DNA from: Clostridiaceae bacterium BRH_c20a
GTDB lineage: Bacteria; Bacillota; Peptococcia; Peptococcales; BICA1-8
Length of the DNA: 45,543 bases
Direction of reading: 5' to 3'
Assembly: GCA_000961765.1 (NCBI GenBank)
Contig: LADT01000037.1
Location: 1-45,543 of the forward strand
Positions 1 through 45,543 of the stretch are shown here, piece after piece. Below the pieces are notes generated by a model, which was given only the letters and a program-made list of their open reading frames with translations, was not told the DNA's origin and ran no database searches. The stretch's first letter is position 1; each line of letters starts with the position of its first letter. A program made the position numbers and the translations under genes.

Positions 1-116
1 GTTACACCCTCAGCATCTAGACTCTCTAATGTAGCAGAACCTTCCTCCGTTGGTACAAATGCATTTCCTTTAACTTTTCTATTAGTTTCCGGTGTGTTTA
101 ATTTTTCTCCTATCAT
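1..116 (-). CDS. 5' fragment of an unrecognised protein (runs off the left edge)
   Basis: An open frame starts at ATG 116-114 on the minus strand and runs off the window after 38 codons. A good ribosome binding site (AAGGAGAAAAATATAT) precedes it. The visible N-terminus begins MIGEKLNTPETNRKVKGNAF and is hydrophilic, with no signal peptide or membrane segment. I do not recognise the family. It is the next gene downstream of the two-component pair on the same strand, but 229 bp of repeat-bearing DNA separate them, so co-transcription is uncertain. Confidence 0.5.
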   Translation of the reverse strand, partial: MIGEKLNTPETNRKVKGNAFVPTEEGSATLESLDAEGV

Positions 117-183
117 ATATTTTTCTCCTTTCTTGGTACTTAACATTAGTCTTTCAAATTTCTTGAGAAAATATAAATCACTA

Positions 184-211
184 TTTGGGTGAATATTTTC
201 CGTCTGACACA
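184..211 (-). repeat. Dispersed TGTCAGAC-type repeat, single copy
   Basis: Read on the minus strand, this 28-mer starts GTGTCAGACGGAAAATATTC and ends ACCCAAAT. It matches about 25 of 28 positions of the unit at 22426-22453, which lies on the opposite strand 22 kb away. It sits in the 117-345 gap, where I see no gene. Confidence 0.6.
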
Positions 212-313
212 AACAATAGGTTATTTAGACAATTTTTTAGGCTTCTTGCCCAGGAAAAAGAAAAAAGACTATAGTCAAAGTTCCTAAAAAAGAACAATGA
301 TCCATACTCTTTT

Positions 314-340
314 CTCGCCCACTCGCTCACGCGCCCACTT
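314..340. repeat. Short tandem repeat of CGCCCACT-like units
   Basis: Just beyond the histidine kinase stop codon the plus strand reads two CGCCCACT units around CGCTCACG. On the minus strand this is a GTGGGCG/GTGAGCG tandem array. It is the only notable structure between the repeat at 184-211 and the kinase gene. No coding potential is seen here. Confidence 0.5.
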
Positions 341-345
341 ATCGA

Positions 346-1719
346 CTATATATCGCCTAGCGGTAAAGTTATAATAAACATGGTGCCTTTACCAACGGTG
401 CTTTCCACGGAAATTTCCCCATTATGGGCTTCAACATATCCTTTTGCAATGGCAAGACCTAAGCCTGTACCTCCCGTAGCTCGATTTCTTGACTTATCAG
501 CTCTATAAAACCTCTGAAAAATATTTGGCAAATCCTCTTTTTCTATTCCCGGTCCACTATCTATAACCTTAATAACTGCATTCACTCCGCTTTTTTCTAT
601 CTTTAGCTGAACAAAGCCACCGGATTGGGTATAATGAAAGGCATTACTTAATAGGTTTAAGATAATTTGTTTTAACTTTTGCATATCAGCTTGAATTAAT
701 TCCAATTTTTCATCGACAAAAATTTCAAATTTAATATCCCTGGCATTTGCCTCAGCTTCTAGCAAGAAACCCAAGTCCTTTGTAAATTGTCCGGGGTCAA
801 TCTCTTGAATATTCAACTTAATCTGCCCAGCTTCTAAATTACTCAAATCCTGCAGTTCTTTAACTAAACCCTGCAAACGGATAACTTCATCATAAAGGGA
901 GGATAACTGAGGTGCATCTAATATACCCTTAGATTCTAACGCAGCCTCAATTCTACTCCCTAATATTGTCAAAGGTGTTCGCAATTCATGGCTGATATCA
1001 GCAAACATTTGTTTTCTTGTAAATTGGGCTTGCTCTAGCTCCCGAGACATCTTATTAAAAGCTTGGGCCACACTCCCCAGCTCATCTCTAGTGTTCAAGG
1101 TGATATAATGCCCAAAGTCACCTTTAGCCACCTTTTGCGAAACATTAGCCAGCTCTTCTAACGGCTTAGTCAATTTCCTAGACAACCATAGGCCAAAAAT
1201 AATAGCTATTAAGCTAGCTAACAAAGTACCCAAGACAACAGCATTTAGCACAGAAGCAATAAATTTTCGTTCAAATTCTCGGGCTTCGGGGATAAAAATT
1301 TCCTGCGGAAAAATATACCCTTCTATTTTGCCAGCTATTTCAATAGGTCTTCCTTTATTTATAAGGCTATTCTCTAATATTTTCCCTACTTGGTCCTGAT
1401 AAGGATGACTTAGAATTTTCCCGTTCACATCAGCTAAAACAACATCCTGCCGATTTGCACCCCAGCCCATGCCCTGCCCTTGCCCCCGCATCATAGCGCC
1501 ACCCATCATTCTTAAATTTTCTATGCCATGCCAGCTACCCTGGTATAAAAAATACTGGGTATAGGCTTCTTCCCACTGATCGAGTTGGGCTTCCCTAACC
1601 TTAAAAACATACCGATTAAAAGAGCTTTTTGTAGCTTCTAAGGAAAAAATGCTGATTAGTATGCCGGCAGTTAAAACAGCAATAATTAATACCATACTCA
1701 ATTTTCTCGAAAGCTTCAT
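346..1719 (-). CDS. HAMP-domain sensor histidine kinase with Met-rich sensor loop
   Basis: This is a 457-residue membrane histidine kinase that should autophosphorylate and pass phosphate to the regulator encoded just upstream. Visible parts: membrane segment about 9-27; extracytoplasmic sensor about 30-150; second membrane segment about 154-178; HAMP linker about 179-230; H-box ADISHELRTPL with phosphoacceptor H244; N-box near LLSNAFHY (357-363); G1 DSGPGI (387-392); G2 GGTGLGLAIA (416-425). The sensor has a Met/Gly-rich stretch (71-88, MMGGAMMRGQGQGMGWG) that resembles Met-rich metal-binding loops, so a soft-metal or redox cue is possible but unproven. The start overlaps the regulator's stop by 4 bp, so the two are translationally coupled. 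Confidence 0.95.
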   Translation of the reverse strand: MKLSRKLSMVLIIAVLTAGILISIFSLEATKSSFNRYVFKVREAQLDQWEEAYTQYFLYQGSWHGIENLRMMGGAMMRGQGQGMGWGANRQDVVLADVNGKILSHPYQDQVGKILENSLINKGRPIEIAGKIEGYIFPQEIFIPEAREFERKFIASVLNAVVLGTLLASLIAIIFGLWLSRKLTKPLEELANVSQKVAKGDFGHYITLNTRDELGSVAQAFNKMSRELEQAQFTRKQMFADISHELRTPLTILGSRIEAALESKGILDAPQLSSLYDEVIRLQGLVKELQDLSNLEAGQIKLNIQEIDPGQFTKDLGFLLEAEANARDIKFEIFVDEKLELIQADMQKLKQIILNLLSNAFHYTQSGGFVQLKIEKSGVNAVIKVIDSGPGIEKEDLPNIFQRFYRADKSRNRATGGTGLGLAIAKGYVEAHNGEISVESTVGKGTMFIITLPLGDI

Positions 1720-2414
1720 AGGTTTACTCCAAATTTATACCCAATTCCATAAACTGTTTGGATAAAGATAGGTTCATGGGGGTCTGTTTCAATTTTTTTC
1801 CTTAAGTTACTTACATGAGTATCAATAGCTCGCTCATAGCCTGCATAGCTTTCCCCCCAAGTAGAATTTAAAAGCTGCAGTCTGCTGAAGGGGCGACCTG
1901 GACTACGGGCCAAGGTTAACAATATGGCGTATTCCGATGGTGTCAGCTCTATTAGTTTTCCTTTAGCAAACACTTCTCTAGTTTCAGGATGGATCTCTAG
2001 GTATTTAAATATTAAGATTTTTTCTTTTTCAATTTCCTCCACACTGCTATTAGTACGCCGTAAAACTGCCTTCATCCTCGCTTCTACTTCCCTTAGGCTG
2101 AAGGGCTTTGTAATATAATCATCGGCGCCTAATTCCAGGCCGATTAGTTTATCAATCTCCTCACCCTTGGCAGTTAACATAATAATAGGCACCTGGGACT
2201 CTTTTCTTATTTGCTTGCAAACCTCTATTCCGCTGATTCCCGGAAGCATTAAATCCAGAAGAATCAGATCCGGTTTTTTGCTCTTGAGCATTTCCAAGGC
2301 TTCCTTGCCATTAGTAGCCATCTCCACAGGATAGCCTTGCTCCTTTAAAAATTGAGCAACCGTTTCTCGGATCTTGCTCTCATCATCAACAACTAAAATT
2401 AAGGGGTTCTCCAT
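1716..2414 (-). CDS. OmpR/PhoB-family response regulator
   Basis: A 232-residue DNA-binding regulator and first gene of the two-component operon. The receiver domain (1-~120) keeps acidic D10/D11, phosphoacceptor D54 (LLDLMLPG), T81 and K103 (ITKPFS). A winged helix follows (~130-230) with the typical ELTPSEYAILLTLARSPGR and RAIDTHVSNLRKKI segments. The ribosome binding site AAGGTGGTGA lies 6 nt before the ATG. It is paired with the kinase at 346-1719. The regulon cannot be told from sequence, but TTAAC half-sites upstream suggest autoregulation. Confidence 0.96.
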   Translation of the reverse strand: MENPLILVVDDESKIRETVAQFLKEQGYPVEMATNGKEALEMLKSKKPDLILLDLMLPGISGIEVCKQIRKESQVPIIMLTAKGEEIDKLIGLELGADDYITKPFSLREVEARMKAVLRRTNSSVEEIEKEKILIFKYLEIHPETREVFAKGKLIELTPSEYAILLTLARSPGRPFSRLQLLNSTWGESYAGYERAIDTHVSNLRKKIETDPHEPIFIQTVYGIGYKFGVNL

Positions 2415-2459
2415 GCATATTCACCACCTTATCCAAATAGCAACACAATGCTGCCTGTA

Positions 2460-2517
2460 TTTATAGTTTACATTATTTTAGATAAAACTTTTGGGGAAAA
2501 GTTAAAGAAAATGTTAA
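2460..2517 (-). promoter_or_regulatory. Candidate promoter and regulator-binding half-sites of the two-component operon
   Basis: On the minus strand a TATAAA -10 (2465-2460) lies 17 bp from a poor -35 (GTTTTA, 2488-2483). Upstream of it are two TTAAC half-sites (TTAACATTTTCTTTAAC, 2517-2501), the arrangement used by PhoP/OmpR-type activators. A small inverted repeat AACTTTT-GGGG-AAAAGTT (2486-2503) overlaps. A weak -35 with direct repeats fits response-regulator activation, but this is pattern only. Confidence 0.3.
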
Positions 2518-2672
2518 GAAATTATCTAGTAAATACGTCTATTCATCCATTGCCAACCCATTACTACATCTAGATATTAAGTTACTATCATTTAGAAAAT
2601 CAATTATTAAGCACCGACATAGCCTTTTTCTTTCGTCCGGGGAAACAAATTTTAAGTTTCACTTTTTCATTT

Positions 2673-2711
2673 AAAAAATACCAGCCAATTCACTTATGGC
2701 TGGTATTTTTT
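2673..2711 (-). terminator. Rho-independent terminator after the IclR-family gene
   Basis: A perfect 10-bp stem ATACCAGCCA/TGGCTGGTAT is followed on the minus strand by a run of six T. It begins immediately past the iclR stop codon and closes the 12-kb cluster. Confidence 0.9.
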
Positions 2712-3480
2712 ATTCTTTATATCCTAATGCCTGGGAAATTTTTGCTACCGTATTTATTAGAGCCGGTTTTAACTTCGTTTCAATAGCCTCATCAGTTATA
2801 CGCTGCACAGGTCCAGAAATACTAACAGCCGCTACTACTTTCCCTTTGTGGTCTTTTACCGGAGCAGCAATGCAGCGCACGCCTTCTTCATTTTCGATGT
2901 TATCAAGAGCGAATCCCTGTAGTTTTACCTGCCCGACTTGCTTTACTAGTACCTCTTTATCGGTAATGGTATTATTAGTTAATGCAAGCATCCCATGTTC
3001 TTCAAGAATTTTTAAAATCTGCCCTTCAGATAAACCACTGAGTAAACATTTACCCAACGAGGTACTATGCACATAGTTTCTAGAACCAACTTGAGATACT
3101 AACCTTACTGAATGACTGCTATCTAGTTTATCAACATAGAGGCTACGTCCCTTATCTAAGACACCCAGAAAAATCGTTTCATTAGTAATCCCATTTAATT
3201 CTTTTAAGAACTGCCGGGCTATTTTTTTTATTTCCAGACTCTCTTGAACTTTCGCTCCAAAAAGAAGAAATTTTGTTCCCAATTTATAACCACTATTGTC
3301 ATCTTGATCAACATATCCCCAAGTCTCCAAACTAGATAATAGTCTATAAACCGTAGGCTTGGGCAAATCAGCAAGTTCCGTAATATTCTTTAGACTCATC
3401 GGTTCATTGGAGTTAGCAATTATTTCAATTAAAGCAAATGCTCTGTCCAATGACTGTGTTTGACTTTGAGGATTTTCCAT
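2710..3480 (-). CDS. IclR-family transcriptional regulator
   Basis: This 256-residue regulator starts at ATG 3480, preceded by GAGGGGGATC; the reading frame stays open further upstream but without a ribosome binding site. An N-terminal winged helix (about 10-70, with PMSLKNITELADLPKPTVYR) precedes an IclR effector domain (about 80-250, including FLGVLDKGRSLYVDKLDS and GVRCIAAPVKDHKGKVVAAVSISG). IclR proteins such as KdgR sense small carboxylates or sugar acids. Its place at the end of a KDG-type catabolic cluster suggests it controls that cluster, perhaps through the palindrome at 15046-15058. The 159-bp gap to the aldolase gene is AT-rich and holds an ATAATAA/TTATTAT inverted repeat (3587-3602), so iclR may also have its own promoter. 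Confidence 0.93.
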   Translation of the reverse strand: MENPQSQTQSLDRAFALIEIIANSNEPMSLKNITELADLPKPTVYRLLSSLETWGYVDQDDNSGYKLGTKFLLFGAKVQESLEIKKIARQFLKELNGITNETIFLGVLDKGRSLYVDKLDSSHSVRLVSQVGSRNYVHSTSLGKCLLSGLSEGQILKILEEHGMLALTNNTITDKEVLVKQVGQVKLQGFALDNIENEEGVRCIAAPVKDHKGKVVAAVSISGPVQRITDEAIETKLKPALINTVAKISQALGYKE

Positions 3481-3639
3481 TTTTTGATCCCCCTCTTTTT
3501 GATAAACTGTTATTGATAATATACAAAAATAAACAACGTATAAAAACAATGATAATTACATATTAATACAAAATAATGTTTCCTTCATAATAAAATTATT
3601 ATATTTGAAGTATACAAGTATTGAAATCACTTTCCAAGA

Positions 3640-4575
3640 TCAAATTACAATAAGTTTATCTCCCAACAACTGCTTCATAATTTTTTCTATTCGACTTTTC
3701 ACCTTTAAGTAATTATATTGTTCTGCATCTGAAAGGGGCTGTTGGGGTTCACCCATCACAAAGCCTCGTAACTCTAGTGCAATTTTAAAACCGAGGGGAA
3801 ACGGCAAAGCAAACATAGCTCTAACTAGCAATAAAATTGAAAATTGTATTTCATTGGCTTTCCGGAAGTCTCCTTGCTGCCAACATTTGTAGATATTTAT
3901 CATGGCTTCAGGAACAATTCCAACTGTAGCAGACATAGTTCCCTTTGCACCGACCATTAGTCCAGAATACAACATTTCCTCCCTGCCAACCAATATATTT
4001 ATATTTTCGCCTATAAGCCTTACTTTGTCCATAAAGTGAAGTAAGTCAACCATACTACCACTACTATCCTTCATGGCCACCACATTCTCTATTCTACTTA
4101 ATCTTTTAACTACATCGTAGCTAATAGGTGTGCCAAAAAGAGGAATATTATATAGTATTATTGGCAAATCAGATACTGCCTGAGCCACCTGCTCAAAATG
4201 TTCTTCCATCATTTCTTGGGATACCGGATAATAATATGTAGGTGCAATAACTACTCCTTTACACCCAAGTTCTTTTGCCTTCTTAGCTAGCATAATACTT
4301 TTTTTGGCATTACTCTCAGTTGCTGAAGGCAATACAGGCACTCTGCCCCGCGCTTCATTGACTACTGTTTTCATGATTTGCACTTTTTGTTCAAATGACA
4401 AGTGAATAAATTCTCCCACACTTCCCAAAGGGAAAAGCCCATTTACACCTTCTTCAATCAACCAATTAACTAATTTTCTTAATACAGGTTCATTAATATT
4501 TCCATGTGCATCAAAAGGTGTCATCATAGCCGGAAATACACCTTCCGGTTTATATATATTATTTTTCAGAGTCAT
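3640..4575 (-). CDS. DapA/NanA/KDG-aldolase-family class I lyase
   Basis: A 311-residue TIM-barrel Schiff-base aldolase or synthase. Visible landmarks are the carboxylate-binding loop GSVGEF (51-56; GTTGE-like), catalytic Tyr142 in LYNIP and Schiff-base Lys169 in VAMKDSSG. The family includes dihydrodipicolinate synthase, N-acetylneuraminate lyase and 2-keto-3-deoxygluconate aldolase. The setting (KDG kinase, KDPG aldolase, IclR, AOR, TRAP transporter) favours a catabolic 2-keto-3-deoxy-acid aldolase giving pyruvate plus an aldehyde. The exact substrate is not readable from sequence. Its ATG is 3 bp past the moaD-like stop, and the GGAGGAGGA that ends that gene serves as its ribosome binding site. 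Confidence 0.88.
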   Translation of the reverse strand: MTLKNNIYKPEGVFPAMMTPFDAHGNINEPVLRKLVNWLIEEGVNGLFPLGSVGEFIHLSFEQKVQIMKTVVNEARGRVPVLPSATESNAKKSIMLAKKAKELGCKGVVIAPTYYYPVSQEMMEEHFEQVAQAVSDLPIILYNIPLFGTPISYDVVKRLSRIENVVAMKDSSGSMVDLLHFMDKVRLIGENINILVGREEMLYSGLMVGAKGTMSATVGIVPEAMINIYKCWQQGDFRKANEIQFSILLLVRAMFALPFPLGFKIALELRGFVMGEPQQPLSDAEQYNYLKVKSRIEKIMKQLLGDKLIVI

Positions 4576-4578
4576 TAT

Positions 4579-4842
4579 CTATCCTCCTCCTAAGATAGGA
4601 ACAAAAACTAAAATATCATTTTCCGCTAATTGAAAGTTTTTCTTTAAATACAGGTGGTGAGATTTCCCGTTTATTAATAAACCAATTCCATCATTTAACT
4701 TATCACGGATTGGAAAATCTATTTCTTTTTCAATTTTTTCAATTGCTTTATAAAAATTATTTTCCGTTACTACGATTAATTCTTTCTTTCCAGTTGCATC
4801 GGCTAAATGGGCCAGAAATTTTACTGTGATTCTGACTTGCAA
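4579..4842 (-). CDS. MoaD/ThiS-family small sulfur-carrier-like protein
   Basis: An 87-residue beta-grasp protein ending in LGGG. The C-terminal di-glycine tail is the thiocarboxylate-forming site of MoaD/ThiS/SAMP proteins. MoaD-like genes are often linked to AOR genes, where they are thought to help make the tungstopterin cofactor. Here the start overlaps the AOR gene by 22 bp, indicating tight coupling. No MoaE or MoeB gene is present in the window, so activation must rely on proteins encoded elsewhere. The tail has three glycines rather than two. Whether it serves only this AOR or general pterin synthesis is unknown. Confidence 0.85.
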   Translation of the reverse strand: MQVRITVKFLAHLADATGKKELIVVTENNFYKAIEKIEKEIDFPIRDKLNDGIGLLINGKSHHLYLKKNFQLAENDILVFVPILGGG

Positions 4843-6671
4843 AATTCCTCCCCCAATCCTAACTCTCGAAGCTTTTGCTTGTTGGGTCTACCCATTTCAT
4901 CCCAGTCACGTATTAGGTAGTATTCTGTTAGCATTTCATTAAGAGGTACAGTCACACCTTTACTCGGACCATCTGAAAGCGATTCCTCCAATAACCTAAG
5001 TGGTAAAGTATCATCCTTATGGGTAATGCCTTCTCTTATGTTAAATAAACGAGTAAGATTATAGATTCGTTCACCTATTTTCATAAGCTTACTGGCGGAG
5101 GGAAACTCCTCTTGACCTGTCAATGAATATAAAAGGTCTGTAATCTGATTCGGACCTATTGCAAAAGTTCCAAAAAGGCATAATCCCAAAGAATCAATTA
5201 TTGCAAACCAATCCTGTTCAGTTTTAACAAGTTCAGCCTTAAATTCCGTTGATAAAGGATCAATTCTCCCCGCATGGTCTAATACCTCTGAACTAACAGG
5301 ATACGCCCGTAAATGGCATGCCCCCCTATCACTGGTTGCAAAAGCTAAGCCCATACCGAAGGCACCTCTCGGATCATATGCAGGCAATTCCAAACCTTTA
5401 ACATGCATTGCAAACCTGCTTGTATCCTTACCCAAATAGTCGGAGATTCTTTTTACACCTTGACCCAGTAATTTTCCAATCCCTTCACTCTTACCTATAA
5501 GGTGAATAATATTAATAATCGCTTCATCATTCCCAAAATTAGCTCCAAAACCCAAATCATCTTTTTTGATAATTCCTTTTTCATAACATTCCATTACAAA
5601 GCCTATTATGTTTCCCGTAGAAACTGCATCAATTCCATAAAAATCACATAAATATTCGGCATACACTATAGAACCAAGGTCACTATTACCACACTGTGCA
5701 CCAAAGCTCCATACATTTTCATATTCCGGACCTTCTACATACCGCCCTTCGTATTTTCCTTTTTTGACTTTAGAGTATTTACTACATGCAATAGGACAAG
5801 CAAAACATGCCCTACTCTCTTCATATAATTCTTCGACTAACTGGTGTTCATTTACCAATTCCATTCCGGGATAACTGCCACCCTGGAAATTTTTTATAGG
5901 CAATACTCCCGCCTCTTTGATAAATGAGTAAATTCCACTTGTCCCATATTTGGGACGGGAACCGCCAGTATCCATATGTATAGCTATTTCATTATATGCC
6001 TCTTTATTTTCCCTTAAAAATTCATTTGTATTATATATTTCTATACTTCGAGTACCTCTTACAGCGATGGCTTTCAAATTTTTAGAGCCAAAAACTGCCC
6101 CCGCACCACCACGGCCAAAAGCTCGACCTTCTGCTAATACTCCAGCTACTAAATTTTTTTCTTCTCCCGCTTGCCCAATACATGCTACCTTATATTCCTG
6201 GCCATATTTTTCTTTTATTATTTGCTGGGTAGAAAATGTATCTTTCCCCCATAAAACTTCTGCACCTTCTATTGAAACAGCATCATTCTCGATTATTATA
6301 CAAATAGGCTTTATTGCTTGCCCTTTAATTTTAATAATATCAAAACCTGCCATTTTTAATTCAGGACCAAAAGTACCACCACAATTAGAATCCAACCAAA
6401 TACCGGTTAACGGACTTTTTGTACCAATAACACAACGGGATGAGCTAGGTACAAGGGTTCCGGTAAAAGGCCCTGTAGCAATTACAACCATATTCTCGGA
6501 AGATAACGGGTCACATTTTGCCGAAAGTTCATCATATAAAATTTTGGCACAAAAACCTTTGCCACCTAGATATTCTTCAACCAATTTATTAGGAAGTTTA
6601 TCAATTTCATAAGTCTGCGAGGTTAAGTCTATTGTTAGTACCTGACCGGCATACCCTGGTAATTCTTTCAA
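4821..6671 (-). CDS. aor: Tungsten-containing aldehyde:ferredoxin oxidoreductase (copy 1)
   Basis: A 616-residue AOR-family enzyme that oxidises an aldehyde to its acid and passes electrons to ferredoxin. The N-terminal AOR_N domain (about 5-205) includes EYLGGKGFCAKILYDEL and FGRGGAGAVFGSKNLKAIAVRG. The C-terminal domain has the [4Fe-4S] ligand set CFACPIAC (CxxCxxxC) with a fourth Cys in DSLGLCLFG. Length matches the Pyrococcus-type enzymes (~605 residues). It overlaps the ferredoxin gene by 4 bp and the moaD-like gene by 22 bp. In this cluster the aldehyde may come from the neighbouring aldolase (for example glyceraldehyde from KDG), but that is inference. The second AOR (25605-27506) is clearly diverged, not a recent duplicate. 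Confidence 0.95.
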   Translation of the reverse strand: MKELPGYAGQVLTIDLTSQTYEIDKLPNKLVEEYLGGKGFCAKILYDELSAKCDPLSSENMVVIATGPFTGTLVPSSSRCVIGTKSPLTGIWLDSNCGGTFGPELKMAGFDIIKIKGQAIKPICIIIENDAVSIEGAEVLWGKDTFSTQQIIKEKYGQEYKVACIGQAGEEKNLVAGVLAEGRAFGRGGAGAVFGSKNLKAIAVRGTRSIEIYNTNEFLRENKEAYNEIAIHMDTGGSRPKYGTSGIYSFIKEAGVLPIKNFQGGSYPGMELVNEHQLVEELYEESRACFACPIACSKYSKVKKGKYEGRYVEGPEYENVWSFGAQCGNSDLGSIVYAEYLCDFYGIDAVSTGNIIGFVMECYEKGIIKKDDLGFGANFGNDEAIINIIHLIGKSEGIGKLLGQGVKRISDYLGKDTSRFAMHVKGLELPAYDPRGAFGMGLAFATSDRGACHLRAYPVSSEVLDHAGRIDPLSTEFKAELVKTEQDWFAIIDSLGLCLFGTFAIGPNQITDLLYSLTGQEEFPSASKLMKIGERIYNLTRLFNIREGITHKDDTLPLRLLEESLSDGPSKGVTVPLNEMLTEYYLIRDWDEMGRPNKQKLRELGLGEEFCKSESQ

Positions 6672-7063
6672 GATTCTGCACCTCCTTTTTTCAATGCTTT
6701 AGTTGGACACCATTGGGTACATTGATAATTACCATTACATGTGTCACAAAATAGGGGGTATTCCCCATCCATTGGTAAACTTCCAAATGGACAGTCTTTG
6801 TTGCATTGCAAACAACCTGTGCAGAGTGAATAATCAAGGGTTATTGTTCCTATAGCAGATAAACTAATGGCATGTGTTGGGCATACTTCAACACATGCTT
6901 TTGCTAAACATTGCCGACAAAATTCCACTTTTCCAATTTGGGGCAATTCATCATGATATCTTATTCGTGATTTTTTAGGGTTAATTCTACCTGTATGTTC
7001 CATTGAACAAACAATTTCACATATCTGACAGCCTATACATTCTTTCCTATCATAAATAATCAT
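6668..7063 (-). CDS. Four-cluster ferredoxin-like protein, AOR partner
   Basis: A 131-residue polyferredoxin of the HycB/AOR-small-subunit type. Sixteen cysteines fall in four motifs: CIGCQICEIVC, CRQCLAKACVEVC, CTGCLQCNKDC and CDTCNGNYQCTQWC. These would hold four [4Fe-4S] clusters. It has no signal peptide, so it is cytoplasmic. The ATGA overlap with the AOR gene shows the two are made together, and it probably carries electrons between AOR and a soluble ferredoxin or other acceptor. The ribosome binding site GGAGG lies 7 nt before the ATG. Confidence 0.93.
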   Translation of the reverse strand: MIIYDRKECIGCQICEIVCSMEHTGRINPKKSRIRYHDELPQIGKVEFCRQCLAKACVEVCPTHAISLSAIGTITLDYSLCTGCLQCNKDCPFGSLPMDGEYPLFCDTCNGNYQCTQWCPTKALKKGGAES

Positions 7064-7111
7064 TTTTTAACCTCCAAGGAACATGGGAAAATATTATTAT
7101 ACTTCTTCATT

Positions 7112-7186
7112 ATTATATAAAAGTATAAACTTCTTTAATTAATGCAAAAATACCCTGATTTTTTGTTACTAATTAAGAAGTTATAC
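7112..7186 (-). promoter_or_regulatory. Long imperfect inverted repeat and possible -10 upstream of the ferredoxin-AOR genes
   Basis: In the 7064-7379 gap, arms GTATAAACTTCTTTAATTA (7123-7141) and TAATTAAGAAGTTATAC (7170-7186) pair along 17 bp with two single-base bulges. A TATAAT lies at 7117-7112 on the minus strand, about 50 nt before the ferredoxin start, without a good -35. This could be an operator over an activator-dependent promoter. A second inverted repeat AGAGACT/AGTCTCT is at 7187-7215. The rest of the gap shows nothing I can call. Confidence 0.35.
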
Positions 7187-7379
7187 AGAGACTCTACCAA
7201 GATAGTAAAGTCTCTATTTATGAGGGGGAAGGATTCACATAGTACTTAAATATTAACAAATAACCCGAATGGTAAGCTATTATTAAAGTATGTAATAATC
7301 CAAACGGAGAAAATAATATAAACACATAACTTTCATTTCATTAAAAACTTTTTAACACCATTAGTTAAGATTCATTTTT

Positions 7380-8654
7380 TTATTTTAAATTGACTAAAAA
7401 CATACTTAAATCTGGCCAAAATATTATAACAACTAATGAAAATAACATTATGAAAAAATATGGAAGAATACCAATTGCCAGTCGTTCAATAGACAATCCG
7501 GATATTCCAGATCCAACGAATAGATTTACCCCTATTGGCGGAGTTATAAATCCGATCGCTAGATTTACTATCATTATGATACCAAAATGCACAGGGTTGA
7601 AACCTATAGCTACAGCAATAGGAAGTAAAATGGGAGTAAGAATTATTAGTGCAACTACAGTCTCCATAAAGGCACCTACGAATAATAAAATCAAATTCAT
7701 GACTAAAATTATTATAATAGGGTTGTCAAGGCCTATTAAGAAACTTGCCATTTTATTTGGAACCTGCTCGATTGCTAATAATTTACCAAAGGTTGTTGCA
7801 GAACCTAAAATGAAGAAAACTAAAGAGGTTGTCATACCCGCATTTAAAAAAGCTTTTGGTAAATCACTTATTTTTAATTCTCGGTATATGAATAGTCCTA
7901 TAAAGAGTCCTACAAAAACTGAAATTGATGCCGCTTCCGTTGGTGTAAAAATACCAGAATATATTCCACCGAGAATTATAATAGGTATAGTTAACGCCCA
8001 TTTTGAATTATTTATTTCTTTTAGAATCTTTTTGATAGAAGGTTTGTCTCCTGACCCTTTATACCCCGCTCTTTTTGAATAAATATAGGCCCAAACCATC
8101 AAACAACACCCAATAAATATTCCCGGAAGTATACCAGCTAAAAATAAATCGCCTATAGATGTGTTCCCAGCAACGCTAAACATGATCATATCAATACTAG
8201 GCGGGATTATAACTCCTAAGGAACCTGCGGCAGCTACTGTTACTGTAGCAAACCGGAGATCATAACCTCTTCTTATCATAGCCGGTATCATTATACTCCC
8301 GATAGCGGCTACTGTTGCTGGACTTGAACCTGAAATAGAGGCAAAAAACATACAAGTCATTATGGTAGCCATTGCAAAGCCACCCGTCAAATGGCCAACT
8401 ATGGAATTAGCGAGACCAAAAAGTCTATCAGTAATTCCACCTTTGCCCATTAACTCTCCAGCCAACATAAAAAAGGGTACTGCCATAAGGGGAAATGAGT
8501 CCATCGCATTTACTAAGTTTGTAACAAAAAAGTTCAGAGAAGATGTTCCTGATATCAACATAGTTATAATGGCTGACATTCCAAGTGCTACGGAGATGGG
8601 GATACTTAATAGAAAGAAAAAACAAAATAAAAAAAATAGTATAGCTAATGTCAA
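7380..8654 (-). CDS. dctM: TRAP transporter large permease subunit (DctM-like)
   Basis: A 424-residue membrane protein of the DctM/SiaM large-subunit family, the ion-coupled channel of a TRAP importer. It is hydrophobic throughout (about 12 segments), with typical FFMLAGELMGKGGIT, SGSSPATVAAIGSIMIPAM, GVIIPPSIDMIMF and ITPPIGVNLFVG motifs. I chose the TTG start at 8654, because GATGGAGTGA sits 8 nt upstream and the protein then begins with the usual hydrophobic helix. ATG 8675 and TTG 8696 are in frame but lack well-spaced sites. It follows dctQ and dctP in the same transcript order. The substrate is probably a carboxylate fed to the neighbouring catabolic genes. Confidence 0.93.
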   Translation of the reverse strand: MTLAILFFLFCFFFLLSIPISVALGMSAIITMLISGTSSLNFFVTNLVNAMDSFPLMAVPFFMLAGELMGKGGITDRLFGLANSIVGHLTGGFAMATIMTCMFFASISGSSPATVAAIGSIMIPAMIRRGYDLRFATVTVAAAGSLGVIIPPSIDMIMFSVAGNTSIGDLFLAGILPGIFIGCCLMVWAYIYSKRAGYKGSGDKPSIKKILKEINNSKWALTIPIIILGGIYSGIFTPTEAASISVFVGLFIGLFIYRELKISDLPKAFLNAGMTTSLVFFILGSATTFGKLLAIEQVPNKMASFLIGLDNPIIIILVMNLILLFVGAFMETVVALIILTPILLPIAVAIGFNPVHFGIIMIVNLAIGFITPPIGVNLFVGSGISGLSIERLAIGILPYFFIMLFSLVVIIFWPDLSMFLVNLK

Positions 8655-8773
8655 ATTAATCACTCCATCGTACATTTTATTGAATTCGCACTCCAAAGTT
8701 AGATGTCATGAGATTTGGTAAATAAATAGCTTAGGGAATAATCATTTTCGCACTATATTAGATTATTTTTAGC

Positions 8774-9259
8774 CTAAATACCCTTATTTGGTGTTTCCCG
8801 AAATTCGTTAACTATATTCTGTAAAAGTCTAATAACTGATAATCCTAATCCCACCGGAGCCGCACTATACAAAGCACCCATTGGTATATGAAGAGCTGGT
8901 GAACTTTGTTTAAGCATAAATAATTTCAAAGCAATCTTTTGACCATAAACTAAAATTATTAAGCCGAAGGCTATAAAAACTATATTGGCAAATATTCTTA
9001 AGATTTTTTTGTTTTTTTCACTTAACCTATCATAGATAAGATCAATTTTTATATGTCTTTGTCGTTTTACGCCATAACTTATACCAAAAAAGACCATCCA
9101 AATAAGACAATATCTAGCTAATTCTTCCGACCATGATAATGAATTATTAAACACTTTACGCATAATCACCTGGCTAAATATTGAAAGGTTCATAATTATA
9201 AATAACGGAACAATAAAAAATTCTTCAAGATGTTTATTGAAAAATGAAATGATCCTCAA
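8774..9259 (-). CDS. dctQ: TRAP transporter small permease subunit (DctQ-like)
   Basis: A four-helix membrane protein of the DctQ family, partner of DctM. It shows the family's WSEELARYCLIWMVFFGISYG segment and a following RQRHIKIDL stretch. I prefer the TTG start at 9259 (161 residues) because GAGGAGGC lies 7 nt upstream. The upstream in-frame ATG at 9292 has only AAGAG directly abutting it. The gene lies between dctP and dctM, with a 118-bp gap to the chosen dctM start. A strong hairpin separates it from dctP. Confidence 0.9.
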   Translation of the reverse strand: MRIISFFNKHLEEFFIVPLFIIMNLSIFSQVIMRKVFNNSLSWSEELARYCLIWMVFFGISYGVKRQRHIKIDLIYDRLSEKNKKILRIFANIVFIAFGLIILVYGQKIALKLFMLKQSSPALHIPMGALYSAAPVGLGLSVIRLLQNIVNEFRETPNKGI

Positions 9260-9316
9260 GCGTTTAGCCTCCTCAATAAAATCATAACTCATCTCTTAAA
9301 AGTGAATAGTGGATGT

Positions 9317-9346
9317 AATAGTGGATTCCTTAAGGAATCCACTATT
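9317..9346 (-). other. Perfect 30-bp palindromic hairpin between dctP and dctQ
   Basis: AATAGTGGATTCC-TTAA-GGAATCCACTATT is a perfect palindrome in the 67-bp gap. There is no T-run, so it looks like an mRNA-stabilising or processing hairpin. Such structures often raise binding-protein levels over permease levels in uptake operons. Part of the arm (ATAGTGGAT) recurs at 9306-9314. Confidence 0.6.
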
Positions 9347-9359
9347 CATACTTAAATAA

Positions 9360-10412
9360 TTATTGTGCTTCTTTAACTGCTTTGAAAAAGCGTTTTACAA
9401 AATCAGGCTCCAATTCAGCAGCATACTTATCTAATACTGGTTGAATAATTGCTTGCATTTCAGTTAAGGCCTCTGGTGCGACATCATTATATTGAACGCC
9501 TTCTGCTATCAACTTCTCTTTATACTCATTCTCAGAATCACGAGTGAGTTTACGCTCATAATCTCTGGCCACAATAGAGGCTTCCTTTACAATTTCTTGT
9601 TGTTCGGGGGTTAATCCATCATAGGTAGCTTTACTCATTAAAAATACCCAAACTCCATAAAGATCATTAGTTTTAGAAATATATTTCTGAACTTCATGAA
9701 ATTTCGCTTCATATATTTGGGATAATGGGTTTGTTTGAGCATCTACAACCCCTTGTTGAAGAGCTGTAAATACTTCCCCAAAAGCCATAGGTGTAGGATT
9801 AGCCCCTAAAGCTTTAAATACATCAAGTAAAATTTGATTTTCCATTGTACGTATTTTAATTCCTTTCAAATCACCAGCTGAATTAATAGGACGAACATTG
9901 TTTGAGATATTATAGAAACCCTCTTCCCAGTATGACAAACCCACAAGTTCAGCTGCAGGTAATTTCTTAAGCATTTCCTCACCTATTTGCCCATCTAAAA
10001 CTTTATCGGCAACTTTGTCATTCTGGAACAAGAAAGGAAAATTTAATATATTAAACTCTGGAGCAAAGTTAGCTAAAGGCGCGGTAGCAGGAATAGTTAT
10101 ATCTAGTGATCCTAGTTGAAGATCTTGAATCATTTGCCGATCATCACCAAGTGAACCACTATGATATGTTTGAATAACAATTGCTCCATTTGTTTTTTCT
10201 TCAACAATTTCCTTAAACTTCAGTAAAGCTATATGTTGTGGATGCTTGTCATTTAAACCAATCCCTGCTTTTAAAATTTTAACCTTTGGGCTGGATTCAC
10301 TGGGCTCTTGACTTACTTTACTCGGCTCTGGAGCAGGAGTTTGGCTATTTCCACAACCAAACAAGGTTATAAGCATAACTGTTACAATAAACATGATAAT
10401 TATCTTTTTCAT
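9360..10412 (-). CDS. dctP: TRAP transporter solute-binding lipoprotein (DctP-like)
   Basis: A 350-residue extracytoplasmic binding protein. The N-terminus has a lipoprotein signal with lipobox LFGC (C20), then a Ser/Pro/Glu-rich linker. The body matches DctP/SiaP proteins: FKEIVEEKTNGAIVIQTYHSGSLG, the substrate-gating segment GLKGIKIRTMENQ-like (about 180-195) and FGEVFTALQQGVVDAQTNPL. The conserved Arg that pairs with the ligand carboxylate is expected in the KIRTMEN segment, so a carboxylate ligand is likely. The ribosome binding site AGGAGG is clear. It is the first TRAP gene of the transcript, followed by a stabilising hairpin, dctQ and dctM. Confidence 0.95.
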   Translation of the reverse strand: MKKIIIMFIVTVMLITLFGCGNSQTPAPEPSKVSQEPSESSPKVKILKAGIGLNDKHPQHIALLKFKEIVEEKTNGAIVIQTYHSGSLGDDRQMIQDLQLGSLDITIPATAPLANFAPEFNILNFPFLFQNDKVADKVLDGQIGEEMLKKLPAAELVGLSYWEEGFYNISNNVRPINSAGDLKGIKIRTMENQILLDVFKALGANPTPMAFGEVFTALQQGVVDAQTNPLSQIYEAKFHEVQKYISKTNDLYGVWVFLMSKATYDGLTPEQQEIVKEASIVARDYERKLTRDSENEYKEKLIAEGVQYNDVAPEALTEMQAIIQPVLDKYAAELEPDFVKRFFKAVKEAQ

Positions 10413-10469
10413 TAATAATCCTCCTCAAAATTTTCATTATTTTATAAATTGTTGTACAATTCGAAAGTT

Positions 10470-11567
10470 CTATCTATTCTTCCCCCTCCCTTCTATCCTT
10501 ATTTCCCTTTCATAAATACCATCTCTAAAACCATAAATTTTATCTGCTAAGTTTATTACAGGACAGATATGATTGGGTATTATTTCAACAACATCACCTA
10601 TGTTTAAACTGCACTTACCTATAATATCAACAATCCCATGTTCCTCTGATAGACGGTTGATAGCCAAATTATCAAACCCCTTTATATAACCATGCCCACC
10701 TTCTCTATATAAATCTTGGGCTAGAGTTTTGCTTCCAGCGTCAATGATTAATCGTTCATTACTAGGTTTAGAAACTACTGTGGCAAAAATAGTAGCTGCA
10801 CAATCTGTTTCAGTAGCACCTCCAGTACCTAGCACTGCTCTGTCATTAAAAACATAAGTTCCTGCTCTAACTTCGGTTATAAAAGGAGTTTCTTTTAAAA
10901 ACCTGACCGTCGCTGTTGAACCTACACTAATTTCAGAAACGTAAACACCAGCTCTTTCTATTGCTTCTTTTGTTTGATTAAGAATCGTTGCATCTTCAAT
11001 TGCTATTTTTCTTATAGCCTCGTCTGTCCTTTCCTTATATGCATGTCCCGTATGACTCATCAACCCCGATATATGGATATAAGGCAATTTTGCAATTTCC
11101 AAAATTTCTTTTAAACTTTCCTGTGAGGTTTTCCCCATTCGCCTTAGGCCTGTGTCCACATCAATATAGATAGGTATTTTAGCTTTATGGTGTTCACCAA
11201 CATCATTTATGCCCTGAGCAACTTTATAATCATCTAATGCAACTATTAATTTCGCTTTACTATAAAGCTCACTAAATCTCTCAAGCTTTTTTTTCCCCAC
11301 TATTGGGAATGCTACTAAGATATCCGTTATACCTTGATTTATCATAACCTCTGCCTCTTGCAGTTTTGCAACTGTAATTCCATAAGCTCCCGCTTCTAGT
11401 TGTTTCTGGGCTATCCATGGGCTTTTATGAGTTTTAGTATGTGGCCGAAGTTTTATTTGTCCCTCTTTAGCTAATTTAGCTAACCAGTTTATATTCTGCT
11501 CCATGATATTTAAATCAACTGCAACAAAAGGCGTATCAGTAAGCAGTTCCTTTTCTATTATTTTCAC
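10470..11567 (-). CDS. PLP-dependent D-serine-dehydratase / D-threonine-aldolase-family enzyme
   Basis: A 365-residue fold-type III PLP enzyme: alanine-racemase-like barrel plus C-terminal metal-binding domain. I start at GTG 11567, with GGAGGA 6 nt upstream, because longer in-frame starts have no site. The PLP lysine is K45 in RPHTKTHK. The metal site near the C-terminus reads H333-I-C335 (NHICP). As I recall the family, HxC with Zn marks D-serine and 3-hydroxy-D-aspartate dehydratases, whereas D-threonine aldolases carry HxD. A dehydratase (deaminating) role is therefore more likely than an aldolase role. It lies beside a D-amino acid transaminase and RidA, which deals with the imines such enzymes release. 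The substrate could be a D-hydroxy amino acid or an amino-sugar acid such as D-glucosaminate. Confidence 0.87.
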   Translation of the reverse strand: MKIIEKELLTDTPFVAVDLNIMEQNINWLAKLAKEGQIKLRPHTKTHKSPWIAQKQLEAGAYGITVAKLQEAEVMINQGITDILVAFPIVGKKKLERFSELYSKAKLIVALDDYKVAQGINDVGEHHKAKIPIYIDVDTGLRRMGKTSQESLKEILEIAKLPYIHISGLMSHTGHAYKERTDEAIRKIAIEDATILNQTKEAIERAGVYVSEISVGSTATVRFLKETPFITEVRAGTYVFNDRAVLGTGGATETDCAATIFATVVSKPSNERLIIDAGSKTLAQDLYREGGHGYIKGFDNLAINRLSEEHGIVDIIGKCSLNIGDVVEIIPNHICPVINLADKIYGFRDGIYEREIRIEGRGKNR

Positions 11568-11622
11568 CTTTACTCCTCCATATAAATAAATCATGTTAGC
11601 ACGTATTGTAATTATCACTCAT

Positions 11623-12495
11623 TTAACTAATTTTTATTGCTGATAACCCACATTCATTATTAATCCATTTTTTGTATTCCTCATTTAGTTTTTTAGTAAT
11701 GGGTCCGACTAGACCATTATTTATTATCTCACTATTAACTTTAGTTACTGGTAAAACTTCTATGTAAGTACCTGTTAGAAATACCTCATTCGCATGGTAT
11801 AATTGTTCAACTGTAAACGGGATTTGATTGACCTTAATATTTATACTTTCCGCTAGAGAGATAATATGTTTTCTAGTTATCCCTCCTAATATATGACTAT
11901 TGGCAGGGTAAGTATATATCTGATTATTTTCAACTATAAATATATTTGTGCTTGAGCCCTCTATTATGTAACCATCTCTATAAAGAACAGATTCAAAATA
12001 ACCGTTGTCTCTTGCTTCTTGTTTAGCCAAGACATTTGGCAGTAAGTTTAAACTTTTTATGTCACACCTACTCCAGCGAATATCTTTAGCAAGAGAGACA
12101 GAGGCTCCTTTTTCCCATAATTCTGTTGGAGGATTCACGCCAGGTTGAATATTTAAGACAAAATTGCTACTAACCTTTTCGGGGAAAGTATGTGTCCGTC
12201 TACTTGTACCCCTTGTTATTTGAAAATATATTTCTGCATATTTTAGATTTGCTTCCTTTAGTCCATCATAGATAATTTGCTCAATGTCCTGTTTAGTATA
12301 ATCTGTTTGAATTTTTACAGAATTTAAACTATTAAAGAATCTCTCGAGATGATCTTCCAATGCAAAAGGGACACCTTCATAAACATAGACTACTTCATAT
12401 ACACCATCACCAAATTGATACCCCCTATCCTCAATATTTACATATGCCTTATCTATAGTCATAAATTGGCCATTTATAAAAGCAATACTACACAT
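11623..12495 (-). CDS. dat: D-amino acid aminotransferase (class IV, fold type IV PLP)
   Basis: A 290-residue class IV aminotransferase closest in pattern to D-alanine transaminase. Landmarks: MCSIAFINGQF start; SRCDIKSLNLLPNVLAKQEA with Schiff-base K147; DGYIIEGSSTNIFIV; and ARG-type loop TRGTSRRTHTFP. It would move an amino group between a D-amino acid and a 2-keto acid. The ribosome binding site GAGGAGG is clear. It sits 55 bp before the D-serine-dehydratase-like gene and after ridA, so three enzymes of D-amino acid and imine metabolism lie side by side. Branched-chain transaminase or ADC lyase are less likely given the SLNLL context. Confidence 0.9.
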   Translation of the reverse strand: MCSIAFINGQFMTIDKAYVNIEDRGYQFGDGVYEVVYVYEGVPFALEDHLERFFNSLNSVKIQTDYTKQDIEQIIYDGLKEANLKYAEIYFQITRGTSRRTHTFPEKVSSNFVLNIQPGVNPPTELWEKGASVSLAKDIRWSRCDIKSLNLLPNVLAKQEARDNGYFESVLYRDGYIIEGSSTNIFIVENNQIYTYPANSHILGGITRKHIISLAESINIKVNQIPFTVEQLYHANEVFLTGTYIEVLPVTKVNSEIINNGLVGPITKKLNEEYKKWINNECGLSAIKIS

Positions 12496-12577
12496 AAATA
12501 TCCCTCCTCGTATTTATTATTTGTCTTTCGAAACAATAGTAGTTCAATCCCCAATAATTACTGAATTTTAAAATTAA

Positions 12578-13042
12578 TTAGTCTTTACTTTCAATTATTA
12601 TTTCTATTTCTACAGGTGTATCAAATGGCAATACATTAGTACCTATAGCAGAACGAGCATGTTTTCCTCTCTCACCTAAAACTTCTACTAGTAAATTAGA
12701 TGCCCCATTAATAACATATGGTTGTTCAACAAAGTCAGGAGTGCTACTAACAAAACCGAGGACTTTTATCACTTTTTCAATACGCTCTAAATCACCTAAG
12801 TAATTTTGAAGTACACCTAAAATATTGATCATTGTTTGGCGTGCTGCTTTCTGACCTTGTTCAATACTAAGGTCTTTACCTAGTTTACCTTTGTAAATTA
12901 GTTCCCCATTAACCCTACAATCCATTCCCGATAAGTATATTAAGTTACCAGTTTGCCGTACAGGTATGTAGGAAAACTTCGGTTCAGCAGGTTTAGGCAA
13001 GTCTATACCCATTTTTTCTAATTTTTCTTTAATTGTAGACAT
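12578..13042 (-). CDS. ridA: RidA/YjgF-family enamine/imine deaminase
   Basis: A 154-residue Rid-family protein, with the start at ATG 13042 set by GGAGGTACTT. Rid proteins hydrolyse reactive enamine/imine intermediates released by PLP dehydratases. It keeps the family's late HARSAIGTNVLPFDTPVEIE segment with the active-site Arg. It is longer than canonical RidA (~128 residues), with an N-terminal extension KEKLEKMGIDLPKPAEP that marks the longer Rid subgroups. Placement beside the dehydratase-like and transaminase genes supports a house-cleaning role in this pathway. The 190 bp between it and kdgK may carry an internal promoter, but no convincing -35/-10 pair is visible. Confidence 0.92.
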   Translation of the reverse strand: MSTIKEKLEKMGIDLPKPAEPKFSYIPVRQTGNLIYLSGMDCRVNGELIYKGKLGKDLSIEQGQKAARQTMINILGVLQNYLGDLERIEKVIKVLGFVSSTPDFVEQPYVINGASNLLVEVLGERGKHARSAIGTNVLPFDTPVEIEIIIESKD

Positions 13043-13232
13043 AAGTACCTCCATTTATAAAAAATTTATTCTTTTAAAAATCCATCTTAAATTTATCTAG
13101 GGTGATTATTCCGTAAGTTTCTTATTTTACTCTTCACAACCCAATTAGGGGGAAAGTAATATTAAGTACACAAATAGGGGTTTTTTAATAGTAAATACAT
13201 AGTTGTATTTTAAAGAATACTTTTATTGAAAA

Positions 13233-14258
13233 TTACCTTTGCACCCTTCCTGATCCATCACCAGACATCAAGTTCTCAACTTCCCCCTTGCTTACCAAAT
13301 TAAAATCACCCGGGATACTATGCTTCAGACAGGATGCTGCTACAGCGAACTCTAAAGCTTTCTGATTATCCATTCCATTTAATAAGCCATATAATAATCC
13401 GCCACAGAAGGAATCTCCACCCCCTACCCGGTCTACAATGTGAATATCATATTTCCGCGACTTATAATAACCTTTTCCGTCATAAAGTAGAGCAGACCAA
13501 CCATTATCTGAGGCAGAATAGCTTTCCCTTAAAGTTATTGCAACTTTTTTGAAACCAAACCTTTCTACAAGCTTTTGGGCAACTTGCTGATATCCGGAAT
13601 CATCCAACTCCCCGGAAGTAATATCTGTATTATCAGCTTTAATACCAAATACCATCTCAGCATCTTCTTCATTACCTATAGCAATATCAACATATTTCAT
13701 TAAGCCACTCATGACTTTATTTGCTTCCTCAGAAGACCATAACTTTTTTCGGAAGTTTAAATCACAACTTACTAATACTCCTGCTTTTTTAGCTTCCTGC
13801 AATGCCTCTAATGTTACTTCAGCTGCACTATCACTTATCGCAGGAGTTATTCCTGTAAAGTGGAACAATTCCGCTCCTTCAAAAATAGTTTCCCAATCCA
13901 TTTCGCCTGGTTTAATTTGAGCAATAGCAGAATTAGCTCGATCATAGATTACTTTTGATGCCCTCTGGGAAGCTCCGGATTCTAAATAATATACTCCTAA
14001 CCGCTCTCCAACCATTTTTATATAATCAGTCCTTACTCCATATTTACGCAAGTAACTTCGACAAGCTTGACCTACTTCATGGTTGGGAAGATTAGTAACA
14101 AAATAAGCATCTAAGCCATAATTAGCCAGAGAAACCGCTACATTAGCTTCTCCACCAGCATAAGTTGCTTCAAAACTAGCAGCCTGAACAATTCGTTGAT
14201 ATCCGGGGGTAGCCAAACGTAGCATTATCTCACCAAAGGTTACAACCTTTTTTCTCAT
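13233..14258 (-). CDS. kdgK: PfkB-family 2-keto-3-deoxygluconate kinase
   Basis: A 341-residue ribokinase/PfkB-type sugar kinase. It has the N-terminal GG motif (YAGGEANVAVSLANYG, ~33-48) and the C-terminal catalytic motif DRVGGGDSFCGG near residue 290, a DTxGAGD variant. The sequence type (VTFGEIMLRLATPG, CDLNFRKKLW) is that of KDG kinases, which make KDPG from 2-keto-3-deoxygluconate and ATP. It lies 21 bp after the KDPG aldolase gene, giving a two-gene lower Entner-Doudoroff pair. It has a strong ribosome binding site (AGGAGG). The C-terminal tail after residue ~325 is short and unconserved. Confidence 0.9.
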   Translation of the reverse strand: MRKKVVTFGEIMLRLATPGYQRIVQAASFEATYAGGEANVAVSLANYGLDAYFVTNLPNHEVGQACRSYLRKYGVRTDYIKMVGERLGVYYLESGASQRASKVIYDRANSAIAQIKPGEMDWETIFEGAELFHFTGITPAISDSAAEVTLEALQEAKKAGVLVSCDLNFRKKLWSSEEANKVMSGLMKYVDIAIGNEEDAEMVFGIKADNTDITSGELDDSGYQQVAQKLVERFGFKKVAITLRESYSASDNGWSALLYDGKGYYKSRKYDIHIVDRVGGGDSFCGGLLYGLLNGMDNQKALEFAVAASCLKHSIPGDFNLVSKGEVENLMSGDGSGRVQR

Positions 14259-14279
14259 TAATAAGATCCTCCTGTGTGT

Positions 14280-14924
14280 TTAATTATTTCTAGCTGCTTT
14301 AATCTTTTCTACAAACTGCCGGGCAGTTTGAGTAACTAAATCATAATCCCCTGTTATAGCACCTTTAGTTAGATAACCTCCAACACCTACTGCTACAGCA
14401 CCTGCTTTGATCCATTCTTGAACATTTTCCAAAGATACTCCTCCAGTTGGCATTAATGGTGCTTGTGGTAAAGGAGCCTTAATAGCTTTGATTACCTTAG
14501 GACCAAGTACTTCTCCCGGAAAAACCTTAATGATATCAGCCCCTAATTCCATAGCCTCAACCACCTCTTTAACGGTCATAGCGCCAGGCATACAAGGAAT
14601 CTGGTATCTATTACAAAGCTTTATTACTTCTGGATTTAAATGGGGACTCACTACATATGCTGCACCTGCCAAAATTGCTGCCCTAGCTGTTTCGGCATCA
14701 AGTACAGAGCCTACTCCCAATACAACATCTGAATCTTTGTAATACTTTGCTACTTCTTTGATTACATTTAAAGCATCAGGCACCGTCATTGTTACTTCGA
14801 TAGCTAAAATGCCTCCAGTTTTTACCGCTTCTACAATTTTTTTGGCTTTTTCAGGTGTTTCTGTTCTTACAACAGCTACAATACCACTATCAATTACTTT
14901 TTGTAATATCTGTATTTTATGCAT
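14280..14924 (-). CDS. eda: KDPG/KHG aldolase
   Basis: A 214-residue class I aldolase that splits 2-keto-3-deoxy-6-phosphogluconate into pyruvate and glyceraldehyde-3-phosphate. Active-site residues are R20 (VVR), E43 (AIEVTM) and Schiff-base K133 (DIIKVFPGE). GVGSVLDAETARAA and PGAMTVKEV are also standard. It is the first gene of the minus-strand cluster, preceded by a promoter-like region with a palindromic operator. The start ATG has GGAGG 9 nt upstream. Length and motifs are fully typical. Confidence 0.94.
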   Translation of the reverse strand: MHKIQILQKVIDSGIVAVVRTETPEKAKKIVEAVKTGGILAIEVTMTVPDALNVIKEVAKYYKDSDVVLGVGSVLDAETARAAILAGAAYVVSPHLNPEVIKLCNRYQIPCMPGAMTVKEVVEAMELGADIIKVFPGEVLGPKVIKAIKAPLPQAPLMPTGGVSLENVQEWIKAGAVAVGVGGYLTKGAITGDYDLVTQTARQFVEKIKAARNN

Positions 14925-15025
14925 GACTATATTCCTCCATTTGCCATATAGTTTCTTAATGAGATGGTTAAGGCTTTAAGGATATTAAGCATTAACCAAG
15001 TATTTAAATGTAATAATAACTGAAA

Positions 15026-15058
15026 TTTATAATATTCCATAATGCGAAATGTCATTTC
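15026..15058 (-). promoter_or_regulatory. Candidate promoter and palindromic operator ahead of eda-kdgK
   Basis: GAAATGTCATTTC (15046-15058) is a perfect 6-1-6 palindrome. On the minus strand it overlaps a -35-like ATGACA (15055-15050), which lies 18 bp from TATAAA (15031-15026). The site is about 100 nt before the eda start. Its size fits IclR-family operators, and the cluster ends with an iclR gene. The surrounding gap (14925-15205) otherwise holds only the terminator of the lipoprotein gene. Confidence 0.4.
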
Positions 15059-15128
15059 ATAATAATTAAAACATTCTATACTTTATTCCAAATTCCTGCA
15101 AAGTATTAAGAAATTTTTTTATTTTTTT

Positions 15129-15160
15129 AAAAAAATAAAAACCGGCTATTTAAAGCCAGT
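15129..15160 (-). terminator. Rho-independent terminator after the small lipoprotein gene
   Basis: On the minus strand ACTGGCT-TTAAAT-AGCCGGT (15160-15141, one G-U pair) is followed by a T-rich tract TTTTTATTTTTTT. It separates the lipoprotein gene from the eda promoter region. Confidence 0.8.
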
Positions 15161-15205
15161 CTCTGTCTGTTTTTTTAATACCTATTAATTTTATATTCAA
15201 TCTGA

Positions 15206-15661
15206 CTATGTATTAATAATTACTATCTTTTCACTTACTACCTTAATACCTGTTATAAATGGCTCTAATTCTACTATTTCCTGCTTAGACAATCCTTTTG
15301 TATTAAAAACAACTACTCCGTTGATTTCTATACTCCCTTTAGAGGGAATAGATTTTTCAACAACTACCTTGAGGTCTTCTGTTAAAAGCTTATCCTTGAT
15401 ACCCAGACCTAAAACAGGCTCGATCCATTGAATAAATGTTTCATTAGTATTTTCATTATTTAAATTTATTGTATAAGTCAAGCGATGCTGATCTGTATTT
15501 TCATTACTCACAGCTCCTAAACCTGTCGACATACTATAAATTTGAAATCCTGTTTTATCATTAGCTTGATCTTTTTCTTGGCCTAACTTAGTACAGCCAA
15601 TAGCTGACAAGCTAATTATTAGCGATACACATAATATTAAGCACAATCTTCCTTTTAACAT
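15206..15661 (-). CDS. Small lipoprotein of unknown function
   Basis: A 151-residue protein with a lipoprotein signal peptide (MLKGRLCLILCVSLIISLSA, lipobox AIGC with C23). A hydrophilic domain follows, containing TYTINLNNENTNETFIQWIEPVLG, and is predicted to be beta-rich. I do not recognise the family. It is transcribed alone, divergently from eamA, and has its own terminator. It would be anchored on the outer face of the cytoplasmic membrane. Middle-region features such as NLNNENTNETFIQWIEP hint at a small immunoglobulin-like fold, but this is weak. Confidence 0.8.
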   Translation of the reverse strand: MLKGRLCLILCVSLIISLSAIGCTKLGQEKDQANDKTGFQIYSMSTGLGAVSNENTDQHRLTYTINLNNENTNETFIQWIEPVLGLGIKDKLLTEDLKVVVEKSIPSKGSIEINGVVVFNTKGLSKQEIVELEPFITGIKVVSEKIVIINT

Positions 15662-15807
15662 AATTTCCTCCTATTAACAAATTACTGTTTCTATAGTTTT
15701 AAATTCCCCGCGTCAATAACAGGGTATCCTCTCTTATTTCTCTGTAATGGTATTATTTTATACTCAAACTAATTTGAGCAACAAAAACGTTCTGCTTTTT
15801 CAGCCTA

Positions 15808-15836
15808 TTGTTTATAAAATTTATTTCCAATATAAT
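15808..15836 (+). promoter_or_regulatory. Sigma-A-type promoter of eamA
   Basis: TTGTTT (15808-15813), a 17-bp spacer and TATAAT (15831-15836) lie 34 nt before the chosen eamA ATG. A CTCAAA-CTAA-TTTGAG inverted repeat (15763-15778) lies upstream and could bind a regulator. Confidence 0.65.
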
Positions 15837-15869
15837 TACTGTATTATTCACTTTAAAGGGGTCAAAAAA

Positions 15870-16760
15870 ATGATTGGAGTATTGTATGCCGTCCTAGTTG
15901 CTTATGGCTATGCTAGTAGTAATTTTTATATGAAGAAAGGCATGGAGAATGGGGCTAAGGATATCGGTATCTTTTATACCATAATAGTAAATTTTTTATT
16001 AGCTCTATTTTTTGCTATTTATGTTCTGATAACAAATCCAGGGATTTTAAATCTTCCCGGCATCATATTCTTTATTCTTTCGGGCATCATGGGCCCGATA
16101 TTAGGTAGGCTAACATTATACACAGCTATCAACCATGTATCTATTACCTTAGCAACATCCATAAAGATTACTGCCCCTGTTTTTGCTGCCATTATTGCCT
16201 TTCTCACTTTAGGGGAAACATTGAGCACAACAGCTTTAATAGGAATGTTTATTGTCATATTTGGTCTTTATCAGCTTTCCCAATTACAAAATGGAACTAG
16301 TGAGAAGTCAACGGGAGGCTCATTAAAGCTAGGTATTGTTTTTGCCCTTCTTTCTGCCTTGACTTTTGCGGGCGGCAATGTCTTTAGAAAATTCAGCTTA
16401 CAATATATAGATTCGGCAGTTTTGGGTTTAGCCATAAGCACTTTAAGTTCCTTAATATTTTACCTTATTTACTTTACCATAAAAGGCCGCTTCAAAGAAT
16501 TCAAAGAAACACCACTAACTGCTCGGAAAAATTTTATCATCGGCGGCCTCTTTACAACCTTAGGTATCCTTTGCTATTTTCTCGCTTTAAAGACTATCCC
16601 CGTCGCTATTGCCGTAACCCTAGCTAACACCGAACCTATTTTTGTCATGTTTTTGGGTAAATATGTCTACAAACTAAAGGAAGAAAAACTAAGTAAGAAA
16701 ATGCTTGCATATATCGGTCTGATCTTCATAGGTGTGGTGGTAATTACGTTTAAAGGCTGA
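15870..16760 (+). CDS. EamA-family drug/metabolite exporter (DMT superfamily)
   Basis: A 296-residue membrane protein with about ten hydrophobic helices arranged as two EamA repeats (about 1-130 and 150-295). I start at ATG 15870 (MIGVLYAVLVAYGYASSNFY), which has AAAGGGG about 9 nt upstream. The frame is open 41 codons further, but that stretch covers the promoter. The end of each repeat carries a typical AVTLANTEPIFVMFLGKYV-like segment. These exporters move amino acids, sugars or drugs; the substrate is unknown. It is monocistronic. A GGCTGA/TCAGCC inverted repeat overlaps the stop codon without a T-run. Confidence 0.9.
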   Translation: MIGVLYAVLVAYGYASSNFYMKKGMENGAKDIGIFYTIIVNFLLALFFAIYVLITNPGILNLPGIIFFILSGIMGPILGRLTLYTAINHVSITLATSIKITAPVFAAIIAFLTLGETLSTTALIGMFIVIFGLYQLSQLQNGTSEKSTGGSLKLGIVFALLSALTFAGGNVFRKFSLQYIDSAVLGLAISTLSSLIFYLIYFTIKGRFKEFKETPLTARKNFIIGGLFTTLGILCYFLALKTIPVAIAVTLANTEPIFVMFLGKYVYKLKEEKLSKKMLAYIGLIFIGVVVITFKG

Positions 16761-16804
16761 GTCACTTACAACTTCAGCCCCTCCAATGAATGATAAATTT
16801 TGGG

Positions 16805-16929
16805 GATGCATCTACTTTTAGGCCAAACTGCATGATGCATCAGATGAATGACCGCTCTTTGGGATGCATCCTTTAAGCTAGACCTAGGTGCAGATGCCTC
16901 ATTCAATATTAACATTCATAGGATGCATC
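16805..16929. repeat. Regularly spaced array of five palindromic GATGCATC-type 8-mers
   Basis: GATGCATC occurs at 16805, 16834, 16863 and 16922, and GATGCCTC at 16893, giving periods of 29, 29, 30 and 29 bp. The 21-22 bp between copies are not conserved. The array fills most of the 257-bp gap between the convergent ends of eamA and the ABC permease gene. It looks iteron-like; no gene is present here. Confidence 0.7.
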
Positions 16930-16957
16930 TCGTAATAATACTCTAAGCCATCTTCTA

Positions 16958-17011
16958 TCTAGCGTAGCGAAATCTTAATCTAGCGAAGCGAAACCTTAAC
17001 CTTAACCTCAA
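16958..17011 (+). repeat. CTAGCGAAGC/AACCTTAACC dispersed repeat, copy C
   Basis: Two 21-bp units, TCTAGCGTAGCGAAATCTTAA (16958-16978) and a variant with GAAGCGAAACC (16979-16999), are followed by CCTTAACCTCAA. The second unit and its tail share 26 bp with the copy at 22341-22379 (opposite strand). Confidence 0.7.
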
Positions 17012-17017
17012 TTATTA

Positions 17018-18406
17018 TTATTCATTACGAATCGCAGAGATAGGACTTAGACGCACAGCCCGATCAGCAGGATACAGCCCGGCAACAACTCCAATCAGGA
17101 TGGAGAAGCCTAAGGCAAAGAGCGTCAGCCATAGTGGAATAACCGAAAGGGAATTAGCCACCTCACCGGGGGGCATCCCACGATTAATAAAGCCGGACCC
17201 GAAATGATTTATCACACTTGATGCCCCATAGCTTAAACCTAGCCCAAAAATTCCACCCATCAATCCAATAAGTCCCGCTTCTGTTAAGAACAGCATCCGG
17301 ACATCAAAAAAGGAAGCGCCGATAACCTTCATGATGCCGATTTCCCTAGTCCGTTCATAAATGGACATAATCATGGTATTTATAATGCCCAGAGCCGCCA
17401 CCAATAAAGTAATACTACCAATGCCTCCTAGTATAGCCTGGATCGTTTTGGATGTTTTTTCTATTCCCTCCAAATTATCAGCCATGGAATAGGCCTGATA
17501 GCCTTTTTCCTTCAGAGCTTTAGAAACCTGTTTGGTAGCATCAACATTTTCGGTTCTAACCCAGATAAATTCATAATCATCAGGAGAGGGGCCCTGAGGC
17601 TCCCTTGAGGAACGGGCTGAAGTAGTTACACGGCCGCCACCTTTAATCGCCATTTCCATAGCCATCCTAGGGTCTCCACCAGTATTACGGGCTCCCCCCA
17701 TAACATAATCCCTTATTCTTTTAATCTCCCCAATAGGTGCATAGGCTTGCCAGGCTTTATTCATATTTTTTTCGCTTAAGACACCCACTACTGTAAAGTT
17801 ATAGATCTTTTTCTGCCCGTTGCGGTTATTGACTTCCATGGAAATCCTTTGATTCATCATTTCTAAGGTACTAGTTTCCTGCTGCATCTGCTGTTGGCGC
17901 ATCATGTCCATTTCTCTGCGGTCCCGGAAGTTTCTACCTACTTCCCAACCCACTACAATATTAAAGCGGTCATCACCTTCCAAAAACCGACCTTCCGCTA
18001 TTTCAAACTCAAACTGAGACATTTGGGCAGGTTCAAGGCCCACCAACTGCAGATGTCCCTCCTTGCGTCCCCATAAAGCCCTGCCCCCCATGTTAAACCC
18101 AGGAGAGACGGCTATTACGCCAGGAATTGCCTTGATTTCATTTACGGCATCATCATTTAAAGGATTAGCTTGACCAATGGGATTACCCTGTTCATCAAAG
18201 TTCATGCCAGCCATCACATCAATCTGGTTTAAGCTTCCCCATCGTTCCATGTCCCGCTTACTTGATTCATTAAGGCCTATCCCTAAAGAAAGCATAACTA
18301 CTATAGAGGTGGTACCAATAAGCACCCCTAATACAGTTAAAAATGTTCTAACCTTACGGCGCCATAAATTTTTATACGCCATTCTAAAAATATCTATCTT
18401 ATACAT
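17018..18406 (-). CDS. MacB-like ABC transporter permease (MacB_PCD + FtsX)
   Basis: A 462-residue permease with an N-terminal membrane helix (about 20-45), a large extracytoplasmic MacB_PCD domain (about 46-320) and three C-terminal FtsX helices. The ending YPADRAVRLSPISAIRNE is the family signature. The periplasmic domain contains a Met/Gln-rich stretch (MDMMRQQQMQQET) not usual for the family. I use ATG 18406, whose ATGTATAA overlaps the stop of the preceding gene by 8 bp; ATG 18421 is also in frame. With the ATPase and the CARDB-type protein it forms a three-gene mechanotransmission-type ABC system. No membrane-fusion (MacA/YknX-like) gene is present. Confidence 0.92.
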   Translation of the reverse strand: MYKIDIFRMAYKNLWRRKVRTFLTVLGVLIGTTSIVVMLSLGIGLNESSKRDMERWGSLNQIDVMAGMNFDEQGNPIGQANPLNDDAVNEIKAIPGVIAVSPGFNMGGRALWGRKEGHLQLVGLEPAQMSQFEFEIAEGRFLEGDDRFNIVVGWEVGRNFRDRREMDMMRQQQMQQETSTLEMMNQRISMEVNNRNGQKKIYNFTVVGVLSEKNMNKAWQAYAPIGEIKRIRDYVMGGARNTGGDPRMAMEMAIKGGGRVTTSARSSREPQGPSPDDYEFIWVRTENVDATKQVSKALKEKGYQAYSMADNLEGIEKTSKTIQAILGGIGSITLLVAALGIINTMIMSIYERTREIGIMKVIGASFFDVRMLFLTEAGLIGLMGGIFGLGLSYGASSVINHFGSGFINRGMPPGEVANSLSVIPLWLTLFALGFSILIGVVAGLYPADRAVRLSPISAIRNE

Positions 18407-20147
18407 CGAAGAATTCCCCATTCGCTTTAACCTTACGTTTCAACCGCCAGATAAAAACAGCCTGGATAAAGACAATAATAAGAAGCAATATGGCCTTCCA
18501 GTTATTTTTTAATTTTACTGCAAGACTTTGCTGTGGCCCGTCAGGACCCATAGGTGACCCTGGCATACCTGGTCTACCGTCAATAATGCCCGGCTTGCCC
18601 CCTGGACCCATCTCGCCTCCCATAGGTGGTTCAGGTTGACCTTGTACCTGTAAGTTAAAGGGTTTTTCGACCCGAACTTCTTTATTATTGTTATCGATAT
18701 AGGTAAATACCACCATTCCTTCTAACTCGCCTTCGGCTTGAGGAATAGCCATGGCCTGATAATAGTCACTCATACCTGTTTCGAGATTGCCAATATAGTA
18801 AACGGCATTTTCTTTTTGAAAATCTCCATCCATATTTACCATAAAATTAGTTAAAGCTACCTTGCCAACATTGACAAATTCTGCAGAAATTGGCGTAGGC
18901 TGACCGACAAAAGCCATCGGTGGAGTATCAACTGATAGGACCTCCAAGCGGCCTTCTTGAGTTACCGGAACATTGACCCGCTCTTTTACGGTATTGGACT
19001 GCCCGTTATCATATTCATAGATGATTTCTACCGGAACATTGTAGGTCTTGGCCTGAGCGTTAGGGTCAACATAAAGAGCTATATCTTTGACTACCGTAGT
19101 TTTACCCGGTATCTTATCTATATAAAAGGTATTACTGCTATCTACAGGGGAGAACACCGTATCCCCCTTTTGATTATCTTCTAGTTGAACATCAACAATA
19201 GATACTTTAGCATTATGTACATCTTTGACATTGGTGTTTTCCACAAATAATTTTAAAATAACAGTATTTCCTGCTAGGACCTGCTCATCTGACAAAGTGT
19301 ATTTGCTGATTATTACCCAAGGTGTCTTGCCGCTTGTACCTGCGCTGGCTTTGGGTAAAGGCAGGTTTAAAATCTCTTCTTGCTTAGTTTGTGTCCCTTT
19401 GTAATCATATGTAAAGGTAAGCTTAACTTCATTGCCATCCCGGGGGTCTTCTGCCTCTAACTGAAAGGAGACCATCCTGGTCTGCTTCCCTTTAACATCA
19501 AAAAGATGCTTAGTATTGGATAAATCCACCACACTAAAGTTTTTATCATCATTGACCTTGCCGTCTAATGCTACACTGACATTACCGGCATCAGATTCAC
19601 TTATATTCTCAAAAAACACGCTAGCTGTAAAAGGTTGGCTCAAATTAGGCTCTTTAGGCTCAAACTGTACAGTCTTCACAACAAATTGAGGCTTTGTTAT
19701 TCCATAAGTAACAGGTACAGTTATTTTGGAGTAAATAGTTGAAGTAGCCTGTAATGCGTTTTTATAGTCTACGTTTACCTTTAGCTTATAATCTCTATTT
19801 GCTGCACTGTCAGCAACATTCATTTTTATCGCAACACTCTGGACAGCTTTACTTTCAACCTGTTTTACTTCAGGTGCTTCAACAACAGAAAATGGAGCCA
19901 GCTTATTTTTATCATCCTCAAGTTCAAAGTTAAAATTCAAGTTAAAGGCAGGTCCTGTACCAATATTTCTTATGACAAAAGATATATAAAAATCTGTTCC
20001 CGCCACAACCTTATTTACTTCCACATTTTCGATTATCAGTAAGGGGTCTAAGCCTGTATCTATTGTTTCAATTTCTTCTGCCCCAACTGAGGTTATAAGT
20101 CCAAATACTAAAAATACTACTAAAACCAAGCTAGTTAACTTTTTCAT
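18399..20147 (-). CDS. Membrane-anchored CARDB/NEW3-type extracellular protein
   Basis: A 582-residue surface protein: Sec signal peptide (1-~23, VGAEE cleavage region), then several repeated beta-sandwich domains with features such as VRNIGTGPAFNLN, FFENISESDAGNVSV, LFVENTNVKDVHNAKV and FVNVGKVALTNFMV. These resemble the COG1361/CARDB class. A Gly/Pro/Met-rich linker (about 505-545), one membrane helix (about 552-570) and a basic tail follow. It lies between the ATPase gene (17-bp overlap) and the permease gene (8-bp overlap), so it must be part of that ABC system. It probably replaces the membrane-fusion subunit. Its ligand is unknown. Confidence 0.85.
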   Translation of the reverse strand: MKKLTSLVLVVFLVFGLITSVGAEEIETIDTGLDPLLIIENVEVNKVVAGTDFYISFVIRNIGTGPAFNLNFNFELEDDKNKLAPFSVVEAPEVKQVESKAVQSVAIKMNVADSAANRDYKLKVNVDYKNALQATSTIYSKITVPVTYGITKPQFVVKTVQFEPKEPNLSQPFTASVFFENISESDAGNVSVALDGKVNDDKNFSVVDLSNTKHLFDVKGKQTRMVSFQLEAEDPRDGNEVKLTFTYDYKGTQTKQEEILNLPLPKASAGTSGKTPWVIISKYTLSDEQVLAGNTVILKLFVENTNVKDVHNAKVSIVDVQLEDNQKGDTVFSPVDSSNTFYIDKIPGKTTVVKDIALYVDPNAQAKTYNVPVEIIYEYDNGQSNTVKERVNVPVTQEGRLEVLSVDTPPMAFVGQPTPISAEFVNVGKVALTNFMVNMDGDFQKENAVYYIGNLETGMSDYYQAMAIPQAEGELEGMVVFTYIDNNNKEVRVEKPFNLQVQGQPEPPMGGEMGPGGKPGIIDGRPGMPGSPMGPDGPQQSLAVKLKNNWKAILLLIIVFIQAVFIWRLKRKVKANGEFFDV

Positions 20148-20847
20148 TTACTAGTACTCCTCCTTTATTCTCTTCACTGGTAATAATTCCATCAACCATA
20201 TGGATGATTCGGTCAGCATACCCCGCCACATCCCTGTCATGGGTAACCATGACTAGGGTTTGCCCTTTTTCTTTAATAGTAGTTGTCAATAGCTCCATAA
20301 TTTCCTTTGTTGTCTTAGTATCCAAATTCCCGGTTGGCTCATCACAAAAGATAATTTTAGGGTTATTAATTAGAGCCCGAGCAATACTAACCCTTTGCTG
20401 CTGACCACCGCTCATCTGACTAGGCTTATTCGACATCCTGTTTTCCAAGCCTAAAATTTTCAGCATCTCCCGACCTCGTTTACTCCGTTCTTTACTCCTC
20501 ATCCCTTGTAATATTAAAGGAAGTACGGCGTTTTCTAAAGCTGTCAGCGATGCTAATAGATTGAAGGACTGAAAAACAAAGCCCATATAGCTGCGCCGAA
20601 AAGCAGCCATATCCTTTTCTTTTACCTTATTAATCAAAATATTGTTTATCCATATTTCCCCTTTAGTAGGCCTCTCCAAGCCAGACATCATGTTTAGCAG
20701 TGTTGATTTTCCGCTGCCCGATGTCCCGACAATGGCAATAAATTCACCTTTTTTTATCTGCAGATCAACTCCATCTAAAGCTGTGATAATTTCCGTACCA
20801 ACTCGGTATTTTTTTATCAGGCTTCTTACTTCAATAATTGGTGTCAT
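20131..20847 (-). CDS. MacB/LolD-type ABC transporter ATPase
   Basis: A 238-residue ATPase and first gene of the three-gene ABC operon. Motifs: Walker A GTSGSGKSTLL (~42-52), Q-loop FVFQSFNLL, signature MSGGQQQRVSIARAL, Walker B IIFCDEPTG, H-switch VMVTHDRDVA. This is the MacB/LolD/FtsE type that drives FtsX-like permeases for export or surface signalling rather than classical uptake. The ribosome binding site GGAGG is clear. The upstream gap ends in back-to-back terminators, so the operon promoter must lie at about 20860-20926. I see no clear consensus there. Confidence 0.95.
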   Translation of the reverse strand: MTPIIEVRSLIKKYRVGTEIITALDGVDLQIKKGEFIAIVGTSGSGKSTLLNMMSGLERPTKGEIWINNILINKVKEKDMAAFRRSYMGFVFQSFNLLASLTALENAVLPLILQGMRSKERSKRGREMLKILGLENRMSNKPSQMSGGQQQRVSIARALINNPKIIFCDEPTGNLDTKTTKEIMELLTTTIKEKGQTLVMVTHDRDVAGYADRIIHMVDGIITSEENKGGVLVNEKVN

Positions 20848-20926
20848 AATTTGCCTCCATCTCCAACACTATCACTAAATAGACGTACTAATTTACAAGA
20901 AAGTTCCAATTAATTTTATCATATTT

Positions 20927-20960
20927 AAAAAAGTTTATTCTATCATAAATAAACTTTTTT
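20927..20960. terminator. AT-rich hairpin with T-runs on both strands
   Basis: AAAAAAGTTTATT and AATAAACTTTTTT form a perfect 13-bp stem around an 8-base loop. The A and T runs flanking the stem make it usable on either strand. It lies between the small ORF and the ABC operon. Confidence 0.6.
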
Positions 20961-20964
20961 TAAA

Positions 20965-20998
20965 CAAAACAATCCCCACAAAAGAGGGGATTGTTTTG
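20965..20998 (-). terminator. Hairpin terminator immediately after the 24-codon ORF
   Basis: CAAAACAATCCCC/GGGGATTGTTTTG is a perfect 13-bp stem with loop ACAAAAGA. On the minus strand it starts 7 nt past the small ORF stop codon; the descending arm ends in TTGTTTTGTTT. Confidence 0.7.
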
Positions 20999-21005
20999 GC
21001 GCCTT

Positions 21006-21080
21006 CTAGACTATTATAGGCTCTGCGATAATAAATAAAACGATGAGGGCCATTATACCTAATAGAACCAGTCTTTTCAT
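21006..21080 (-). CDS. 24-residue single-pass membrane peptide
   Basis: ATG 21080-21078 is preceded by GGAGG with a 5-nt gap (CGGAGGTAATG). The frame gives 24 codons, beginning MKRLVLLGIM and ending AEPIIV, then TAG. A basic start is followed by one continuous hydrophobic stretch (residues 4-18), so it would be a tiny membrane peptide. A strong terminator hairpin follows within 10 nt. Ribosome binding site, ORF and terminator in this order form a complete small transcription unit, convergent to nothing and divergent from the met operon. I know no named family. It may encode a regulatory small protein, or be the leader of a small RNA. Confidence 0.6.
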   Translation of the reverse strand: MKRLVLLGIMALIVLFIIAEPIIV

Positions 21081-21210
21081 CATTACCTCCGAAAAAATAT
21101 TAAAATACCTACTAGTAATATTATTTCCACTATTCAATAAATATAAGCATAAATGTTGATAAAGCCTATTTCCTTTTGTATATTACCAATACATTACCAG
21201 TTAATACCTA

Positions 21211-21239
21211 TTGACAGCTTACGGCTAGCATGATATATT
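21211..21239 (+). promoter_or_regulatory. Consensus promoter of the SAM-riboswitch/metQNI operon
   Basis: TTGACA (21211-21216), exactly 17 bp, then TATATT (21234-21239). Transcription would start near 21246, about 48 nt before the riboswitch P1 helix. Nothing else is visible in 21091-21210. Confidence 0.85.
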
Positions 21240-21293
21240 TTTATTCAATAACAGGCTCTGCTTTGTAAATGTGTTATAAAACAAAATAGTGGA

Positions 21294-21401
21294 CTCTTAT
21301 CCAGAGAGGTGGAGGGACTGGCCCGATGAAGCCCGGCAACTGGCCTATTTATTTAGGTGCTGTGCCAATTCCTGCAGGCAGTAATGTCTGGCAGATAAGA
21401 G
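21294..21401 (+). promoter_or_regulatory. SAM-I (S-box) riboswitch aptamer
   Basis: P1 is CTCTTATC (21294-21301) with GATAAGAG (21394-21401). Inside are the S-box core sequences AGAGAGGTGGAGGGACTGGC, CGATGAAGCCCGGCAAC, GGTGCTGTGCCAATTCC and GCAG. This is the SAM-I consensus. SAM binding should stabilise P1, free the downstream CTCTTTTATCT to form the terminator, and shut off metQNI. Without SAM, the AGATAAGAG strand (21393-21401) can pair with 21428-21437 as antiterminator. Confidence 0.97.
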
Positions 21402-21423
21402 CGGACGTACTTTTTGAGAGTAT

Positions 21424-21464
21424 GCCCTCTTTTATCTGACCAGATAAAAGAGGGCTTTATTTTT
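21424..21464 (+). terminator. Riboswitch-controlled intrinsic terminator
   Basis: GCCCTCTTTTATCT (21424-21437) and AGATAAAAGAGGGC (21442-21455) form a 14-bp stem with a 4-base loop, followed by TTTATTTTT. It is the expression platform of the SAM riboswitch. Confidence 0.95.
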
Positions 21465-21529
21465 GGATAATATCCAAGACACTTAATTGTATCTATTATT
21501 TACAAAATTAAAACGAGGAGGAAATGTAG

Positions 21530-22339
21530 ATGAAAAAATTATTTGGTATTCTAGCTTTAATTCTAGTTATTACAGTGTTAGTTGCAGGCTGTGGAGGTAG
21601 TAACTCTGCTAAGAAAGAAGAACAAAAGCTAAAGGTAGGGGTTACCGCTGGTCCCCATGAAGCCATTGTGGAAAAGGTAAAGGAACTGGCAGCTAAAGAA
21701 GATTTAATAATTGAAGTTGTTACCTTTAATGACTATGTCCAGCCAAATATTCAGCTGGCTGATGGAAACATTGATTTAAACAGCTTTCAACACGAGCCTT
21801 ATTTGGATAAATTTAAAGCAGACCGGAAACTAAAGCTCTCAAATATTGCTGATTCAGTAATCTTCCCTATGGGAATCTATTCTCAAAAAGTTAAGGATGT
21901 TAGTGAGTTAAAGGCCAAGGATAAGGTCGGCCTACCTAATGACCCCACAAATGGAGCCAGAGCATTGCAGCTATTCGAAGCGGCAGGACTAATAAAGCTC
22001 AAGGAAGGCGTGGGCTCAAGTGCTACAGTAAAAGACATTGTAGAGAATCCTAAAAACTTAGAGTTCGTTGAGCTAGAGGCACCCATGATTTTACGTACTT
22101 TACCTGATTTAGCAGCGGCTGCAATAAACACTAATTTTATTGTGCAAGCTGGAATGTCACCTGCTAAAGAATCAATTTTTATTGAGCCTAAAGACTCCCC
22201 ATGGGTAAATATTATTGTTGTCCGTGGGGGTGAGGAAGATAATCCTTTATTCAAGAAATTTGTTGAGCTTTACCAATCCCAGGAAATTAAAGATTTTATA
22301 AATAAAGACTTCCAAGATTCTGTTGTTGCCGCCTGGTAG
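21530..22339 (+). CDS. metQ: Methionine ABC transporter substrate-binding lipoprotein MetQ
   Basis: A 269-residue NlpA/MetQ-family lipoprotein: signal peptide with lipobox VAGC (C21), then LKVGVTAGPHEAIVEKVKEL, VTFNDYVQPNIQLADGNIDL, NSFQHEPYLDKF and FPMGIYSQKVKDVSELK, all standard MetQ segments. It captures D/L-methionine at the cell surface for MetNI. The ribosome binding site GAGGAGG lies 8 nt before ATG. It is the first gene after the SAM riboswitch, which supports the methionine assignment. Unusually, 267 bp of repeats separate it from metN. Confidence 0.97.
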   Translation: MKKLFGILALILVITVLVAGCGGSNSAKKEEQKLKVGVTAGPHEAIVEKVKELAAKEDLIIEVVTFNDYVQPNIQLADGNIDLNSFQHEPYLDKFKADRKLKLSNIADSVIFPMGIYSQKVKDVSELKAKDKVGLPNDPTNGARALQLFEAAGLIKLKEGVGSSATVKDIVENPKNLEFVELEAPMILRTLPDLAAAAINTNFIVQAGMSPAKESIFIEPKDSPWVNIIVVRGGEEDNPLFKKFVELYQSQEIKDFINKDFQDSVVAAW

Positions 22340-22340
22340 T

Positions 22341-22418
22341 CTTAAGGTTAAGGTTTCGCTTCGCTAGGTTGAGGTTGAGAAAGACCCTTAGTGCTATTAC
22401 TAGCGGAGCGAAGCAATC
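22341..22418 (-). repeat. CTAGCGAAGC/AACCTTAACC dispersed repeat, copy D
   Basis: On the minus strand this reads CTCAACCTCAACCTAGCGAA and continues GCGAAACCTTAACCTTAA. A further AGCGGAGCGAAGC lies at 22402-22414. It shares 26 bp with copy C and CTCAACCTCAACCTAGCGAA with copies A and B. Confidence 0.7.
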
Positions 22419-22425
22419 TAAGCTT

Positions 22426-22520
22426 GTGTCAGACGCATAATATTCACCCAAAAGTACTGTCAGACCCACTAGAATAACCTCAAAGTATATGTCAGACGCA
22501 ATAATTTAACCCAAAAAGAT
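22426..22520 (+). repeat. Three degenerate ~31-bp TGTCAGAC direct repeats
   Basis: TGTCAGAC occurs at 22427, 22458 and 22490 (periods 31 and 32). Units 1 and 3 continue GCA-TAAT-ATT-ACCCAAAA-like; unit 2 is diverged (CCACTAGAATAACCTCAAAG). Unit 1 also matches 184-211. Confidence 0.7.
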
Positions 22521-22525
22521 TTTCT

Positions 22526-22575
22526 GGTCACTGGTCACCGAGCACCGGTCACTGTGTACCGAGCACTAATCACCG
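22526..22575 (+). repeat. GGTCAC/CACCG heptamer-type tandem array
   Basis: About 50 bp of imperfect 7-8 bp units: GGTCACT, GGTCACCG, AGCACCG, GTCACTG, TGTACCG, AGCACTAA, TCACCG. It is the last repeat before the metN ribosome binding site. GC content is above that of neighbouring DNA. Confidence 0.65.
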
Positions 22576-22606
22576 TTATTCAAGTAATAAATATGAGGAG
22601 TAATTT

Positions 22607-23632
22607 ATGATTGAAATCACAAATTTATATAAAACCTATCAGAGTAATGAAGGTAATGTAGAGGCCCTTAAGGGTGTCAACTTAAAGGTAGAAAAGGGCG
22701 AGATTTTTGGAGTAATTGGCTTTAGCGGCGCAGGCAAAAGCTCTTTAATCCGTTGCGTAAATATGCTGGAAAAACCAACAGAAGGCAGTGTCCGGGTTAA
22801 CGATCTGGAAATGACTGAACTAACAAAGCATAAGCTACGGGAGGCCAGGAAAAAAATCGGCATGATTTTTCAGCATTTTAACCTCCTGGAAACCTGCACA
22901 GTCTTTGAAAATGTAGCAGTGGCTTTAGAGCTTTCCCATACTCCCAAGGGAATCATTAATGAAAAGGTTAATAACCTTTTAAATATTGTGGGATTAGAGG
23001 ACAAAAAAAATAACTTTCCCAGTCAGTTATCCGGCGGTCAGAAACAACGGGTAGCTATTGCCCGGGCATTGGCTAATAATATTGACATCTTACTCTGCGA
23101 TGAAGCTACATCTGCCCTTGATCCTCAGACTACCGAAGCTATATTAGAATTATTATTAGATATTAATCGGAAATTCAAAATTACTATCCTTTTAATAACC
23201 CATGAAATGCATGTTATCAAAAAGATCTGCGATAAAGTAGCGGTAATTGAAGATGGGGTAATTATTGAAGAGGATACGGTCTTAAATACTTTTACTAGGC
23301 CTAAGACCCAGACTACGAAAAACTTTATCAAAAGCATTATGGAGGATGAGCTGTCTGAGTCTGTTTTAAAAGAGCTTAGAACCAAAAAAGAGAACAACAA
23401 AATTCTCAGACTAACCTTTATTGGTGGTTCTGCCGCCCAACCAGTTCTAGCCATAATAGCAAAAGAATTACCGCTCTGGCCCAATATCCTGTGCGGTAAT
23501 ATAATCCAAATTAAAAATCAGACCTTAGGGCGTTTAATAATTGAGCTTACAGGGGACTGTCACTCTATCGAAGAAGGAATTAAAATTCTGAAGGACCATA
23601 ATGTTATTACGGAGGTCTTAAAGTATGACTGA
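22607..23632 (+). CDS. metN: Methionine ABC transporter ATPase MetN
   Basis: A 341-residue ATPase: Walker A GFSGAGKSS (38-46), Q-loop MIFQHFNLL, signature LSGGQKQRVAIARAL, Walker B ILLCDEATSALDP. A C-terminal NIL/ACT-like domain (about 265-341) lets methionine bind and inhibit transport, as in other MetN proteins. ATG with TGAGGAG upstream. The end overlaps metI by 8 bp, so the two are coupled. Distance from metQ and the intervening repeats raise the question of how much MetN is made from the riboswitch transcript. Confidence 0.96.
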   Translation: MIEITNLYKTYQSNEGNVEALKGVNLKVEKGEIFGVIGFSGAGKSSLIRCVNMLEKPTEGSVRVNDLEMTELTKHKLREARKKIGMIFQHFNLLETCTVFENVAVALELSHTPKGIINEKVNNLLNIVGLEDKKNNFPSQLSGGQKQRVAIARALANNIDILLCDEATSALDPQTTEAILELLLDINRKFKITILLITHEMHVIKKICDKVAVIEDGVIIEEDTVLNTFTRPKTQTTKNFIKSIMEDELSESVLKELRTKKENNKILRLTFIGGSAAQPVLAIIAKELPLWPNILCGNIIQIKNQTLGRLIIELTGDCHSIEEGIKILKDHNVITEVLKYD

Positions 23633-24311
23633 AACTAATTTATTACAGTCAATATGGCTACGAGTTTTAGAGATAGCACCTCAACTAACAAAAGCAACCT
23701 ATGAAACTTTGCTAATGGTTATGATTGCCTTAAGCATAGCCGCTGTTATTGGTATTCCTTTGGGAGTCCTTCTGGTAATAACAAGACCGGGACATATCTG
23801 GGAACAGAAGTGGTTCTATAAAATAGCCAATCTTATTATTAATATAATCCGGGCAATTCCTTTTATTATTCTAATGTTTGCAATTACACCCTTTACTCGG
23901 CTGATTGTCGGGACAACTATTCAGTTAAAAGGTGCTATTGTACCTCTGGTTGTTTTTACAGCACCCTTTATAGCCAGAGTCACTGAGTCGGCCCTCTTAG
24001 AAGTGAATAAAGGTATTATTGAAGCCTTTTTGGCCATGGGCGCCTCCCCTTGGCAGATAATTACCAAGGTTCTATTAAAAGAAACACGCTCAACCATGGT
24101 CCTGGGCATGACTATTTCCGCTATCAGCTTGATTGGCGCTTCGGCCATGGCTGGTGTTGTTGGCGGTGGTGGCTTGGGAGACCTTGCTATCCGTTATGGC
24201 TATCAAAGATATGAAGGGGATGTAATGGTTGTCACTTTAGCAGTTCTGATTATTATGGTTATGGGTATGCAAAATATAGGCAACTCAATCGCTAAAAAAC
24301 TGAAGAAATAG
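23625..24311 (+). CDS. metI: Methionine ABC transporter permease MetI
   Basis: A 228-residue MetI-type permease with about five membrane helices. The EAA-loop region reads LLEVNKGIIEAFLAMGASPWQIITKVLLKE, and GASAMAGVVGGGGLGDLAIRYGYQRY is characteristic of MetI. It pairs with MetN and MetQ. A good ribosome binding site (CGGAGG) lies inside the end of metN. It is the last gene of the operon; a repeat-borne hairpin (24395-24421) follows. Confidence 0.96.
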   Translation: MTETNLLQSIWLRVLEIAPQLTKATYETLLMVMIALSIAAVIGIPLGVLLVITRPGHIWEQKWFYKIANLIINIIRAIPFIILMFAITPFTRLIVGTTIQLKGAIVPLVVFTAPFIARVTESALLEVNKGIIEAFLAMGASPWQIITKVLLKETRSTMVLGMTISAISLIGASAMAGVVGGGGLGDLAIRYGYQRYEGDVMVVTLAVLIIMVMGMQNIGNSIAKKLKK

Positions 24312-24324
24312 AGAAAAAGCAATA

Positions 24325-24421
24325 GGAATGGGGACACTCCTGCTTCGCTAGGTTGAGGTTGAGAAAACCTTAAGCTTAACCTAGTGAGATAAAGGGGAAC
24401 ATCTCCGACTGGGATGTTCCC
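24325..24421 (-). repeat. Dispersed repeat copy A with GGGAACATC hairpin
   Basis: Read on the minus strand: GGGAACATC-CCAGTCGGA-GATGTTCCC hairpin, then TCACTAGGTTAAGCTTAAGG, CTCAACCTCAACCTAGCGAA, GCAG and GTGTCCCC. The same blocks occur in the same order at 28913-29036. The hairpin may end metI or Fe-ADH transcripts, though it lacks a strong T-run. Confidence 0.7.
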
Positions 24422-24448
24422 AGAGAATAAAGAGCACACACCTCTGTT

Positions 24449-25621
24449 TTACCCGAAGCAACGCCTGTATATTTTCTCGTATCCTTTAACATCTATATCC
24501 CTGGGATTGCCGATGGTCTGCGGGTCATTAAAGGCTTCCTGAGCTAACCTTGGGATATCCTCTACAGTTAAACCCATCTCCGTCAAAGTCGGTATCCCAA
24601 CATCTTCAGTTAATTTTTTCACTTCTAAAACAGCGGCTAAAGCTGCATCCCTTTCAGACATGCCATGAATATTTACTCCAAGGGCTTGTGCTATACGAGC
24701 ATATTTAGCCGGTTCGCCCATCCAGTTATACTCCATTACCGGTCCTAGTGTAGCCGCAACAGCCAGCCCGTGATGCACGGGAAAGATGCCTCCCATTGTT
24801 TGGGTCATGGCGTGGACAGCTCCAGCACTTGCCGCACCATAAGAAAGTCCTGCCAGCATTGAGGACATGGCCATGTAGTACCTAGCGTCTACATCTTGAC
24901 CATATGCCACAGCCCTTCTTAAATACTTGCCGGCGTATTCTATAGACAGCAGGGCAACTGCGTCTGTTTGGGGCTGAGCGTAAGCGCAGGTGTAGCATTC
25001 AATGGCATGGCAGAGAGCATCCATACCAGTTCCAGCCGTAACCCAGCTAGGCATAGATAAATGTAAGAGAGGATCAATCAACGCTAAATGGGCTGCAATT
25101 AAAGGACCACCCACATTAAACTTATAATGTCTAGCTGGGTCGGTAATCACCGCCCATAGGGTAACCTCACTTCCGGTACCAGCAGTTGTCGGAATACATA
25201 CAAGGGGAGGAATTCTCTTTGTAAGTGGTTTTTTGCCATCAGCACACTCATATTCCAATACTGGCTCCCCCTGGGCAATTTCTACACCTATAGCTTTAGC
25301 TGCGTCCATGGGGCTACCCCCACCCACAGCCACCAATCCGTCACAATTATTTTCGAGGTATTTCTTTGTCCCTGCCGCTACCGTCTCCAAGGGAGGGTTA
25401 TAAACAACTTCATCATAGAGGATATAGAATACTTCCGCCTCTTGTAAAGGCTTTAAAACTTGGTTAATGATACCAGCCTTTAACACTCCCTGGTCAGTAA
25501 CTACCATTGGCCTCTTTACCCCAAGACTCGCCAATTCCTCCGGCAGATAATTTACAGCCCCTAGACCATGCTTCATAACAGTCGGTACTTCAAAATAGTG
25601 AAGCTCAGTTAAATTTTTCAT
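24449..25621 (-). CDS. Iron-dependent (group III) alcohol dehydrogenase
   Basis: A 390-residue Fe-ADH, start ATG 25621 with GGAG 5-8 nt upstream and 17 bp inside the AOR gene. Nucleotide-binding GGGSPMDAAKAI and metal-ligand region GTGMDALCHAIECYT plus GAVHAMTQTMGGIFPVHHG are intact; the His residues there bind Fe. It interconverts aldehydes or ketones and alcohols with NAD(P)H. Directly downstream of AOR, it would let the cell either oxidise an aldehyde to acid (ferredoxin) or reduce it to alcohol (NADH). A substrate cannot be named; butanol/1,3-propanediol-type relatives are plausible. Confidence 0.94.
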   Translation of the reverse strand: MKNLTELHYFEVPTVMKHGLGAVNYLPEELASLGVKRPMVVTDQGVLKAGIINQVLKPLQEAEVFYILYDEVVYNPPLETVAAGTKKYLENNCDGLVAVGGGSPMDAAKAIGVEIAQGEPVLEYECADGKKPLTKRIPPLVCIPTTAGTGSEVTLWAVITDPARHYKFNVGGPLIAAHLALIDPLLHLSMPSWVTAGTGMDALCHAIECYTCAYAQPQTDAVALLSIEYAGKYLRRAVAYGQDVDARYYMAMSSMLAGLSYGAASAGAVHAMTQTMGGIFPVHHGLAVAATLGPVMEYNWMGEPAKYARIAQALGVNIHGMSERDAALAAVLEVKKLTEDVGIPTLTEMGLTVEDIPRLAQEAFNDPQTIGNPRDIDVKGYEKIYRRCFG

Positions 25622-27506
25622 TTTCTCCACTCCATTCATTTTGTGTTAATATTTTAAATTGGCACAACTTATCTTTACTACCCAGACCTAACTGCTGCAG
25701 TTTTTCTTCAGAGGGTATTCCGTTCGTATCCCATTCTCTGAATTTATAATAATCATCCAGCATTTTACTTAGGTCCTCCTGGGTAATTCTGTGTCCTTGA
25801 TTGGGTCCACTAGGCAGTGGTTCTTCCATAAATCTCTTAGGCAGGGTATCATCCTTACGCTCAAAACCTTCCCTGGCATTAAACTGCCTAATAAGATTCC
25901 AAACCCTTTCTCCCATGACCTGCAGACCTTCTATAGTCCATCCTCTGCCCGTTGCTGCGGAAAGAAGGCTGCAGTATGTATCACCTTTGATCCCGTACTG
26001 GGCAAAATCACATTTTACCAGGGTATCTAGGGCAGCTAGGTAGTTTTGCATGTAAGCAACGATCTCGCCTTTATCTTTCAAACCCAAGCGATCAACAGAC
26101 TTGCCCTTCCATGTACCGCCCAGCTCATATAAGATTGGAAATGCTCTCTGATGGCAGCCTCCCCTATCTGCGGTAGCATAAGCTAATCCCATTGCCGGCA
26201 CACTTCTCGGTCCCCAGGCAGGAGTTTCTAGCGCCTTTACATGGACAGCAAAATCCTCTGCGCCTCCGCCAATTATTTCAGCTGCCTCCTTAACTCCCCT
26301 TGCCAACGTATCACCTAAACCCTGTTCTCTCTTAGCGATTATCTTAAATAAATACGCCACGGCATCGGCATTTCCAAAGGATAATTCCAAACCTCCTGTA
26401 TCTTCAAGAGTAATTAACCTCTTGTTAAAAGCCTCAATGGCAAAGCCTGCAACTCCACCGGCAGATATACCATCTAATCCAAGGGCATCACATTCCTTAA
26501 CAAGACGGATTACTTCTCTAGTGTCTTTGATGCCCAAATTACTGCCCACCATTGCTGCTGTCTCATACTCGACAATATCCGAAATCAACCCTTTATAACG
26601 CCCGCTTCGGATTTTTCCAACCTTACTGCAAGCAATAGGACAGCCTGCACAGGCCACATCTCTGAGCCATAAATGTTTTCTTTGGGCAACTGCGTTTAAT
26701 CCATCAGCCCCTTCAAAGGTCCCTTGAGAATAGTTATAAGTTGGCAAAAGATGCTCTTCATTTGCGAAATCTATGGAACTGGCAGTTCCACCAATATTAA
26801 ATCCTTCAATCGCGGGCTCTCCCTTAAGTTCCTTATATGCCCTAGCTACTGCAGCATCAAAGGCTTCCTGATCCATAACCTTGATTACTTTGCTACCCCG
26901 GAGAGCAATGGCTTTAAGATGTTTTGAGCCCATAACTGCTCCTGTACCGCCCCTACCGGCATGGCGGTTATACTCACAGCTTATTAATGCAAATTTCACC
27001 AGCTTCTCTCCTGCAGGCCCAATGCTTGCTATTTTTACACTTTTATCACCCAGTTCATCCTTAATTCTTTCATTAACTTCAAAGGTATCTAATCCCCATA
27101 AGTGTTCAGCAGATTTAACTTCAACCTTATCATCATCAATCCAGAGATAACATGGTTTTGTGGACTTTCCTAAAATAACCAGTCCATCATATCCTGCATA
27201 ACGAATCTCAGGCGCAAAATGTCCTCCAAAATAGGAGTCCACAAATGTACCGGTAAGAGGCGATTTGGTAACCACACAGCCTCTCATGCCTGGAGCAATA
27301 GTTCCGGTAAGGGGCCCGGGCATAAACATAATTATATTTTCAGGACCTAAAGGGTCACAGCCTACCGGAAGCATATCAAAGAGAATTTTAGCACCAAAGC
27401 CCTTACCCCCAACGAAAAGTTCCTGAATCTGAGGATTAATTTCAATTGGACCTGCAGAACCTTCACTCAAGTTCACAAGCAAAAGCTTACCCATATAGCT
27501 TGTCAT
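25605..27506 (-). CDS. aor: Tungsten-containing aldehyde:ferredoxin oxidoreductase (copy 2)
   Basis: A 633-residue AOR. Start ATG 27506 is 1 bp past the ferredoxin stop and preceded by GGGG; the frame upstream is only overlap. AOR_N motifs ELFVGGKGFGAKILFDML and GRGGTGAVMGSKHLKAIALRG; Fe-S ligands in VACAGCPIACSK (CxxCxxxC) and a later Cys in LVKCDFAQYG. It would oxidise an aldehyde with ferredoxin as acceptor, using a tungsten bis-pterin. Tail differs from copy 1. No moaD-like gene is attached to this copy; instead a nucleotidyltransferase-fold protein lies two genes upstream. Confidence 0.95.
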   Translation of the reverse strand: MTSYMGKLLLVNLSEGSAGPIEINPQIQELFVGGKGFGAKILFDMLPVGCDPLGPENIIMFMPGPLTGTIAPGMRGCVVTKSPLTGTFVDSYFGGHFAPEIRYAGYDGLVILGKSTKPCYLWIDDDKVEVKSAEHLWGLDTFEVNERIKDELGDKSVKIASIGPAGEKLVKFALISCEYNRHAGRGGTGAVMGSKHLKAIALRGSKVIKVMDQEAFDAAVARAYKELKGEPAIEGFNIGGTASSIDFANEEHLLPTYNYSQGTFEGADGLNAVAQRKHLWLRDVACAGCPIACSKVGKIRSGRYKGLISDIVEYETAAMVGSNLGIKDTREVIRLVKECDALGLDGISAGGVAGFAIEAFNKRLITLEDTGGLELSFGNADAVAYLFKIIAKREQGLGDTLARGVKEAAEIIGGGAEDFAVHVKALETPAWGPRSVPAMGLAYATADRGGCHQRAFPILYELGGTWKGKSVDRLGLKDKGEIVAYMQNYLAALDTLVKCDFAQYGIKGDTYCSLLSAATGRGWTIEGLQVMGERVWNLIRQFNAREGFERKDDTLPKRFMEEPLPSGPNQGHRITQEDLSKMLDDYYKFREWDTNGIPSEEKLQQLGLGSKDKLCQFKILTQNEWSGENEKFN

Positions 27507-27507
27507 C

Positions 27508-27933
27508 TTACCCCATCCCTCCCTCACAGACCTGAACCAAATTTAGGGCTTTTGGTGTACAAAACTTTATACATTGAGGATCGCCATTGCACATGTCACA
27601 TTTATCTGCTTTGCCATCAATACTAAAGAAAATCATTTCATCCGGACATGCCTCCAGACACTGTCCACAACTGGTGCAAAGCTCTTTATTTATCAGTATC
27701 CAGCCTGTTTTCTTGTCTTTGTAAATGGCCTCAAATGGACAAGCCCTTAGACAAAAAGGCTTTTTACATTGGGTACAAAGTACAGGTCTGTTGACTAGTC
27801 CTTCCTGCTCCATAGTGACCTTCAAGCGAGCAAATCTAGGACTGTATCCTTTTACTGCTCTAGATGAACAGGCCAGGAGACAGGCTCCACATCCTGTACA
27901 TAAGTCAAATTCACCCCTTAACAATAATGCCAT
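27508..27933 (-). CDS. Four-cluster ferredoxin-like protein, partner of AOR copy 2
   Basis: A 141-residue polyferredoxin with motifs CTGCGACLLAC, CTQCKKPFCLRAC, CTSCGQCLEAC and CDMCNGDPQCIKFC, enough for four [4Fe-4S] clusters. It is immediately upstream of the AOR gene, and its last codons (GAGGGAGGGATGGGG) supply that gene's ribosome binding site. It is diverged from the first polyferredoxin (6668-7063) but built the same way, and probably relays electrons from this AOR. Confidence 0.93.
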   Translation of the reverse strand: MALLLRGEFDLCTGCGACLLACSSRAVKGYSPRFARLKVTMEQEGLVNRPVLCTQCKKPFCLRACPFEAIYKDKKTGWILINKELCTSCGQCLEACPDEMIFFSIDGKADKCDMCNGDPQCIKFCTPKALNLVQVCEGGMG

Positions 27934-27973
27934 GGAAAATAACCTCCTCTATAAGGAAATCCCTAAAAATCAC

Positions 27974-28741
27974 CTAGAGCTCATCTACATCTTTATACCA
28001 TTTAACCTTAGTCCCAATCTTATCCCGCATTCTCCACTTTAATGTCTTTGACTCCTTATTAATGTAATCCTCTAGTAGTGCAAGCCGTTCTTGGACCAGT
28101 TCCTTATCTTTCGCATTAAATACATCGGAATTTCCCAAGATTGTTCTTAGTTTTGCAAAATTTAAGGTTACAGTTTTCCAAAAACCCCAGTCCAAAGCAA
28201 GGTAATTGGCAATTATTTTTGCATTTATTACTTCATCATCACTCTCACCAATTAGATGCTCTAATAGCAGCATAATGGTATCAATTAGATCCTTCTCGTT
28301 TATTTCCACAATCTGCATTTTTTCAAGGACAAGTTCAGCTAGCGGTATAGTAAGGCTATCCACATTAAGCCGTTCCCTTAGAGGTAGTATGTGGCAAAAA
28401 TCTAATTGGTCAAAAAAAATATCTGAATGAAAGCCGGTAGTAGGATTATCAAATACCATTCTTTTTGAGCCATAAAGGGTTGTTATCATTTCGTCATCCT
28501 GATATCCCAGTTCCCCATATACTTCCTTTAAGATTGGTCCATACTCAACCTTTGATACAAAATCAGTATCGGTAAACACTCTGCCCCATCTTTCATGAAT
28601 ATAATTGTATTGCGGGCAATGAAGGTTAAAGGCTAGGGCACCTATAAGACGTAGGGTTACACCTTTTTCTTTAGCCAGGGTAATTATTTTTTCTGCTTCA
28701 TCAACAAATTCCTTAGCATTCCTACTAGTGTATTGAGCCAT
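27974..28741 (-). CDS. Nucleotidyltransferase-fold protein of unknown function
   Basis: A 255-residue protein. LIGALAFNL (33-41) followed by TDTDFV (57-62) gives the G-A...DxD pattern of the MNT/AbiEii-type nucleotidyltransferase fold. The C-terminal half is helical and charged, with KWRMRDKIGTKVKWYKDVDEL at the end. It has a strong site (GGAAGGGGGG). It lies 40 bp before the ferredoxin-AOR-ADH genes and probably shares their transcript. Options include an antitoxin-like or RNA/protein-modifying transferase, or a role in cofactor handling for AOR; the sequence does not decide. Confidence 0.65.
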   Translation of the reverse strand: MAQYTSRNAKEFVDEAEKIITLAKEKGVTLRLIGALAFNLHCPQYNYIHERWGRVFTDTDFVSKVEYGPILKEVYGELGYQDDEMITTLYGSKRMVFDNPTTGFHSDIFFDQLDFCHILPLRERLNVDSLTIPLAELVLEKMQIVEINEKDLIDTIMLLLEHLIGESDDEVINAKIIANYLALDWGFWKTVTLNFAKLRTILGNSDVFNAKDKELVQERLALLEDYINKESKTLKWRMRDKIGTKVKWYKDVDEL

Positions 28742-28797
28742 ACTTCCCCCCCTTCCAAGAGTTTTTTTAGGACATCCCTCTTGCTAGACGTTTGAGG

Positions 28798-28866
28798 TTA
28801 GAGGTTAGAGGTTCGAGGCTCGATTCTAAGCAATGCTTCGATGTACTACAAGAATCTAACCTCTAG
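28798..28866. repeat. GAGGTTAGAGGTT-type repeat forming an 11-bp inverted repeat
   Basis: TAGAGGTTAGA (28798-28808) and TCTAACCTCTA (28856-28866) are exact inverted copies. Between them lie further GAGGTTCGAGG/CTCGA units. It occupies the first part of the 303-bp gap 28742-29044, which has no gene. Confidence 0.6.
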
Positions 28867-28890
28867 TATCGAACATCCAATCTCTAGAAG

Positions 28891-29036
28891 AGTGTGTCCC
28901 CATTATTCATTGGCAACATCCCAGTCGGGGATATTTGTGTTTCGTTCACCTTCGACTCACTAGGTTAAGCTTAAGATTTTGCTCAACCTCAACCTCAACC
29001 TCAACCTTAACCTAGCGAAGCAGAAAGTGTGTCCCC
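28891..29036 (+). repeat. Dispersed repeat copy B, flanked by AGTGTGTCCCC direct repeats
   Basis: Blocks in order: AGTGTGTCCCC (28891-28901), AACATCCCAGTCGGGGAT, TCACTAGGTTAAGCTTAAGA, an expanded CTCAACC tract (four CAACCT-type units), CTAGCGAAGCAG, then AGTGTGTCCCC again (29026-29036). It is homologous to copy A (24325-24421) in the opposite orientation, with more CAACCT units. Confidence 0.7.
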
Positions 29037-29044
29037 TCTCCTTG

Positions 29045-29983
29045 TTACCCCGAGGTCAAGATATATTTCTTTACTCCCTTTTTATCAAGCTCTAAAACAG
29101 CTCCTAAAAGATTGCCTTGTTCATACGAACTGCCGGGGTTGACCACCAGAGTTTTGCCCAAGCGATTAACACCTTTCCCTTCGTGTATATGCCCGACTAG
29201 GGCCAAGGGAGGCTGGTATTTTTCTATAACTTTCCGAACAGAGTGGCTCCCCACTGGAATTAGAGATCGCCCGGCATATTTTGGTCTTAAATTCTCATCC
29301 AATTCAGGTGCTTCATCCAAGCCGGAACCAAAAGGAGGTGCATGAAGATTGAAAATACATTTTGTCATATCTTCTACCTCCCCGGCCATCCTTTCAATGC
29401 GTTCTTCCAATTCATCTTCACTACACTCTCTATGGGTATCCCAAGGCGTATAGTTGCACCAACCTGTGCTGATCATATTGTAGCGGTCATCCAGATCAAT
29501 AATTTTTCCCTCTGCCAAGCTAATATATTTTGACTTGGCAAACACAGCATCCAGCTCGAACATATCATCATTTCCAGGGCAAATGAAGCATTTAATTCCC
29601 CACTTTGACAACCTTTCTTCAGCATATTGAACCCAACGTTCAGCCACCATGACTACCCTTTCAACAAACAATTGCTCAACTAATTCAGGGTCACTATCAA
29701 GTTCCATAAATCTTTCTTCAGTCATAACCATCGGGTAATAGCCCCTATCTGATATGGTCTTCTCCATTTTTTCCTTTTGTACCTCATTAAGATCCATATC
29801 CTCTTCCAAAAAAGAGACCTTATAGTTTCCTTTGTCATCTTTTATAAAGGGCACAATAGCCTTGCCTGTCATATCTCCGCCTAAAACTATGATGTCAGCC
29901 TTGTAAAACTTCCCAGCATTAATAAATTTTTTCCAGCATATCTCGGAACCATGGATGTCCGTTGTAAAAAAGATGGTAGTCAT
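29045..29983 (-). CDS. Calcineurin-like metallophosphoesterase
   Basis: A 312-residue metallophosphoesterase with the full metal-site series: DIH (9-11), GGD (35-37), GND (137-139), LHAPP, and GHIHEG. Compared with compact YfcE/MJ0936-type enzymes it has a long acidic helical insert (about 45-125) between the second and third motifs. It would hydrolyse a phosphodiester or phosphomonoester in the cytoplasm. It follows the APC permease by 27 bp on the same strand, so probably shares its transcript. The C-terminal VNPGSSYEQGNLLGAVLEL is typical. Substrate unknown. Confidence 0.92.
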   Translation of the reverse strand: MTTIFFTTDIHGSEICWKKFINAGKFYKADIIVLGGDMTGKAIVPFIKDDKGNYKVSFLEEDMDLNEVQKEKMEKTISDRGYYPMVMTEERFMELDSDPELVEQLFVERVVMVAERWVQYAEERLSKWGIKCFICPGNDDMFELDAVFAKSKYISLAEGKIIDLDDRYNMISTGWCNYTPWDTHRECSEDELEERIERMAGEVEDMTKCIFNLHAPPFGSGLDEAPELDENLRPKYAGRSLIPVGSHSVRKVIEKYQPPLALVGHIHEGKGVNRLGKTLVVNPGSSYEQGNLLGAVLELDKKGVKKYILTSG

Positions 29984-30010
29984 GCTGTTGTTAACCTCCT
30001 TTAGAGCTTG

Positions 30011-31633
30011 TTACTCTAGCGGAATACTCTTGTGAATTGTATTAAAATCTATACCCTGCTTCCTGCGGTACCATTTAGAGCCAAAATAAATGGCGATGGA
30101 AATCAGGTATAGAGCACCTACATAAAGATAGGATACAGGTTCATTAACTCCATACACGGGATCTGTCATCCAGAAATAAAAGAGGAAGAGTAAAAAAGCT
30201 GCAAAAATTGCACCGGTGACTGAGATTAATGGAAGGCCAAATACCTTAAGCCGAGCAATGGATGAAGAGTTGTATAGTTCAGGTTCCTTATAAGGTAGGA
30301 TTATTGCAGCAATGGTGGTGCCCAGATAGGTAACAGCAATAACAAGGGTTGCATTGAGGGCATAGGTAGCAAGGTTTTCACTGTAATGCATACCTGCACT
30401 TACTATTATTGATGGGATAGCCATTACTAATAAGGCATTAATCGGAGCCCTAAAACGAGTTGAAACTTTGGCCACCCATTCGGGGAGTACTCTATCGAAG
30501 GCTGCTGCAAAAATAACCCTTGTTGAAGATAAAAATACAGTTCCGCACCAACCAAAGAACCAAGCGCTCATACTAATTAGCAACCAAAGCTGCAGGACTG
30601 GACTATCTGTTAAGAAGCTTACTAAAAGCGCCGGATATGGAAAGACGCCTAATCCTGAAGTGCCTTCAAAAAAGGTAAAATTGGCGGCATGGTAAAAGTC
30701 CCAGCCAATAACTCTAGCCATAGCACCCAATACAATAACTGCTAAAATAGTGGTAGCTATCAAACCGGATGCCATGCTCCAGAAGTTCTTCTTAAAGTCA
30801 GAAGCTCCTCTAACTTCACCATACAGGGTTGCCCCCCAGTTAGGCCACAGGTTGAAGAATACAACCATGGGTATTAAAGCCAAACTAGCCACAATAGCTG
30901 GATTGCCCATGGGGACAGCACTGTATCCCCCTTCGGAAGCAGCTGAGAGAATGCTTTGGTATATATCACCGTCTCCGGCACCAAAAAATGTACTGGCATA
31001 ATGGTTAAAGCCGCTAATGAAGTCTGCTTTACTGCTGGCAAGAAGCATAACCAAAAGAGTAGCCATTCCAGCCATTCCTATAAAAAAACATACCTTTTGA
31101 ATTCTAGCATACCAGCTCATTCCAAGACTTACATATATAAAGGCAAGTGCAATAACTACAAGGGAACTAAAGAATAATCCATTTGTTGATGTAAACCACA
31201 TAGCTCCATTCATTAACCACGGGTTATTCATCCAGCCTCCCAGAGCACCAAGTATGGGGGTAAATACATTATAAGCAAGCATAGTCCCGTAAAGAGGTAC
31301 CCAATGCCAGAGAATCCAACCCCAGCCGGTAACCGATAACACAAAGCCAATCCCACCACCCAAAATACGGCTCTGCCAGACATAATCTCCTCCTGCTCTG
31401 GGCATTACAGCAACTAGTAGAGCATAAACAAATATTTCAAAGATAATAAAAATACCACTTAAGATAATAGCCGTTATTAAATTGCCCTCTGGTATATACG
31501 GAGCAAAGGCGAAGATAAAAAAACCCAAGGTCACCAAGTTGATTGAAAAGAAAGCATAAATAAACCCGTCAAAAACCGACCACGACCTGACTAATCCACT
31601 TGCCTTTCTTACAAACATACTAGGTTGCGCCAT
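30011..31633 (-). CDS. APC-superfamily amino acid permease
   Basis: A 540-residue membrane protein with about 12-14 hydrophobic helices. The N-terminal APC signature is SWSVFDGFIYAFFSINLVTLG (first helix) and PRAGGDYVWQSRILGG (helix 3 entry, a typical PRxGGxYxW motif). It would import an amino acid or related amine or base by proton or sodium symport. It lies between the PucR regulator and the metallophosphoesterase, so probably supplies the substrate for the AOR/ADH genes downstream. The C-terminus (residues after ~505) is short and basic. Substrate unknown. Confidence 0.92.
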   Translation of the reverse strand: MAQPSMFVRKASGLVRSWSVFDGFIYAFFSINLVTLGFFIFAFAPYIPEGNLITAIILSGIFIIFEIFVYALLVAVMPRAGGDYVWQSRILGGGIGFVLSVTGWGWILWHWVPLYGTMLAYNVFTPILGALGGWMNNPWLMNGAMWFTSTNGLFFSSLVVIALAFIYVSLGMSWYARIQKVCFFIGMAGMATLLVMLLASSKADFISGFNHYASTFFGAGDGDIYQSILSAASEGGYSAVPMGNPAIVASLALIPMVVFFNLWPNWGATLYGEVRGASDFKKNFWSMASGLIATTILAVIVLGAMARVIGWDFYHAANFTFFEGTSGLGVFPYPALLVSFLTDSPVLQLWLLISMSAWFFGWCGTVFLSSTRVIFAAAFDRVLPEWVAKVSTRFRAPINALLVMAIPSIIVSAGMHYSENLATYALNATLVIAVTYLGTTIAAIILPYKEPELYNSSSIARLKVFGLPLISVTGAIFAAFLLFLFYFWMTDPVYGVNEPVSYLYVGALYLISIAIYFGSKWYRRKQGIDFNTIHKSIPLE

Positions 31634-31807
31634 ATTAAACTTCCTTTCTTTAATTTTTTTATACTTATGCCACGTCTGCTAATTCTACACTAAAATTATT
31701 ACAAACTCCGTCATCCCTCCTTTATTATCAGTTGATAAATTCTCTACTCGACTAATTTCCCCAATTTTTTGAGTATTTTGAATCTTTTGATTTCTTTGTA
31801 TAGTTTT

Positions 31808-31900
31808 TTATTCATTTAACTCAAACTTATTCATTTAACCCCGAATCCCCTTTGTGCAATAGTGATAAATATCTCTTATATTTCATGCATTTCGCACAAA
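31808..31900. promoter_or_regulatory. Direct and inverted repeats between pucR-like gene and APC permease
   Basis: TTATTCATTTAAC is repeated exactly at 31808-31820 and 31827-31839 (19-bp period). TTTGTGC (31851-31857) and GCACAAA (31894-31900) form an inverted pair. Both lie in the 281-bp gap 31634-31914 just downstream of the pucR-like gene, where a PucR-family protein could bind. No clear -35/-10 was recognised; the rest of the gap shows nothing. Confidence 0.4.
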
Positions 31901-31914
31901 ACCCGCATTCCCCA

Positions 31915-33612
31915 TTAATTAGCAAGCCTCCTCGCAATGAATGCCAACAAGAAGGGGAAGCTGTCTGCTTGGTCTATGTCTATATTTAGAATATCCTGAA
32001 TCTTTTGCAGTCTATAATTTAAAGAGTTGCGGTGTATATGCAGCTTATCTGCAGTTTTAGTACGAGAATAATTGCACTGGATATAGGTCTCCAAAGTTTG
32101 CACTAATTCGCCACCCTTATCCTTATCATAAGCCAGGAGCTTTCCATAGATTTTTTCGTAAAAATCTACGCCGCTATTGTTTATAAGCAGTCTTTTAACC
32201 AAGTGATATGCTTCCAAGTCAAAATAAGTTGCTGAAAAACGTGAATGAAATAATCTCTTTCCAAGGTCAAGAGTCTCCCAAGCTTCAAGGTAACTTGTAC
32301 TTATTTTTTCTATCTCATCATAAATGTTTCCCATGGCCAAGCAAATAGGTACTTCTTTCATACGCTCGGCAATCAATTTTCTTATCCTTTCCATACATTT
32401 TTTGCAGTGTTCAGTTTTTTTGCCCTTGTCCCATTGTGGTAAAAGCTTTAGTAGAATAACTATACTACCAAGGGCTTCCACCACTATCCCTCCAGGCTTT
32501 TCCAAATCAAGTCCCATTTTTATTAAACGCATAAGCTTTTCCTCAAGATGCTCCTTATTAATTCCGTCCCCATTCTGCAGGATCTTTTTATAGTATCCAC
32601 TATCTTTATTCATTTCAATAAGCATTACTCCATATTGCCCTTCAAGCTCTAGCCCTAAACGTTTTGCTTGGACAAGTATATTTTCTTTTGATTTAATATT
32701 TCCAAGAAGCAGTTCATTGAAGAAGTCTAATTTCATCTTGTTCTCGGTATCTCTAACAGCCTTTTCTTTTAAAATTTCCAGGGCAATTGCTGTTGAAGCA
32801 GCTTCTAAAGCAATAGTTTTTGCTACCAGCAATTCTTCTAATAGCCCCGGCACTATGATAATTCCGTAAAAATTATCTCCCGCAACTACAGGAAACATCA
32901 AATCCACAGTACTGCTATTCATAAATGGTCGGTGATATAATGGCCCTTTTTCCTTAGATGCCCTTGTTAAAACTCCTTTTGGGAAATGATCGAATAGATC
33001 TAAATACCCATAATGTTTTGTTAGGCTCTGCATCAAAGGAAGGTTAAAATCCCCCTCTTTAGGTATAGCATAATCGAGAAACATAAAGTTGGCATCAGCC
33101 AATAATACAGGATGGTTGATAAGAACTGAGAGTGCAGAAATAATTTCCGGCAGACCCTTCCCTCTCAGCACAATGTTTGTCATCTGTCGGTGAATTTCCT
33201 GAGCATATTCAAGAGCTTCGACCTGTTTATCTAAAATGGCGCTCATTACCGGTACAATAACATCAATATAAGAAGAATCAGGCATCTGCAGAAGGGGTAA
33301 TTGCCTTTGTTCAGCTCTTTGAATCAGTCTCTCATCAATAGCAGATATATAACGATCAGGAGAAAAAATAATTAAACCTACTCCTCCGCACGCAGCAATA
33401 TCATCAATCATTTTTAGCTGGGCCTCTATATTATCCTTTAGAGCATAAAAGGTTGTGGAAAGCAAAGAATCGGGACGAAACCAAATTGCGGCATCTGGTA
33501 CGTCAATTATATCCACAAACCTAACAATCCTTTCCAGGCTATTTGCACCCGCCAGTATTTTTGCATCGACGAGGCTGCCAATTCTTAAAGCTTCCCTGAC
33601 AGTTAAAGACAT
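31915..33612 (-). CDS. PucR-family transcriptional regulator
   Basis: A 565-residue regulator. The N-terminal PucR domain (about 5-125) begins LTVREALRIGSLVDAKILAG. A middle GAF-like/GGDEF-like region (about 130-420) follows. The C-terminal HTH_30 (about 500-560) reads YIQCNYSRTKTADKLHIHRNSLNYRLQKIQDIL. PucR proteins control purine or amino-acid catabolism by binding pathway metabolites. It heads the same-strand group with APC permease, phosphoesterase, AOR and ADH, so it probably regulates them. The start is preceded by GGGGTGA. Confidence 0.93.
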   Translation of the reverse strand: MSLTVREALRIGSLVDAKILAGANSLERIVRFVDIIDVPDAAIWFRPDSLLSTTFYALKDNIEAQLKMIDDIAACGGVGLIIFSPDRYISAIDERLIQRAEQRQLPLLQMPDSSYIDVIVPVMSAILDKQVEALEYAQEIHRQMTNIVLRGKGLPEIISALSVLINHPVLLADANFMFLDYAIPKEGDFNLPLMQSLTKHYGYLDLFDHFPKGVLTRASKEKGPLYHRPFMNSSTVDLMFPVVAGDNFYGIIIVPGLLEELLVAKTIALEAASTAIALEILKEKAVRDTENKMKLDFFNELLLGNIKSKENILVQAKRLGLELEGQYGVMLIEMNKDSGYYKKILQNGDGINKEHLEEKLMRLIKMGLDLEKPGGIVVEALGSIVILLKLLPQWDKGKKTEHCKKCMERIRKLIAERMKEVPICLAMGNIYDEIEKISTSYLEAWETLDLGKRLFHSRFSATYFDLEAYHLVKRLLINNSGVDFYEKIYGKLLAYDKDKGGELVQTLETYIQCNYSRTKTADKLHIHRNSLNYRLQKIQDILNIDIDQADSFPFLLAFIARRLAN

Positions 33613-33802
33613 TCCGCATTCACCCCATCCCTAAATTTCTAATTAATATTCTAATTCTAAGATACTGGAATATACATAAAATGGCAACTACTTATCTTTT
33701 CACATCTCACAAAACCTTCTTGTTCTATAAAGTCTACAACTAGACACTTTTCACTTTCCACCCGCATAAAATATTGCAGTAAAAAAATTAGAGGTGAGAG
33801 TA

Positions 33803-34384
33803 ATGTTTAGACTAGCACGAAGCGGTCATATTGAAATTGATCTTTTACGACGCCAACTAAGCTTTTATCAGGGTAGCCTATTGGTCGGAACTTACCCTAT
33901 TGCCATAGGTAAACCATCTACACCAAGCCCTGTTGGAGAATGGTCAGTAATTAATAAAAAAATATTGAACTATGAAAGTGTCTTTGGGACCCGTTGGATG
34001 GGACTTAGTAATCCCGGCTATGGAGTTCACGGAACTAATAATCCTAGTTCTATTGGTAATGCAGTCTCAAACGGCTGTATACGGATGTATAATCATGATG
34101 TTGAGCCACTGTTTAGTAAAGTAAGTATAGGAACCAGGGTAGTGATCCATAAAGGTGTTAATCCGGGGTCAAATTATGAACACCCAAATTACACAGTAGT
34201 ACCCGAAAACCCTCCATCCAAACCAAACTACCAGCCATCCCAAAGGACCTATCAAATAAAGTCCGGAGACACCTTGTGGGCGATAGCTAAAAAATTAGAT
34301 ATCTCTCTGAATGAGTTAATTAAGGTAAACCCCACTGTTAACCCAAACAATTTAATGGTAGGCCAGGTCATTAATTTACCGTAA
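33803..34384 (+). CDS. YkuD-type L,D-transpeptidase with C-terminal LysM
   Basis: A 193-residue protein, start ATG 33803 with GAGGTGA upstream. The YkuD catalytic domain is first (about 1-125): H76 in HGTNNP and catalytic C92 in SNGCIRM. A Pro-rich linker (about 128-147) and one LysM domain (148-193, YQIKSGDTLWAIAKKL) follow. Bacillus YkuD has the reverse order (LysM then catalytic). It should act on peptidoglycan, yet I see no signal peptide or membrane helix at either start, so export is unexplained; spore-associated use is possible. It stands alone, with a terminator hairpin after it. Confidence 0.93.
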   Translation: MFRLARSGHIEIDLLRRQLSFYQGSLLVGTYPIAIGKPSTPSPVGEWSVINKKILNYESVFGTRWMGLSNPGYGVHGTNNPSSIGNAVSNGCIRMYNHDVEPLFSKVSIGTRVVIHKGVNPGSNYEHPNYTVVPENPPSKPNYQPSQRTYQIKSGDTLWAIAKKLDISLNELIKVNPTVNPNNLMVGQVINLP

Positions 34385-34388
34385 AGGA

Positions 34389-34414
34389 GAAGTCCGGGGA
34401 TTCACCCGGACTTC
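34389..34414. terminator. Convergent hairpin between L,D-transpeptidase and MarR genes
   Basis: GAAGTCCGGG-GATTCA-CCCGGACTTC is a perfect 10-bp stem directly after the transpeptidase stop. On the minus strand it is followed by TCCTTT; on the plus strand by TTCAG. It can serve both converging transcripts, with a weak T-tail on each. Confidence 0.65.
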
Positions 34415-34452
34415 TTCAGATTGCAGAGAGCGGGGCGGCTGGAAAGCGCCCC

Positions 34453-34902
34453 CTACTGTTTAATCTCCCCGACACAGTAATCAGTATTAACAGCCATTCT
34501 TTTCAAAAGTCTGACCACTTGTTCCTTTTCCTCCTTGGAAAAATCTTTAGTAAGCATATCCGTCCAATTTTCTACTACCCTTTTTAAAACTGGTTTTATA
34601 GTTAATGATTTCTCTGTAACTCTAATAATATTTGCCCTTCTATCATTGGGGTCAGCTCTTCTAATTATATATCCTTCTTTTTCGAGCTTTTTAATAGCCC
34701 GAGCCGTAGTCCCTTTATCAATTTGTAGCAAAGCAGATAAGTTTTCTTGGCTAATACCATCCTGGTGAAGTAAAACAGCGAGAAACATCCCCTGCCCACT
34801 GCCAAGATTATAAGCCTTCAATTCCTTATCAAGATACGATTGTCCAGTTCTATACAAGACAGAAAGCCAGGGGCCAATTGCTTTATCTTTAGCATCCATC
34901 AT
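34453..34902 (-). CDS. MarR-family transcriptional regulator
   Basis: A 149-residue winged-helix regulator. The core is HQDGISQENLSALLQIDKGTTARAIKKLEKEGYIIRRADPNDRR (about 45-90), the standard MarR wing. The only Cys is near the C-terminus (C143), so it is not an OhrR-type N-terminal-Cys sensor. It follows the MATE gene by 10 bp and has a good site (GGAGG). It likely represses its own operon and perhaps msrA through the GTTGC/GCAAC palindromes at 36323-36383. ATG 34899 is an equally good start. Confidence 0.93.
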   Translation of the reverse strand: MMDAKDKAIGPWLSVLYRTGQSYLDKELKAYNLGSGQGMFLAVLLHQDGISQENLSALLQIDKGTTARAIKKLEKEGYIIRRADPNDRRANIIRVTEKSLTIKPVLKRVVENWTDMLTKDFSKEEKEQVVRLLKRMAVNTDYCVGEIKQ

Positions 34903-34912
34903 TATCCCTCCG

Positions 34913-36286
34913 TTACTTAACTGGTTCAGGTACCAGGCTTTCTAGATGCTTGGTATCCAGACTTTTTAATTCCATTAAAAGCCATGTCCCGGTCAATAAC
35001 GCTGAACCTAAGTCTGCAATGGGTCCTGCATATAATATGCCGTTGAAACCATAATATTTGGGTAAAATTAAGATTAAAGGGATTAATAGCAATACCTGCC
35101 TGGATAAAGTTAAAAACATAGCCTGCTTAGGCTTGCCTACTGCTTGGAAATAATTTGCTCCTACTACCTGAAATCCGATTATTGGTAAACCAATGAGGAA
35201 AATTGTTAAAGCATGCGACCCTAGCTTGATAAGTTCTTGGTCTTCTTTGTTAAAGAAAGCAATAATTTCCGCCGGAAATATTCTAGTAGCTATAAATCCA
35301 ATACTCACCACTAAAGTAGCGGCAAAAATTGCCAATTTTAAAGCCTCTTTTACACGATCAAAGTTTTTAGCCCCATAATTATAACCAATAATAGGCTGTG
35401 CTCCCTGATTAATTCCAAACACAGGCATTAAAATAAGCATCATTGCACTATTAATTATCCCCATGCCCGCAATAGCCGTATCACCACCATAATAACTTAA
35501 GGAATTATTCAAAATTACATTTAGTAAACTAGCCGCCATTTGCATAGCAAAAGGGGGCGAGCCGATGGCTATAATTTTTTCTACAATATACCACTTAAGC
35601 CTAAGATTAGCCCGCCGTAGCTTTAAAGTACTATGGCCGCTTAAAAAGTAGTAAAGCACCCAACCCGCAGAAATCATCTGAGAGATTATTGTTGCAAAGG
35701 CTGCACCTTTCATCCCCCAGTTAAAGATAAAAATAAATACATAATCTAATATAATATTGGTAATGGCCCCAATAAGCATAGTATACATAGCGACCTTGGG
35801 GTTCCCTTCAGCCCGGATAAAGTTATTCATCCCAAATCCTATGGCCATAAAAACATTACCCCATAAAATTATGTGCATATAGTCTTTGGCATAGGGCAGT
35901 ATACTTTCCGTTGCACCAAAAAGTATTAGTAAAGAATCAATAAATATTAACCCTAATACAGATATTACCAAAGAAACTATAACTAGGAGAGTTGCTGCAT
36001 TACCCATGATTAGTTCTGCCTCGTCAATTTTCTTTTCGCCTAACCTAATAGATACAAGAGCATTAGCACCAAATGCTATTAACATGGCAAAAGCCATTCC
36101 TACTATCATAACAGGGAAGCCTATTGTTATCCCCGCGATGCCTAATGAGCCTACTCCATTACCAATAAAAATCCTGTCTACAACATTATATAGTGCATTT
36201 ACCAGCATTCCGATAATTGCCGGTATAGAGAACTTTAGTAAAAGCTTGGATACCTTTTCCTCCCCTAGCTGTTTTGAGCGATCCAT
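34913..36286 (-). CDS. MATE-family multidrug efflux protein
   Basis: A 457-residue membrane protein with 12 hydrophobic helices. ATG 36286 is chosen because AGGGAGGC lies upstream; longer in-frame starts lie in the palindromic promoter. Family features: KLLLKFSIPAIIGMLVNALYNVVDRIFIG at the N-terminus, NPKVAMYTMLIGAITNIILDYVFIF, and FGINQGAQPIIGYNYGAKN. It exports cationic drugs or dyes with Na+ or H+ drive. It forms an operon with the marR-like gene and shares a divergent control region with msrA. Confidence 0.94.
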   Translation of the reverse strand: MDRSKQLGEEKVSKLLLKFSIPAIIGMLVNALYNVVDRIFIGNGVGSLGIAGITIGFPVMIVGMAFAMLIAFGANALVSIRLGEKKIDEAELIMGNAATLLVIVSLVISVLGLIFIDSLLILFGATESILPYAKDYMHIILWGNVFMAIGFGMNNFIRAEGNPKVAMYTMLIGAITNIILDYVFIFIFNWGMKGAAFATIISQMISAGWVLYYFLSGHSTLKLRRANLRLKWYIVEKIIAIGSPPFAMQMAASLLNVILNNSLSYYGGDTAIAGMGIINSAMMLILMPVFGINQGAQPIIGYNYGAKNFDRVKEALKLAIFAATLVVSIGFIATRIFPAEIIAFFNKEDQELIKLGSHALTIFLIGLPIIGFQVVGANYFQAVGKPKQAMFLTLSRQVLLLIPLILILPKYYGFNGILYAGPIADLGSALLTGTWLLMELKSLDTKHLESLVPEPVK

Positions 36287-36322
36287 AAAATTATGCCTCC
36301 CTAGAAATAAAATAAAGCATTT

Positions 36323-36336
36323 GTTGCACATGCAAC
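36323..36336. promoter_or_regulatory. GTTGCACATGCAAC operator-like palindrome
   Basis: This 6-2-6 inverted repeat has the same GTTGC/GCAAC half-sites as the centre of the adjacent 46-bp palindrome. It lies at the expected transcription start of the MATE-MarR operon. The paired MarR protein is the obvious candidate ligand. Confidence 0.6.
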
Positions 36337-36337
36337 T

Positions 36338-36383
36338 ATTATATGAGAAACTAGTTGCGCGCGCAACTAGTTTCTCATATAAT
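36338..36383. promoter_or_regulatory. 46-bp perfect palindrome holding two divergent promoters
   Basis: The left arm (36338-36360) and right arm (36361-36383) are exact reverse complements; the centre reads AGTTGCGCGCGCAACT. On each strand TTGCGC is exactly 17 bp from TATAAT: minus -35 36366-36361 and -10 36343-36338; plus -35 36355-36360 and -10 36378-36383. Both promoters overlap, one facing MATE-MarR and one facing msrA. The core GTTGC/GCAAC pair is a MarR-type operator. Confidence 0.75.
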
Positions 36384-36399
36384 TTTGACACCATTTACT

Positions 36400-36413
36400 C
36401 TATGTATACATAG
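36400..36413. promoter_or_regulatory. CTATGTATACATAG palindrome in the msrA leader
   Basis: This is a perfect 14-bp palindrome about 10-25 nt downstream of the predicted msrA start. A second small hairpin CACCT-CTC-AGGTG follows at 36415-36427. They may be an operator for another regulator or leader structure. Confidence 0.4.
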
Positions 36414-36503
36414 GCACCTCTCAGGTGAAAATATTAACATTACTATTGGGCTTTTTTTAAAATATTTAATTTAAGTACTTACCAGCGCAGGAGGTCTAAA
36501 ACA

Positions 36504-37058
36504 ATGCAAAATCATATGAACAACTTATCCTCAAATAATGAAAAAGCAACCTTTGCCGGAGGTTGCTTTTGGTGCCTGGTTCCACCTTTTCAAAATTTGG
36601 AGGGAGTCGGCGATATAAAGACAGGTTATATCGGGGGCAGGACCCCCTGTCCCACCTACGAGGAGGTATGCACCGGGGAGACTGGACATTATGAAGCGGT
36701 ACAGATAACCTTTGATCCCCAACAGGTTAGTTATGAAGAACTGCTTAATATTTTTTGGCGGCAAATAGAACCTACCGATTTTGCAGGGCAGTTCGCTGAC
36801 CGGGGTAGCCAATACCGAACCGCTATTTTTTACCACTCCCCCCAGCAAAGACAGGCCGCGGAAAAATCCAAGGAGGAACTGGAGAGAGCTAGTTATTTCT
36901 CCACTCCCATTGTGACAGAAATTATAAAAGCCCTCGAATTCTACCCTGCAGAAGATTATCATCAAGACTATTATTTGAAAAACCCCATCCATTACCAAAG
37001 TTATAAAATTAGTTCCGGCAGGGAGGCCTATATTAAATCCCAAAAAAATAATGACTGA
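36504..37058 (+). CDS. msrA: Peptide methionine sulfoxide reductase A
   Basis: A 184-residue MsrA with catalytic C21 in AGGCFWC. Substrate-binding landmarks are GYIGG, YEEVCTGETGHYEAVQI and YHQDYYLKNP. It reduces methionine-S-sulfoxide in proteins and free methionine in the cytoplasm. The ribosome binding site AGGAGG lies 8 nt before ATG. Expression appears to come from the plus-strand promoter inside the 46-bp palindrome, so it may be coregulated with the MATE-MarR operon, a link between drug and oxidant stress. No MsrB domain is fused. Confidence 0.96.
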   Translation: MQNHMNNLSSNNEKATFAGGCFWCLVPPFQNLEGVGDIKTGYIGGRTPCPTYEEVCTGETGHYEAVQITFDPQQVSYEELLNIFWRQIEPTDFAGQFADRGSQYRTAIFYHSPQQRQAAEKSKEELERASYFSTPIVTEIIKALEFYPAEDYHQDYYLKNPIHYQSYKISSGREAYIKSQKNND

Positions 37059-37089
37059 GCTTTTGTACTAAATTTACCCTCGTGGATAC

Positions 37090-37118
37090 AACCTGAGCTG
37101 GTTTGACCAGCTCAGGTT
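37090..37118. terminator. Hairpin between msrA and the MFS gene
   Basis: AACCTGAGCTGG-TTTGA-CCAGCTCAGGTT is a perfect 12-bp stem, followed on the plus strand by AATCATCGTTTTTAAT. It probably ends msrA and, on the other strand, the converging MFS transcript. Confidence 0.7.
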
Positions 37119-37203
37119 AATCATCGTTTTTAATGCCTCCATTATCTGCTACTTATATTAGTTTTTATAGTATTTTGATCTTTTCGAAAGGCAACTCCCC
37201 GTC

Positions 37204-38475
37204 CTAATCTTTAGCTTTCCTCTCCCGTAAAAATATTAAACTTAGAATGAACGCTAAAGATGAAAAACATAAGTAAATCAGAAAACCTTTTTGGTAATCA
37301 GCTACATTATAGATTCTTGCTCCACCTACTAAAAGACCATCCCAATTAAGATCTAGTATAAAACCTACCATTGTGTTTAAAATTGCCGCACCAATAAAGG
37401 GGGCAAAGTTAATAAAACCTGTCGCAAGCCCCGAATACTGAAGAGGACTCATTTCCTTTACATTTACAAATAATAACATTATCAAAATTCCTGTAAACCC
37501 CATAACAAAAAATATTAAAGGTACTAGCCAACTTACGGGCATACATCTAAAAATTAATATTAAGATTGCCCAAAGCATAGTAAAAATACCTACAATTACC
37601 TGAATAATTCTTTTACGACTGCTGAATATTCTTTCTATAGGCCCCATAAATAAAGAACCCATGGTGACCCCGAAGGTAAAAATCAGGATATAATTAGCAG
37701 CACTACTTCTAGATATTTGATAGACATGCATCAGATAAGGTATCCCCCACAGGCCGGAAAAACTCGCGATTGTACCCATAACACTAAACACAATTAGGAA
37801 ATTAACCCACATCTGTGGATTGGTTATAATCAATTTTAGGCCATGAGAGATTTTGTTATCTGAATTTCCTTTTGGTATTACTAGCTCTTGATTACTGTCC
37901 TCTGGATAATCCCGCACAATAAACCATAGCATAAATACAAGAAGAAAAGAAAACACTCCAATTGAGGTCAAAGACACCCGCCAACCCACCAGAGTAACAA
38001 GTAGTGCCAAAGGTGCAGATGCCAACATCCCACCGACATTTCCAACTAGGGAAGTCCATCCTGTTAGAGTTGAAAATCTATTAGGAGGAAACCACACTGA
38101 AATAATTTTTAAAATAGAAACAAAAATAGTTGCAAAACTGGCCCCCATCAAAAATCGGGAGAAAAATATTACATAAACCGAATTACTGAAAGAGAAAAGG
38201 AATGTCGCTAATGTAGCAATTGACATTCCCACTGTGGTAATTTTTCGGGGTCCATATTTATCTGCCATTATGCCCACAGGTATTTGCATAAAGGCATATG
38301 CATAAAAGTACATTGATGAAAGATTGCTTAATTGTACACCGGTTAAATTAAGCTCACCAGCTAAATCAGTAGCTATTACTGCGATTGAGTAGCGCTGAAT
38401 AAATACGATTAAAAATGCGCTACACATAGTACCCCAGATAATCCAACGATATTTGAAATATGTTTCTTGCACCAC
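37204..38475 (-). CDS. MFS transporter
   Basis: A 423-residue major facilitator protein with 12 hydrophobic helices. The helix 2-3 loop reads GIMADKYGPRKITTVG, the MFS GxxxDxxGxR signature. N-terminus YFKYRWIIWGTMCSAFLIVFIQRYSIAVI and FSRFLMGASFATIF resemble the anion:cation/ACS-type (sugar acid, hexuronate) branch. The start is GTG 38475 with AAAGGGG upstream. It is monocistronic by spacing. Substrate unknown. Confidence 0.92.
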   Translation of the reverse strand: MVQETYFKYRWIIWGTMCSAFLIVFIQRYSIAVIATDLAGELNLTGVQLSNLSSMYFYAYAFMQIPVGIMADKYGPRKITTVGMSIATLATFLFSFSNSVYVIFFSRFLMGASFATIFVSILKIISVWFPPNRFSTLTGWTSLVGNVGGMLASAPLALLVTLVGWRVSLTSIGVFSFLLVFMLWFIVRDYPEDSNQELVIPKGNSDNKISHGLKLIITNPQMWVNFLIVFSVMGTIASFSGLWGIPYLMHVYQISRSSAANYILIFTFGVTMGSLFMGPIERIFSSRKRIIQVIVGIFTMLWAILILIFRCMPVSWLVPLIFFVMGFTGILIMLLFVNVKEMSPLQYSGLATGFINFAPFIGAAILNTMVGFILDLNWDGLLVGGARIYNVADYQKGFLIYLCFSSLAFILSLIFLRERKAKD

Positions 38476-38771
38476 CTTAATTCCCCTTTATTTTCTGCAA
38501 ATTTTTTGACAATAATATTTTCCAACTCCACTTTAATTCCAGGTGATACAATACCTATTAGCTCTATCCCCTTTGTAAGCATGGGTCTGTCATAGCTATC
38601 ATACCTGATTCTTAATATCTCTTCTAAATGTTATTACAAATTATAAGTTTAATCTACCTTTTTTTAATTAAACTTAGGTTCTCGTATTGGCAGTTGATTA
38701 TATCATCGTATCTCTTTAAAATTTCTAATCTTTTTTTAATAATCACTGGAATTTGATTTTAATTCCCAATT
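38476..38771. other. 296-bp gap with one weak inverted repeat
   Basis: The gap between the M23 peptidase and MFS genes is AT-rich and non-coding on both strands. Only AAGTTTAAT (38645-38653) and ATTAAACTT (38667-38675) form a clean 9-bp inverted repeat, without a T-run. No promoter could be assigned with confidence. Confidence 0.4.
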
Positions 38772-40409
38772 TTAATTTTGCATATACTCTAGATAATTAG
38801 CATATGTAATTGGTTGCCCTACGATAAGAAAACCAGGTTCAATATTCATAGTATAATGGGACAAGGTAAAGTGTAGATGAGGACCGGTGGAAAAGCCGGT
38901 TGTTCCAACGGTTCCAATCTTCTGCTCCCGCTCAACCATTTCACCAGCATTCACAAAGCTTTCATGCATGTGATAATACACGCTAAATAATCCTTCCCCA
39001 TGATCAACTACGATGGTATTACCGGTGAGAATTAGCGGCATAGCCAATACTACTTTGCCCCGATTGATGGCTTTAATTTCTGTTCCGGCGGGTGCAGCTA
39101 TATCCAATCCAGAATGCCTGGAAGAAGTTGGTGCACCATTGACATAACGTGTTTGCCCAAATTCCGTGCTTAGACGACCTTTAGTTGGCAAAACAAAAGG
39201 TTCCGTATAATATCTTTCTGGTCCAGATTGTTTCCGAACAGGGGTAAAATATTTAGCAAATTCTTCATATGCAGCATCATTTCTCGTTCCTTGCTCTATT
39301 TGCTCATCGATAACTAGATGCTGAATATTGTAACTATGGGCAACTACCTCAATCTCTTGAGAAAACTCAGTACCTTTTTTCTTATTTCCATATTTCACCT
39401 GATATCGTCCAGGCTTAATACTGTAATTTGTAGGAATATACCCTCTAATAAGGCCATCCTGTTTATACCAGCGAAACTCCTTATATATGGATTGCTCAAG
39501 GAAAATGTCCTCCTGATTTTCCACGTTGTAAACTGAAACCTCAATCATATCCCCCTGAGTAATCCGTTGTTTAGAAAATACAAATTCCTCCGGAAAATCT
39601 AATAATACCGGGATATTAATTACAGATTCCCCCCGATAACTCTTAGTTTCATCTTTCCAGGCCATTGTTAATTCATAAGAAAAGTTACCGCTGTTATTTG
39701 GAAAAGGCAGTTGATTTAAATCTACCTGTTCTTCAAAAACAACTCTTTCTGTAGCTAAATTTACAACTTTCAAATGGGAATAATCAGGTGCCTTATCGGT
39801 TCCCACTTCTAACTTATCATCCCTTGAGAGAATAGTCACATTATCGTTAATTATTGCATCCTTATTAAGATCAAATTTTTGTGTACTCCATTGTCCGTCA
39901 TGCTTTAGATAGCTCCATTTCTTATCAATTCTATTAAATAGTACCTGGTCTCCGTTAAGGGTTATCTGTAATGCGGGTTCAAGACGATCAGAGTAAATAT
40001 GGTAGAATCCAGCATGATTGTAGAAGAAATTTGGCTCCCCCACTTTGTAGAAATTAGCCTGATGGTCCTGTAAAAACACAGCTGCATTTTCTGTAAAAAT
40101 TACAGTGTACCCTCTGGAAAATCCCCAGCTATTATGTAGAACCATTTTATACTGATGAGTAATCTGCTGTGGCTTAAAATCCTCTTTTGTAACCGAGTCT
40201 AAGGCTTCACCAAAGTGTGCCCTCTCCTCGGGTGACAGCAAGAAGTAGTCTCGGGTATTGGTTTTTGAAATAGCTTCGGTAATAAGTCGGATATCCATTG
40301 CTTTTAGATTTTGTTCATTAAATGTACTGCTAAAATATAAGAAAGTAAAAATGCCTATCACTACTAGTAACAGAATTGATAGTATTATTTTAAATGGTAA
40401 TTTGTTCAT
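38772..40409 (-). CDS. Membrane-anchored M23 (LytM-type) metallopeptidase
   Basis: A 545-residue protein with one N-terminal membrane helix (about 7-28) and a long extracytoplasmic region (30-400, probably beta-rich). The C-terminal M23 domain (about 415-530) has HSGLDIAAPAGTEIKAINRGKVV with the first metal His/Asp, then HMHESF and GPHLHFTLSH with the HxH motif. It should cut peptidoglycan cross-links. The catalytic His and Asp residues are intact, so it is likely active rather than a LytM activator. It is a solitary gene; the start ATG has GGGGAGG upstream. Confidence 0.93.
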   Translation of the reverse strand: MNKLPFKIILSILLLVVIGIFTFLYFSSTFNEQNLKAMDIRLITEAISKTNTRDYFLLSPEERAHFGEALDSVTKEDFKPQQITHQYKMVLHNSWGFSRGYTVIFTENAAVFLQDHQANFYKVGEPNFFYNHAGFYHIYSDRLEPALQITLNGDQVLFNRIDKKWSYLKHDGQWSTQKFDLNKDAIINDNVTILSRDDKLEVGTDKAPDYSHLKVVNLATERVVFEEQVDLNQLPFPNNSGNFSYELTMAWKDETKSYRGESVINIPVLLDFPEEFVFSKQRITQGDMIEVSVYNVENQEDIFLEQSIYKEFRWYKQDGLIRGYIPTNYSIKPGRYQVKYGNKKKGTEFSQEIEVVAHSYNIQHLVIDEQIEQGTRNDAAYEEFAKYFTPVRKQSGPERYYTEPFVLPTKGRLSTEFGQTRYVNGAPTSSRHSGLDIAAPAGTEIKAINRGKVVLAMPLILTGNTIVVDHGEGLFSVYYHMHESFVNAGEMVEREQKIGTVGTTGFSTGPHLHFTLSHYTMNIEPGFLIVGQPITYANYLEYMQN

Positions 40410-40647
40410 GATGCCTCCCCAAGGCCTAGTCTTTATAAAACCATTTCTCTCTTACTAAACATTATATACTAGCGTGAACTGCTTTTTAAGTAATTTAATA
40501 GTAATAAATTAAAACGGGGGCTGTTCTCATACTATGTTGAAATATTAAAGGTACATATCTTTAATAATCTCACCAGCTTTGTTTTTTATTTAAAACATTC
40601 TCTTCTGAAATCATAGCATCGGCAATATTGGTAGACGTAATGAGCCA

Positions 40648-41325
40648 TTAATTTACTTCATACGGCCGGTCATTAAGGTTTTTTTGAGCCCCATACTTTT
40701 TTGCTTGAATTCGCCAGCCAAACTGACCAAATATAAAATATAACCAATGAGGAACAAATGGTTTAGCCATTAATTTTATTGCTTCCTCCGGAATATGCTT
40801 ACCGTCCGCAATAGCTGACGCTGTAAGATCCAACGACTTTACTACATTCCTTACCATTCCTCCTAGACTATTTATGGGACGACTGTCAATCGAACCTCCA
40901 CCACCCAGAGCAAGCCCCCCAGCCCATTCAAAACTTGATGCGTTTGCAAAGTGGCGATAAATGCTAAGAGCTGTATGATTTTGGTGGGCCTCAGGAAAGC
41001 CGGAATTACAAATAGCTAACATTATGGGTCTTTTTATATGTTCTCGAGCTATTCTATCGTTACTAATCAACTCCATTGCTTTAGTGACTATTGCTGGAGC
41101 ACTGTCCAAATATAGAGGGGATGATAGAATCAAAATATCACAATTGTTTATAGCCGAAATCAGTTCATTAATTCCATCTTCTTGTTTTAGTATTTGAATG
41201 AGTTTAATCTTCTCTCCTTCAATATCATATTGACGCAATTTATCCAATAGATAATCTCCAACTGCTTCAGAAGTACTTGAGGCTGGTTTCGGGCTGCCTA
41301 TTAATAATAATGCTCTTTTATTCAT
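40648..41325 (-). CDS. Flavodoxin-fold NAD(P)H-dependent oxidoreductase
   Basis: A 225-residue flavodoxin-fold protein. The FMN phosphate loop is LIGSPKPASSTSEA (7-20). Mid-protein LILSSPLYLDSAPAIVTKAMELI corresponds to the second FMN loop. It overlaps the next flavoprotein gene by 4 bp (ATGA), so the pair is coupled. The C-terminal third (FVPHWLYFIFGQFGWRIQAKKYG) is hydrophobic and unlike short NADPH-FMN reductases. It is likely a reductase of quinones or aromatic compounds; partner and substrate unknown. After its stop codon the frame stays open for 25 further codons. Confidence 0.85.
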   Translation of the reverse strand: MNKRALLLIGSPKPASSTSEAVGDYLLDKLRQYDIEGEKIKLIQILKQEDGINELISAINNCDILILSSPLYLDSAPAIVTKAMELISNDRIAREHIKRPIMLAICNSGFPEAHQNHTALSIYRHFANASSFEWAGGLALGGGGSIDSRPINSLGGMVRNVVKSLDLTASAIADGKHIPEEAIKLMAKPFVPHWLYFIFGQFGWRIQAKKYGAQKNLNDRPYEVN

Positions 41326-41897
41326 TTGACTGCCCCCGCTTCCTTAAGAACTTCAAAAACCTCTTGTCCTAAACCTTGGGCTGCCTCGTTATTCAAAAAT
41401 ACCCTACTTAAGTAAACTGGGCTATGCATATTAATTGCATTCCTCTTAACAAGATACTGAAAAGTATCAATTAACTCTTGTTTGTTTTCGGTTAGGGTAC
41501 CTATACTTATGACCTTTGGGTAACGTTTGTATCGTGGTTTATGATGCACCTCACCATTAATCTTTTTAAAAAATGGTGAAATAATTGGTATTAAGCGGTC
41601 AAGTGCTTTTTTTACTTCGTAAGAATATCCCCCAAAAGTAACTAATGAAACAGAAATAACCAGATCACTCTGTACGACAGACTTGGCTAAGTCTCGTCCT
41701 GCATCATTTATTACGCAAATACCAGGTGTTTTTACCCAGCAACCAAAGCACCCGAGGCAACTTTCAATTCTAGTATCGCAAAGCTCTATGACTTCAACTT
41801 TGTTATCATGTTTCTCAAGCTCATTGACAAAAATATCACATAACTGTTGAGAAAAGGCATCATCTTTACTTGAACCATTTAAAAGCAAAACTTGCAT
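41322..41897 (-). CDS. Iron-sulfur flavoprotein-like (flavodoxin family)
   Basis: A 191-residue flavodoxin-fold protein with start ATG 41897 (TTAGGAGGC upstream). The FMN loop is LNGSSKDDAFSQQLC. The motif CLGCFGCWVKTPGIC (about 46-60) is the compact Cys motif of archaeal/clostridial iron-sulfur flavoproteins and related quinone reductases, which can hold a [4Fe-4S] cluster near FMN. It would be an oxygen-sensitive electron-transfer protein. The ATGA overlap with the next gene pairs it with the flavodoxin-fold protein downstream. Confidence 0.85.
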   Translation of the reverse strand: MQVLLLNGSSKDDAFSQQLCDIFVNELEKHDNKVEVIELCDTRIESCLGCFGCWVKTPGICVINDAGRDLAKSVVQSDLVISVSLVTFGGYSYEVKKALDRLIPIISPFFKKINGEVHHKPRYKRYPKVISIGTLTENKQELIDTFQYLVKRNAINMHSPVYLSRVFLNNEAAQGLGQEVFEVLKEAGAVK

Positions 41898-41944
41898 AAT
41901 AAGCCTCCTAATTAGTCCCATTCTAATGTTCATTATAAAAGAAT

Positions 41945-42594
41945 TTAATGTTCTATTCCTAATAAATCACTTACCGATTTGTGCTTACGATGTAGCATCC
42001 ATACTACGATCAGGCCAAAAATAAATGTGGAGGAGGACGTCTCTATCATGTGACTCATGCGAAATATCCAGCACTCCAATACAGGGCAAGATAGGCCATA
42101 GCGATAAAGGCCAGCTTTAAAGCCCACTGTTTCACAGGCATGATAAGGGCCGGATTAGACGCTATTTCGTCGTCCTTTCCACGGCTTTTACCCAAAACCC
42201 ATACCCCCAGTGGAACAAAGAGGAACGCAGCGGGAATACCCATAATAAATAAACGAGGTAAGAGTTGCGCTCCAACCGTAATATTAGTCAGGAAATACCA
42301 TGTTTCAATCTGCATTATAAATGTCACTGCACCATAATAGGCAAAGGACAATCCTAAGGCTAGTTTCCAGCCTCTCCAGCGGGAGCTTAGAACCAGACCC
42401 ATCACAAGTAGTGTGTTTAAAATACTAATAACTAAAATACCAGTTACTGCCGATACAAGCCCTGGCTCTGATTTAATATTCGGTATTAATCCAGAAACAG
42501 CCTGTGACCCACCGATGAAAAAAACGTTGAACAATACGACAAGTACAATAAACCGAAAAATCCAACCAAAAATGGAAATAGCCCTAGCCCTCAT
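41945..42594 (-). pseudogene. Polytopic membrane protein with an apparent internal deletion and frameshift
   Basis: Frame 1 starts at ATG 42594 (GGAGG upstream) and gives 179 residues with about five helices, ending LYWSAGYFA at 42055. In a second frame over the same boundary the sequence continues FRMSHMIETSSSTFIFGLIV to WMLHRKH and ends at 41945. As I recall, related proteins follow the GYF segment with a longer region before an RMxHxxETSSSxFIFG-type ending. The two pieces therefore look like the N- and C-termini of one protein joined by a deletion of roughly 100 codons that also shifts frame. If not, the first frame is simply an unrecognised membrane protein. Confidence 0.5.
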
Positions 42595-42625
42595 AATTAC
42601 CCTCCAATAAAACTCAAAATTAATT

Positions 42626-43810
42626 TTACTTAGCAGAGTACTTAATCTCTCCATCCCTGATAGTCATTAATACTTCCCCAAAATATTGATAGTTGTTAAA
42701 TGGAGTGTTATTAGATTTAGATAGAAATTTTGATGAGTCAATTATTCCGGTCTTATTCAAATCGACTAAAACAATATCAGCCTTATAGCCTTTTCTTAGA
42801 TACCCCTGATTTAGGTTTAATAGCTCTGCTGCCTTGCCCGACATTAAAGATGAAAGTTTACGAAGTTCAATTTTATGTTTTCTAACTAGTTCTGTATAGC
42901 AGATAGAAAAAGATGTTTCAAGGCCTACAGCACCTGTCAAGCCTTCATTGATATCTTCAGGTGTTTGTGGTGCGTGATCGGTGGCAATTGTATCAATTGT
43001 GCCGTCTTTAATCCCTTCTATAAAAATCCTCGTATCTTCCCTTTCCTTTAATGGAGGGTTAACCTTGAATTTTGTGTTGTTTGATGCTAAATGATGTGGT
43101 GTAATATCACTAGTAATGTTACTGCTATCTAATTTTAACTGCCTTAGTATTTTTATTGCCTCTTTAGAACTAACATGGGTAAAGTGAATGTTTGAGTTTT
43201 TTTGTTTTGCTAATAGTCCACACCGAATGGTTTCTAATTCCTCAGACAATCTAGAATTATCTCTTGATAATTCTCTATCTTCTGCTTGTATAATCAATAA
43301 TATGTTTTTTTCCTTACAGATATCTAATGCTTTTAAAAATACAGTATTTTTAATATATCCACTTCTTTCTACAACAGCCATCCTTACTCTTGGATCCGCT
43401 TTTTCTAGTATTTCAAGGGTATCTTCACCATTATATGTGCCTATAGAAATACTTTGATGGATGTTTAGTAAATCTAGGTTTTCATTTTTGCTGTAGATAT
43501 AATCCAATGTTTTATTAATAGACCAGTCATTTTTCGAGTCATAAATTAAATTTGCATAAGTATAGCCACCTTTCAATGCGGCTCTTGATCCTGTTATTAA
43601 ATCTTCTTTATATGTTGCTGCGGGATCTCTAAAATGAACATGCATATCAATAAAACTTGGCATAACACATAATTTACTACCATCTATGCTATAACAACTG
43701 TATTTTAAGTTTTGTCCAATATCTTCTATGTAACCTGCTTTTAGATATATGTCACCATTAATATCATTATCCCTATCTACAAGCCTAGTGTTTTTTATTA
43801 ATATTTCCAT
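42626..43810 (-). CDS. Dihydroorotase/allantoinase-family amidohydrolase with altered metal ligands
   Basis: A 394-residue amidohydrolase of the dihydroorotase/allantoinase group. Conserved: DMHVHFRDP (H57, H59, R61), THVSS (H212), SDITPHHL, VNPPLK and ATDHAPQTPE (D278). Changed: the HCED motif of type I dihydroorotases reads QAED (Q175), and the position 27 residues earlier, normally a bridging Asp, is E148. Two metal ligands are thus substituted, so it may be mononuclear, inactive, or act on another cyclic amide. Next to a PucG-like aminotransferase, a ureide or allantoin role is a natural guess. No pyr genes lie nearby. The ribosome binding site is moderate. Confidence 0.82.
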   Translation of the reverse strand: MEILIKNTRLVDRDNDINGDIYLKAGYIEDIGQNLKYSCYSIDGSKLCVMPSFIDMHVHFRDPAATYKEDLITGSRAALKGGYTYANLIYDSKNDWSINKTLDYIYSKNENLDLLNIHQSISIGTYNGEDTLEILEKADPRVRMAVVERSGYIKNTVFLKALDICKEKNILLIIQAEDRELSRDNSRLSEELETIRCGLLAKQKNSNIHFTHVSSKEAIKILRQLKLDSSNITSDITPHHLASNNTKFKVNPPLKEREDTRIFIEGIKDGTIDTIATDHAPQTPEDINEGLTGAVGLETSFSICYTELVRKHKIELRKLSSLMSGKAAELLNLNQGYLRKGYKADIVLVDLNKTGIIDSSKFLSKSNNTPFNNYQYFGEVLMTIRDGEIKYSAK

Positions 43811-43846
43811 CTCTTTTTCCTTTCAAATAAAATCAAGTAACCAATA

Positions 43847-45001
43847 TTATTTAAGAAACACTCCCGATACTGCCTTAGCTGCAGTTCCAAGTTCAACAGC
43901 ATAGCCTAATTCATACAAGCTCATTTCAACTGCTCCCATGATTGCATAAATGTCAGTTTTGGATATTGAGCCCATATGTCCGATTCTAAATATCTTCCCT
44001 GACAGCTTTTGTAATCCACCGCCTAATACTACACCGTAATTTGTTCTAATCACTTTAGAGAAAGCTGGAAAGTCTATCCCTTCAGGCATAACAATAGCAG
44101 TAACTGTATCTGATTCATATCCTTTTTCAGAAAAAATTTTTAATCCCATGGCAACTGTAGCAGCTCTGACAGCTCTGGCCAATTGATTGTGTCTATCCCA
44201 AATATTCTCCAGGCCCTCTTCTCGAATCATATCTATGGCCTCAACAAGTCCAAAAAATAGACTGGTTGGCGGGGTATATGGAAATTGATAGCTTTCCATT
44301 TTACTTTTAACAGCTTTATAATCCCAGTACCATTTCGGCAATTTTGAATTTTCTACTGCCTCCCATGCTTTTTTGCTAACAGTTACTATCCCCATTCCAG
44401 GTGGCAGCATAAGTCCTTTTTGGGAGGCACCAATGGCAACATCTATACCCCAATTATCAGTTTCAAGAGGTAAAGAAGCCAAGGAGCTAATTACATCGAC
44501 GAGGAATAATGCTGGGTGATCCCTTTCTTTTATTACTCTAGATATACCTTCGATATCATTTGTAATTGCAGATGTAGTCTCATTCTGAGGTAAACATACT
44601 GCTTTTATCTTTTTTTCTGTATCTTTTTCTAATTCTTTTCTAACATCCTCGGGTTTAATTGCTTGACCCCACTCTTTAGTAATTCTAATTACATTTATTC
44701 CATATGTTTCAGAGATTAATGCTACTCTTTCACTAAAAACTCCATTGGAAGAAATTAACAATGTATCGCCAGGTGAAAATAGATTAACTATTGAAGACTC
44801 TAATACACCACTGCCTGAACTTGGAAATATTAATATATCATTATCAGTCCTAAAAATCTCCTTGAGTCCTTCTATACTTTTAACCATTATTTCTTTAAAT
44901 TGCTCTCCTCGATGATTTACCAGTGGCTTTGATAATGCTTTTAGTATTCTATCAGGGACATTTGTTGGTCCGGGTATTTGTAGATAGTTCCTTTGTTCCA
45001 T
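43847..45001 (-). CDS. Class V aminotransferase, PucG/serine-(alanine-)glyoxylate type
   Basis: A 384-residue fold-type I PLP aminotransferase, start ATG 45001 with GAGGAGA upstream. YLQIPGPTNVPDRIL opens the protein; the PLP site includes QNETTSAI (139-146), LVDVISSLASLPLE and Schiff-base K195 in GASQKGLM. The family includes alanine/serine-glyoxylate transaminases and PucG ((S)-ureidoglycine-glyoxylate aminotransferase). Linkage to an allantoinase-like gene 36 bp downstream, and a PucR regulator elsewhere in the window, favours a purine-ureide role. Phosphonate or glycine metabolism is an alternative. Confidence 0.9.
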   Translation of the reverse strand: MEQRNYLQIPGPTNVPDRILKALSKPLVNHRGEQFKEIMVKSIEGLKEIFRTDNDILIFPSSGSGVLESSIVNLFSPGDTLLISSNGVFSERVALISETYGINVIRITKEWGQAIKPEDVRKELEKDTEKKIKAVCLPQNETTSAITNDIEGISRVIKERDHPALFLVDVISSLASLPLETDNWGIDVAIGASQKGLMLPPGMGIVTVSKKAWEAVENSKLPKWYWDYKAVKSKMESYQFPYTPPTSLFFGLVEAIDMIREEGLENIWDRHNQLARAVRAATVAMGLKIFSEKGYESDTVTAIVMPEGIDFPAFSKVIRTNYGVVLGGGLQKLSGKIFRIGHMGSISKTDIYAIMGAVEMSLYELGYAVELGTAAKAVSGVFLK

Positions 45002-45029
45002 TATTTCATCTCCTCGTATAATAGTTTTT

Positions 45030-45069
45030 GTAAGGTTCTTAGAGATAAAATTCCAGTTATAAACCTTAC
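45030..45069. promoter_or_regulatory. GTAAGGTT/AACCTTAC inverted repeat upstream of the PucG-like gene
   Basis: Exact 8-bp arms at 45030-45037 and 45062-45069 with a 24-bp centre lie 30-70 nt before the start codon. The spacing is unlike a terminator and fits a regulator site or leader hairpin. No convincing -35/-10 pair was found in 45002-45150. Confidence 0.35.
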
Positions 45070-45179
45070 TAATTACCATAAATTAACTGGGAATATTGTT
45101 CTTTGATAATTTTATAAATTTGCATTATCAGAAGTTATTTTGTTTACTTTTAACTGATGCCCGTGTGACAATGTTTATA

Positions 45180-45405
45180 GGCCATTGAGGTTAGTTCTGT
45201 CATCTCCTGTAGGACCTTTGTGGGTCGCTTCTATTTAAGTCAGTTCCCCTGGCCTGGTGTTAGCTTTGAACCGCTGGGTGTTTGTCCGGCTCCCTCTCTC
45301 CTGTATGGCAGTTCAAGGAGTCGTGCATAGGGGGTTCCGGAGCGTATTCTAATTGCGAGGATGTTGATGCGCCAGGTACCACGGACATTAGTTAATTCAA
45401 TGGCC
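45180..45405 (+). ncRNA. Candidate IS110 bridge RNA (seekRNA) region
   Basis: GGCCATTGA (45180-45188) and TCAATGGCC (45397-45405) can pair over 9 bp and enclose about 208 nt. Inside, CTTTGAAC (45264-45271) pairs with GTTCAAGG (45311-45318) around a 39-nt loop, and GACC/GGTC forms a small upstream hairpin. IS110-group elements encode their bridge RNA in this leader, with internal loops that read target and donor DNA. A -10-like TTTATA (45174-45179) lies just before. The loop assignment is inference. Confidence 0.6.
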
Positions 45406-45436
45406 AAAAATTTGTATCAGGAAGGAGGTGATTTCA

Positions 45437-45543
45437 TTGTCAAATTCATTATTGGTAGGTATTGATGTCAGTCTCAACGACAACAAAGTCCGTATCCTCC
45501 ATCCGGATGGAACCAGTCTTTCAAAGTTTGTTGTTTCAAACTC
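45437..45543 (+). CDS. IS110-family DEDD transposase, 5' part
   Basis: The frame starts at TTG 45437 with GGAGGTG 6 nt upstream; GTG 45428 is also in frame. The N-terminus reads SNSLLVGIDVSLNDNKVRIL, where GIDVS carries the first catalytic Asp of the RuvC-like DEDD domain. The gene runs off the window after about 35 codons, so intactness cannot be judged. It is transcribed away from the PucG-like gene. Confidence 0.9.
   Translation, partial: MSNSLLVGIDVSLNDNKVRILHPDGTSLSKFVVSN

Follow-up and report, generated by a model that had tools for sequence, protein, structure and literature searches.

A candidate MarR operator at the centre of a perfect 46-bp palindrome in the promoter of a MATE efflux operon

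In a 45,543-nt stretch of DNA from Clostridiaceae bacterium BRH_c20a (here, the window), the sequence and its comparison with relatives indicate that a MarR repressor very probably controls the drug-efflux operon in which it is encoded, through short symmetric sites over the promoter. The promoter of this MATE-marR operon lies within a perfect 46-bp palindrome with a candidate operator, O1, at its centre; a second candidate operator, O2, directly follows the -10 box. At a probability of about 0.8, we take the region to be an autoregulated efflux promoter with MarR on O1 and O2, in which the mirror arm was probably copied in the window lineage. By accident or design, the perfect 46-base mirror may add a second promoter that faces msrA (Table 1).

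Table 1. Positions of the genes, promoters and candidate operators at the locus
Feature	Position	Strand	Basis
MarR-family regulator, operon gene 2, presumed repressor of its own operon	34453-34902	-	PF01047
MATE efflux transporter, operon gene 1	34913-36286	-	PF01554, TIGR00797 above cut-off
Candidate operator O2, core GTTGC-ACAT-GCAAC at 36323-36336 (GTTGCACATGCAAC), adjoining the MATE -10 and overlying the predicted start	36322-36337		Kept in G003 and G082
Palindrome with O1 central, -35 and -10 boxes mirrored on both strands	36338-36383		Arm complementarity, single copy, palindrome census
MATE-marR promoter: TTGCGC 36366-36361, 17 bp, TATAAT 36343-36338	36338-36366	-	Same spacing and -10 in nine MarR-clade loci
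Candidate operator O1, TAGTTGC-GCGC-GCAACTA, over the -35 boxes	36352-36369		TTGC-N4-GCAA kept in MATE-marR relatives
Mirror promoter toward msrA, predicted, lineage-specific: TTGCGC 36355-36360, 17 bp, TATAAT 36378-36383	36355-36383	+	Present by symmetry, absent in relatives
Alternative msrA promoter, TTAACA-18-TAAAAT, 10/12 match	36434-36463	+	Standard promoter scan
msrA, divergent neighbour, only possible target	36504-37058	+	TIGR00401

Results

The palindrome (ATTATATGAGAAACTAGTTGCGC/GCGCAACTAGTTTCTCATATAAT) consists of two 23-nt arms (36338-36360 and 36361-36383) that are 100% complementary and meet without a loop, which bears out the description given by an earlier sequence-only reading. 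Its single copy in the 4.51-Mb genome speaks against a mobile element or repeat as the source, and an expectation of 2e-7 such palindromes per genome, calculated from the base composition of the window, places it far beyond chance. A census that covered 842,543 bases of this genome found just one more loop-free palindrome whose arms reach at least 18 nt, a perfect one of 42 bp (L166:19233-19274). It repeats in mirror image the 3' end of an ORF of 77 aa, FeoA-like by eye, with AGGAGG included; the mirroring of a gene's 3' end is consistent with arm copying.

As the earlier reading had also stated, TTGCGC and TATAAT stand 17 bp apart on both strands. Its picture of overlapping promoters holds only for the polymerase footprints, which would overlap; the -35 boxes themselves abut, without bases common to both. 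The TTGCGC -35 box is weak, matching three of the six consensus bases, and for this reason the arrangement was not returned by a standard promoter scan. The most likely start of the MATE gene is ATG 36286, preceded by the ribosome-binding site GGGAGG; we prefer it to the start assigned by the ORF caller (36394), which lies beyond the palindrome. The genes with PF01554 and PF01047 matches are adjacent on the same strand, so that a MarR winged-helix regulator is encoded together with a transporter. The solved structures nearest to this MarR are 3s2w and 3bpx/3bpv, with MepR farther away. Family assignment at a finer level gave scores below the cut-offs, at 128 bits against 850 for MepA (transporter) and 91.5 bits against 125 for the BilQ equivalog (regulator).

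Conservation across MATE-marR relatives gives good support to the proposal, made in the earlier reading, that the GTTGC/GCAAC half-sites form an operator for the MarR of the downstream operon. The operon is present in G003 (76% identity for MATE, 64% for MarR), G082/L021 (68% and 55%), G007 (63% and 50%) and G010 (47% and 37%), and in all four TTGC-N4-GCAA, 11 bp and TATAAT precede the MATE gene; before the MATE genes of relatives that lack this marR, the pattern TTGC-N4-GCAA-N11-TATAAT was not found. When the promoters of six genomes with a MATE-marR operon, now including G158, were aligned, the main invariant columns were TTGC....GCAAC and TATAATA. O2 is kept behind the -10 box in the two closest operons, those of G003 and G082, and is lost or degenerate in the other operon relatives. 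The centre-to-centre distance between O1 and O2 is 31 bp, or three helical turns, so two bound dimers would share one face of the DNA.

The same site accompanies this MarR clade more widely. Of 36 related-MarR loci, 18 (17 identified by script and L042 by eye, missed by the script because its genes overlap) have it upstream of marR or MATE-marR, versus none of ten distant MarR loci, so that a palindromic promoter operator is conserved together with its regulator. A reversed-pattern control gave no matches at the MarR-clade loci, and shuffled sequences led us to expect 0.09 sites where 21 were observed. The clade consensus is approximately TAGTTGC-N4-GCAACTA, and nine MarR-clade loci have exactly 11 bp between operator and TATAAT. 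The exact motif is absent from the other half of the 36 clade loci, some of which carry variants; one variant, TAGTTGTCAATGCAACTA in genus g83 (G295/G100), likewise overlaps the -35 box of marR, TTGACA, as read from the sequence. In a class-wide scan the full pattern occurred in the window's own genome only at the palindrome, once per strand. Five of the other near-matches in this genome were inspected as signs of a wider regulon, and all five lie inside genes. A literature search for the operator returned nothing relevant.

The outer arms are a different matter. Beyond the operator core, further symmetry extends over 17 bp in the window versus 0-6 bp in relatives, and the mirrored outer arms with their -10 copy are absent from the close relatives examined. 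By this comparison, the conserved unit is an operator of about 18 bp with a TATAAT at 17-bp spacing, not the 46-bp palindrome.

A scan of 398 genomes of the phylum for the mirrored pattern gave one exact match elsewhere, in G048, and none was found in viral contigs. The G048 site (ATTATAGCGAATGTTAGTTGCGATAGCAATTAACATTCGCTATAAT) spans 46 bp with one arm mismatch, lies upstream of a marR-MFS operon and also has an O2 behind the -10 box. At this site (L124 3540-3604; G048:C17:18539-18603), O2 and O1 are exact reverse complements over 20 bp. Its arm letters differ from those of the window and the two MarR proteins are 34% identical, so the G048 case looks independent; for the G048 marR, the best matches in its family are at 31-37%, none of them a close orthologue. 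Since the mirror promoter of G048 points into the 3' end of an opposite-strand gene, it serves no divergent gene.

Three further candidates for mirrored sites were set aside. G067 has a 40-bp palindrome, but no marR in the surrounding 3 kb; in G010 the symmetry extension is short; and in genus g182 the TATAAT boxes stand back-to-back with spacers that are not mirrored. The g182 boxes (L103, L104, L107 and L109) are 46 bp apart throughout the genus, and in at least L104 the downstream ORF is ksgA-like (rRNA methylase).

Discussion

The locus resembles the autoregulated MarR efflux operons of E. coli (MarR), S. aureus (MepR/MepA) and P. aeruginosa (MexR), in which a winged-helix MarR protein is associated with a multidrug transporter or a gene for resistance and palindromic operators lie over the promoter. 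It differs from these in its half-site, GTTGC with a 4-bp centre, and in its gene order, MATE-marR; the window MarR is only distant sequence kin of MepR (E about 1e-8). From the arrangement and conservation of the sites we infer that a MarR dimer would bind O1, a half-site of which doubles as the -35 box, and that a second dimer on O2, on the same face of the DNA and over the start site, would exclude RNA polymerase. Release of MarR by a ligand, probably a substrate of the pump, would then allow pump and repressor to be made. The weak -35 box and the half of the clade loci that lack the exact motif count against such an autoregulated promoter. TAGTTGC-N4-GCAACTA constitutes a concrete and widely conserved candidate operator for a MarR clade whose members stand beside genes for MATE and other transporters, and regulons should therefore be predictable.

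For the palindrome, we consider that the arm on the promoter side was probably duplicated across O1 in the window lineage; the simplest route would be a template switch at the symmetry of the operator itself. Such copying would have produced the mirror promoter toward msrA, which would also be repressed through O1. Template-switch mutations that extend the arms of inverted repeats are documented, and the cases described in PMC7202029 and PMC3820800 are alike in that an imperfect inverted repeat is made perfect by arm copying; the palindrome differs from those cases in that copying is deduced here solely by comparison and that a repressor operator would be the seed. Chances are about even that the mirrored arms are nothing but a neutral by-product of such a mutation, with a second promoter that is silent or inconsequential. 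The lineage-specific arms, the second loop-free palindrome in the same genome and the independent G048 case all favour this account. In particular, the G048 geometry, which has no gene to serve on its mirrored side, favours template-switch copying over selection for divergent control, and the back-to-back g182 boxes, with their unmirrored spacers, suggest that mirrored spacers are better explained by arm copying than by selection on two promoters. Against copying and neutrality alike, the relatives compared all belong to genera other than that of the window, and the arms of both mirrored cases end right at the -10 box, which could hint at selection for the second promoter, although the mirrored search pattern itself favoured a boundary at this position.

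It is rather unlikely that the palindrome is instead a selected bidirectional promoter at which one MarR dimer switches MATE and msrA together while polymerases compete, as the earlier reading had proposed. Being mirror images, the promoters that face msrA and MATE are equally good over the 46 bp, and both -35 boxes lie within O1. In the distant genus g83, moreover, marR-MATE and a short operon are transcribed divergently, with a variant operator between them (L239 in G100, L143 in G295). The short operon contains an aldolase-like gene, with msrA following after at least one other gene, and in G100 it encodes an msrA-msrB fusion; this arrangement keeps joint control of efflux and msrA a possibility. 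The comparison with nearer relatives speaks against it. msrA adjoins no MATE-marR operon in class relatives, and in phylum genomes that have both, the two are mostly far apart. None of four same-family genomes has an msrA match, so its placement here is recent or a relic. The mirrored arms, including the -10 copy, are absent from relatives, and msrA has its own, better-scoring promoter (10/12) closer to its start. Selection for a promoter need not mirror the letters of the spacer, and the conserved g182 boxes show no such mirroring; the G048 mirror promoter faces no divergent gene. The case for a joint efflux-msrA switch is thus weak.

Bidirectional promoters of bacteria, in the cases described (Warman et al.; PMC12825309 and its reference 16), share with the palindrome a symmetry by which polymerase binds in two mutually exclusive orientations, but the starts in those cases flank or lie within one shared -10 element. 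The palindrome is not of this type, since its two -10 boxes flank the abutting -35 boxes, with the operator central. At E. coli bidirectional promoters, polymerases compete only under strong transcription (PMC12825309).

A broader idea, which we regard as improbable, is that perfect mirror copies of promoters arise again and again from the MarR operators within them, so that a single mutation yields a symmetric promoter centred on the operator and puts a neighbour under the control of that repressor. The two apparently independent mirrored cases make a testable example of how the symmetry of a repressor site could, in one event, turn a promoter into a bidirectional one.

That the palindrome acts as an RNA hairpin, in a terminator or an attenuator, or marks the end of a mobile element is a very remote reading. 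The strand does fold into a perfect hairpin of 21 bp, but both promoters have predicted starts downstream of the palindrome, so that neither mRNA would contain it, which makes a role in termination or attenuation unlikely, and there is no T-tract terminator at the palindrome, no Rfam match and no second copy in the genome.

Two further elements lie on the msrA side. In the leader of the predicted mirror transcript, a perfect 14-bp palindrome, CTATGTATACATAG, is directly followed by CACCTCTCAGGTG (36400-36426); together they are possibly a site for another regulator. Within the start of msrA, a terminator-like hairpin on the minus strand (36542-36570) could halt antisense read-through short of the MATE promoter.
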